Source: Snowella sp.
GTDB taxonomy: Bacteria > Cyanobacteriota > Cyanobacteriia > Cyanobacteriales > Microcystaceae
DNA: 45,316 nucleotides
NCBI GenBank assembly: GCA_003249095.1
Contig: QBMS01000019.1
Location: forward strand, 1 to 45,316
Reading direction: 5' to 3'
The notes beneath the pieces were generated by a model. The model was not told where the DNA came from. It saw nothing but the letters and a program-made list of their open reading frames with translations, and did not search any database. This document shows positions 1 to 45,316 of this stretch, piece after piece (position 1 is the stretch's first letter; the number at the start of each line of letters is the position of its first letter). A program made the position numbers and the translations under genes.

Positions 1-209
1 GTATTATACGTTTCTGAATATAGTGACTCACATTTTTGACAGATAAATATTTTTCTCTCTCCATTATTTTTCGTTTTGTAATGAGAATGAATTTTCACTT
101 CCTCGCTGTGACAATGAGGACAGTCTCGTTTAAATAATTCTTTTTCTTTCCCATTGCAAAATATAGAATCATTAAACTCTTGGATTGGCTTTATCTTTTG
201 GATTGACAT
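1..209 (-). CDS. Transposase N-terminus, partial (zinc-ribbon, IS1-like)
   Basis: This is the first 69 codons of a transposase that continues beyond base 1. The ATG at 207-209 has a strong ribosome site (AAGGAG) just upstream. The protein has a CPHC...CQKC zinc ribbon at about residues 30-60, the arrangement found at the N-terminus of IS1/InsA-type transposases, where it helps bind the IS ends. Family assignment rests only on this ribbon, because the catalytic domain lies outside the window. It is identical to the copy at 45108-45316. Confidence 0.6.
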   Translation of the reverse strand, partial: MSIQKIKPIQEFNDSIFCNGKEKELFKRDCPHCHSEEVKIHSHYKTKNNGERKIFICQKCESLYSETYN

Positions 210-367
210 ACTCTCTCTCCTTTTTTTACCGATTTATTTATAGTATTATTACCCTTAACACCCCTGTAAAGTTATAACCATTACTTCCAAGCTTATATTT
301 GCTTCTTTGTTTCTCTAATCCTTTGCCCAGTAATCCTTTCTGCCTTTAATCAGGCTGAACCATTGCC
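1..367 (-). mobile_element. Left-end IS copy, partial (5' end, reads out of window)
   Basis: These 367 bases are the exact reverse complement of 44950-45316; I compared them line by line and found no mismatch. The match stops at base 367, where the left flank reads CCGTCAAC and the right one AAGCAGG, so base 367 is probably the element's 5' terminus. The element contains a leader of about 158 bp and the start of a transposase gene running off the window. The first bases after the junction (369-404) could encode the last 11 codons of an interrupted gene ending in TAA at 402-404, but that is too short to prove. Confidence 0.8.
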
Positions 368-443
368 CCGTCAACAAGAATCTCAAAAACTTATTGAGCC
401 TTAATTTTTGCTTTTATTTACTTAATTTATTAAGGAGTTTTTT

Positions 444-1301
444 ATGGTAGCTAGATATCCTGTCAACCCAAAATTTCACCCTGAGAATTTAAACAAAGTT
501 CTTAATTTATTAGATAAAATAACTCGTCTTGTGGAGCATTGCAAAGATGATAGCTTTTTAAAGGTTCTCACGTCCATGCGAATAACCTTTGATGCTTGGA
601 ATATTGATGAGTTAATCCGAAAAAATAAATCAGCCTTGCTAGAATATAAAGATGGTATTATTATCAAACAATGGTATGTTTATGGCATCCTCCCAGTACT
701 ACAAATCTTTGTTTGGATTGCCTTATTACCTTCAGTGCTAAAATTTACAGCATATTTAATTTCCTTAACTGTCAAGGTTTTTATTGCTAAGTCTATTACC
801 TGGGATAACTTCTTTAAATACAATAGCTTTGGTGTTTTTATCCAACATAATCTTAACTCATTTACTTTTTGGGGATTGGTTGGTATCTTTGCTCTTTGGC
901 TCTCTTTTAAAATCAATCATAAAGACTCAATTTCTCTCACAGATACATTTATAGCGAATAAAGAAGAATTGGTGAAAGCTCGTAATGAGTTGACAGAAGG
1001 AGCAAGCATTATTCGTGAATTAGAGTTAGACATGGAAAGACAAAAACAACAAATTACAGTTCATTACTCTACCCTCGGAAGCACGATAGAAGCTGCGATC
1101 AGTAACTTTCTTGTTCAAAAAATTGCGAATGGTTCTTTTCAGAATGCCGATTTGCTTGAAATTAAAAATTTAATTCGTAATACATTTGAAGAGTTTGATG
1201 TAGATCGTCCCCAAACTCCCCGCTTAAATCGCTTTGGTCAATCACCAACAATTGCCACAGATTATAACAACCAAGATAAGAGTGATGATCCATTTTCCTA
1301 A
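444..1301 (+). CDS. Two-helix membrane protein with coiled coil, unknown function
   Basis: I do not recognise a family. The 285-residue protein has a soluble, helix-rich N-terminal part (about 1-75), a long hydrophobic stretch at about 78-115, a second at about 138-157, and then a charged segment at about 165-215 that looks like a coiled coil. The C-terminus is polar and Asp/Ser-rich. The start is well supported: AAGGAG at 432-437 is followed six bases later by ATG. It is the first gene of a three-gene operon; the ATPase gene begins 9 bp after its stop. By inference it may anchor that ATPase at the membrane. The gene contains no HIP1 site. Confidence 0.7.
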   Translation: MVARYPVNPKFHPENLNKVLNLLDKITRLVEHCKDDSFLKVLTSMRITFDAWNIDELIRKNKSALLEYKDGIIIKQWYVYGILPVLQIFVWIALLPSVLKFTAYLISLTVKVFIAKSITWDNFFKYNSFGVFIQHNLNSFTFWGLVGIFALWLSFKINHKDSISLTDTFIANKEELVKARNELTEGASIIRELELDMERQKQQITVHYSTLGSTIEAAISNFLVQKIANGSFQNADLLEIKNLIRNTFEEFDVDRPQTPRLNRFGQSPTIATDYNNQDKSDDPFS

Positions 1302-1310
1302 AATAAAAAT

Positions 1311-2972
1311 ATGTCCGATCTTTCTCCAATTAAACCAATCCTATTAGCTCAACCCAGTAATAATCTAGGAACGCCTAAACGGATTCCTCGAAGTCTTCAG
1401 TCAGTCTTAGCTAATCTTGAGCCTAATGACAATAATCCTGATAATTCATACGTTGGTGATAAAATTAAACCAGGAAAAAATAAAATTTATTTAGGACAAG
1501 CGGCATCCTATCCCGAAATAACAACTAGATACCCTTTTTGGTTGCCTGTAAACTTGCTTTCTACCCATTTGTTTATTGGTGGAGCAATTGGTTCTGGCAA
1601 AACTACGGTATTATTAAGATTAATTTCAGGGGCTTTAAAGTGGTATGGTACTGTCATTGTCGGCGAAGCCAAAGGCGGGATTAATGGCGGAAAAGAAGGC
1701 GCAGCATTTACCGATCTTGCTGATTACTTACAACAGAAATTTCCTAATATTATCTGTTATCGTTGGCCGCGTGGTAACTGCTGTTTTAACCCATTACAGT
1801 CTCTCAGCAATCCCCAAGATAGACGCGAATTTTTTGCGATGATTGCTCAGGTTATCGTTGAGCATTATCAACTGGATGGTGAAACATCTTCCGTTGTCTA
1901 TAATGCGGCTACAATCGCTGAATATTTATTAATTTATCTTCAAAATTTTGAATCTGAAAAAATACCAACATTAAGAGAATTAGTTCATCTATTGTGTTTT
2001 CCCGATAAAGTCAAAGAAAAACTAAAAAAAGCAAATGAGAGTATAAAAAGACAAGAAAACTCTTTAAAATCCAAATATTTACAACTTTTAGAAGATATTG
2101 AACAACAATTTAACATGGCCAATTTCTTCTATCTCAATCAGCCTCAACTTATTTTAACAAGACGAGGTGTACAACTTTTTAAAGATATGTTAAACCATGA
2201 AGACTTATTAGACTATACCGAACCTCGTTCAGACTTAAAAATGCTTGACTTGGATGACATTCTTTACCATCGCGCCCTCGTTATTTTAAGCCAACCTCTC
2301 TCTAAATCATCATCAAATATTGTCGGGCCATTATTTTTAGATAACCTACTCACCCGCATTCTAGAACTAGGGCCAAATCCCCAACCCCAAGATAATAAAC
2401 CTCGTGAAAAAATTTTAGCGATTCTCGATGAAACTCATCGGCTTCCTGTCGGTACATTGGGACTTGCAGGCGATTATTTACGAGAATTTAATGTCGGTTT
2501 AGTTGAAGTTGCCCCCACCATTCCCGACAATCAAAAACGTTGGGAACAAAATAAACACGTTTACCAAACTCTATTATCTTTAAGCCCTGGAATCCCGACT
2601 TTAACAAATCTAATGCGTGATAGATTGCCTAACTTACCTATCAGTCCCACCGTCACCCGTCACAGTCCTAATGCTAGTGGAATTTCAAAGTTACGAGTAG
2701 AGAGAAGAGAAGATTATGAATTATCTTTAGGAGAGGATAATCCAGGAGTGGCAAATCGCTCTTTACAGATGAGTGGCCGTTTTACGGGACTATTACAATC
2801 GCCTGAACTTCAGGAAGAACGCAAACTTTTTTGGATAGATTTTGAGGATGAATTACTTGCTAATATTAAAACTCTGCTTAAAGATGCCATAGCCCCTGAT
2901 GCCACACCCCACGCTAGAAATTTAGTGGATTACGCGCTAGGATTAGACGAATACAAGCCGCCATCATCTTAA
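1311..2972 (+). CDS. VirD4/HerA-like P-loop ATPase
   Basis: This 553-residue P-loop NTPase has a Walker A motif GGAIGSGKTT (Lys97) and a Walker B ILAILDE (Asp373, Glu374). The 'ILDE(T/A)HR' Walker B and the segment after Walker A (IVGEAKGG, comparable to the DPKG segment of coupling proteins) point to the FtsK/HerA/VirD4 superfamily of DNA-pumping hexamers, which includes conjugation coupling proteins. There are no transmembrane helices of its own, but a membrane protein is encoded 9 bp upstream. A charged helical insert lies at about residues 220-270. No relaxase or other type IV secretion gene is visible, so conjugation is unproven; defence is an alternative. HIP1-free and AT-rich. Confidence 0.75.
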   Translation: MSDLSPIKPILLAQPSNNLGTPKRIPRSLQSVLANLEPNDNNPDNSYVGDKIKPGKNKIYLGQAASYPEITTRYPFWLPVNLLSTHLFIGGAIGSGKTTVLLRLISGALKWYGTVIVGEAKGGINGGKEGAAFTDLADYLQQKFPNIICYRWPRGNCCFNPLQSLSNPQDRREFFAMIAQVIVEHYQLDGETSSVVYNAATIAEYLLIYLQNFESEKIPTLRELVHLLCFPDKVKEKLKKANESIKRQENSLKSKYLQLLEDIEQQFNMANFFYLNQPQLILTRRGVQLFKDMLNHEDLLDYTEPRSDLKMLDLDDILYHRALVILSQPLSKSSSNIVGPLFLDNLLTRILELGPNPQPQDNKPREKILAILDETHRLPVGTLGLAGDYLREFNVGLVEVAPTIPDNQKRWEQNKHVYQTLLSLSPGIPTLTNLMRDRLPNLPISPTVTRHSPNASGISKLRVERREDYELSLGEDNPGVANRSLQMSGRFTGLLQSPELQEERKLFWIDFEDELLANIKTLLKDAIAPDATPHARNLVDYALGLDEYKPPSS

Positions 2973-3008
2973 TTTTTTACTTATTGTTACTTAGGAGAGT
3001 GATCAACC

Positions 3009-3491
3009 ATGTCGGGAAAAAGCAAGAGTTTTGTAAAAGATTGGGCAGAGGATGTCGTTGAATATTTTACGCAAGATAGTCCAGATAACTTTGCTGGTAG
3101 AGATATTAATCAAGATAGCTCTGAAAAAACTACCAATATCGAAAATAATACTCAAAAGGGAGATATTATCGAAGGCGATCAAAATAATACTGTTATAGAT
3201 ACAAAAAATTGTGAACCTGAAAGTATTTCTGTGAAGGAAGTAGATGCTCCATTTTGGGATAAAGACACAAAAACAATTGATATAAAATGTAAAGAAGGCG
3301 ATCAGCCCGAAGCTTATACAAAACCTGAACCTGAACCTGAACCCGAACCTGAACCCGAACCTGATCCCGAACCTGAATCGGAACTAACACCAGAGCCAGA
3401 ATCTGGAGTTAATGATGCTTCTCCATCAGAACCTCAAGATTTAGGGATTCAATCTCCTGAACCTCAATTTGAGTTTGAATGGGGAGGGTGA
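3009..3491 (+). CDS. Acidic protein with Glu-Pro repeat, unknown function
   Basis: A 160-residue, strongly acidic protein of no recognised family. Residues 1-25 are a basic/amphipathic head. Residues 28-65 are rich in Asn, Asp and Gly with GD/GRD steps (GRDINQ, KGDIIEGDQNNT), and residues about 105-130 are an alternating Pro-Glu repeat encoded by a hexanucleotide repeat. The C-terminus ends in EFEWGG. An AGGAGAG ribosome site lies about 10 bp before the ATG. It follows the ATPase gene by 36 bp, so all three genes are probably cotranscribed. It may be a substrate, spacer or effector of the ATPase; that is inference. The predicted protein is mostly disordered. Confidence 0.65.
   Translation: MSGKSKSFVKDWAEDVVEYFTQDSPDNFAGRDINQDSSEKTTNIENNTQKGDIIEGDQNNTVIDTKNCEPESISVKEVDAPFWDKDTKTIDIKCKEGDQPEAYTKPEPEPEPEPEPEPDPEPESELTPEPESGVNDASPSEPQDLGIQSPEPQFEFEWGG
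3324..3377 (+). repeat. Hexanucleotide tandem repeat (CCTGAA/CCCGAA x9)
   Basis: Nine in-frame 6-bp units, CCTGAA or CCCGAA with one CCTGAT, encode the Pro-Glu repeat of the acidic protein. Because the unit is a multiple of three, copy-number change would lengthen or shorten the protein without breaking the frame. Confidence 0.9.
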
Positions 3492-3569
3492 ACTGCGATC
3501 GCTTTTCTCTTAATTTGGGATAGGCGATCGCTTTTTAAAGGATGAACAACCTGAACCGCGATCGCTTTC

Positions 3570-3677
3570 TTAAACAGATTCCAAACTATCAGATAAAGCC
3601 GAAGCAATTAGTTTCATCACACGGCGATCAGGTGAACGAACGAAATAGCAATCAATGATTAGTGATATTTCGTAACC
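3570..3677 (-). pseudogene. Decayed duplicate of the lipase 3' end
   Basis: Read on the minus strand this segment encodes 35 residues plus stop that align without gaps to the last 35 residues of the lipase at 4481-5080. Both end in SALSDSLESV with shared GxEIS and DRRVM blocks. The last 60 bases are almost identical at DNA level; the upstream part has diverged. The position of the catalytic His175 is a Tyr here, and nothing lipase-like lies upstream. It is a leftover of a tandem duplication or of a recombination that placed the protease pair (3744-4384) between two lipase tails. Confidence 0.75.
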
Positions 3678-3743
3678 TTTGTTAATCCAAAATTTCCCTT
3701 GCTTTACGATTCATGACAAAAGCAGTTCACTTCCATTACAAAA

Positions 3744-4112
3744 TTACAGGGCTTCAACTTTAACCAGGCCTCCCTCAACCGCATCAACTTGTAAGCGATA
3801 ACCATAAAGCAGTGCCATTCCTAGCAGAGGCTCCGTTTCTGATTCTGCGATATAAATTTCGCGGTACTGCCCATCCCAAATCACAATCCCAGTGTACAAA
3901 TCAAATAGTGTTTCACTACCGTCACCCAAGGTGACAATATCAGAAGCACTCCAAGGTAAGCTAAGACTAGCAATAATTGAAGAAGGCAAAGACAAAAACC
4001 CACTAAATCCTGTGTCAATCACTGTATTGAACGCTTCCAGTTTTCGATTTGAGTTGCCAACTACAACCGTTAATGTGGCTTCACACCGTAAATTCACAAC
4101 TCCTTGCATCAT
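3744..4112 (-). CDS. Retropepsin-like (clan AA) aspartic protease
   Basis: A 122-residue single-domain aspartic protease of the retropepsin type, expected to act as a homodimer. The catalytic triplet is Asp33-Thr-Gly in VIDTGFSG, and the second signature is the hydrophobic-hydrophobic-Gly element LLGMALL near residue 97. There is no signal peptide, so it is probably cytoplasmic. Its ATG overlaps the stop of the upstream small gene as ATGA, implying translational coupling; a second ATG follows immediately, so the true start could be one codon in. Such proteases occur widely in cyanobacteria beside a small partner gene, but their substrate is unknown to me. Confidence 0.8.
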   Translation of the reverse strand: MMQGVVNLRCEATLTVVVGNSNRKLEAFNTVIDTGFSGFLSLPSSIIASLSLPWSASDIVTLGDGSETLFDLYTGIVIWDGQYREIYIAESETEPLLGMALLYGYRLQVDAVEGGLVKVEAL

Positions 4113-4384
4113 TGATTTTGTTTTAGACTCCTCGCGCCAAAATGATCAACAGCACGATATCCGATCCGAATAACCCAGGGTTGAGCGTCGGGATATTGCT
4201 CAAACAAGCGATTAGTTGCAGGGACAACATTTTCAGCAACTTCAAAAGCTCCTGTTTCAATATCGATCGCCACAATTTTGCCTTCATTCCCAACTTCGAT
4301 CTGTTGTCGAATGCCTGATTCATAGAGTTGTTGTCCACGTCGAGCGATTTCTTCTTTGGGGTAACGGCGTTGGCGGATGGTCAT
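4109..4384 (-). CDS. Small partner protein of the retropepsin, unknown function
   Basis: A 91-residue basic/acidic mixed protein beginning MTIRQRRYPKEEIARRG. I prefer the ATG at 4384; an in-frame GTG at 4402 would add six residues. There are no membrane segments and no known domain. The middle (GKIVAIDIETGAFEVAEN) looks like a small beta-sheet unit. The gene overlaps the protease start by 4 bp and is clearly cotranscribed with it. An antitoxin-like or substrate/inhibitor role is possible from the layout, but the sequence itself does not show it. Confidence 0.7.
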   Translation of the reverse strand: MTIRQRRYPKEEIARRGQQLYESGIRQQIEVGNEGKIVAIDIETGAFEVAENVVPATNRLFEQYPDAQPWVIRIGYRAVDHFGARSLKQNQ

Positions 4385-4480
4385 AGTTATCGGTTTTAAC
4401 ACAACCTCTCCATTTTACCCAAAATCCCATTTGGTTGACGATTCATAGCAAAAGCGATCGCAGTTTTCAATGGAGCTTTT

Positions 4481-5080
4481 TTAAACAGACTCCAAACTAT
4501 CAGATAAAGCCGAAGCAACTATTTCCATCACACGGCGATCGCTGGGCATCCAGGCATGAACCGCAACGGGAACAGAAATTTCTCGACCAATCCCCATTTT
4601 GGAACTGTGAGCAGGCAAAATCATTAAATCGTAGGGAGTCCAAAGATTTGTGACCTGGAGTTGGCTTAAATATTGATCATGATCTTGATTTAAATCCTCT
4701 AAAAAAATGCTATTCATCCGCATTTGGACGATACCCTTGAGCAGTAAGGAATAGGCTGTTAAAGTCCCATTATTGGGGGCGGAAATCGTGATATATCGCT
4801 TTACTCGTTCCACACCTCCCAGGCGTTGCAAATAGTAGCGAGTGACTAGTCCCCCCATGCTGAATCCCAACAGATCAATCATTTGTCCAGATTCAAAAGT
4901 TCGATCCACATAATTTGCCACTTGTTTGGCTAAATCGTTGAGGGGTGCAGAACCATCATTGGGTTGAAGATTAATACTATGGACTGACCAGCCCAATTGA
5001 TCAAGGTAGGTAGATAATTCTTTAAATTTGGCAACAGTGTCATAAAGTCCATGTACCAACAGAACAGGATTACGTTCCAT
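4481..5080 (-). CDS. Lipase-type alpha/beta hydrolase
   Basis: A 199-residue alpha/beta hydrolase related to triacylglycerol lipases and acyltransferases. The oxyanion-hole motif is VLLVHG (about residues 6-11), the nucleophile elbow GFSMGG (Ser74), the acid Asp151 in YDLMILP, and the base His175 in VAVHAW. There is no signal peptide, so a cytoplasmic or membrane-associated esterase or lipase is likely. The start ATG at 5080 is preceded by no clear ribosome site. A decayed copy of its last 35 codons lies at 3570-3677, beyond the protease pair. Confidence 0.85.
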   Translation of the reverse strand: MERNPVLLVHGLYDTVAKFKELSTYLDQLGWSVHSINLQPNDGSAPLNDLAKQVANYVDRTFESGQMIDLLGFSMGGLVTRYYLQRLGGVERVKRYITISAPNNGTLTAYSLLLKGIVQMRMNSIFLEDLNQDHDQYLSQLQVTNLWTPYDLMILPAHSSKMGIGREISVPVAVHAWMPSDRRVMEIVASALSDSLESV

Positions 5081-5196
5081 AAATTTTTTCTGTTTATTAA
5101 TTTATTACAAGGTGATTACTCTAAGTTAAAGCGATCGCGTTTTTATCCAAAAAATTAGAGAACAGATCATTTTAAACAAATGGGAAATTTATAATG

Positions 5197-5541
5197 CTAG
5201 GATTCTAATGTTTGGATAGTCTCTTCTAGGATAACCACGAGTTCAGGTAACGCAATCTGGACAGTTTGCCAGAGACGATCCAAGGTTAAGCGGTCATATT
5301 CATGGGCTATTCTATTTCTCATCCCAATAATTTGATGCCAAGGAATATCAGGTATTTCAGCTTGAGAAGTTTCTGAAATGCGACGAGCTGCTTCACCAAT
5401 AATCTCAAATTGACGGGTCACTGCCGCCTGCCGCATCAGATCGACTTGAAAATCATCCCATGAAATACCTGCAACAAACTCTTGCGCTAACTTTGCCGAA
5501 TTGAGCATATCTAATAAATAGTTTCGTTCACGAGGTAGCAT
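5197..5541 (-). CDS. HepT-like toxin (DUF86)
   Basis: A 114-residue all-helical protein of the HepT/DUF86 family, HEPN-fold RNases that act as toxins of type VII toxin-antitoxin systems. The signature RX4HXY is present as Arg75...His80-Glu-Tyr82 (RNRIAHEY). It overlaps the upstream MntA-type gene by 14 bp, so the two are translated together. In studied systems MntA AMPylates HepT at the tyrosine of this motif and so neutralises it; the Tyr82 needed for this is present. Both genes appear intact, so the module is probably active. Confidence 0.88.
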   Translation of the reverse strand: MLPRERNYLLDMLNSAKLAQEFVAGISWDDFQVDLMRQAAVTRQFEIIGEAARRISETSQAEIPDIPWHQIIGMRNRIAHEYDRLTLDRLWQTVQIALPELVVILEETIQTLES

Positions 5542-5845
5542 AGATCACTCTGTAAGATTGTAAAATTTCTTTTTTGCGTAGATAGTTGAGACTTTTTTCT
5601 ATACTTTGCTTTTCAATTAAATCTACTTTTCTGGCAAACAGTACACTTAAGCTATCTTCAACATCAACTAAGTCAAACAGTGTCCAATGGGCATCTTGAT
5701 CAAAGGATACCAATACATCAATATCGCTTCTATCTTGCTGAAAATCATCTCTTAGAACAGAGCCAAATAGGGCAAATTCGGTAATCTTCCACTTTTGACA
5801 AAAGTCGGCAATTTTATCGTAATCGATGGGGATTTGGATTGACAT
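5528..5845 (-). CDS. MntA-like minimal nucleotidyltransferase antitoxin
   Basis: A 105-residue minimal nucleotidyltransferase. The motif FGSVLRDDF (Gly28-Ser29) followed by SDIDVLV (Asp41 and Asp43) is the metal- and nucleotide-binding signature of the MNT superfamily, and a third acidic position is likely in KVDLIE. It precedes and overlaps the HepT gene, the standard order of the type VII MntA/HepT system. The likely role is antitoxin, by transferring AMP from ATP to HepT. The length matches the family. A region of about 150 bp without genes separates it from the divergent glycosyltransferase. Confidence 0.88.
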   Translation of the reverse strand: MSIQIPIDYDKIADFCQKWKITEFALFGSVLRDDFQQDRSDIDVLVSFDQDAHWTLFDLVDVEDSLSVLFARKVDLIEKQSIEKSLNYLRKKEILQSYRVIYATS

Positions 5846-5995
5846 AGGCGTTGGGCGATCGCGTAGGGTTCACAGAATCGATTAATGGGGACAGATAGTG
5901 CCTTAAACTGAGTAACGGTGTCCTAGATTTGATCCTAACATTCTTTCTTAGTTACGACTATTATCTAGCATTTTTATATTAAAACCCTTAATTTA

Positions 5996-8500
5996 ATGAT
6001 AAATATCAAAGAACCACAAACTGAGCTTACAAAACCCAAAATAGGGATTATTTTAGGAATTATTTGGTTAGTCAGTAATTTCTGCGATCGCCTCTGGTTG
6101 AGTTTAGATCAATCCGTTCCTGCCTGGGATCAAAGCAATCATTTAACTTATTCCCTGGAATATCTGCGAGCATTACAAAATCCTGATGTTTTCAATGGCG
6201 AATGGTGGCGACAGTTTTGGATGTTATCCACTAAATATCCTCCTTTGACCTATTTAGCCAGTGTTCCCTTTCAGCAAATTTGGGGTGTAGGTAATGATCA
6301 AGCTTTATTGACTAATTTTTTGTATAGTGCGGTTCTGATTTTCTCGGTTTATATTATTGGAAAAACGCTATTTAATGCAGAAATTGGTCTTTGGGGAGCC
6401 GCTTTTTCGGTACTGTTTCCCCGACTGTATCAGACTCGATTACAATTTTTATTAGATACGCCTTTATTAGTGTTAGCGATCGCCTGTTTTGCCTGTTTAA
6501 CTCTCTGGAAAACTGCCCAAAATCGACGAGAACAATGGCTTTATGCAATCTTATTTGGAATCTGTTTTGGATTAGGATTATTTACCAAGCAAAGTATTTT
6601 ATTTTATTTGATTGGCCCCGTAGCGTGGGTAAAAATTAGCTATTTAGGGAAGCGTCAATGGGAAAGATTTTTACAGCTTTTAGTTGGTTTTATTCTCTCT
6701 CTTTTTATTTGGTTTCCCTGGTATCGGACAAACTGGATCTATCTGTTTAGTACAGCCCAAAATTCTAATGCCATACCCGCCGCCTTAGAAGGTGATCCTG
6801 CGGTTAATACTTTAGCGGCTTGGACTTATTACGCGAAAGATTTACCCCTAGCGGCCTCCTGGGTTTTATTAATTGTTCCTTTAGTGGGTTTATTGCTACA
6901 TTTATTGGGACGTTTTCCGAATAGGGGATTACTCGTTGATGCTAAAAAAGCGTTTCCTGGCATTATTTGGTTAAGTGTTTTTTTCCTCAGTACCTACATC
7001 ATTTGTTCCGCTCTGTATAACAAAGATAGTCGTTATATTATTCCCTATTTACCCATTTTAGGGATCTTTTTAGCCTATTGTTTAACCCTCTGGCGCGGAC
7101 GTTGGCAGTTTGTGCGCTGGGGAACGTTGGCGATCGCCTTTGGGGTGATGATTATGAATCTATTCCCGATTCCGAATAGCGATCAATTGACCTTAGCCAT
7201 GAGTCCAGGGGTTTTATTTCGTCCCGACTTAGAAAAAACCGTTCCTAACGCAGAATTAATCGAAAAAACGATTCAAACAACCCCCTATCAAATTGCCAAT
7301 TTAGGAGTCATTCCCAATACCAGTTCGGTTAATCATAATACCCTTAATTATTTTGGAGCCTTAAGAAATTTTCAAGTTTATGGTCGAGAACTCGGAAATA
7401 CCCCAGAAACTGTCGCAGAAGATAGCCAAAATTTTGATTGGTTTATCACCCAAACAGGAGACAATGGATTTGCCAGGGAACCTCAATTAGAATTTGCGAA
7501 GAACTTGGCAAAAAATTCTAATTTTCAATCGGTTCAAAACTGGTTATTACCCGATAAAAATACCCTAGAACTTTATCATCGTCATAATCCATCGGTTGTT
7601 GTTAATCCTCTCAATAAAAACTTAGATAAAATTCAGCTTGACTTAGTGAGTGTGGCAGATAAAATTGCGGGGGAAAGACCCGTGAGTATTAATTATCAAT
7701 GGTCTGGCCCCTGGGAAAAATTAACCTCTGGTTTGGTTTTATTAACCTGGCGATCGCTAACTAATCCTGATGCTTTTTGGATTCATGATCATGCCATTGG
7801 TTTGGGTTCCTTAATCAGTCCAAAGGATACTGAAAAAAATCAAGTATTACAAGTAACTGAATCTACCGCGATGTTCCCTACGGGAAATTTACCAGAGGGA
7901 GAATATCAATTAGAAGCCACTTTTTTAGATTATCAAACAGGAAAAACAGAAGAGATTACTGTTCCAGAATTTAAAATTACTCTCGATCATAACACTCCTC
8001 AATTATCTGCTCCTAACCTAGATTTTGTGACCCAATTACGACAACTGGCGTTAAATTTACCCAAGGGAGTCAAGGGATTAGATCCCGTTTTTCGACAGGT
8101 GGACAGGCTGAATGTCTATGATCCAACTCAGGATTATCTTAAACAAGTGGATGTTTCTCTCGGTTATCGTCTTCAGGAAAAATCCAAAAATTCCGTTGAT
8201 TGGACGTATGCCCAGGTTCTCGCCAGGGTCTTACAACAAAATCCCCAAGCCGCGATCGCATCTCTACAATCCTTGGTCAAACTCGATCCGAATAATCCCT
8301 ACTCCCACGCCTATTTAGCCTTTGTTTATCTCTACGATTGGCAAGGAAGGGCGGCGGAAATTGCCCTAGAACCTGCTTTAAAATTAGCTCCTGATAATCT
8401 AGAAATTAATGCTCTCAAAGGAATTGCTTTGGTTATGCAGGGACGGTTTATCGGAGCTTGGCAAAGATTATCGCCACTTTTAGAGAAAAAATCTGCCTAA
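5996..8500 (+). CDS. GT39/ArnT-like glycosyltransferase with C-terminal TPRs
   Basis: An 834-residue polytopic protein. Residues about 15-410 hold some ten hydrophobic helices with the GT-C hallmark acidic residue in the first periplasmic loop (PAWDQSNH, Asp45), as in dolichyl-phosphate-mannose mannosyltransferase and ArnT relatives, which move a sugar from a polyprenyl-phosphate donor. Residues about 430-680 form a periplasmic region with beta-rich character, and about 735-830 contain TPR-like helices (NPQAAIASLQSLVKLDPNN). The last part is unusual for a GT39 enzyme and may bind a partner. The acceptor is unknown. It is a single gene flanked by divergent HepT/MntA and a small conserved gene. 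Confidence 0.8.
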   Translation: MINIKEPQTELTKPKIGIILGIIWLVSNFCDRLWLSLDQSVPAWDQSNHLTYSLEYLRALQNPDVFNGEWWRQFWMLSTKYPPLTYLASVPFQQIWGVGNDQALLTNFLYSAVLIFSVYIIGKTLFNAEIGLWGAAFSVLFPRLYQTRLQFLLDTPLLVLAIACFACLTLWKTAQNRREQWLYAILFGICFGLGLFTKQSILFYLIGPVAWVKISYLGKRQWERFLQLLVGFILSLFIWFPWYRTNWIYLFSTAQNSNAIPAALEGDPAVNTLAAWTYYAKDLPLAASWVLLIVPLVGLLLHLLGRFPNRGLLVDAKKAFPGIIWLSVFFLSTYIICSALYNKDSRYIIPYLPILGIFLAYCLTLWRGRWQFVRWGTLAIAFGVMIMNLFPIPNSDQLTLAMSPGVLFRPDLEKTVPNAELIEKTIQTTPYQIANLGVIPNTSSVNHNTLNYFGALRNFQVYGRELGNTPETVAEDSQNFDWFITQTGDNGFAREPQLEFAKNLAKNSNFQSVQNWLLPDKNTLELYHRHNPSVVVNPLNKNLDKIQLDLVSVADKIAGERPVSINYQWSGPWEKLTSGLVLLTWRSLTNPDAFWIHDHAIGLGSLISPKDTEKNQVLQVTESTAMFPTGNLPEGEYQLEATFLDYQTGKTEEITVPEFKITLDHNTPQLSAPNLDFVTQLRQLALNLPKGVKGLDPVFRQVDRLNVYDPTQDYLKQVDVSLGYRLQEKSKNSVDWTYAQVLARVLQQNPQAAIASLQSLVKLDPNNPYSHAYLAFVYLYDWQGRAAEIALEPALKLAPDNLEINALKGIALVMQGRFIGAWQRLSPLLEKKSA

Positions 8501-8609
8501 CTTGCTCAATAAAATCCATCTTGTCCAGGCGATCGCCCGAATCTCCCCAAATTAAATCGATATAATATACCCACAAGGCACGGCAAAGACGAAACTCGTT
8601 AGTAAAATC

Positions 8610-9116
8610 ATGAATCTTGGTTTGCAATATCCCCTTTTTGGCCCCGAAATTCAGTGTCCCCATTGTCGTCAGATGATCCCAGGATTGACCCTGACTGATA
8701 CCTATCTTTGCGATCGTCACGGCGCGTTTGAAGTGAATCCTGAGACGAAGGATTTGGTGCATCTCCAATCGGGCAGACATTGGCGTTTTTGGAAGGGGGA
8801 ATGGTATCGTCAACACACCCATCCCGATGGCATTCGGTTTGAAATCCACGAAGCTCTAGACCGCCTTTATACCGAGGGTTATCGAGCGACGAAGGTGGTG
8901 ATTGCGGAGCGTTATAGAGCCTTGGTCAATGCCTATCTAGAACGAAATTCTTCCTGGCGCGGCAATGAGGAAAATCCCATCCCCCGTCTCTATGGTTTGC
9001 CCGTAGAATTTAGTCCCGAAGGAAAAGATGCTCCTTGTTGGGATGTGATTAATTTTGATCTCGAAAAAGAGCCTGGTGTCCCTAAACGTTATCCCTATTT
9101 TCGATTGTTTGAGTAA
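8610..9116 (+). CDS. TIGR02652 family conserved cyanobacterial protein
   Basis: A 168-residue soluble protein that I recognise as the cyanobacterial TIGR02652 family, of unknown function. The N-terminal part has CPHC (Cys16, Cys19) and LCDRHG (Cys34, His37), which could form a small zinc site. The middle is rich in Trp and Arg (HWRFWKGEWYRQHTHPDG), and the C-terminus ends in a conserved-looking YPYFRLFE. The start ATG at 8610 fits the usual family length. It appears monocistronic, with about 100 bp on either side. Confidence 0.75.
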   Translation: MNLGLQYPLFGPEIQCPHCRQMIPGLTLTDTYLCDRHGAFEVNPETKDLVHLQSGRHWRFWKGEWYRQHTHPDGIRFEIHEALDRLYTEGYRATKVVIAERYRALVNAYLERNSSWRGNEENPIPRLYGLPVEFSPEGKDAPCWDVINFDLEKEPGVPKRYPYFRLFE

Positions 9117-9214
9117 TTTAATCTTCAGAGACAAGATTCAACGTTGCGATCGCATTCACCAAAAATAACATAGTAAGTTAAAATCTATCTAAATACTAGG
9201 AGGAAAGTCTAGTA

Positions 9215-9928
9215 ATGATCGCTCAATTACCAACTATTTATTATCCCGAAAGTGATGGAAAACCAATGGCAGATAATACGAAACAATTTCGCTGGATTCT
9301 GGTGATCGAGCAAAATTTAGATTGGCTCTATGCCCAAGATTCTGAGGTTTTTGTCGCAGGAGATTTGTTTTGGTATCCCGTTGAAGGACGTTCTAATATT
9401 GTGACGGCTCCTGATATTTTGGTCGTTTTCGGCAGACCCAAGGGAGATCGGGGTTCCTACAAACAGTGGGAAGAAGAAAATGTGGCTCCCCAGGTGGTTT
9501 TTGAGATTCTTTCGCCTTCTAACAGTAAAACGGAAATGGATAAAAAATTACTGTTCTATGACCGTTATGGAGTGATGGAATACTATATTTATGACCCCGA
9601 TCGCGACCAATTAGAGGGTTGGCTGAGGGGAGAAAATGGAAGCTTAGAAAGTATTGCAGAAATGCACGCTTGGGTCAGTCCCCGTTTGGGTATCCGCTTT
9701 GATCAATCGGAAGAAGAATTAAAAATTTATTGTCCCGATGGTACGCCCTTTCATTCCTACAATGAGGTTAATATCCTTTTGAAGGAAGAGCGACAACGGG
9801 TAGAAACAGAACAACAACGCGCCGAATTTGAAAAGCAACGTGCCGAATTTGAAAAACAACGCGCCGACGAAATGGAAGCTTTATTAAACCAATATCGCGC
9901 CCAGTTTGGGGATCTGAACCCTTCTTAG
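9215..9928 (+). CDS. Uma2-family (DUF820) PD-(D/E)XK nuclease-like protein
   Basis: A 237-residue protein of the Uma2/DUF820 family, abundant in cyanobacteria and with a predicted restriction-endonuclease-like fold. The core acidic residues sit in APDILVVF and VVFEILSPSN, followed by KLLFYDRYGVMEYYIYDP, typical of the family. The last 50 residues form a charged coiled coil with the unit RAEFEKQ repeated and variant copies before and after it. An AGGAGG ribosome site at 9198-9203 supports the start. The biological role of Uma2 proteins is unsettled; some are linked to mobile elements. Confidence 0.85.
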   Translation: MIAQLPTIYYPESDGKPMADNTKQFRWILVIEQNLDWLYAQDSEVFVAGDLFWYPVEGRSNIVTAPDILVVFGRPKGDRGSYKQWEEENVAPQVVFEILSPSNSKTEMDKKLLFYDRYGVMEYYIYDPDRDQLEGWLRGENGSLESIAEMHAWVSPRLGIRFDQSEEELKIYCPDGTPFHSYNEVNILLKEERQRVETEQQRAEFEKQRAEFEKQRADEMEALLNQYRAQFGDLNPS

Positions 9929-10007
9929 AGTTGTCTTAGAATTGATTAAGACTGTCGAGATCGCGTTTTTTCGTGTAAATTGTTCAAAAAAATCATTTTC
10001 AAACCCA

Positions 10008-10553
10008 ATGTTAGATCCTGATAAAGCAAATCTTGCCGTTAGTCTTCCCGATTGTTCCCAAGCCGCTTTCATTGCCCCTACGGCCTCCGTTATGGGACAG
10101 GTCACGATCGCTCCAGGAGTCAGTATTTGGTACAGTGCCGTTGTGCGGGGGGATGTGGAAAAAATTGAAATCGGAGCCTATAGCAATGTCCAGGACGGAG
10201 CTATTCTGCACGGCGATCCAGGTCAAGTCACTTTTTTAGGGGAATATGTCACCGTCGGTCATCGAGCGGTTATTCATGGGGCTCACATTGAAAAAGGATG
10301 TCTGATTGGTATTGGCGCAATTATCCTCAATGGGGTTCGGGTTGGCGGAGGTAGCATCATCGGAGCAGGATCAGTCGTCACGAAAGATGTCCAGGCGCGA
10401 TCGCTGATAATGGGAGTTCCTGGCAAGAAAATACGGGACGTTTCCGAAGAAGAAGCCCAGGAATTAATCAATCATGCCCAACGTTACGCCAAACTCGCTC
10501 TAGTTCATGCAGGGCAAGGAACCGATCTTGGATTCACAAGGGGGCAAGATTAA
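10008..10553 (+). CDS. Gamma-carbonic-anhydrase-like hexapeptide-repeat protein
   Basis: A 181-residue left-handed beta-helix protein of the gamma-class carbonic anhydrase family. Hexapeptide repeats run through residues 24-150. The three zinc-ligand positions are plausible at His68 (ILHGD), His85 and His90 (VGHRAVIHG). I chose the ATG at 10008; an upstream in-frame ATG at 9942 would add 22 residues poor in family character. The protein resembles the N-terminal domain of CcmM and stand-alone YrdA/PaaY-like proteins, so carbonic anhydrase activity is possible but not certain. It lies 63 bp upstream of psbY. Confidence 0.85.
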   Translation: MLDPDKANLAVSLPDCSQAAFIAPTASVMGQVTIAPGVSIWYSAVVRGDVEKIEIGAYSNVQDGAILHGDPGQVTFLGEYVTVGHRAVIHGAHIEKGCLIGIGAIILNGVRVGGGSIIGAGSVVTKDVQARSLIMGVPGKKIRDVSEEEAQELINHAQRYAKLALVHAGQGTDLGFTRGQD

Positions 10554-10616
10554 GTTATATATAATGAATAATGAAAAAATCTTAAATTTCTAGAACAAAT
10601 TCCGAGAGGTTAAACT

Positions 10617-10730
10617 ATGGATTGGCGTATTGTGATCGTTCTGAGTCCCCTAATCATCGCGGCTGCTTGGGCCCTTATTAATATCGGTGCGGCGGCTCTA
10701 CGGCAAGTTCAAGAAGTTTTAGACCGCTAA
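10617..10730 (+). CDS. psbY: Photosystem II protein Y
   Basis: A 37-residue single-helix membrane protein beginning MDWRIVIVLSPLIIAAAWAL and ending QVQEVLDR. The MDWR start, one transmembrane helix, the NIGAAALRQVQ-type tail and the length match PsbY, a peripheral low-mass subunit of photosystem II near cytochrome b559. A GAGAGG ribosome site lies at 10603-10609, shortly before the ATG at 10617. A good rho-independent terminator follows at 10760. The gene is easily missed by size-filtered gene calling. PsbY is dispensable in studied cyanobacteria. Confidence 0.85.
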   Translation: MDWRIVIVLSPLIIAAAWALINIGAAALRQVQEVLDR

Positions 10731-10759
10731 CGCGAAAATGTACTTTAATCCATAACTCA

Positions 10760-10800
10760 AAAACCGGCTGTTTAAACCAAAAAGGCAGTCGGTTTTCTGC
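10760..10800 (+). terminator. Rho-independent terminator after psbY
   Basis: An 11-bp stem pairs AAAACCGGCTG (10760-10770) with CAGTCGGTTTT (10786-10796), with one G-T wobble and a 15-base loop. The 3' arm ends in TTTT. It lies 30 bp downstream of the psbY stop. Confidence 0.75.
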
Positions 10801-10864
10801 TACTTTTACCCGAACTATTTTCAATGAGCAATTTTTATCTAAACGGATTGGTGGATGAGGTGTG

Positions 10865-11248
10865 ATGGACAAGGCCCTACAGTTTGTAATGATGCTAGGT
10901 GGCTTAATAGTGGCTAGTAGCGGGATTTTAATGATAATTACCAATCCAAGTCAACACGACTACGAAGTTTATGCGACGGATGCCCTATCATTTTATCTCA
11001 AGGATCGAGTCTGTACTCAAGCTTCTACGGATTTTGGGAGTTTTGTACAAAGCTACTGCAAAACCCTAGTGGACACGGGACAACCGCAAATTAAAACGAT
11101 CATCTCCACTGCCACGACTCAACACAATTTTTTGATTTTTAGTATTTATGAAACGGAACTCGCTCTACCCGCACCAATTCCCAGTTACGGTTTTCAGACT
11201 ATCGGGGTAATGCAAAATTTTTATACCTATCAAGCAGAGAAGTTATAG
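10865..11248 (+). CDS. DUF4359 family protein
   Basis: A 127-residue protein with one N-terminal hydrophobic segment (about residues 6-25), followed by ITNPSQHDYEVYATDAL and a region with two cysteines (DRVCTQAS, SYCKTLVD). This pattern matches the cyanobacterial DUF4359 family, thought to be membrane-anchored with an extracytoplasmic domain; function unknown. I chose the ATG at 10865 rather than the GTG one codon upstream. It is followed after 29 bp by the cupin gene, which may be cotranscribed. Confidence 0.75.
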   Translation: MDKALQFVMMLGGLIVASSGILMIITNPSQHDYEVYATDALSFYLKDRVCTQASTDFGSFVQSYCKTLVDTGQPQIKTIISTATTQHNFLIFSIYETELALPAPIPSYGFQTIGVMQNFYTYQAEKL

Positions 11249-11277
11249 AATGATTAGCATTATTTGGAGAAATAGCC

Positions 11278-11667
11278 ATGAACGATTCAGCCCGTCTCGA
11301 ACTTTCTAACAACTCTGAACAATTTTTAGAGACCGATCCTCACCAAACTCGGACTCCGCCCTGGGGAATGGTGACGATGTTGGAAGAAGGGGTACGCCAC
11401 CGCATTAATCGGATTGTGGTCAAGCCTGGTCAGCACATGAGTACCCAAATGCACTATCACCGTAGTGAACATTGGGTTGTGGTGTCGGGGACAGCTAGGG
11501 TTATTTGTAATGGGGTAGAAAAATTACTGAAGCAAAAAGAATCTACCTATGTACCGATGAATACGCCCCATCGTGTCGAAAATCCTGGGGTTATTGATCT
11601 GGTCATGATTGAGGTTCAAAATGGAGAATATTTAGGCGATGACGATATTGTTCGTTTTCCTGAATAG
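11278..11667 (+). CDS. Mannose-6-phosphate isomerase type II-like cupin
   Basis: A 129-residue single-domain cupin that resembles the C-terminal isomerase domain of bifunctional GDP-mannose pyrophosphorylase/phosphomannose isomerase. The metal-binding motif is present: His59 and His61 (MHYHRSEHW), a possible acidic/His65 position, and His98 in NTPHRVENPG. The start context PPWGMVTMLEEG is typical of the family. As a free-standing domain it could interconvert mannose-6-phosphate and fructose-6-phosphate, but the family also holds other sugar isomerases. The next gene starts 52 bp downstream. Confidence 0.85.
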   Translation: MNDSARLELSNNSEQFLETDPHQTRTPPWGMVTMLEEGVRHRINRIVVKPGQHMSTQMHYHRSEHWVVVSGTARVICNGVEKLLKQKESTYVPMNTPHRVENPGVIDLVMIEVQNGEYLGDDDIVRFPE

Positions 11668-11719
11668 CAGTCCTCGATTTTTTCCTTTCACGACTACCGC
11701 TAAAACTATTGGTAAGATA

Positions 11720-11995
11720 ATGCAGTTAATTTTTTACAGTAAGCCAGGCTGCCATTTGTGTGAGGGGCTTTATGAAAAGTTGCAACAGGTGCAGTCGTTA
11801 GCTCTGGAAATTGAAGTGCGCGATATCACCACTCGCGAGGATTGGTTTAATCTCTATCAGTATGAAATTCCTGTGATTTGTCAGCGTTTGGCAGATAAAG
11901 AACAACCTTTACCGCGTCTTTCTCCCCGTGCTTCAATTCAGCAGGTAGAAAAGATGTTAATTCAGCTTTCCCAAAATCAATCAGGGAAACCCTAA
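11720..11995 (+). CDS. Glutaredoxin-family (DUF836) thiol protein
   Basis: A 91-residue thioredoxin-fold protein starting MQLIFYSKPGCHLCEG with a CHLC active site (Cys11, Cys14). The cis-proline region is YEIPVICQ. Short glutaredoxin-like proteins of this DUF836 type are common in cyanobacteria; the client is not known. I chose the ATG at 11720, because the longer reading (from 11639) overlaps the cupin gene in another frame and adds a region without thioredoxin character. Confidence 0.8.
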   Translation: MQLIFYSKPGCHLCEGLYEKLQQVQSLALEIEVRDITTREDWFNLYQYEIPVICQRLADKEQPLPRLSPRASIQQVEKMLIQLSQNQSGKP

Positions 11996-12109
11996 CCCCG
12001 TTAGTTGATTGTTTACACATTAGAAGTAAAGCTGAAAAAAATTAAACATTTTGAGAATTTAATCGATTCTTATGTCAGGCTTGAAAAAGTCCTTTTTTCC
12101 TCTTTTTCC

Positions 12110-13012
12110 ATGACCAAAAATCTTAAGTACGCTTATTTTCCTGGCTGTGTTGCCCAGGGAGCCTGCCGCGAGTTATCCCAATCTACCGCCGCTCTGACTC
12201 AAGCCCTCGGCATTGAACTGATTGAACTCAAAAAAGCCTCCTGTTGTGGATCAGGCACTCTTAAAGAAGATTCGCAGTTATTGGAAGATACGGTGAATGC
12301 CCGCAATATTGCCTTGGCCGAATCCCTGAATTTGCCGCTTTTGACCCACTGTAGTACCTGTCAGGGCGTAATTGGTCATGTAGATGAACGCCTCAAGGAC
12401 GCAAAAATTAATGATCCTGAGTATTTCGATAAAGTCAACGGCTATTTACAAAAAGAAAATTGCTCTCCCTATCAAGGTTCGACAGAAGTTAAACATATTC
12501 TCTGGGCTTTGGTCGGAGATTATGGTTTAGATGAATTGCAAAAACGGGTGACGCGATCGCTGTCGGGATTAAATTGTGCGGCGTTTTATGGGTGTTATTT
12601 ATTAAGAGCGCAAAAATCCATTCCCTTTGATGACCCGATCGCGCCTGAGTCGATGGAAAATGTTTTTCGGGCAGTGGGAGCCAATGCCATTTATTATGGT
12701 GGACGGACTCAATGTTGCGGTTGGCCCGTTTCTAGTTATGCCACAACCGAATCCTTTCGTTTAGCAGGTGGCCATCTCCAAGACGCGATCGCCGCAGGAG
12801 CCGATTGTTTAGTCACGCCTTGCCCCCTTTGTCATTTGCAATTAGATTCTCGACAGCCCGAAATCTCCAAAATGTTAGAGAAACCTCTAGCTTTACCCGT
12901 TCTACATTTACCTCAATTGGTAGCCCTAGCTCTGGGGGTAGAACCTGAAAAATTAGGCTTAGACCGTCACGTGGTTTCGACTCGTCCCCTTTTGAAAAAA
13001 TTAGGCTTTTAA
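12110..13012 (+). CDS. HdrB-like Fe-S protein with two CCG domains
   Basis: A 300-residue protein of the heterodisulfide reductase subunit B family. It has two cysteine-rich CCG domains: the first with Cys13, Cys45-Cys46-Gly and CSTC (Cys81, Cys84), the second with YGCYLL, QCCGWP and CPLC. Such domains hold a non-cubane [4Fe-4S] cluster or zinc and handle disulfides or quinone-linked electron transfer; the same domain forms the membrane-anchor-like subunit SdhE of some succinate dehydrogenases. The ATG at 12110 matches the family start (LKYAYFPGC near the N-terminus). The gene converges with the FTR1 gene, leaving only 8 bp between stops. Confidence 0.85.
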
Positions 13013-13020
13013 GTTTTCAA

Positions 13021-13992
13021 TTAGTTTCGCAAGGCCCATAATTTTCTGAGATTTTTCAGGGGTTGCAAAGAAAAAATCACCCGCCCCGATAAACTTTGGA
13101 AAAAGATACCGCCCACTGTGATTAAAAAGACTCCGTAGCTAAGGGCTTGAACCACATAAAGTCTTTGGGTATAACCCAATAGGGAGCTAAAAATAATCCC
13201 TGGAAAGCGGTCATCAGGTAATACTTTGCTAAAGTTCCAGACCAACGGGCCGAGGATACAATCTCGGTCTAAGGGTTTGGCAAAGGCTTCATAGTAAAAA
13301 CAAAGAGACTCGGATTGGCGATCCATTTGGGCTAAGGCGTGAACGGCGGTGTCCAAGTTTCCTAATGCTTTAACAACCAACCCGCCAATAATGAGCAGTA
13401 AAAAAACGCCCATCACTTTGAAAAATAGCCGAATATTTAACTTAACGCCCCATTTGAATAACAAAATACCAATACCCGATGCCACTCCGATCCCCGCGAT
13501 CGCGCCCAGGGCGGGAATAAATCCCTGTTGAAATTTAGCCGCAATAAATAAAACTGTTTCAAAACCTTCTCGTACTACCGCGAGAAAAATTAGAGTAAAA
13601 ATCGCCCAACCGCCCCCAAAATCCTGTTTTAATAACTTTCTTAAATTTCCTTCTACCTGTTCTCGCATTTGCTTAGCCTGGCGAGTCATCCAGAGCAACA
13701 TCCAACTCAGCATCGCCACGGCCATCAAACTAAAACTGGCTTCTAACAAGAGTTCAATCACAGGCGCATATTTTTGATTCGCGGTCGATAAATCCTGAAT
13801 CAACCAACTAAAAAACAGCCCAATCATCGCACTCGCAATAATTCCCGCCGTAATTCCGCCATACACCCACTTGGTTAAATGCCTCTGACCTGCTTTTTTC
13901 AGATAAGCAACCACAATTCCCACCACCAGGGCCGCTTCGACCCCTTCCCGTAGGGTAATAATAAAAGTGGGCAGGACGACACTATAATCCAT
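13021..13992 (-). CDS. FTR1-family iron permease
   Basis: A 323-residue membrane protein with about seven hydrophobic helices and the two REXXE iron motifs of the Ftr1/EfeU family: REGVE at residues 15-19 and REGFE in helix 4. It transports ferric iron, usually delivered by an oxidase partner. A large extracytoplasmic loop (about 220-275) contains DRDCILGPLVW. The ATG lies 1 bp after the reconstructed stop of the upstream lipoprotein gene, so the two are translationally coupled. Together with the multicopper oxidase upstream this forms an oxidase-permease pair like yeast Fet3-Ftr1. Confidence 0.88.
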   Translation of the reverse strand: MDYSVVLPTFIITLREGVEAALVVGIVVAYLKKAGQRHLTKWVYGGITAGIIASAMIGLFFSWLIQDLSTANQKYAPVIELLLEASFSLMAVAMLSWMLLWMTRQAKQMREQVEGNLRKLLKQDFGGGWAIFTLIFLAVVREGFETVLFIAAKFQQGFIPALGAIAGIGVASGIGILLFKWGVKLNIRLFFKVMGVFLLLIIGGLVVKALGNLDTAVHALAQMDRQSESLCFYYEAFAKPLDRDCILGPLVWNFSKVLPDDRFPGIIFSSLLGYTQRLYVVQALSYGVFLITVGGIFFQSLSGRVIFSLQPLKNLRKLWALRN

Positions 13993-13993
13993 G

Positions 13994-14999
13994 TTATTTC
14001 TCCGCTAAGGGTTTACTGGTTGTTTCGATCGCTTTAATCAGTTCTGTCACCTGTTGGGGCGTTTTGACAGGAGCGGAAGGAGGCAAGGCAGAGGGCCAAA
14101 CTTTTTTTCAAAATAATAAAATTGGCTTGAATCGATTTGTCACCCGCGCTATTAGCTTTTTTAATTTGCGGCGCAATGCTCTGATAAAGTTGATCGGCAT
14201 AAATCACAAAACCCCGTGAATCTTGATATTCAATCGGAGCCCCAATTTTTCCCTTCGACACCGAGGCTCCATATTCCGAATTAGCCGTATCTAAAAGGCC
14301 ATTGATGACGGGCAAGATAAATCCTGGAGATTGACGTTCTTTTTCAGGTAAGACCGCGATCGCGTTATCAATGGCTTGCATTGAAGTTTTAAAAGCCGTA
14401 TCAACCTTTGCCTTATCTTTTCCGCCCGCTTTCACTAAATTTTGTAGAGAAATTAAATTCGTTTTAAACTCACTCACCTTGCGCTCATTCAATTGATCTT
14501 CCACATCAGCATAAATTTCTTCGATGGGATGGCCAATATGGGGTTCAGCTTGCTCTGGCTTATTTTGGGCTAACAGTTCCTGGGCGACCAACAGATGTCC
14601 CTTCATCAGCCCCAATTTAATCATGTAATCAATATCTTTGGCTTCTCCTTCTAAAACGATATCCTCGACCGTAATCGTGTCTTTGATTTGGTCTAATTGT
14701 TCTTGAGTCAATACATTTTTAGAAACCAGTTCTTCAATGGAACCGTAGGGCCGACTGGCCTGAATTTTATTCGATAAAGCGGGAATCCCCAATTTTGCTT
14801 CTAATTTATCTAATTGGGACAAAATCGCATTATTTATATTAATTTTAGTCTCCATGCTGTGAGACATTCCCGCGTTGTTTGAAGCGATCGGACTCGGCGC
14901 GATCGCAGAAGGAGCAGGAGACTTATTCTCATTACACGCATTGAGAACCAATATATTGACCAAAATAGCCAGAAAATATAAATATCGATATTTTTTCAT
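13994..14999 (-). CDS. HhH-domain lipoprotein of the iron locus, 3' end frameshifted
   Basis: The protein has a lipoprotein signal (lipobox LNAC, Cys22), a Ser/Pro linker, a ComEA-like helix-hairpin-helix domain at about residues 52-105, and a helical C-terminal domain. As read, the frame ends at 14034 with an out-of-character tail (SLALCLASF...). Removing one A from the run of seven at 14102-14108 gives a family-like ending, KKVWPSALPPSAPVKTPQQV through TSKPLAEK, with a TAA at 13994-13996, 1 bp before the FTR1 ATG. I therefore annotate the gene to 13994. The cause may be a sequencing error, a real mutation or slippage. It probably works outside the membrane with FTR1 in iron delivery. Confidence 0.75.
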
Positions 15000-15141
15000 T
15001 ACTTTTATTGAAATCTAGACACTTTACCGCAGAATTTCTCGCAGGTCGTTAGATTATTATTGCAAAAGATTACTAATAAGATTATCACATCAAGAGGTTA
15101 TTGAGAAAAGATCACATTAAGATTTCAATATAAAAAATCCA

Positions 15142-15220
15142 GTAGGGGCGAATGGCGTTCGCCCTTGACTTTTAAATTAATGATTCGCCCTTTAAATTAA
15201 AGAATTTCGTTTACCCTTTA
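15142..15220. repeat. Hairpin and short tandem repeats between oxidase and lipoprotein genes
   Basis: The 226-bp gap between two minus-strand genes holds an inverted repeat GGGCGAA (15146-15152) / TTCGCCC (15158-15164) with a 5-base loop, of the 'GTAGGGGCGAATGGC' type scattered in cyanobacterial genomes. It is followed by three imperfect copies of TTTAAATTAA-like units, two of them as CCCTTTAAATT. It has no long T tract, so it may be a dispersed repeat rather than a terminator. Confidence 0.6.
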
Positions 15221-15226
15221 AATTGA

Positions 15227-16228
15227 TCAAGAAATCACATTAAACATCCCCATACAGCCTGATTCCGCGATCGCGTCTTGGTGGGGATGAAACATATACT
15301 CGCCTGGATAACGGTAACTAAATTCGAGAATCTGTCTTTCTGCCGTTCCCATTGTGATCACATCTGAGGATTGGGTCGGCGTTGTCGTCATCCCTGTGGG
15401 ATAAACCTGAAAAAAATTGGCGTGAATATGAAAAGTTACTACAGGGTCATATTCAATCATATTTAGCAAATAAAGACGAATACGTTGATTTTGTTTGATA
15501 TCAATCGGATGTTGCATATAGTAATTAGGCTTACCATTAAAGGCGAAAAGCTCATTTTTGTGGTCTTCATTTACGTCATAACCGCCCATAATCATGACCA
15601 TCTCATCTGCCTGGGGACGGGGTTCGGGCGGATCAATAACCATCATTCCGTACAATCCCTTACTGATATGGCGGGTAACGGGGGCAATATGGCAATGGTA
15701 GGGATGCACGCCGTAGGGTTCTGCGTCAAATTCGTAGATAAAAACCTGATTATTGCGTACAGGCTTAACCCCATCCATCTCGGCAGGGTGTATCCCATGA
15801 AAATGGAGAGAATGGGGATGGCCCGCTTTATTAAAAAAAATGACTCGAATGCGATCGCCCTCGGTTGCGCGGAGAGTCGGGGCGGGAACTTGTCCGTTGA
15901 GATTCCAGCTAATCAAAGAAACCGCATTATTAAGTTGAAGCGTTGAAGTGCGGGCTTCCACTCGAAACTCTCGGATAGTTCGTCCATTTTCCTGTTTTAT
16001 CGTTCCGTAGTCAAAATTTCGTAGAAAAACAAGGGGATTCGAGGGATCGCCCTGGGGTTTCGGTAAATGAGTTTCCCCCTTTAAAGGAACTGTCGAATCG
16101 GAAAGCCGCGATCGCCCAAGTTGTTGCCATGCCCAAATACTCCCCCCAATGCCTAATCCTGCTCCCAGTCCCCCATAAATAAACTGACGACGATTGGGAA
16201 ATTTCGAGATTTTCTTTTCGGTAGACAT
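15227..16228 (-). CDS. Two-domain multicopper oxidase, Tat-exported
   Basis: A 333-residue multicopper oxidase with two cupredoxin domains. The N-terminus carries a twin-arginine signal (Arg13-Arg14 in RRQFIYGG). Copper ligands are visible at His142/His144 (SLHFHGIH), His178/Cys179/His180 plus His187 and Met195, then His267/His269 (FHIHANFF), His314/His316 and a Cys325-Met326 pair. It should oxidise a small metal or phenolic substrate with O2 in the periplasm; next to FTR1 the likely substrate is Fe(II). The two-domain size places it with small laccases or nitrite-reductase-like oxidases rather than CueO. It is transcribed toward the lipoprotein-FTR1 pair. Confidence 0.85.
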   Translation of the reverse strand: MSTEKKISKFPNRRQFIYGGLGAGLGIGGSIWAWQQLGRSRLSDSTVPLKGETHLPKPQGDPSNPLVFLRNFDYGTIKQENGRTIREFRVEARTSTLQLNNAVSLISWNLNGQVPAPTLRATEGDRIRVIFFNKAGHPHSLHFHGIHPAEMDGVKPVRNNQVFIYEFDAEPYGVHPYHCHIAPVTRHISKGLYGMMVIDPPEPRPQADEMVMIMGGYDVNEDHKNELFAFNGKPNYYMQHPIDIKQNQRIRLYLLNMIEYDPVVTFHIHANFFQVYPTGMTTTPTQSSDVITMGTAERQILEFSYRYPGEYMFHPHQDAIAESGCMGMFNVIS

Positions 16229-16293
16229 AAAGGAATCAGAAGTAATGACTTTTTTAACGATATTTTCAGCATTGGGCTGATCGTCATCGTTAT

Positions 16294-16315
16294 ATTATAG
16301 ACATTAATTCTCAAC
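16294..16315 (-). promoter_or_regulatory. Candidate promoter/Fur-like site upstream of the oxidase
   Basis: On the minus strand the sequence contains TATAAT (complement of 16294-16299) and, just upstream, GTTGAGAATTAATGT, which resembles half of cyanobacterial Fur boxes. No good -35 box fits. The location, 66-87 bp before the oxidase start, and the iron-related operon make iron control plausible only. Confidence 0.3.
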
Positions 16316-16370
16316 TAGTCTGAACTGCTGAAAAAAGACTTGTGGGAGTCTCAGCTTTTATTCACATCGC

Positions 16371-17183
16371 TTAACGAGTTGCTTGATTGACCAATGCTAA
16401 AACATCACTACGGGTCAGTTTTTCCTTCCCCAGAGCCATGATATCTAAGGTTCCATAGGCAAGGGTCAGGGGAATTTTACAAAAATTTAAGGCTGGCCCC
16501 GCCGACAGAGATTTAGTGTATTGATCTGCTAATTTTAAATTACGACGCGCATAGACGTGCATATCTTCCATGCGCCATCCTTTGGGGATAAAACTCACGC
16601 CGCGCCGTAAATCTTCCCGATGATTACGAATAATATTCACCGATTGCAGTCCCCGACCAAAGCCGATCGCGTGACTCCGATTCGTTTGAGTGCCATCGTG
16701 CCAAGCCCATAAATCCGAAAGCAATAAACCGACGGCTCCTGCCACACTGAAGGTGTATTGGTCGAGATCGGATTCGGTTTCAATCTGCCAATTAGTTTCT
16801 GACCAGTAGGCCATGCGATCGGCCATGGCCGCCGTTGCATCCCAAATTCTAGGGCCAATGGATTCAGGAGCCAGCATTGCCCATTCTCCGACCCTAAGAG
16901 TCACATCGGGCAAAATCTCTTGATATTGGGAGAGATCCCTTGAAAAATCTTCTAGGGTAGAATTTTCAGTCGCGGCTTGCAAATTAAGACTGATGCGATG
17001 GAGAATCTTCGCCTTTGTGGAATTATCCAGTTCAGGATGATCTTCTACCTCGTCAATGGCCCGCATACACAAGTAGGCCGACGCAACGGATTCAAGTAAC
17101 CCCGAAGGAAGCATACTAATGGGAATATAGAATGTCCGACTGGTCTCTTTGAGAACCTCTAGGGCATTATGACGTAAATTCAT
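16371..17183 (-). CDS. Squalene/phytoene synthase-like protein
   Basis: A 270-residue all-helical protein of the head-to-head prenyl synthase family. The first Asp-rich motif is intact (Asp44-EVE-Asp48). The second is NIIRNHREDLRRG, where the usual first Asp of DxxED is Asn187; Glu190 and Asp191 remain. It is shorter than CrtB phytoene synthase and than squalene synthase, and belongs to a third cyanobacterial subgroup of unclear product. The Asn may alter Mg-diphosphate binding. It is divergent from comB and 142 bp upstream of the oxidase gene on the same strand. Confidence 0.75.
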   Translation of the reverse strand: MNLRHNALEVLKETSRTFYIPISMLPSGLLESVASAYLCMRAIDEVEDHPELDNSTKAKILHRISLNLQAATENSTLEDFSRDLSQYQEILPDVTLRVGEWAMLAPESIGPRIWDATAAMADRMAYWSETNWQIETESDLDQYTFSVAGAVGLLLSDLWAWHDGTQTNRSHAIGFGRGLQSVNIIRNHREDLRRGVSFIPKGWRMEDMHVYARRNLKLADQYTKSLSAGPALNFCKIPLTLAYGTLDIMALGKEKLTRSDVLALVNQATR

Positions 17184-17592
17184 TCAATCAACTCCTCACA
17201 CCAAACCTATGTAATAAGAGATACTTCATTGACAGAGAGATACCCAAGAGGGACTAGGAAGTTCCTGGTACTGGCCAAACAATCACCAGAGTTCTCTTCC
17301 GATTAATAATTTTATAAAATGGTCTGTTCATTGTATTACGGTTATGGATCCTTTCTCTGTGTGGTTAATATTAATCCTCAATCGCTAGGAATTGCATAAA
17401 TTGACGCGATCGCAATTAATCTACCCCAGGATAGAATCATGGAAACCCAAACGAGAGAAATAATGTTAGCAGAAAAATAACCGTACTTTCTGGTTTATAA
17501 AGTCTAAAATTTGTTGTGTGCGAACATCCCATTGCCCGATAAGATAGAAAGTCAATTCCAGTTTTGGAGTTTGCCCCATTATTTTAACTATA
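17184..17592. other. Noncoding region between divergent genes
   Basis: This 409-bp gap separates the prenyl synthase-like gene from comB. I see only short ORFs, one HIP1 site near 17406 and AT-rich stretches that may hold both promoters (for example TATAAA at 17497-17502). No RNA gene or repeat was recognised. Confidence 0.5.
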
Positions 17593-18315
17593 GTGAAACT
17601 TTTTATTTACCATACCCCTGAGCTAACCCCACCTGATCCCCTTCCTGACTGTGCGGTAGTAATTGATGTTCTCCGTGCTACCAGTACGATCGCAACGGCC
17701 CTAAAAGTTGGAGCTGAGGCCGTCCAGACCTTTAGTTCCCTAGAAGAATTAATAGAAGCGGGGAAACAATGGCCAACGGAAAAACGTTTATTAGCTGGCG
17801 AAAGGGGCGGAGCGAAGGTAGAAGGATGTGATTTAGGCAATTCTCCCCTCGATTGTACCCCTGAATTAATGGCCGATAAACGCCTTTTTCTGACCACGAC
17901 CAACGGGACTAGAGCCTTACAACGAGTTAAATTAGCGAATTCAGTGATTACGGCGGCTATGATCAATCGTCGAGCGGCTGTTCAATATTTATTGGAAAAA
18001 CAACCCGAAACCGTTTGGTTAGTGGGTTCAGGCTGGGAAGGCGGTTATTCCCTCGAAGATACGGTCTGTGCAGGGGCGATCGCTGATTTATTGGTGCAAA
18101 CCGAAAATGTCACCGTTGGAAATGATGAAGTGATTGCTGCGATCGCGCTTTACCAGCAATGGCAAGATAATTTGTTAGAACTCTTTGAAAAAGCTAGTCA
18201 CGGCCAACGATTATTGCGATTGAATGGCAGCGAAGACTTGAAGTATTGTGCTACATTAGATTCATTAGATATTTTACCGATTCAAAAAGAACCTAGTGTT
18301 TTGGTCAAATGGTAG
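17593..18315 (+). CDS. comB: 2-phosphosulfolactate phosphatase family protein
   Basis: A 240-residue ComB-family protein. The family signatures [10 protein letters not shown] (about residues 23-32), AGERGG and LGNSPL, and TTTNGTRA are all visible. In methanogens ComB dephosphorylates 2-phosphosulfolactate during coenzyme M synthesis. Cyanobacteria carry the gene without coenzyme M, so the actual substrate may be different. The start is a GTG at 17593, giving [11 protein letters not shown], the expected N-terminus. The gene ends 57 bp before the acyltransferase-like gene. Confidence 0.88.
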
Positions 18316-18372
18316 ATAAATTCTATGATTAAAATGCCTTAATTAAAGCTTTAGTTCTATCTTACTTAAAAA

Positions 18373-19554
18373 ATGACTGATCGGATACTAGCAAAGAAAT
18401 TCTCCTGGCAGGAACTAGACATTTTACGAGGACTAGCTGCCTTGTTTATGATTATTAATCATGGAGGCTATGAAATTTTAATTCCTGATTTAGCAACTCA
18501 TGGAATATCAGGTTTTATTATTTTCATTGGTAGTTTTGCTCCTGTTTTATTCTTTTTTATCACAGGAGTTGGTTATGGACTTCAATCAAGTCAAAAAATA
18601 AAACCCAATTACTGGTCTGATGTTATTTATAAAGTCATAATCCTAATCCTAGCCGATCAGTTTTTTTTCTGGAAAAATGGACAGTTAATTGGACTTGATT
18701 TTTTAGGATTTATTGCTTTTTTAACCCTAGTAATGGCTGGAATCAGAGTTTGCAAAAAACCTTTATTTTACGTTATTACTGGTTTTAGTGTTATTCCTAT
18801 TTTACGGTATTTTATTGGGCCCTATCTTGACCATAATAGTATACAAATTCCTAGCTTGGTAACATGGGTCATTGGCACTAAAGGATTGCCCAATATTTCC
18901 TATTCTCTATCTCCTTGGTTAGCGTATCCATTGATTGGCTATGTCGTAGGAATAGCTGTTATCAAATATCAAAAAAAGTTAGAATCTGAGCGTTTAGGTA
19001 TTATTACTCAATTATTTTTATTATCACTATTTCCCATCATTATTTCACTTTTTTTCTGGTACAAGGGAGCTTCTTTTTTTCGTTGGGGCACTGTATCTTT
19101 AGGATTTTATCTATTTAGTTTTGCTATTTTACTTGTTAGTCTAGCATTCATTTTGTTAGTCAAAGTAAATCCTCCGAGTATGATTTCCCAAGAAAAATTA
19201 TCAGAAAAATTATCGCTTAGAGGTGTTGCCTCTCTTGCTTTTGTGCCGATTCATTATACTTTGATTGCTTTAGTGACCCTCATCGGCATCAAAAATCTGA
19301 ATTTTCTGATGTTTACCTTCGCTATCGCAATAATTATTCCCTTGAGCTTCTTTTTAGCTCATCAAGTTAATTTATGGAGTTATTGGCTTGCTAAATCTCA
19401 AAATCACAGGATTTGGATATGGATTATTCTTATGTTATCATCTCTAATAGTTGCCTTAACGATATTTTATGGTCAAAAAAACTCTGTTGGAGGAACTTTT
19501 TTAGCAAGTTTTGGACAAATTTTACTTTGCTTTTTGTTTGTTGTTCGTTGGTGA
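18373..19554 (+). CDS. Membrane acyltransferase-like protein (HGSNAT/DUF1624 type)
   Basis: A 393-residue polytopic protein with about ten hydrophobic helices. The N-terminus WQELDILRGLAALFMIINHGGYE matches the R/D-x-x-RG-x...NHG motif of the heparan-alpha-glucosaminide N-acetyltransferase/DUF1624 group, which carry acetyl groups across the membrane onto sugars through a catalytic His (here His30). A second His-bearing segment is VPIHYTLIAL. The gene is AT-rich and lacks HIP1 sites. It is followed after 49 bp by a 2OG oxygenase gene, so both may modify one surface polysaccharide or metabolite; that is inference. Confidence 0.7.
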   Translation: MTDRILAKKFSWQELDILRGLAALFMIINHGGYEILIPDLATHGISGFIIFIGSFAPVLFFFITGVGYGLQSSQKIKPNYWSDVIYKVIILILADQFFFWKNGQLIGLDFLGFIAFLTLVMAGIRVCKKPLFYVITGFSVIPILRYFIGPYLDHNSIQIPSLVTWVIGTKGLPNISYSLSPWLAYPLIGYVVGIAVIKYQKKLESERLGIITQLFLLSLFPIIISLFFWYKGASFFRWGTVSLGFYLFSFAILLVSLAFILLVKVNPPSMISQEKLSEKLSLRGVASLAFVPIHYTLIALVTLIGIKNLNFLMFTFAIAIIIPLSFFLAHQVNLWSYWLAKSQNHRIWIWIILMLSSLIVALTIFYGQKNSVGGTFLASFGQILLCFLFVVRW

Positions 19555-19603
19555 GGCGTAAAAATGATTACTTTAATTTTTATTGATTAAGTGAGAAACC
19601 AAA

Positions 19604-20434
19604 ATGTTACAATCCGAACTCGCATATTTTCTTGATCCTCAATACCTAGAGGGTCTTGCCGCTAAATATCACCAAGATTATTTTAACGCAGAACCCTTTC
19701 CCCATATTATTATTGATGATTTTCTGCCGACACATATTTTAGATCAAATCCTAGAGGAATTTCCCAAGCCTGGCGCGATCGACTGGCAGAGTTTTAAGAA
19801 TAAATCAGAAAAAAAACTGGCTTCCACCTCTGAATTACAGATGGGAGAAACGATCAGACTTCTACTGTATCAGCTTAATTCTTCAACTTTTATTGATTTT
19901 TTGGAAAAATTGACAGGAATTGATGGTATCATTCCCGATCCTCATTTCGTTGGGGGAGGATTACATCAAATTGAAAGAGGTGGCTATTTAAAACTCCACG
20001 TTGATTTTAATAAACATACACGTCTCAAGTTAGACAGGCGTTTAAATCTGCTGATTTATCTCAATAAGAATTGGGAAGAAGAATACGGGGGACATCTGCA
20101 ATTGTGGGACAGTGAAATGAAAGAATGTCATCAAAAAATCTTGCCAATTTTTAATCGTTGTGTAATTTTTAGTACCACTGACTTTTCCTATCATGGTCAT
20201 CCCGATCCCCTCACCTGTCCTGAAGATCGAACCCGCAAATCCTTGGCACTCTATTATTATAGTAATGGAAGACCCGCCGAAGAAGTCAGTGGTTATGATC
20301 ATTCAACGGTATTTAAAGCTCGCCCTGATGAAGATTTAACCGAAAAAAAATCCACATCAGATGAAGTTAAAGAAATGATCAAAAAATTTATCCCGCCTAT
20401 TTTATTAGATTTATCTAAGGGCAAAACAAAATAG
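19604..20434 (+). CDS. 2OG-Fe(II) dioxygenase superfamily protein
   Basis: A 276-residue double-stranded beta-helix oxygenase. The iron triad is His132-x-Asp134 (LKLHVDFNKH) and a distal His197 (FSYHGHPDP), and Arg211 (DRTRKSLALYYY) should bind 2-oxoglutarate. The segment GGHLQLWD is typical of the prolyl-4-hydroxylase-like branch. The substrate is unknown; relatives hydroxylate protein or small-molecule targets. There is no signal peptide. Like the preceding gene it lacks HIP1 sites. Confidence 0.85.
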   Translation: MLQSELAYFLDPQYLEGLAAKYHQDYFNAEPFPHIIIDDFLPTHILDQILEEFPKPGAIDWQSFKNKSEKKLASTSELQMGETIRLLLYQLNSSTFIDFLEKLTGIDGIIPDPHFVGGGLHQIERGGYLKLHVDFNKHTRLKLDRRLNLLIYLNKNWEEEYGGHLQLWDSEMKECHQKILPIFNRCVIFSTTDFSYHGHPDPLTCPEDRTRKSLALYYYSNGRPAEEVSGYDHSTVFKARPDEDLTEKKSTSDEVKEMIKKFIPPILLDLSKGKTK

Positions 20435-20500
20435 GGATCGTCATTTGATGGTAAACGGAGATAAAATCATTTATCCTTATTCGCTTACCAACATAAAACC

Positions 20501-21541
20501 ATGTTTCCCCCCTTTATTCCTCCCTGGTTTCTCAAAAATGGAGTTTCCATGACCCTCTATGGTGTCTGGGGAGCCAGTCGTCGTTGGGAAGCCAGCACTC
20601 TCCACCCTGAACCGCCCTATCAAGACCATATTTTTCAGGGAGCCAATGATGTTCCCATTTTTGGCTGGATTACCATACCCGAAAAACCGAAGGCAACTCT
20701 AGTGGGAACCTATGGCATTACGGGAGATTTGGATAATCAGTGGTTTTTGCGATTATTAGGACGAAAAGCCTTTGCCCAGGGTTATGCGGTCGTTTTATTT
20801 GATTGGCGCGCTCACGGAAAAACGGCGGAACTGTCTCCCACCTTGACTTCTGATGGTTTATATGAAGGGGAAGATTTTGTCCGAATCGCGGCCCAGGCGA
20901 AACAAATGGGCTGTCCCGCTCCTTTTTGGTTAACGGGCTATTCTTTGGGGGGACAATTAGCTCTCTGGGGCATTAAGGCGGCTCAAATGTTGAGTTCTGA
21001 GCTGGGATTGGTAGATTCGGATATTGTGGGCGGGGCCGTAATTTGTCCGAGCTTGGATTCGGAGCGATCGCTGACCTATTTAGTGGCCCATCCCTACGGA
21101 AAATATATGGAAAAAGCCATTAGCAACCAATTAAAAAAATTAGCGTGGAATCTCCATCGTTTTCATCCTCAAGACATTGATCCAGAAGCCATTAATCGGG
21201 CTAATAGTATTTGGGGGTTTGATCAGGAATTAGTCATTTCCCGTTTAGGATTTGCCTCGGTTTCGGATTACTATACGGCGAGCAGTGCCTTAACCCTGTT
21301 ACCCCATTTAGAAAAATCAACCCTGATTCTCTATGCGGCGGATGATCCCCTCTTTGATCCCAGCCTAGTTCCTGAGTTAGACGCGATCGCTTCCTCCAAT
21401 CCTTCCATTGATTTGGCACTGACTGACTATGGCGGCCATGTGGGATATATCAGTGGTCGGGAAGGTCAGGCGTTAGCAGGAGATGAAGATTGTTGGTGGG
21501 CTTTAAATCGCTTATTGGACTGGTTTAATCAAAAAATGTGA
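20501..21541 (+). CDS. YheT-like alpha/beta hydrolase
   Basis: A 346-residue alpha/beta hydrolase. The nucleophile elbow is GYSLGG (Ser148), the acid is probably in AADDPLFDP (about residue 286), and the base is the His of YGGHVGYI (about 313). The N-terminal cap and the PWFLKNG start resemble the YheT/embryogenesis-associated EMB8 group, whose substrates are poorly known esters. It converges with crtD, with only 8 bp between the stops. Confidence 0.8.
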   Translation: MFPPFIPPWFLKNGVSMTLYGVWGASRRWEASTLHPEPPYQDHIFQGANDVPIFGWITIPEKPKATLVGTYGITGDLDNQWFLRLLGRKAFAQGYAVVLFDWRAHGKTAELSPTLTSDGLYEGEDFVRIAAQAKQMGCPAPFWLTGYSLGGQLALWGIKAAQMLSSELGLVDSDIVGGAVICPSLDSERSLTYLVAHPYGKYMEKAISNQLKKLAWNLHRFHPQDIDPEAINRANSIWGFDQELVISRLGFASVSDYYTASSALTLLPHLEKSTLILYAADDPLFDPSLVPELDAIASSNPSIDLALTDYGGHVGYISGREGQALAGDEDCWWALNRLLDWFNQKM

Positions 21542-21549
21542 TCACAAAC

Positions 21550-23070
21550 TCATTTTTCCTGTTCCTCTATTTGTCGAACCACCGTTAACGCCGAATAGCT
21601 CACCCCTGCGGTTCCTTCCCCTGGATGGGTAGAATCTCCCACTAACCAGAGATTATCAATGGGGGTTCGAGTCGCGATCGCAAAGGGGCCAAAGGTTCCA
21701 AGGCGTTGACCTACACCACCCACGATTCCCTGATCCCTGGCGGTGAATTTAGCAAAGGTTCGAGGGGTTGCCACTTCCTGGTGAATAATCATTTCAGGGG
21801 TTAATTTAAAATATTCCCCTAATCTGGCGATCGCGGTTTGGGTATAAAGTTGTTTTAGTTTTTCGTAATCTTCGAGAGTTCCCTGCCACCAGGGTTTGAC
21901 ATCTACAAAAGAAGAGGCAATAATTGTCCGTTTTCCCGTCGGAGCGCGACCATCATCGGCTTTACTCACCGAGACAAAGAGAGAATTGTTTTCCCCAATG
22001 GGGCCATTCGCGTCATAAAGAAACTGAAGATGGGGAGGACAATTAGGGGGAATAGCCGTTTCTTCCACTCCTAAATAAACTACAAAAGCCCCTGAAGATT
22101 CGGGTAATTTATCAATTCTTCGTTGAAAATTAGCAGTAGGAAAATCCCATAATTGCACTAAATTTTGCACCGTTGTATTAGCAATGACCTGATCGGCTTT
22201 TTCTAACCAAGATTTCCCTGATTTATTGTTTTTTACGACAACTCCTGTGGCTTTTCCTCCTTGCGTATGAATTTTTTCCACACTATGACCCATCAATAAT
22301 TTACCCCCATATTTTTCTAAGCCTTCTACCAGGCGATCGCTTAAAACCTGCATACTGCCCTGAAGATGGAATAAACCCTGGGGAGACTGGGAAACCGATA
22401 GAGCCGTTGCCGCATAAAGTAGAGCCGTTTCGTCTGCGTTGACTTGAGAATATAATTTTAATTGCAAATCCAAAAAGGTTTTTAAACGGCGATCGCCCGC
22501 CAAACCATAAAGTTTTAAGGCATCTGTGACCGTCATCAAGGCAAACGGAACCGTTATCAGGGTATCAAGGCGCATGGCTCCCACTAATTGCTGTAAATCC
22601 CAAACATTGCGGGTTGGCAAAACGGGATCTCTGGCTTGAAACTGCCAACTAGCCTGAAATAATTTACCGAGTAACTGCCAAAAAGGTTCACTACGGGGAA
22701 ATTGTCGTTGTCTTTCCTGTTGCCATTTTTCGCGATCGCGCCAGACATTAATCGGTTGGGTTTCTCCTGGCAAAAAGACCGCACAAGCAGGATCACAAAA
22801 AGTTGCTTCGGGTAGAGGAAGATCAAGTTCCTGAAAAATGCGATGGTGAATGCCTCCGACTTCCAAACCCGCTACCTGGGTCGCGCCCACGTCAAAGGTA
22901 AAACCCCGACGATTAAAGGTTGAGGCACAGCCGCCTGGGAGAATTGCTTGGTCATAAATCGTAACTTCATAACCCCGACGCGCTAATAACGCCCCTGCGG
23001 TCAACCCTCCAATCCCTGCGCCAATTACAATCACACGACCTTTGCCAGAATGAGTTATCTTAGAGGACAT
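21550..23070 (-). CDS. crtD: C-3',4' carotenoid desaturase
   Basis: A 506-residue FAD-dependent desaturase of the phytoene-desaturase/CrtI family. The N-terminal dinucleotide motif is VIGAGIGGLTAG, followed by GGCASTF; the C-terminal FAD motif is NLWLVGDSTHPGEGTAGVSYSA. In cyanobacteria CrtD introduces the 3',4' double bond on the linear end of carotenoids on the way to myxol glycosides (myxoxanthophyll). Sequence character and length fit this enzyme better than CrtP, CrtQ or CrtO. The ATG at 23070 gives MSSKITHSGKGRVIVIGAG, with a short extension before the FAD motif. Confidence 0.82.
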   Translation of the reverse strand: MSSKITHSGKGRVIVIGAGIGGLTAGALLARRGYEVTIYDQAILPGGCASTFNRRGFTFDVGATQVAGLEVGGIHHRIFQELDLPLPEATFCDPACAVFLPGETQPINVWRDREKWQQERQRQFPRSEPFWQLLGKLFQASWQFQARDPVLPTRNVWDLQQLVGAMRLDTLITVPFALMTVTDALKLYGLAGDRRLKTFLDLQLKLYSQVNADETALLYAATALSVSQSPQGLFHLQGSMQVLSDRLVEGLEKYGGKLLMGHSVEKIHTQGGKATGVVVKNNKSGKSWLEKADQVIANTTVQNLVQLWDFPTANFQRRIDKLPESSGAFVVYLGVEETAIPPNCPPHLQFLYDANGPIGENNSLFVSVSKADDGRAPTGKRTIIASSFVDVKPWWQGTLEDYEKLKQLYTQTAIARLGEYFKLTPEMIIHQEVATPRTFAKFTARDQGIVGGVGQRLGTFGPFAIATRTPIDNLWLVGDSTHPGEGTAGVSYSALTVVRQIEEQEK

Positions 23071-23164
23071 AGCTTGATGCTTAATATTTCTTTACATTTC
23101 CATCTTCTATTATGATAGAAAAAGTCGAATCGTTCTTCTAAATAACGGGCTTAACAATGAAAAT

Positions 23165-23569
23165 ATGAGAGGGATTCCAGAAAAAGTTAAATTAGGATTA
23201 GATGAGTTTTAATGTGGCATCAGACTTTGTTATCAAGGACATCTAACTTCCTTTGAGCAACAGCAGTGGATCGATTGGGCTATTTGGATGTCTGCTAAGT
23301 TCCAACGGATATCCTCTGCCGTTGAGGGGCATAATGGCTACCTATCTGGTCTTCATCACGCAGGTCGGGGATTCACACAACAAACATTGAGAGTGTTAAC
23401 TATCATTCATAATTTTGGGATTAGACGTGACGATGGCACCACCGCCGCACAAAGATTATTCGCTCAATCATTCCCAGATTTATTTGAGTGGGTTGTCCCA
23501 CGTATGGGAGAGTTGCCCAGACCCAGAAGAACTCTCAAATCACCAAAGTACAAAAAGCCTACCCCATAA
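23165..23569 (+). pseudogene. Decayed transposase (DUF6399 type), 3' part
   Basis: An open reading frame with one internal TAA (23210-23212) encodes RGIPEKVKLGLDEF, stop, CGIRLCYQGHLTSFEQQQW, then a C-terminal region containing SSAVEGHNGYLS and DDGTTAAQRLF, and ends at 23569. The second half matches the C-terminus of DUF6399-type transposase-related proteins common in colonial cyanobacteria. The 5' two thirds are missing and no clear terminal repeat remains, so it is a dead remnant. Confidence 0.7.
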
Positions 23570-23696
23570 ACTGTCCCGCCTTAAGTTGGTACCCCAATTT
23601 TCTATTATCAATCTGGAGACGGCGATCGCCTAATCAATAACCCTCTCCTAAAATATGCTCTCCTAACCACTCACTTATAAAAACACGATCCCAAAC

Positions 23697-24317
23697 TTAC
23701 GTACATATTTTTGAGCCTAGATGTTTTAGTATTTGTAATACTTCATAAAGTTCATTATTAGGATTTACCAAAGAAAATAACCGTGAATTTTCATAGTCAT
23801 TTTGTGAAGTCTTTAAAAATAAAAATTCGTTACCATTGGTAATCATACCAAATGTTGGTTGTACTATTTCCGAGTTACTCAACATATAAGCTAAGGCTTG
23901 TGGAATTGCTCTTGTTACGGCAAAATCGCTGCGTTTTGATTCAATAACCAATAACCAAAGTTTATTTTTTACAACTAAGACATCAATTCTTCCTCGAATG
24001 ATTGTGCCTTCGTCTTTCATTTCTAACGCCACACTTGTTTCGGTCTCAATCCGAAAGGGCTTGTGATAAAAACCAGCCAGATCTAGCAAAGGTTCAAGCA
24101 CAACCATCTTCACATTATTTTCTAACATTGGTGGCTCTTCCATTAGTTCCTGAAAGTTAGCCTTCACTCGGTCTAATAAATGTCGTTCTTCTTCACTTAA
24201 GAGCGTAAAAGCCTCTGACAATTCCGTAAAAAAAGCGGGAGATTGAGACATCTGAATCCCAAAATTTTGCTTTAATTCTTTCAGCGTTACATCCTTGGCC
24301 GCGATCGCCTGACTCAT
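23697..24317 (-). CDS. Solitary HsdR-N-like PD-(D/E)XK nuclease
   Basis: A 206-residue protein matching the N-terminal nuclease domain of type I restriction subunit R. The active site is Asp112 (GRIDVLV), Glu126 and Lys128 (LLVIESKRS), with a following Gln in AIPQALAYM, as in that family. The ATPase/helicase part of HsdR is absent, and no hsdM or hsdS lies nearby. I prefer the ATG at 24317 to the TTG at 24323. It is divergent from the CHAT-NB-ARC-TPR gene, whose start is 132 bp away, so they share a promoter region. Solitary copies are frequent in cyanobacteria and of unknown role. Confidence 0.8.
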   Translation of the reverse strand: MSQAIAAKDVTLKELKQNFGIQMSQSPAFFTELSEAFTLLSEEERHLLDRVKANFQELMEEPPMLENNVKMVVLEPLLDLAGFYHKPFRIETETSVALEMKDEGTIIRGRIDVLVVKNKLWLLVIESKRSDFAVTRAIPQALAYMLSNSEIVQPTFGMITNGNEFLFLKTSQNDYENSRLFSLVNPNNELYEVLQILKHLGSKICT

Positions 24318-24449
24318 GATCAATTTTAGTTAGCAGTAATAATCTTAATATTAGTGCAAAAATAAAAGTACAACGCGATCGCCGATCACCTTTCTGGCAT
24401 TTAACAGGTTGGCAGGTATAATTTTAAGAACAGAATCAACCTGAAGCCG

Positions 24450-27400
24450 ATGTTGGAATTAACCCTCAATTTTACGACTGCCGATCAAGTCACTGTTAGC
24501 TTTGACGATGAAACCTCAGACGCGATCGCCTTTAGCTCACCGTTGACGGAAAAGAATCACAAGGATTTGCGCTGGTATATGGAAACCTATGCCAGTGGGC
24601 ACATGACGGAAGTGGATGATCGCCGTGCGGAACAGATTGCGGCGCAGTTAAAGGAATGGGGGAAAGCGTTATTTAACCAGGTTTTTGGTGCGAGGGATGC
24701 TCAACGCTTATTTAATGCTTTTCAGGATAGTCGAGAAGTGGGGCGCGTCGTTACTTTGAATGCAGAACAGCCTAAAATTTTGGCCTTACCCTGGGAATTA
24801 CTGCATGATCCCCAGGGCAATTATTTATTTAACGAAAATCCGCGTATTTCTATCCGTCGCAAATTGAAAAGAGGGGGCAGAAAACCCTTTAAAGTTAACC
24901 CGAAACATCAGTTACATTTACTGTTTGTCATTAGTCGGCCCGATGATGTTGGTTTTCTTGATCCTCGTACAGAGCCGAAAGCGGTACTCAATGCCCTAGC
25001 TGCCAAGGGAATTAATCAGGTGACGGTGGAGTTTTTGCGGCCAGCAACCTTTGATAAATTGATTAAACGCCTAGAAAATACTGACCTTCCCCAGGTAGAT
25101 ATTTTGCATTTTGATGGGCATGGAGTTTTTGATGCCGATGGGGTTTATTTTGACCAAGCAAAACAAATTTTTCCAGAGGGTTACGCAGGGACAAAAGCAG
25201 GAGAAAATAGTCAGTCTAATCGTAAAAATATCGGTTATTTAGTCTTTGAAGAAGAAAACGGTAAAAAGGCGTTAATTGATGCAGAAAAGTTGGGAGATAT
25301 GCTCCATCAACAGGCGGTGAGTCTGGTCTTTTTATCGGCTTGTCAGTCGGGTATGGTCGGGACTTCCGAGGAGTCCGTTGATGAAGAAGCCCTGGGATCG
25401 ATCGCCGTCCGATTAACCAAAACAGGCATTCCCAGTATTATTGCCATGACCTATTCCGTCCTGATTAACTCGACCGAAAAGTTATTAGGGGAATTTTACG
25501 AAAATCTGGCCAATGGTAAAGCGATCGCCGAATCCTTAGACAATGCCCGTCGCCACTTGATCCGCAATCCCGACCGAGGAGAACGCCAACGCGGCCAAAA
25601 ACGCATCACCCTCAAACTCCAGGACTGGTTCCTACCCGCCCTCTACCAATCAGGACAGGATGTCCCCCTTCTCATCAATTCTTCCTCTTTTTTAAGGGAA
25701 GTTGGGAAGATGGGGAGGAGGGATCACCATAATCTTCCCAAACAACCCGAAGCAGGCTTTTTCGAACGGAGCCGCGAACTATGGGAAATCGATCGCTGGT
25801 TCACCCAAAACACCCGACGCATCACCCTTTCTGGCTTTGGTGGTCAGGGCAAAACCTCCTTGGCGATCGAAGCAGGAGCCTGGTTACAAACAACGGGAAT
25901 GTTCAGCAGGGTTTGTTTTGTGGACTATGCCAACTTTCAAAGCGTAGATGCCCTAGCCGTTGCCGTTGCCACCCTGGCCACCGTTCTCCAGCACAGTTTT
26001 CTGGATGCCGAAGCGGTGATCCCCGTCCTGGCCCAAATTCCCACCCTGATCATTTTGGACAATTTGGAAGCCCTGCCTGAAACTGCCCTACAGCCCCTCC
26101 TCACGGCGGCCAAAGTCTGGTCAGAAGTGGGACAAACGCGGCTCCTGTTGACGACTCGTTCCCCTGAGTTGGGTCATGCCGATTATTCCAGTACAAGTTT
26201 AAAGCATCGGTTCTTGCGTTTGGACGGATTAGCGGCTCAGGATGCCCTGGACTATGTGCAACGTTTAATGCAATTTCCCCCCGAACCGACCTATGGGGTT
26301 CCTGCACGGGAAGATTTACTGGATTTATTGGAGTTAGTGGACTTTCATCCCCTTTCCATTAAGGTTTTGGTTCCCCAGTTAAAAGCCCGTCCCTTAACGG
26401 AATTGGGGCTGGCGTTGCAACAGGCGATTTTGGACACCAGTAATCTAGAGGATAAGGATCGCAGTTTGGTGGCTTCCTTGAATTTGTCCTTAGAGCGATT
26501 GGACGAACGAGCCAAGGCCCTCTTGCCCCGTTTAGGTGTGTTTCAGGGAGGAGCCTTTGAGGATGATTTGTTAGCGATTACCGAGTTAACGGAAACGGAT
26601 TGGTCTGTTTTGAGAGGGCAGTTAGTCAGTGCAAGCTTAATTGAATTAGAAACCGTACCAGGCGTTAATTCTCCCTTTATCAAATTTCATCCCACCCTAG
26701 CCCCCGTCCTCCTCCTCAAATTACGAGATCGTTCCCCAAATACCGAAGAAGCCCAACTCCTCGCCCGACACCGAGAACGCTATTATCAACTGTCGCGCTA
26801 TTTGTACTTTGAAGATGACAAAAATCCCGACTTGGCGCGGTCTATCGTGCGACGGGAACTGCCCAACCTGCTTTTCGCAGTGGATCACGCCCTGAGTTTG
26901 CAGGAAGACTGGGCCGTAGAGTTTGTGAATAGTCTCAACAAATTTCTGGATTTTTTTGGACTGAATAAGACTCGCCAAAGCCTGACGGAAAGAGCCTCGC
27001 AACGGGCTAGCGAAGTCGGTTCCAATGATTGGTATTTAGCTCAAGGTCATACAGGAGAACAGTTATGGCAAGAGGGACAAACCGAGCAAGCGGCGGCCAT
27101 TTTCCAGACTATTCTCAATGCCTTGGGAGAAACCGCCAGTTATCAACGCTGTGCAATCTTAAATAGCTTAGGGCGATGTTTAATGAGTCAAAGCCAATCG
27201 CCAGAAGCCGCCACCCTTTACCGTCAAGCGATCGCCGAAGCCCAAGAGTTAGAGGCATCAGACAGCGTGAAAAGACAGATTGGTGCTTTACAAACCGATT
27301 TAGGAAATGTGCTAACAGATATGGGGGACTATGGGGCCGCCCGCACTGCCTACGAACAATCCTTGGTGATCGCTCTGGAATTAGGGGATAAACGAGAGGA

Positions 27401-28220
27401 AGCCGTCACCTTGGGACAACTGGGTACTTTAGCTTATTTTGAAGGAAAACTGGAGGAAGCCCCGCAACGGAACCAAGTCGCTCTCAGCCGTTTTCAGAAC
27501 CTTGGTGAACCTAAAATGGAAGCTGTCTATTGGCATCAGTTGGGCGTGATTTATCAAAAAGCAGAGCAGTGGGCAGAAGCAGACCAGGCCTACCGTGAAT
27601 CGGCCCAAATTAATGAGTTCTATGGCAATTTAACTGAAGTCGCCAGCACTTGGGGACAATTAGCATTACTGAATAAAAAAACTGGAAATCTGGACAGTGC
27701 CGAGGCTTGGTATCGTAAGGCCATTCAAGGGTCTGAGACAGCAGGCGATCGCTTTAATCAATCCCTAGCCCTCAATAACCTGGCTGACCTTTTGCGGCAA
27801 TTCGGCGATCGTCTTCCCGAAGCCCGCCAAGCCGCCGAGGAGTCCCTGGCTATTTCTCAAACCCTAGACCCCAATACCGCCGAAATCTGGACAACCTACC
27901 AAATTTTGGCAGAAATAACCGCCCAACAGGGAGAAACCGCCACAGCCCAGAACTATCGCCGTTTAATGCGTGAAACCTACTTCGAGGCTCCCGTTTGCCG
28001 CCACCACCTGCAACAAGTAGCTCCCCTCATCGAAGCCATTGTGGACAACTGGCCAGACCTAGAACCTCTATTAGCCGATCTCACCGAAAATGGTAGTGGT
28101 GAACTAGCCCAAGTCTTGGCTCGCTTGCAGACAGGAGAACGCAACGAAGACCAACTCTGCCAAAACTTAAATCGAGTAGAGTCCGCTATCCTCCACACCA
28201 TCCTTTCCCGCCTTGGTTAG
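24450..28220 (+). CDS. CHAT protease-NB-ARC-TPR protein (STAND type)
   Basis: A 1256-residue fusion. Residues about 80-400 form a caspase-like CHAT domain with catalytic His224 (HFDGHG) and Cys298 (LSACQSG). Residues about 430-760 form an NB-ARC ATPase with Walker A GFGGQGKTS (Lys468) and Walker B TLIILDN (Asp537). Residues about 870-1180 hold TPR repeats that should sense a ligand. This is the layout of STAND sensors: ligand binding to the repeats drives oligomerisation and activates the N-terminal protease, causing regulated cell death or antiphage response. The gene is intact, with good ORF length and HIP1 sites throughout. The trigger and protease substrate are unknown. Confidence 0.88.
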   Translation: MLELTLNFTTADQVTVSFDDETSDAIAFSSPLTEKNHKDLRWYMETYASGHMTEVDDRRAEQIAAQLKEWGKALFNQVFGARDAQRLFNAFQDSREVGRVVTLNAEQPKILALPWELLHDPQGNYLFNENPRISIRRKLKRGGRKPFKVNPKHQLHLLFVISRPDDVGFLDPRTEPKAVLNALAAKGINQVTVEFLRPATFDKLIKRLENTDLPQVDILHFDGHGVFDADGVYFDQAKQIFPEGYAGTKAGENSQSNRKNIGYLVFEEENGKKALIDAEKLGDMLHQQAVSLVFLSACQSGMVGTSEESVDEEALGSIAVRLTKTGIPSIIAMTYSVLINSTEKLLGEFYENLANGKAIAESLDNARRHLIRNPDRGERQRGQKRITLKLQDWFLPALYQSGQDVPLLINSSSFLREVGKMGRRDHHNLPKQPEAGFFERSRELWEIDRWFTQNTRRITLSGFGGQGKTSLAIEAGAWLQTTGMFSRVCFVDYANFQSVDALAVAVATLATVLQHSFLDAEAVIPVLAQIPTLIILDNLEALPETALQPLLTAAKVWSEVGQTRLLLTTRSPELGHADYSSTSLKHRFLRLDGLAAQDALDYVQRLMQFPPEPTYGVPAREDLLDLLELVDFHPLSIKVLVPQLKARPLTELGLALQQAILDTSNLEDKDRSLVASLNLSLERLDERAKALLPRLGVFQGGAFEDDLLAITELTETDWSVLRGQLVSASLIELETVPGVNSPFIKFHPTLAPVLLLKLRDRSPNTEEAQLLARHRERYYQLSRYLYFEDDKNPDLARSIVRRELPNLLFAVDHALSLQEDWAVEFVNSLNKFLDFFGLNKTRQSLTERASQRASEVGSNDWYLAQGHTGEQLWQEGQTEQAAAIFQTILNALGETASYQRCAILNSLGRCLMSQSQSPEAATLYRQAIAEAQELEASDSVKRQIGALQTDLGNVLTDMGDYGAARTAYEQSLVIALELGDKREEAVTLGQLGTLAYFEGKLEEAPQRNQVALSRFQNLGEPKMEAVYWHQLGVIYQKAEQWAEADQAYRESAQINEFYGNLTEVASTWGQLALLNKKTGNLDSAEAWYRKAIQGSETAGDRFNQSLALNNLADLLRQFGDRLPEARQAAEESLAISQTLDPNTAEIWTTYQILAEITAQQGETATAQNYRRLMRETYFEAPVCRHHLQQVAPLIEAIVDNWPDLEPLLADLTENGSGELAQVLARLQTGERNEDQLCQNLNRVESAILHTILSRLG

Positions 28221-28703
28221 TTTGGGAGAGATGGGGGGATTGAGTTTCAAAGGAATAAGGCGATCAATTACCAGAAATGCGATCGCATCATGGAAGACCC
28301 AGAATATTACAAACTACTTTCTCTATGATCGTTTTGCCCACGACGATACGGGTTAAAATCTGGGGATAGATGTTACTTGCTTGGATTTTTTACTAAACGA
28401 ATTTTTTCGTACAAGTTGACATCTTTGACCCAATTTAACCGATTTTCTATTTTCAATAGGGGGAGGGCGATCGCGTTTCAAAAAATTGGTTAGTGATTAT
28501 CCTGTTTTCATAGACAGGTTAAAAATTCAGGTAGTCTTTCGTTACGTCAAATTACGCGATCGCAAATTTTGAAAATTGGACAAAAAAACAGGTAAAGCCA
28601 AGGATTTTTTCTCCATTGAGTTAAGATATTGAACAACTAATGAATAGGATTCAACCTCTATCACAAGAAATCTCTGATAGCACGAAGCTAAGAAAAATGG
28701 TGC
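28221..28703. other. Noncoding region before pabAB
   Basis: This 483-bp gap holds several HIP1 or HIP1-like sites, a few T-rich runs and no gene-like ORF longer than about 15 codons. I recognise no RNA gene or clear terminator in it. A promoter for the downstream gene is expected near its 3' end. Confidence 0.5.
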
Positions 28704-30818
28704 ATGGTGCAAACTCTAATTATTGATAACTACGATTCCTACACCTTTAATCTCTACCAACTGATTGCTGAAGTTAACGGCAGCTTACCCCTAGTGATCC
28801 AGAATAATCAGATGGACTGGGAAAGTCTAGAACAATTGACATTTGATAATATCGTGATTTCTCCAGGCCCTGGCCGTCCAGAAAACCCCACAGATTTTGG
28901 AATTTGTGGTTTAGCCCTTAAAAATCCTCCTGTCCCTGTCCTGGGAGTCTGCTTAGGCCATCAGGGACTCGGCCACCTCTATGGAAGCAAAATTATTCAT
29001 GCCCCCGAAGTGCGTCATGGCAGACTGAGTCGGATTTATCACGATCGCCAGGATTTATTTAAGGGAATTCCCAGTCCTTTTTCGGCGGTGCGCTATCACT
29101 CCTTATTGGTGGCCGACGATCTGCCCGATTGTTTAGAAAAAACTGCTTGGACAGAAGACGGATTGATCATGGGACTACGACACCGCCAGTTACCCCTCTG
29201 GGGCGTTCAGTTTCATCCTGAATCTATCTGTACCGAGTATGGGCGAGTTATCTTAGAAAATTTTAGAGACCTCACTAGCCAATTTGCCCTTAATTCCGCT
29301 AAAAAATCTAGACAACAGCAAGAAAAAAACATTAAACCTATTTCTCTCCCTACATTTCACAACAAAAAGCAAGATCTTACACTGGTTAGCCAAAAATTAG
29401 ATCAATATCCCGATTCAGAGCAATTATTTTATAATTTATTCACTGATTCCCCAAATACTTTTTGGTTAGATAGCAGTCGAGTAGAGGCAGGGCTTTCTCG
29501 TTTTTCTTTTATGGGGGATGATCGGGGAAAACACAGCTCGCTGGTTCAGTATCATGTCCAAACTCAAGAATTAATCGTAACAAAATCGGGAGAGATCACT
29601 TGTTACAGAGAAAGTATTTTTGATTATTTGAAACGGGAATTAGCATCTCGTCAATGCCTGTCGGAGAATCTGCCCTTTGATTTTAATGGCGGTTTTGTTG
29701 GTTATTTGGGCTATGAACTCAAGGCCGAATCTGGCTCGGAATTAGTGCATCAATCGCCGTTTCCTGATGGGATGTTTTTATTTGCTGATCGCCTCATTGT
29801 CATCGATCATCAAGAAAAAAACCTTTATTTAGTCTGTTTGGTTGAAACAGGACAAAAGCAGGAAGCCGAAGCCTGGTTTACAGAAATTCAGGCAAAATTG
29901 CAAGCTCTTGCTCCTCTGCCAGAAATTATAGGCGATCGCCATCAAGAGCCAGTCGTTTTTCGCCTAAGCCGCTCACCCCAGATCTATCGGGAAAATATTG
30001 CCCAATGTCTTCAGGAAATTCATGAAGGAGAAACCTATCAAGTTTGTTTAACTAATCAACTGAAAACCAAAACCACTCCCGATCCTCTTGCTTTTTATCG
30101 AACCCTACGTCGTATTAATCCTGCTCCCTACTCCGCCTTTCTAAAATTTGGTGAGGTCGCGATCGCCTGTTCTTCACCCGAACGTTTTTTAAAAATCGAT
30201 TCCCAAGGTTGGGTTGAAACCAAGCCCATTAAGGGAACTCTCCATCGGGGAAAAAATGCGGAAGAGGATTTAGTTTTACGGGGACGTTTACAAAACAGTG
30301 AAAAAGATCGGGCGGAAAATTTGATGATTGTCGATTTGTTACGCAATGATTTAGGGAAAGTTTGTCAAGTGGGAACCGTCCAAGTACCGAAATTAATGGA
30401 AATAGAAACCTATGCAACCCTCCACCAATTAGTTTCAACCATTCAGGGGCATCTGCTGCCAGATTTACAAGCAGTCGATTGTGTCCGAGCGGCTTGGCCT
30501 GGAGGCTCCATGACAGGCGCACCGAAAATCCGTACTTTGCAGATTATTGATCGCCTAGAACAGGAAGCGAGGGGCATCTATTCGGGATCAATCGGCTTTT
30601 TCGGGTTAAATGGCTCTACTGACCTTAATATTGTCATTCGGACTGCAATTTTGACCCCCCAGGAAACCTCTATCGGCGTGGGCGGGGGCATTGTGGCGAT
30701 GTCCGATCCTGAAGCAGAATGTCAAGAAATTTTACTCAAGGCTCAGGCTCTTATGCAGGCGATCGCCTTGACGGTACACGGGAGGCCAGATAATTATCAA
30801 GTTTTAGGAGTGGATTAA
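28704..30818 (+). CDS. pabB: Aminodeoxychorismate synthase, PabA-PabB fusion
   Basis: A 704-residue fusion enzyme for folate synthesis that makes 4-amino-4-deoxychorismate from chorismate and glutamine. Residues 1-200 are a class I glutamine amidotransferase with Cys83 (GVCLGHQG) and the His171-Pro-Glu173 pair (QFHPES). Residues about 220-700 are the chorismate-binding domain with SSPERFL, IKGTLHRG, DLLRNDLG and the PGGSMTGAPK signature. The GGSMTGAPK and the N-terminal glutaminase distinguish it from anthranilate synthase component I, although TrpGE fusions are the main alternative. The ATG at 28704 follows an out-of-frame ATG by 7 bp. Confidence 0.85.
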   Translation: MVQTLIIDNYDSYTFNLYQLIAEVNGSLPLVIQNNQMDWESLEQLTFDNIVISPGPGRPENPTDFGICGLALKNPPVPVLGVCLGHQGLGHLYGSKIIHAPEVRHGRLSRIYHDRQDLFKGIPSPFSAVRYHSLLVADDLPDCLEKTAWTEDGLIMGLRHRQLPLWGVQFHPESICTEYGRVILENFRDLTSQFALNSAKKSRQQQEKNIKPISLPTFHNKKQDLTLVSQKLDQYPDSEQLFYNLFTDSPNTFWLDSSRVEAGLSRFSFMGDDRGKHSSLVQYHVQTQELIVTKSGEITCYRESIFDYLKRELASRQCLSENLPFDFNGGFVGYLGYELKAESGSELVHQSPFPDGMFLFADRLIVIDHQEKNLYLVCLVETGQKQEAEAWFTEIQAKLQALAPLPEIIGDRHQEPVVFRLSRSPQIYRENIAQCLQEIHEGETYQVCLTNQLKTKTTPDPLAFYRTLRRINPAPYSAFLKFGEVAIACSSPERFLKIDSQGWVETKPIKGTLHRGKNAEEDLVLRGRLQNSEKDRAENLMIVDLLRNDLGKVCQVGTVQVPKLMEIETYATLHQLVSTIQGHLLPDLQAVDCVRAAWPGGSMTGAPKIRTLQIIDRLEQEARGIYSGSIGFFGLNGSTDLNIVIRTAILTPQETSIGVGGGIVAMSDPEAECQEILLKAQALMQAIALTVHGRPDNYQVLGVD

Positions 30819-30884
30819 ATGCTTTTTAATTTTGATGATTAGGCGATCGCGTGCAATCCAATTTGAGGATACAATAATCGTGAT

Positions 30885-31478
30885 TTAAACAAGTTTTTCT
30901 CCACTTAAAATAAAGCTCGGATCGAGAGCGGCAAAGGTTTGATTCAGTCCCCTCGTTTCTAATCGATTAACACCTGATTGAACGACCTCGATATTACGGA
31001 CTTGTAATTCTGCCAAACTTTCGGAAATCAGATAAAGATTTTCCAAATTATTGGCCGTTGCCACAATCCGTCCTTCGGGTTCGAGATAAGCCCAAATAGC
31101 TTTAATAATTTCTTTAATAGGACGACCTCCTTCAATACAGACGCGATCGGGCGGGGGAGCCAGAGTCTTTAAACAGTCGGGTGCGCTACCTTCTAGGACT
31201 TGGACATTTTTGACTCCAAAGCGATCGCAGTTCCGACGAATGAGGGCTGCTACTTCTTCATCTCGTTCAATGGCAATAATCGTGCTTTCGGGACAGAGTA
31301 GAGCTAATTCAATGGGAATGGTTCCCGTTCCCGCACCAATGTCCCAAATCACCGAATCCGCTTTTAAACGGAGGGCAGAAATGAGGAGTAATCGAATTTC
31401 TCGTTTACTGAGGGGAATACCTGGTAAGCGTTCAAATAAACTATCCGTAATTCCAGGCGTTTTATAGGGCCAGAGCAT
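30885..31478 (-). CDS. cbiT: Precorrin-8/6Y C15-methyltransferase, CbiT type
   Basis: A 197-residue class I SAM-dependent methyltransferase. The SAM-binding motif is DIGAGTGTIPIEL (about residues 46-58), with GITDSLFERLPGIPLSKREIR at the N-terminus typical of CbiT. CbiT methylates C15 and decarboxylates the corrin precursor in cobalamin synthesis; in many organisms it is the C-terminal half of CobL, but here it stands alone. The stop converges with pabAB, 66 bp away. No cobalamin riboswitch was recognised upstream. Confidence 0.8.
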   Translation of the reverse strand: MLWPYKTPGITDSLFERLPGIPLSKREIRLLLISALRLKADSVIWDIGAGTGTIPIELALLCPESTIIAIERDEEVAALIRRNCDRFGVKNVQVLEGSAPDCLKTLAPPPDRVCIEGGRPIKEIIKAIWAYLEPEGRIVATANNLENLYLISESLAELQVRNIEVVQSGVNRLETRGLNQTFAALDPSFILSGEKLV

Positions 31479-31650
31479 AAATAATGGGATGTTAAATTAG
31501 AGGGTTAAAAAATTAAATTGCTTTGAACTGACTAAACAAATTAGAAAATATAGTTTATAACTCATTCGCTTGTCAAAACATTCCTAAGTAGGGGTTTGGT
31601 TTCCAAATCCACACAAAACTAATTACTAATTACAGCACTTTGTAGTTAAA

Positions 31651-31685
31651 TCCCTTATAGGGAAAGGACATAATATATTATGTCC
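31651..31685. repeat. Palindromic repeat in a gene-free stretch
   Basis: The 372-bp gap between cbiT and glgP contains a perfect 20-bp palindrome, GGACATAATATATTATGTCC (31666-31685), directly preceded by the near-palindrome TCCCTTATAGGGA (31651-31663). It may be a MITE fragment or a dispersed hairpin repeat. No gene was seen in the rest of the gap apart from the terminator below. Confidence 0.75.
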
Positions 31686-31795
31686 CTACAAAAATTTGTC
31701 TGTTACCACAACGCAATTTGCTGTAAAAGCGTGTAACTAAAAAATCTAGTATTAATTATTAGCATCTATCAAAAATGAGTAAAAATTATTATTTT

Positions 31796-31840
31796 AAAGA
31801 AAAAGAGATTAGAGAATGGATAAACCAAACCCTAATCTCC
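31796..31840 (-). terminator. Rho-independent terminator of glgP
   Basis: Read on the minus strand, GAGATTAG (31833-31840) pairs with CTAATCTC (31806-31813), an 8-bp stem with a 19-base loop, followed by TTTTTCTTT. It lies 10 bp after the glgP stop. Confidence 0.8.
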
Positions 31841-31850
31841 TTACTTTTGC

Positions 31851-34376
31851 TTAGAGTACGGGGCTAAACTCGTCTAATGAAATTTTGACGGGGCTAACAT
31901 CCCAGATTTCTTTGCAATATTCTGCGATCGTCCGATCTGAGGAGAATTTCCCCATACGGGCTGAATTGAGAATCGACATTTTTGTCCAACGAGCCTGGTC
32001 TTGATAGGCGGCACTAACGGCATCCTGACAATCGATATAGGCTTGATAGTCAGCGAGCAACATATAGGGATCGCTATACAGTAAGGAATCGACAATCGGT
32101 TGGAACTGAGATTTGTCGCCATGCGAGAAATAACCATTGGCAATGCGATCGATCACTGCCCGTAGGTCTGCATTTTTCTCGTAATATTCCCTGGGATGAT
32201 AGCCTTTGGCTTTGGTGGCATAGACTTCTTCGGCAGTTAACCCAAATAAGAAGAAGTTTTCCGCGCCCGCTTCTTCCCGAATTTCGATATTGGCTCCATC
32301 TAGGGTTCCGATGGTCAAAGCTCCATTCATGGCAAACTTCATGTTGCCCGTTCCTGACGCTTCTTTTCCTGCGGTGGAAATTTGTTCCGAAAGGTCGGCG
32401 GCGGGATAGACTCGTTGACCGAGAGAAACGTTAAAATTGGGTAGAAAGACGACATTTAAACGCCCACGCACATCGGGATCGGCGTTGACGACTTCACCGA
32501 CGGCATTAATTAGTTTAATAATTAATTTGGCCATGAAATAACCAGGAGCCGCTTTTCCACCAAAGATAAAGGTGCGGGGAACGATTTCCGTTTCAGGGTT
32601 TTGTTTAATGCGGTTGTAGAAAGCAATAATTTGTAAAACCGCTAAATGTTGGCGTTTATATTCATGAATCCGTTTGACTTGAACATCAAAAATAGAATTG
32701 ACATCCATTTCAATGCCGCGATATTTACGAACGTAATCAGCGAGGTGCTGTTTGTTGTCTTGTTTGATTTTTCGCCAGCGATCGCAGAATTCGGGATCAT
32801 CAATAAATTTTTCAATTTGTCGCATTTCATCCAAATTTTTCAGCCAACTGTCGCCAATTTTTTCGGTGACGAGGGCAGAGAGTTCGGGATTACTGAGTAA
32901 AATCCAACGACGGGGGGTGACACCATTGGTTTTATTGAAAAATTTCTGGGGCCAGAGGCGAGCAAAATCGTGGAGGGTGTCTTTTTTGAGTAATTCCGTA
33001 TGGAGGGCGGCCACACCGTTGATGGCATGACTCCCAATACAGGCTAAATTAGCCATGCGGATCTTTTGACCATGATTTTCTTCGATGATGGAAAGACTGC
33101 TGACTAGAGCGTCATCATCGGGGAACCAAATCCGTACTTTTTCCAGAAAACGGTGGTTGATTTCGTAGATAATTTCCAGATGGCGGGGCAATAGTTTGGC
33201 AAACAAACTCACTTCCCAACGCTCTAGGGCTTCGGGCATGAGGGTGTGGTTGGTGTAGGCAAAGGTTTTTTGGGTAATACTCCAGGCTTTTTCCCAATCA
33301 TAGCCATACTGATCCACCAATAAACGCATGATTTCCGCGATCGCAACGGCGGGGTGGGTATCGTTTAATTGGACAGCGGCCCGTTCGTGGAGATTGTCCA
33401 AATTATCGTGCAGACGAAGATGAATGCGAATTAAATCCTGAAGAGAAGCGGAAACAAAGAAATATTGCTGTGCTAGACGTAATTCCCGACCCGCAGGGGT
33501 ATTATCGTTGGGATAGAGGACTTTGGAAATGGTTTCGGCATCCATTTTTTCTGCCACCGCACGGTCATACAGCCCCGCATTAAAGGCTTCAAAGTTAAAG
33601 TCTTCACTGGCTTCTGCCTTCCACAGACGCAGGGGATTCACCGTATTGGTTTTGTACCCTGGCACAGGTGTATCGTAGGGAATCGCCAAAATCACCCGTT
33701 CAGGAATCCAGACCGTTTTTGTAAAGCCCTTTTCATCATGAGCAATTTCGGTATGACCGCCCAATTTCACAGGAACGGATTCATCGGGACGGGGCAATTC
33801 CCAAGGATTACCGAAACGAAGCCAGTTATCAGGGACTTCCACTTGCCAACCATCTTGGATGCGTTGATGAAAAATTCCAAACTCATAACGAATGCCGTAA
33901 CCGATCGCAGGAACTTCCAAAGAAGCAAGAGAATCGAGGAAACAAGCCGCTAATCTGCCTAAACCACCGTTTCCCAAGCCTGGATCGGGTTCTTGTTCAA
34001 GAATTTCTTCTAAATCTAGACCGAAAGATCCCACGACATTATCAACTTTGTCATAAATTCCTAAGTTAATCAGGTTATTTCCCAGATGTCTGCCCATAAG
34101 AAATTCCGCCGACAGGTAACACACGACCTTGACTTTCTCTTCTTTGTAGGTGGCAACACTTTTGAGAAAGCGCAGTAAGAGGCGATCGCGGATCGTATAG
34201 GCCAGGGCCAGATAATAATCGTAGGGAGAAGCTTGGGAACGATCAACTCCCTGGAGGTAGAACAAATTATCCAGAAAAGCTCGCTTGAGGGTTTCTTCAC
34301 TCATCCCCGTGCGATCATCTTCTACCTTGATTGTTCGGACTTCATTGATCGCAGTCTGTAAATAGGTTTTTTCCAT
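31851..34376 (-). CDS. glgP: Glycogen phosphorylase
   Basis: An 841-residue full-length glycogen/alpha-glucan phosphorylase (GT35). It releases glucose-1-phosphate from storage glycogen in the cytoplasm. The pyridoxal-phosphate motif EASGTGNMKFAMNG is present with the Schiff-base Lys680. Other family blocks include GNGGLGRLAACFLDS, NDTHPA and KRIHEYKRQ. Length and motifs indicate an intact enzyme. It is transcribed alone, with a terminator downstream and a 380-bp gap on the upstream side that carries a tandem repeat. Confidence 0.95.
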   Translation of the reverse strand: MEKTYLQTAINEVRTIKVEDDRTGMSEETLKRAFLDNLFYLQGVDRSQASPYDYYLALAYTIRDRLLLRFLKSVATYKEEKVKVVCYLSAEFLMGRHLGNNLINLGIYDKVDNVVGSFGLDLEEILEQEPDPGLGNGGLGRLAACFLDSLASLEVPAIGYGIRYEFGIFHQRIQDGWQVEVPDNWLRFGNPWELPRPDESVPVKLGGHTEIAHDEKGFTKTVWIPERVILAIPYDTPVPGYKTNTVNPLRLWKAEASEDFNFEAFNAGLYDRAVAEKMDAETISKVLYPNDNTPAGRELRLAQQYFFVSASLQDLIRIHLRLHDNLDNLHERAAVQLNDTHPAVAIAEIMRLLVDQYGYDWEKAWSITQKTFAYTNHTLMPEALERWEVSLFAKLLPRHLEIIYEINHRFLEKVRIWFPDDDALVSSLSIIEENHGQKIRMANLACIGSHAINGVAALHTELLKKDTLHDFARLWPQKFFNKTNGVTPRRWILLSNPELSALVTEKIGDSWLKNLDEMRQIEKFIDDPEFCDRWRKIKQDNKQHLADYVRKYRGIEMDVNSIFDVQVKRIHEYKRQHLAVLQIIAFYNRIKQNPETEIVPRTFIFGGKAAPGYFMAKLIIKLINAVGEVVNADPDVRGRLNVVFLPNFNVSLGQRVYPAADLSEQISTAGKEASGTGNMKFAMNGALTIGTLDGANIEIREEAGAENFFLFGLTAEEVYATKAKGYHPREYYEKNADLRAVIDRIANGYFSHGDKSQFQPIVDSLLYSDPYMLLADYQAYIDCQDAVSAAYQDQARWTKMSILNSARMGKFSSDRTIAEYCKEIWDVSPVKISLDEFSPVL

Positions 34377-34660
34377 GATGGTTAGTCCTTAGAATCGATA
34401 AAATCGATGGTCATCCAAAAAAATGCTACACGCGCTTAATAGCATAGACGATTCTTAGCCCTGCTTTCGTTCATGATTGACCCTTTGCTTAGTCAGTTTA
34501 GTTGATCCCAAGAAAAAATGGGCGATCGCGTCGCTGTCCATCGGTCATATTCACGACATTTCATCGCCTTTTCCGAATTTTTACAGATTGATCGGATTTA
34601 GGGTTTGTCAAAAATCTCGGATAATCATTGTATGATTCTCAATCTGACCCTACATTCAGC

Positions 34661-34706
34661 AACACTAGATCAGACTTGTCAAAAACACTAGATCAGACTT
34701 GTCAAA
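34661..34706. repeat. Two-copy 23-bp tandem repeat
   Basis: The unit AACACTAGATCAGACTTGTC plus AAA occurs twice in exact tandem (34661-34683 and 34684-34706) in the 380-bp gap between the glgP start and the 3' end of the K+ channel gene. Short ATGAGATTTAT-like steps follow. It sits about 290 bp upstream of the glgP start, and no gene was recognised in the gap. Confidence 0.85.
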
Positions 34707-34756
34707 TTTATGAGATCTATGAGATTTATCAGATTTCAAATTGTACAAAATGCCAA

Positions 34757-35437
34757 TTACTCCTCTTTACTTAAATCATAAATTGAGACTAATCTAGCAA
34801 CCACAATCGCCAAATAAAACGATCCCAAAACGGCTTCCATATTGGCTAAAAACATCACCCAGCGATCAATAGGAATGATATCGCCGTAGCCCAAGGTTGT
34901 CAGTGTTGAAAAGCTAAAATAAATTGATAAATTCCAAGGCTTATATTGATATTCTCTCGCGATCGTTAAATGAAAAGCGTGGGGGTCAATTTCCCAAAAA
35001 ATTAGATATAAAAATGACCAAATAATCCCAATTAATAAATAACCGCAAATTGCGGCCAGAATCGTTTCTGACTTAACTTTTTTGGCACTAATAAGCACAA
35101 AAATCATCAAACAACAGGCATAACTAAAGAAAAATATCCTAATTACAATGCTGCTGGCTAAAAAGAACAAATTAAGCTGAGGAAAAATTCGCTCGTAATA
35201 TAAAAAAGAATTAATCGATGAAATCGAAATTAAAATAAGAGAAAGGGGAATAATTTGAAAAGAAAATAAATGAGAATGGAGATGATTTACCCTCAAAGCA
35301 ATAATAAACATCGTGAAGTAGAGAATTCCTATCCCTACAATAAATTGAAGTCTATTATTAGCATTCATCATGGTTGCAATTCCCATGATCAGCGTCGGTA
35401 AAAGTGTTAAATAAAAATTGTTTATTTTGTGTAACAT
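34757..35437 (-). CDS. Potassium channel family protein
   Basis: A 226-residue membrane protein with about five to six hydrophobic helices. The C-terminal pore unit has the selectivity filter TTLGYGD (residues 180-186) between a pore helix and a last transmembrane helix, as in Ion_trans_2 K+ channels. There is no RCK/TrkA-N regulatory domain; the protein ends soon after the last helix. The N-terminal helices lack an arginine-rich voltage sensor that I can identify. The gene is AT-rich and stands alone. Confidence 0.85.
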   Translation of the reverse strand: MLHKINNFYLTLLPTLIMGIATMMNANNRLQFIVGIGILYFTMFIIALRVNHLHSHLFSFQIIPLSLILISISSINSFLYYERIFPQLNLFFLASSIVIRIFFFSYACCLMIFVLISAKKVKSETILAAICGYLLIGIIWSFLYLIFWEIDPHAFHLTIAREYQYKPWNLSIYFSFSTLTTLGYGDIIPIDRWVMFLANMEAVLGSFYLAIVVARLVSIYDLSKEE

Positions 35438-35611
35438 AAGTGATCAGTAAGGCAAGGAGATTCGGTTCTTTGTTACAAAATAGTAGTCATTTGGAATCAT
35501 AAAATTTAGATTTTTCACAGTTTATAAATTTTGATCAATAAAGAATTGGGGATAAAAAAATAGAAAATTCCTGACTAAAATATAGCGGTTTACAGTCATA
35601 TGAGGTATAGG

Positions 35612-35631
35612 CAAGGAGCTTAAGCCCCTTG
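35612..35631. terminator. Hairpin after the 35636-36157 gene
   Basis: CAAGGAGCTTAAGCCCCTTG forms a near-perfect inverted repeat (one A-C mismatch on each side) centred on GCTTAAGC, 4 bp past the stop of the minus-strand gene. No strong T tract follows, so it may be a weak terminator or one of the scattered cyanobacterial hairpin repeats. Confidence 0.45.
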
Positions 35632-35635
35632 TGAA

Positions 35636-36157
35636 TTAGGAATTTTTAATTCGTGCTAAAAAATCAGTTAGTTGTACTCTGACGGATTCATGACTGTATT
35701 CGTCATCAGGATGGGCAGGCGCACCTGGGTGTTGAAAATAGGGACGGTCTCCATACATTTGACCGTATTTACAATCAACTTGCTTGACTAATTCATAAAA
35801 AACTTCGGGCTGGTTTAGGATATGTTCTACTAACTCTTGTAAAACCAGAAGAGGGTGTTCTATATGGCGACTAATAGCTTCATCCGCTTGATCGATAAAT
35901 AACTGTAAAACCGCTTGAAGTGACCCTGATAAATCCTGAAGATTTTGACTAATAAACAATTTAAGCTCATTTTTAATTTGCACTAATTTGGGAACGGGAG
36001 ATTCACCTTTCAAAAAATCACCCCCAGCCTGGGCGATGACATCGGACAGGGTAAATTCTCGGCCACTTAAGGCTTCCATAAATAGTTCGCGATCGCGAGC
36101 GAGATCTTCAGCTTCAGGCTCATCGGCATTAGAGAAATCAGATTTTTGAGGCATCAT
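35636..36157 (-). CDS. Conserved hypothetical protein, unknown function
   Basis: A 173-residue soluble protein without a recognised domain. It begins with an acidic, Asp/Glu-rich segment (about 1-30), continues as helices to about residue 125, and has a CKYGQMYGDRPYFQHPGAPAHP stretch near the C-terminus that could be a structured loop. It follows the pRiA4b ORF-3-like gene on the same strand by 45 bp and is probably cotranscribed with it. Two ATGs open the frame; either could be the start. Confidence 0.6.
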   Translation of the reverse strand: MMPQKSDFSNADEPEAEDLARDRELFMEALSGREFTLSDVIAQAGGDFLKGESPVPKLVQIKNELKLFISQNLQDLSGSLQAVLQLFIDQADEAISRHIEHPLLVLQELVEHILNQPEVFYELVKQVDCKYGQMYGDRPYFQHPGAPAHPDDEYSHESVRVQLTDFLARIKNS

Positions 36158-36202
36158 TAAAAATGAAAATATTGTATTTATTTACTTGAGTTTTTATCCT
36201 GA

Positions 36203-36763
36203 TCAAGCTAATCTTTGATTAACTTCGTCTAGATCAAATTCTTCTGGATCAAAAGCACCATCAATCCACTCCAATATATCATCGTGATCGGGATGGGAAG
36301 GATTTTGAATTGCCTCTAGAAACTCAACATATCCCCAGGGGCCGCCGCAATCTTCAGGAGGACAGGCTCGTTTCCCTTTAATACAAATCGGATAAATAAC
36401 TTTAGGATCACGGGGTAAAATCTTTTCAACTAGGATACTATGATCCCAACCATCCCCAAAATCGTAGGTATATAAAAATTTAGCCTTTTCTCCTCCCACA
36501 ACTTTAGATAGTTTTACCTTTGCCTCATCAGTCACATGAAAATCATATTCAGGGGCAGGTTTTCCATATTCAACCCCATCAATCAAAAACTGATGTAAGT
36601 GGGAATTATACCAACCCATTGATTCTTGGATAATGAAGTGTAACTCTTGCAGGGTCGTAGAACTGAGAACCTGAACTCTCCGCCAGATGGGCGGTTTGGT
36701 ATCTCTCAGAGAGATTTTGAGTTGATAAATCGTGGTATCTGCGGGTTTCTTTTGAGCGGCCAT
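36203..36763 (-). CDS. Plasmid pRiA4b ORF-3-like family protein
   Basis: A 186-residue protein that matches the pRiA4b ORF-3 family. Signatures are IYQLKISLRDTKPPIWRRVQV at the N-terminus, GWYNSHLHQF, YDFGDGWDHSI, and the C-terminal CPPEDCGGPWGY. Function of the family is unknown; it is widespread on plasmids and chromosomes and often sits near mobile elements. The motif CxxxDCGG might bind metal. The start ATG at 36763 fits the usual length. Confidence 0.85.
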   Translation of the reverse strand: MAAQKKPADTTIYQLKISLRDTKPPIWRRVQVLSSTTLQELHFIIQESMGWYNSHLHQFLIDGVEYGKPAPEYDFHVTDEAKVKLSKVVGGEKAKFLYTYDFGDGWDHSILVEKILPRDPKVIYPICIKGKRACPPEDCGGPWGYVEFLEAIQNPSHPDHDDILEWIDGAFDPEEFDLDEVNQRLA

Positions 36764-36953
36764 TCTTCACTAAGTCCCAATTAGCAAGGGTGAATTAAAA
36801 AATAGAGCTTAAATAGACTTTAATCCTATCGTTATATTACCGCTAAACGTGAATTGTGGTCAGCGAATTTATCGAACAGCGATCGCCCTTTGAGGGATAA
36901 ATTTAACCTATCAACATAATTTTGAGACAGTCACTTTTTAACTTGTGATTGAT

Positions 36954-37754
36954 TTATTGCCCATAGCCCAACTGAATCGAACCCAGAGGTAAAATTATTT
37001 CGGTGGTCGCGCCTGGAGACTTTAAACGAACTTTTAACTCTCCTTGAGTAGTGATTCCTGTAATCATTCCTGGACAATTTTCAATCAAAACTGTTTGCCC
37101 TAAATTGATAAAATACTCTAAATAGCCTGATAAAATAGAATCAATTCCTTCTTTTTGATAGCATTGATGACCTAAAAATAATCCTTGTAAGGTTATGGCG
37201 GCTAATGTCTCTAGGGAAAAGACAGAAAGCTTTTTTTTCTGGTTTAAAAATGTTTCCAAGTTAATGCCCGTACTTGGGACAGGATTAGAGCCATTGATCC
37301 CTATCCCAATAACACTTTGAATGATTTTTTCTTGATAAACTTTCGTTTCTGTTTTAATCCCTCCCAATTTCTTTTTTTCTAAAATTAAATCATTGGGCCA
37401 TTTTAGATATACCGCAATTCCCTGCTGTCTTAAACTCTTGGCAATTCCCCAGGCACTCCAGAGGGTAATATGAGAGCCTTGTTGAAGGGCTATTTCCATC
37501 GGCAAACCGAGAGATAAATACAAACCTCCTTGCTCAGATTGCCAACTCCGTCCCCACTGCCCCCGTCCTGCGGTTTGCTCTGAGGCGATCGCAACGAGTA
37601 GATTATTCTCTCCCTGCTCTAGGTTGTCCCAGACAATTTGATTGGTTGAGGGAATCCGATCAAACAGTAAAATAGACAGGTTCTTCTGCCAGGCGGGATC
37701 AAGGTATTTTCTCAATTCTGTGTCTAATTTTTCTCGATCCAACGTTTTGAACAT
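36954..37754 (-). CDS. birA: Biotin--[acetyl-CoA-carboxylase] ligase
   Basis: A 266-residue biotin protein ligase. The ligand-binding loop TAGRGQWGRSW (residues 61-71) and the catalytic block KWPNDLILEKKKLGGIKTE (about 118-136) are intact. It activates biotin with ATP and attaches it to the carboxyl carrier protein of acetyl-CoA carboxylase. The N-terminal winged-helix repressor domain of E. coli BirA is missing, so it is a monofunctional ligase. It is divergent from pgeF, with 46 bp between the chosen starts. Confidence 0.9.
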   Translation of the reverse strand: MFKTLDREKLDTELRKYLDPAWQKNLSILLFDRIPSTNQIVWDNLEQGENNLLVAIASEQTAGRGQWGRSWQSEQGGLYLSLGLPMEIALQQGSHITLWSAWGIAKSLRQQGIAVYLKWPNDLILEKKKLGGIKTETKVYQEKIIQSVIGIGINGSNPVPSTGINLETFLNQKKKLSVFSLETLAAITLQGLFLGHQCYQKEGIDSILSGYLEYFINLGQTVLIENCPGMITGITTQGELKVRLKSPGATTEIILPLGSIQLGYGQ

Positions 37755-37800
37755 GACCAGTTACCTCGATAATATTAGTAATAATTCATCAACAAAGGCA

Positions 37801-38592
37801 ATGGAAAAGAAGCTCTGGCAATGGCAAATCTGGAATAATCTCCCCTATTTAACCTGTTCTTTACTGGAGGGTTGGCAACATGGCTTTTTTACCCAGGATT
37901 TTTATCCCCGCTTGCCCGAAGAATTGGTCACCGTACTAGACTCCAATGCTACTGTTTATCGGGTTAAACAAGTTCACGGCGATCGCGTTTTAACCCCCAC
38001 AGAAATTCATCATGTCATGAGTCAGGGAGAATCGGAAGACGTTTTACCCCCTGCCGATGCTGTACTGAGTGACCAGCCCCAACAAGCTGTCTGGGTTGCC
38101 AGTGCCGATTGCACGCCTGTTTTAATCGGAGATATCCTGACGGGACGAGTTTCGGCTATTCATGCGGGTTGGCGCGGAACGGCTCAACGCATTGTGCCTA
38201 AAGCCGTAGAGCATTTTTTAAAACAGGGAAGTCAGTTAGAAAATTTACGGTTTGTGATGGGCCCCGCGATCGCAGGAGAGGTGTATCAAGTGGATCGGTC
38301 AGTCGGTGCTGAGGTGGGAGCAAGTTTATTTGTGGCAGAAACAAAACCCCCCGACGAGATTTTGTTGACCCTACAGGCATTGCCGACTCCTCCTATTTTG
38401 CCCGATCCCGATCCCGACAAAGTTCGTTTGGATGTACGTCAGATAAATTTTTTACAGTTAGAGCAATTGGGCATTCATCCCGAAAATATTGCGATCGCGC
38501 CCGAATGTACTTACCAAAACCCCGACAGATTTTTTTCCTACCGTCGTACCCACGAAAAAAAGGTGCAGTGGTCTGGCATTGTTAGTCGTTAA
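37801..38592 (+). CDS. pgeF: Peptidoglycan editing factor (laccase-domain) PgeF
   Basis: A 263-residue YfiH/PgeF-family protein, formerly called polyphenol oxidase. It hydrolyses misincorporated UDP-MurNAc-L-Ser peptides during cell wall synthesis. The metal-binding residues are His59 (QVHGDRV), Cys104 (ADCTPVL) and His121 (HAGWRGT). I chose the ATG at 37801 (MEKKLWQWQ); an in-frame ATG at 37753 would overlap birA and add 16 residues poor in family character. Copper-oxidase activity reported for relatives is probably secondary. Confidence 0.88.
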   Translation: MEKKLWQWQIWNNLPYLTCSLLEGWQHGFFTQDFYPRLPEELVTVLDSNATVYRVKQVHGDRVLTPTEIHHVMSQGESEDVLPPADAVLSDQPQQAVWVASADCTPVLIGDILTGRVSAIHAGWRGTAQRIVPKAVEHFLKQGSQLENLRFVMGPAIAGEVYQVDRSVGAEVGASLFVAETKPPDEILLTLQALPTPPILPDPDPDKVRLDVRQINFLQLEQLGIHPENIAIAPECTYQNPDRFFSYRRTHEKKVQWSGIVSR

Positions 38593-38659
38593 CCAGGTCT
38601 TGAATTCTCTAATTATCATAAAATTAGATGAAGTTTATCTTAATTTTAAAAAATTGATT

Positions 38660-39550
38660 ATGTCGCGATCGCTCACGGGTATTGAAGAAAAAATTATCAA
38701 AATTGAAACGGATACCACCGAATTTTTCAAGGAATTTCAGCATTTTTACCGCCAATACTTAAAATTATTAAGCTACTCCATTGAGCAACAATTAATCCTA
38801 GCGGCCCACCATATTTGTACCGAAATTTATCCTGATGCCTTTCTCCGACTCACTTTCAACCAACGCCAACGCCTACAAGACCGTCTCCGCACCTTAGGAC
38901 GACAATTTGAGACGGATCTCCTGGCTTTTTTAAAAAATCAAGCCGAATTATTGATAGAACCTGAATCATCAGAAAACAATCCCTCCTCCGAAATAACCGA
39001 AACTGAGGAGACGGAAAGCCAGTCTCAAACCGTTTCCATTAATACGGCTAATCCCGATGAGTTACTGCACTGGAGTCGGGGCGTTGAATATGGCGTGCGC
39101 GAAACCCTAGAAAAAATCTCCAAAGAAGCCAATTCCCTATTGAGAGGAGCGGCTATTTTATCTAATGCGATTCCCGCAAAAGTCTTAGAAATGGCCCTAG
39201 AAGCGGAAGAAAATGGGATCGGCATGAATCGGTCAGGACACCCTAACATTTTAAATTTATTGATAGAAGCCACCGCCGTCTCGGAATTTAATAGCGATGA
39301 CGAGAATGATGATGATGATGACGACGACGAGGAAACGGCCAATCATAGCTCTATTACCAAAATTACGGCCATTCATTTACGATTAGCCGAAATTGAATTT
39401 GGTGACCCCAATTTAAGTCATTCCCGTAAACAATTACGAATTTTTTTAGAAAGACTGGGTAAACTGCGGAAACAATATCGTCAGTTAAAGCGGGAATATC
39501 TAACAGTTGAAGCTAAAAATGCCTGGCGCAGTAGCTGGTCAGAAAATTAG
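38660..39550 (+). CDS. Cyanobacterial hypothetical protein with acidic Asp tract
   Basis: A 296-residue soluble, helix-rich protein of no recognised domain. Residues about 1-100 and 235-296 are predicted helical; between them lie an acidic Ser/Glu linker (about 95-125) and an Asp-rich run (about 213-227) coded by GAT/GAC repeats. The ATG at 38660 gives MSRSLTGIEEKII and avoids the overlap with pgeF that the longer reading would need. It is 67 bp downstream of pgeF and may be cotranscribed. Confidence 0.65.
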   Translation: MSRSLTGIEEKIIKIETDTTEFFKEFQHFYRQYLKLLSYSIEQQLILAAHHICTEIYPDAFLRLTFNQRQRLQDRLRTLGRQFETDLLAFLKNQAELLIEPESSENNPSSEITETEETESQSQTVSINTANPDELLHWSRGVEYGVRETLEKISKEANSLLRGAAILSNAIPAKVLEMALEAEENGIGMNRSGHPNILNLLIEATAVSEFNSDDENDDDDDDDEETANHSSITKITAIHLRLAEIEFGDPNLSHSRKQLRIFLERLGKLRKQYRQLKREYLTVEAKNAWRSSWSEN

Positions 39551-39645
39551 GGCAATCCATTCAAGAGAAGACACCTCGTCTTAGAATATTAAGAAATGTA
39601 ACTAAAATTAAGGTAAGATGAGAGTAATCAGTTAAAAATAAAACT

Positions 39646-39984
39646 ATGTCTAATTTCCATCCCAACGAGCAAGAATTGCTGAAAACCCTTCTAGAACCTC
39701 TTTTAGGAGATTTTCAGTATTGGTTCTCTCGTGCAGTAACCTTATTGGAAACCGAGTTAATCCCTTTTTTTTCTCAGGAAGAACAAACCCACCTACTAGG
39801 GCGCGTTAGGGAGGCCCAGCAAGAGGTCTTGTCGGCCAAAATGCTCTTTGAAGCGATGGATGAACAAGTTGGAGTTGATATGGCGATGCTGATGGTCTGG
39901 CATCAACTGGTGACGGAATGTTGGCAGGTTTCGACACGTTTTCGTCAGCACAAACAAAACAGTCATCTCCCAAGCAACTTCTAG
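39646..39984 (+). CDS. DUF2605 family protein
   Basis: A 112-residue helical protein whose start, EQELLKTLLEPLLGDFQYWF, matches the cyanobacterial DUF2605 family. There is no signal or membrane segment. Function is unknown. It precedes a DUF2973 gene by 166 bp on the same strand, a pairing I recall as common in cyanobacteria, which suggests related roles. Confidence 0.7.
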   Translation: MSNFHPNEQELLKTLLEPLLGDFQYWFSRAVTLLETELIPFFSQEEQTHLLGRVREAQQEVLSAKMLFEAMDEQVGVDMAMLMVWHQLVTECWQVSTRFRQHKQNSHLPSNF

Positions 39985-40150
39985 CATTCCTTAAATTATT
40001 GTTAAGCTAGTGATAGAGAGTTTGTAAAAATTTTTTCGTGTTTCCTTATTTGTAGGGTGGACAATTCAGGCTCATTCCTGACTATCCCAGTTTGAACGCT
40101 TTTATCTTCAATTTTTTCTTTCCCATTCCCTTTTGACGGAGCCAATTCAG

Positions 40151-40465
40151 GTGTTGCATCTACTTTATATTTTAGCCTTTACGATTATTGCTTTTCTCGC
40201 GGTGAGTAACCTCATTCGTAGTCTGATTACGGTGAGCATGGGAACCCAACGCTCCTATTATCCCCAAGGCAATGGAAACTACCGAAATAGTATGCTGGGT
40301 CAAAAAAGCTATCATCCTGAGTTATTTGATGAGAATGGCGATCGCATTAATGAACCTTTGTTAGTGATGCGATCGGTGAATGTGGAAGATGCCCGTCAAC
40401 AGTTAGACGCTCTTTACAATGCGTCTCCTAGTGTTGGCCGTCAAGAGCAAGAAGAAGATATTTAA
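40151..40465 (+). CDS. DUF2973 family membrane protein
   Basis: A 104-residue protein with one N-terminal transmembrane helix (MLHLLYILAFTIIAFLAVSN) and a cytoplasmic or lumenal tail containing HPELFDENGDRINEPLLVMRS, as in the cyanobacterial DUF2973 family. I chose the GTG at 40151, which yields the family-typical MLHLLYILAF start and has GGAG nine bases upstream; a TTG at 40133 would add six residues. Function is unknown. Confidence 0.75.
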   Translation: MLHLLYILAFTIIAFLAVSNLIRSLITVSMGTQRSYYPQGNGNYRNSMLGQKSYHPELFDENGDRINEPLLVMRSVNVEDARQQLDALYNASPSVGRQEQEEDI

Positions 40466-40629
40466 TTTTAATGATTGGAGGGTAATCCATCCCCTTGAGC
40501 GGCTTTCTTTTGCGATCGCGTAGCGGTACTTCGTGATCGCCTACTATTTTGTTGATTAAAACAAGAGAGTGAGCCAGTCGTGTCTATAATTTGTATATCA
40601 CTGTTAAAGAGAAATTAGAGTTATCCGAA

Positions 40630-42630
40630 GTGGAAAAAGGAAAGTTAATTGAATTCAGGCTACAAGGAGAACGTCGTCTTGCGGTAATGGATCGCCCAGA
40701 GGGAAAAAAAGATTGGATTGCCATTGATCAAGGGGGACAATCCCATAAAATCCGTCTCCAGCGCGTAGAATACGAAATTGATGGCGGCCCCTACCAACCG
40801 AAAGATATTGCCCCTTTTTTAGAAAAAGTTCAGCCCTACCTTGATCCCTCCAGTTTGGAAGTGGCTTGGGAAATTTTGGTTGAAGATAATGCGGCGGTGA
40901 CTCCCATCGAGATGGCCCAATTGCTGTTTTCTGAAAAAAGTCCTGTTCTTTGTTATGCCGCCCATAGCTTATTGGCAGAGGATAAGATCTTTTTTAAAAA
41001 TAAGGGAGATAACTACGAACCCCGTTCTCTTAATCAAGTTCAGGAAATTCAACACCAGATTGCTGTCGAAAAACAACGTCAAAACGAAAAAGAAGGATTT
41101 TTAGCCCGTTTACATCAAGCGATCGCAGGAGAAACGGTAGAATGGACGGACAGCGATCGCCTGCGCTTGGAATCTTTGGAACGCTATGTCTTGCAACCCG
41201 AACTGAATTCCCGCAATGCCCAGGATTTACTGAATTTAGTCGATCGTCCTCCCACACCCGAATCAGCCTTTGAACTGTTAGTTAAACTGGGTCTGTGGAA
41301 ATATCATGAAAATCTCTTTCTCCGCAGAAGTGCTTACCCCCTCAAATTTCCTCAAAAGGTGCTTGACGTGTTTCAATCCTACCTACACTCGCCCCCACCG
41401 GATCTCGATCGCGATCGGCTAGACCTGACTCACCTCAAGGTTTATACCATTGACGACGAAAGTACCCAGGAAATTGATGACGGTCTTAGTGTAGAAATTT
41501 TACCCGACGGCAGAGAGCGACTGTGGATTCATATCGCCGATCCCACTCGTTTGATGATCCCCAATGATGAACTGGATTTAGAAGCCCGAAAACGCAGTAC
41601 AACCATCTATTTACCGACGGGAATGATTTCCATGTTTCCCCCCGAACTGGCAACGGGGCCGATGAGTTTAATTCAAGGTAAGCTTTGTCCCGCCCTCAGT
41701 TTTGGCGTAATTTTAGGCGAATTAGGAGAAGTCCAGGATTTCACCATTCATGCCAGTTTAATCAAACCCACCTATCGTTTGACCTACGAAGATGTGGATG
41801 AGATGATTGTGATGAAAATTCAGGATGAAAAGGAAATTGACGTTTTAGCCAAGGCCGCTTCCCAACGCAAAAACTGGCGTAAATCCGAGGGAGCGATCAA
41901 TATTAAGATGCCAGAGGCCATTATTAAGGTCAATGAAGAGGAAGAAGTCGTTATTCAAGTGTTAGAAGCTTCTGTTTCTCGGCTACTGGTGGCAGAAATG
42001 ATGATTTTAGCGGGAGAAGTGGCAGGACGGTATTGCCAAACCCATAGTTTACCCGTTCCTTTTCGTGGTCAACCCCAGCCCGAATTACCGCCCGAAGAAG
42101 AATTATTATTATTGCCCCCTGGCCCTGTGCGAGCCTGTGCGGTGCGTCGTTGTATGCCCCGTAGCGAAATTAGTATTACACCCTATCGCCATGCCAGCTT
42201 GGGTTTAGATGCCTACACCCAGGTCACGTCTCCCATTCGTCGTTATACGGATTTATTAACCCATTTTCAACTCAAAGCCCATCTGCGTGGTGATGAATTG
42301 CCCTTTGCGGCGGATCAAATTCAGCAAATTTTGTATAGTGTGACCCTTTCTTCCCAGGAAGCGACGGCGGTGGAACGGCAAACCAATCGCTATTGGGGGT
42401 TAGAATACTTGCGACGCAATGCGGATCAGGTCTGGCAATGTCTGGTTTTACGTTGGTTACGGGAAGATGAAGGGTTAGGCGTTCTCCTATTTGAAGAGTT
42501 GGGATTAGAATTAACCCATCGCTTTGATCGTCCTGTTTCCCTCGGCGATCGCCTATCCATCCAGGTGAGTCGAGCCGATCCCCACCGAGACGAAGTTCGT
42601 TTTCGGGAAATGTTACCTAATGAAGTGTAG
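40630..42630 (+). CDS. zam: RNase II-type exoribonuclease, Zam family
   Basis: A 666-residue RNB-domain exoribonuclease. The catalytic block is TIDDESTQEIDDGLS with Asp275, Asp276, Asp283 and Asp284, and SPIRRYTDLLTH lies near the end of the domain. It should degrade RNA 3' to 5'. It resembles the cyanobacterial Zam protein (acetazolamide resistance) rather than classical RNase R: there is no long C-terminal basic tail. I chose the GTG at 40630 (MEKGKLIEFR), which fits the family; a TTG at 40591 would add 13 residues. Confidence 0.85.
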   Translation: MEKGKLIEFRLQGERRLAVMDRPEGKKDWIAIDQGGQSHKIRLQRVEYEIDGGPYQPKDIAPFLEKVQPYLDPSSLEVAWEILVEDNAAVTPIEMAQLLFSEKSPVLCYAAHSLLAEDKIFFKNKGDNYEPRSLNQVQEIQHQIAVEKQRQNEKEGFLARLHQAIAGETVEWTDSDRLRLESLERYVLQPELNSRNAQDLLNLVDRPPTPESAFELLVKLGLWKYHENLFLRRSAYPLKFPQKVLDVFQSYLHSPPPDLDRDRLDLTHLKVYTIDDESTQEIDDGLSVEILPDGRERLWIHIADPTRLMIPNDELDLEARKRSTTIYLPTGMISMFPPELATGPMSLIQGKLCPALSFGVILGELGEVQDFTIHASLIKPTYRLTYEDVDEMIVMKIQDEKEIDVLAKAASQRKNWRKSEGAINIKMPEAIIKVNEEEEVVIQVLEASVSRLLVAEMMILAGEVAGRYCQTHSLPVPFRGQPQPELPPEEELLLLPPGPVRACAVRRCMPRSEISITPYRHASLGLDAYTQVTSPIRRYTDLLTHFQLKAHLRGDELPFAADQIQQILYSVTLSSQEATAVERQTNRYWGLEYLRRNADQVWQCLVLRWLREDEGLGVLLFEELGLELTHRFDRPVSLGDRLSIQVSRADPHRDEVRFREMLPNEV

Positions 42631-42649
42631 TTTTTAAAGGTTGCATTCC

Positions 42650-43051
42650 ATGATTAATGATTCTTTGCCCTCTTTTTCTCCCCATCAAATTGTCTGTTTA
42701 GAACATGACCAGAGTTATCTCTACGGTGAAGTGATTCAAATTATTGAATCCAAAAATTTGTGTTGGATGCGTCCTCTCCTGCTGGCTGTTTTTCCGCCAG
42801 TGGTGCGTGCCGTAGATGATTTTTTAGAAGCGAAGGAACTGCTGGATTTGAGGTTTACCTCCGATGTTGCCTATCCCCTCGCCTTATTTCGTCCTGCTTT
42901 GGATACGGAAGTGATTCCTTTGATTGGTCAATTAGAAATACTCGATGAAACCAAGGAGCCTAATGCTGGTTCTAAACAAAAATTACGTCAGTTTCTCCAA
43001 CAAATTTGGCAAGATAATCAAGAACATTTCCTCGGAACTAGATTACAGTGA
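42650..43051 (+). CDS. Conserved hypothetical protein downstream of zam
   Basis: A 133-residue soluble protein of no known domain, starting with ATG at 42650. The first half is beta-rich (PHQIVCLEHDQSYLYGEVIQI) with a CWMRPLLL segment; the second half ends in a helix. It begins 19 bp after the RNase stop and is probably in the same operon, so a role in RNA metabolism is possible but unproven. It converges with the permease gene. Confidence 0.65.
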   Translation: MINDSLPSFSPHQIVCLEHDQSYLYGEVIQIIESKNLCWMRPLLLAVFPPVVRAVDDFLEAKELLDLRFTSDVAYPLALFRPALDTEVIPLIGQLEILDETKEPNAGSKQKLRQFLQQIWQDNQEHFLGTRLQ

Positions 43052-43076
43052 TATTCCCAAGTTGTTGATCCTGACT

Positions 43077-43931
43077 TCACCCCTTAAATAAACCCTGAGG
43101 TCGCACTAATAAAATCACAATCATAATTAATAGGGCGACTCCCACTTTATAATCGGGGCCAAACCAAGGTACACTCAATTCCTGCACAATACCAATGATT
43201 AAGCCGCCCGCGATCGCGCCGTAGGGATTGCCGATACCGCCGAGAATGACGGAAGAGAACATTGGTAAAATCAAAAACCAGCCCATATTTGGTTTAATCG
43301 TCGTAATTAACCCATACATCGACCCGCCCATCGCCGTCAAAACTGCCGTAATCACCCAAGTCCAAATCACAACCCATTCCACATTAATTCCTGAAACCCT
43401 GGCTAAATCAATATTGTCTGCCACCGCTCGCATGGCTTTACCGACCTTGGTTTTTTGTAATAATAAATGTAGGGCAATCATGGCGACAAAGGCCAGAACA
43501 ATTACCACCAGTCGATTATATTCGAGTCTTAATCCCAAAATTTCTTGAGCCGTTACGACGGGAAGATCGTAATTTTGATTATTGCCACCCCAGGTAAATA
43601 AAACCCCGTTTCTCAAAAATAGGGCCAGTCCAATGGAAATGATAATCAAAGTAGTAGAAGTGGCTCGGCGATCGCGCATCGGCTTCCAGAGTAACCATTC
43701 CGAAATCAACATGGCAATAATCGTACCGATTGAACCCACTCCCATCGATAACCAAATATTCACCCCATTAGTATTAGCAACCCAGGTAAAATAGGCTCCC
43801 AGGGTCATAAAATCACCATGAGCAAAGTTAGACAGTCGCAAAATGCCACAGGTTAAAGTTAGTCCGACTGCGGCCAAAGCAATAATGCTACCCAGGGCAA
43901 TTCCATTAAAAAATAGTTGAGCTGTTTCCAT
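43077..43931 (-). CDS. Branched-chain/neutral amino acid ABC permease (LivH/NatD-like)
   Basis: A 284-residue integral membrane permease with about eight helices, of the LivH type that takes up branched-chain or neutral amino acids in complex with LivM, LivF, LivG-like subunits and a binding protein. The family features GITLTCG-like (GLTLTCGILRLSNFAHGDF), the EAA-like segment KVGKAMRAVADN, and the final VLLVRPQGLFKG are present. I chose the ATG at 43931 (METAQLFFNGIALG); a longer reading to 44096 adds a tail not seen in the family. In cyanobacteria the subunits are often scattered, and no partner is in this window. Confidence 0.82.
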   Translation of the reverse strand: METAQLFFNGIALGSIIALAAVGLTLTCGILRLSNFAHGDFMTLGAYFTWVANTNGVNIWLSMGVGSIGTIIAMLISEWLLWKPMRDRRATSTTLIIISIGLALFLRNGVLFTWGGNNQNYDLPVVTAQEILGLRLEYNRLVVIVLAFVAMIALHLLLQKTKVGKAMRAVADNIDLARVSGINVEWVVIWTWVITAVLTAMGGSMYGLITTIKPNMGWFLILPMFSSVILGGIGNPYGAIAGGLIIGIVQELSVPWFGPDYKVGVALLIMIVILLVRPQGLFKG

Positions 43932-44164
43932 TCCGTCCCAATTGGCGATGAATACTGATTGCTTTCTAAAAATACACCGAATCGGGAAAAATACGTCATA
44001 AGAATTTCCTTTCATCAATACTGCATCAAAAAGATTGTATGACCTGATCCGTAATAAAATTCCAGAACTGTAATTGCCCTGAAAGATTAAAAACAAAGAT
44101 CGAGAAGAACAGATGTAAGATAAAAGTAACTCAGTTTTAACCCTAATCTAGTCACAGACTACCT

Positions 44165-44854
44165 ATGATCGACATCTATGGGGGACAAGATCCTAGAGAT
44201 ATTCCCAGCTATTCCATTGGAGATGCCGCTCGCTATCTTCGTATTCCTGCTGGCACGATACGCTCCTGGACAATGGGGCGAATTTATCCCGTCGCCGATG
44301 GAGAAATGTTTTTTCAGCCTCTCATTCCTATTAAAAAACAGAAACCAAGATTACTGTCGTTTACTAATTTAATTGAAATTCATGTTCTGAGAGCGATTCG
44401 CCAACATCATCAAATTAAGCTTGATAAGGTAAGAACCGCTTTAGACTTCATTGACGAAAAATTTCAAGTTCCCCATCCCCTAGTGCGAGAAATATTTCGT
44501 ACAGATGGAATTGATCTTTTTATTGAAAAATATGGAAAGTTAGTTAATGCGTCTCAAAAAGGACAAACCGAATTAAAAGATTCTCTTGAAGCCCATTTAG
44601 AGCGGATTGAAGTCGATGATAAAGGATTAGCAAAAGGACTTTATCCATTTACTCGTTCCCAGGAAGAAAATAGTCCTAAAATTTTGGTTATTGATCCGCG
44701 TATTGCTTTTGGACGCTTAGTGATTGCGGGTACGGGCATTGCGGCTAAAGTTTTATCGGAGCGTTTTAATGCGGGAGATTCCATTGAAGAACTTGCTGAT
44801 GATTATGATTGCGATCGCTTCAAAATTGAAGAAGCCATTCGCTTTGCGGCCTAG
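44165..44854 (+). CDS. HTH-DUF433 antitoxin-like protein
   Basis: A 229-residue protein with an N-terminal MerR-like helix-turn-helix (SIGDAARYLRIPAGTIRSW, residues 16-34) and a C-terminal DUF433 domain (RLVIAGTGIAAKVLSERFNAGDSIEELADDY, about 185-217). Such two-domain proteins commonly precede a PIN-like toxin gene, and both probably form a toxin-antitoxin unit that represses its own promoter. The downstream ORF starting at 44903 is cut by the IS at 44950. A HIP1 site lies inside the gene. Confidence 0.78.
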   Translation: MIDIYGGQDPRDIPSYSIGDAARYLRIPAGTIRSWTMGRIYPVADGEMFFQPLIPIKKQKPRLLSFTNLIEIHVLRAIRQHHQIKLDKVRTALDFIDEKFQVPHPLVREIFRTDGIDLFIEKYGKLVNASQKGQTELKDSLEAHLERIEVDDKGLAKGLYPFTRSQEENSPKILVIDPRIAFGRLVIAGTGIAAKVLSERFNAGDSIEELADDYDCDRFKIEEAIRFAA

Positions 44855-44902
44855 ATTGCCTGATCGGAGTTGCCTTAAAACAGTGAATTCTTGGATGATG
44901 CA

Positions 44903-44949
44903 ATGGTAGAAAAAACGCGGCAAATAGTATTTTTTCTCGATACCTGCTT
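44903..44949 (+). pseudogene. Truncated PIN-like toxin gene, interrupted by IS
   Basis: Forty-eight bases after the DUF433 gene an ATG begins MVEKTRQIVFFLDTCL and is then joined to the IS at codon 16, after which the frame stops within 8 codons. The FFLDTCL segment resembles the first acidic strand (FFLDxxL) of PIN/DUF5615-like toxins that follow DUF433 genes. Only 16 codons remain, so the match is suggestive, resting mainly on position. Confidence 0.45.
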
Positions 44950-45316
44950 GGCAATGGTTCAGCCTGATTAAAGGCAGAAAGGATTACTGGGCAAAGGATT
45001 AGAGAAACAAAGAAGCAAATATAAGCTTGGAAGTAATGGTTATAACTTTACAGGGGTGTTAAGGGTAATAATACTATAAATAAATCGGTAAAAAAAGGAG
45101 AGAGAGTATGTCAATCCAAAAGATAAAGCCAATCCAAGAGTTTAATGATTCTATATTTTGCAATGGGAAAGAAAAAGAATTATTTAAACGAGACTGTCCT
45201 CATTGTCACAGCGAGGAAGTGAAAATTCATTCTCATTACAAAACGAAAAATAATGGAGAGAGAAAAATATTTATCTGTCAAAAATGTGAGTCACTATATT
45301 CAGAAACGTATAATAC
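44950..45316 (+). mobile_element. Right-end IS copy, partial (5' end, reads out of window)
   Basis: Exact inverted copy of bases 1-367. The 5' end starts GGCAATGG at 44950, and a 158-bp leader precedes the transposase ATG at 45108. It inserts into the ORF starting at 44903. No target-site duplication can be checked because the other end of the element is outside the window. Confidence 0.8.
45108..45316 (+). CDS. Transposase N-terminus, partial (zinc-ribbon, IS1-like)
   Basis: The second copy of the transposase start, identical to the one on the left. AAGGAG is present just upstream of the ATG. The CPHC...CQKC ribbon lies at residues 30-60, and the frame is open at base 45316. Confidence 0.6.
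   Translation, partial: MSIQKIKPIQEFNDSIFCNGKEKELFKRDCPHCHSEEVKIHSHYKTKNNGERKIFICQKCESLYSETYN

Follow-up and report, generated by a model that had tools for sequence, protein, structure and literature searches.

A divergent CHAT-STAND-TPR and HsdR_N nuclease gene pair in Snowella, probably transferred together but rarely found side by side elsewhere

Two-gene conflict systems of the EACC1-caspase type have been described (Kaur et al., 2020, eLife 52696), as has canu, a caspase-nuclease defence in which a gated MBL-fold nuclease is encoded downstream of the caspase (Tuck et al., 2025, PMC12799240). Here we describe two divergent genes of Snowella sp., one for a CHAT-STAND-TPR protein and one for an HsdR_N-type nuclease, in a window of 45,316 nucleotides (contig QBMS01000019.1, the whole stretch of DNA that was analysed). 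The large protein is like the EACC1-caspase systems in having a caspase-superfamily (CHAT) N-terminus and variable C-terminal domains. Its relatives add a small hydrophobic-helix gene beside CHAT and, in Chloroflexi, neighbours with EACC1 matches below cut-off. The Snowella locus itself, however, has neither an EACC1 gene adjoining the caspase gene on its 5' side nor the ~140-aa gene of its relatives. As in canu, a caspase-like protease gene adjoins a nuclease gene, but the Snowella nuclease is an HSDR_N protein of the PD-(D/E)XK type rather than a gated MBL-fold enzyme, the two genes are divergent and no gating insert was seen. With HsdR of type I restriction systems the nuclease shares the N-terminal HSDR_N domain, but it has no helicase domain and no HsdM or HsdS gene was found adjoining it. 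The TPR-CHAT protein of Craspase (type III-E CRISPR) also combines a CHAT protease with TPRs, whereas in Snowella a P-loop NTPase stands between the two (CHAT-STAND-TPR), and no Cas7-11 gene was present among the window ORFs examined. The PADLOC candidate PDC-M35B weakly matches the ~140-aa partner of the relatives (best E 9e-5, below clear homology), a protein that the Snowella genome lacks. In the open-licence literature we found no description of either the CHAT-HsdR_N pair or the ~140-aa partner.

The larger gene (24450-28220, + strand) encodes 1256 aa. Pfam places a CHAT domain at residues 96-376 (9.9e-31; 24735-25577, +) and TPRs (TPR_12, 3.6e-27) at about residues 870-1176 (27057-27977, +), the putative sensor part. 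In an alignment of ten CHAT sequences with identities down to 26%, His224 (codon 25119-25121, +) and Cys298 (25341-25343, +) are invariant, and the protein has the domain and both catalytic residues of a CHAT protease. The same alignment showed invariance of Walker A residues G462, G464, G465, G467, K468 (codon 25851-25853, +) and T469, which make up GxGGxGKT, and of the Walker B Asp537; this is the pair of motifs that marks a STAND NTPase. These results agree with the first-pass annotation, which had read both the protease (His224, Cys298) and the ATPase (Lys468) as intact. Its label of CHAT-NB-ARC-TPR is upheld by Pfam for the CHAT and TPR parts but not for the middle part (residues 456-605; 25815-26264, +), where AAA_22 and NACHT matches are both below cut-off. 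There was no NB-ARC match at E 0.01, and STAND P-loop NTPase is therefore the safe label. Against the copy in G004, a genome from another genus of the same family, segments of the CHAT gene have dN/dS values of 0.20-0.54, with the TPR part highest. Outside G004, no CHAT relative above 57% identity was found in 50 genomes of the family, 389 of the order and 386 of the phylum. Plasmid matches were below 60% identity, and a scan of viral contigs gave one distant relative. A profile made from the CHAT alignment found 78 loci genome-wide, while a single CHAT sequence used as query found none.

The smaller gene (23697-24317, - strand; start ATG at 24317 in an ORF of 23697-24323) encodes a nuclease of 206 aa that matches HSDR_N models alone (Pfam 2.9e-10, residues 38-175). 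Among 30 homologues, E66, D112, E126-S-K128 and Q140xxxY144 are invariant, and D112, E126 and K128 supply the D...ExK residues of a PD-(D/E)XK nuclease. No HsdM or HsdS gene was found near it in the part of the window ORFs that was scanned with Pfam, in line with the earlier description of a solitary nuclease that has neither helicase nor methylase partners. The window protein has no extra segment relative to its solitary homologues, and its dN/dS of 0.12 against G004 indicates purifying selection. A fold model from the single sequence was set aside (pLDDT 37). Of 118 relatives, 75 have members of the family, at most 13 in one genome; Snowella itself has seven. Its closest relatives outside G004 (76-81% identity) belong to distant families. 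Copies on plasmids are less than 60% identical and are annotated as HsdR N-terminal-domain proteins; the viral contig scan found no relative. A further solitary nuclease gene, for a putative restriction endonuclease of the Uma2 family, lies at 9215-9928 of the window.

The divergent genes are separated by 132 bp, from the ATG at 24317 to that of CHAT, the same gap as was first reported. This intergenic region contains a promoter-like CTGGCA-17-TATAAT 5' of CHAT (24394-24422, +), which is a consensus match alone. The transposase remnant reported beside the pair is the C-terminal fragment of a DUF6399 transposase-like gene (23288-23569, +; Pfam 1e-38). In the window, the neighbours of CHAT are HsdR_N and a trpE-like (trp synthase-like) gene, and a carotene-isomerase-like (crtH-like) gene forms the other flank of the pair.

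Only one of the 118 relatives, G004, has the same divergent pair. Its HsdR_N is 95% identical at the amino acid level and its CHAT gene 85-95% identical at the nucleotide level. The shared block (23681-28239, ~4.5 kb, 85-95% nucleotide identity) is broken in the intergenic region and ends just beyond both genes. On either side of the pair G004 has a quinone-oxidoreductase-like gene and a likely valyl-tRNA synthetase gene, which are unrelated to the flanks in the window. The window crtH-like gene has its best G004 match (73% at the amino acid level) elsewhere in that genome, and the trp gene DNA of the two is barely alignable. We rejected vertical inheritance of the pair because these core genes are much more diverged than the pair. 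The unrelated flanks of a 4.5-kb block, together with a crtH-like identity of just 73%, suggest that the two genes probably moved together, having passed horizontally between the two lineages or come from a third source. No third copy was found in the 50 family, 389 order and 386 phylum genomes. In G004 the CHAT gene is broken by a premature stop, a frame shift and IS insertions; the HsdR_N frame is still open, and the intergenic region contains ~1 kb of foreign DNA that joins HsdR_N at a GCGATCGC (HIP1) site. This insert includes a 188-aa ORF that has no Pfam family (L072:10268-10834). HsdR_N has relatives of 76-81% identity in distant families, whereas CHAT has none above 57% outside G004, which points to different histories. 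The two genes were thus probably brought together recently.

The usual neighbour of CHAT in other genomes is a different protein. We counted neighbours with HMMs built in the present analysis, and for the 65 order-level loci the count covers the retrieved flanking DNA. A gene for a ~140-aa protein lies beside CHAT at 39 of these 65 loci and at 35 of the 78 genome-wide loci, every one of the latter within 1.1 kb; several CHAT loci end at contig ends, some share one genome and the two sets overlap, so these partner fractions are approximate. At the 35 loci it is upstream in the same direction (22), downstream and convergent (12) or downstream in the same direction (1). Both close cyanobacterial relatives of this CHAT protein and distant ones have it, and the taxa include cyanobacteria, gamma- and alphaproteobacteria and Desulfobacteraceae (loci within L118-L127, L128-L177 and L180-L251; for example, L183:11948-12367 and L187:12021-12455, both on the - strand). 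Two subgroups of the protein are weakly linked (hhalign E 3.5e-5, probability 72%). It has one hydrophobic C-terminal stretch and its model is all-helical (pLDDT 84.6), with no convincing match to a known fold (Foldseek E no better than 0.65, VIA Z at most 4.7). A likeness to Bcl-2 was dropped, as Z values of 2.5-2.9 are at noise level for helical proteins. Pfam has no family for the protein and gave no EACC1 match for its cyanobacterial form. In the Snowella genome there was no match to it even at E 10, and none at the CHAT locus. The CHAT tree, in which deep branches are moderately supported, places the window and G004 sequences as one partnerless pair within a clade that mostly carries the ~140-aa gene, so loss in their lineage is the simpler reading. 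This conserved, unnamed neighbour is a concrete candidate for a substrate or co-factor of a bacterial caspase-like sensor.

As a comparison, HsdR_N is in the flanks of four of the 65 order-level CHAT loci (G004, G245, G307 and G027). It is also divergent from CHAT in G245 (L124), where it is a different paralogue with 39% identity, and is a few kb from CHAT in G307 and G027. The G307 gene (L142:14352-15053) is co-directional, behind CHAT and a ~140-aa gene, and the N-terminus of its product is like short antitoxin-like ORFs seen by other CHAT loci. In the genome-wide set HsdR_N is near two of the 78 loci, both times more than 6 kb away. The four loci compare with approximately 0.3-0.4 expected from mean density, about a ten-fold excess over a null that ignores clustering of accessory genes. 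Ten loci with close HsdR_N homologues (59-81%) have ordinary genes around them and no CHAT within the DNA examined. The first-pass annotation had proposed a survey of homologous loci for consistent absence of either gene near the other, and these counts come close to such absence. The nuclease next to CHAT in Snowella is not a conserved CHAT partner. That annotation had offered two options, that the genes act as one module or that the nuclease has nothing to do with CHAT. The first gains from the probable joint transfer of the divergent genes across a genus boundary but loses from the rarity of the pairing and from the ~140-aa protein being the usual neighbour. A joint CHAT-HsdR_N module is thus weakly supported.

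These data lead us to favor, as the probable reading, that HsdR_N is a mobile gene unrelated to the partnerless CHAT sensor which it adjoins and that the two genes are functionally separate, having travelled together once. HsdR_N is multicopy and mostly found without CHAT, the ~140-aa protein is far commoner beside CHAT, the histories of the two genes disagree and the G004 CHAT gene is broken. Against this, both genera keep the divergent arrangement despite their unrelated flanks, the shared block reaches barely beyond the pair, G245 has a similar arrangement and HsdR_N exceeds its expected density near CHAT when clustering is ignored. From what is known of its domains, the large gene is suspected to be of an anti-phage type and would encode a conflict sensor. 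Its TPRs may sense a signal, upon which the STAND NTPase would switch and oligomerise and turn on the N-terminal CHAT protease, which would then cleave a target. In most relatives, the ~140-aa helical protein encoded beside CHAT may be this target or a co-factor. With that protein missing from the Snowella genome, the CHAT protein there would act on something encoded elsewhere or alone, or its gene may be a decaying orphan. HsdR_N would be one of seven mobile solitary PD-(D/E)XK copies that landed by CHAT.

It is conceivable, if unlikely, that HsdR_N instead replaced the ~140-aa partner as an effector, with CHAT cleaving a pro-nuclease upon infection by analogy with canu. Co-transfer as a block, the missing partner, the purifying selection on HsdR_N and the existence of caspase-activated nucleases (PMC12799240) are consistent with this. 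So are the differing conserved neighbours of some partnerless CHAT clades, which keep a swapped-in nuclease conceivable. Planctomycete and Thiodictyon relatives encode a DUF900 alpha/beta hydrolase of 450-474 aa downstream of CHAT, adjoining it in L215, L232 (11955-13379) and L242 (12092-13504) and at a distance of 2 kb in L223. In Beggiatoa-group genomes, a ~205-aa protein that has no Pfam family is encoded upstream of CHAT (L199:65-682, L202:7086-7772, L210:7257-7880; about 80% identity between them). In Chloroflexi L237 and L249, CHAT has small EACC1-like neighbours whose matches fall short of the Pfam cut-off. A broader form of the idea seems to us rather unlikely: a modular conflict system whose single CHAT-STAND-TPR core is paired with effectors that vary between clades (the ~140-aa membrane-type helical protein, the DUF900 hydrolase, the ~205-aa protein or an EACC1-like protein), the Snowella form having taken on a PD-(D/E)XK nuclease that its CHAT protease would activate. 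Arguing against replacement, HsdR_N has no additional segment that could act as a gate, G004 lost CHAT while its HsdR_N frame is still open, a single such transfer event is known, and the genes are divergent and form no operon. If CHAT did control the nuclease, caspase-activated nuclease defence would gain a second nuclease fold.

The pair could also be a small island of accessory defence genes that moved jointly but work independently, HsdR_N being a restriction-like nuclease in its own right and CHAT a sensor for abortive infection. This fits the joint 4.5-kb transfer, the roughly ten-fold excess near CHAT genes and the adjoining transposase remnant, but we consider it improbable. None of the ten other window proteins scanned matched PADLOC at 1e-5, neither HsdR_N nor CHAT strongly matches a named PADLOC system, and an island of two genes is difficult to distinguish from chance.

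Among the CHAT loci with no ~140-aa gene are second CHAT copies in two Nostoc genomes (L179 and L191), both located between ribD-like and mreBCD-like genes.
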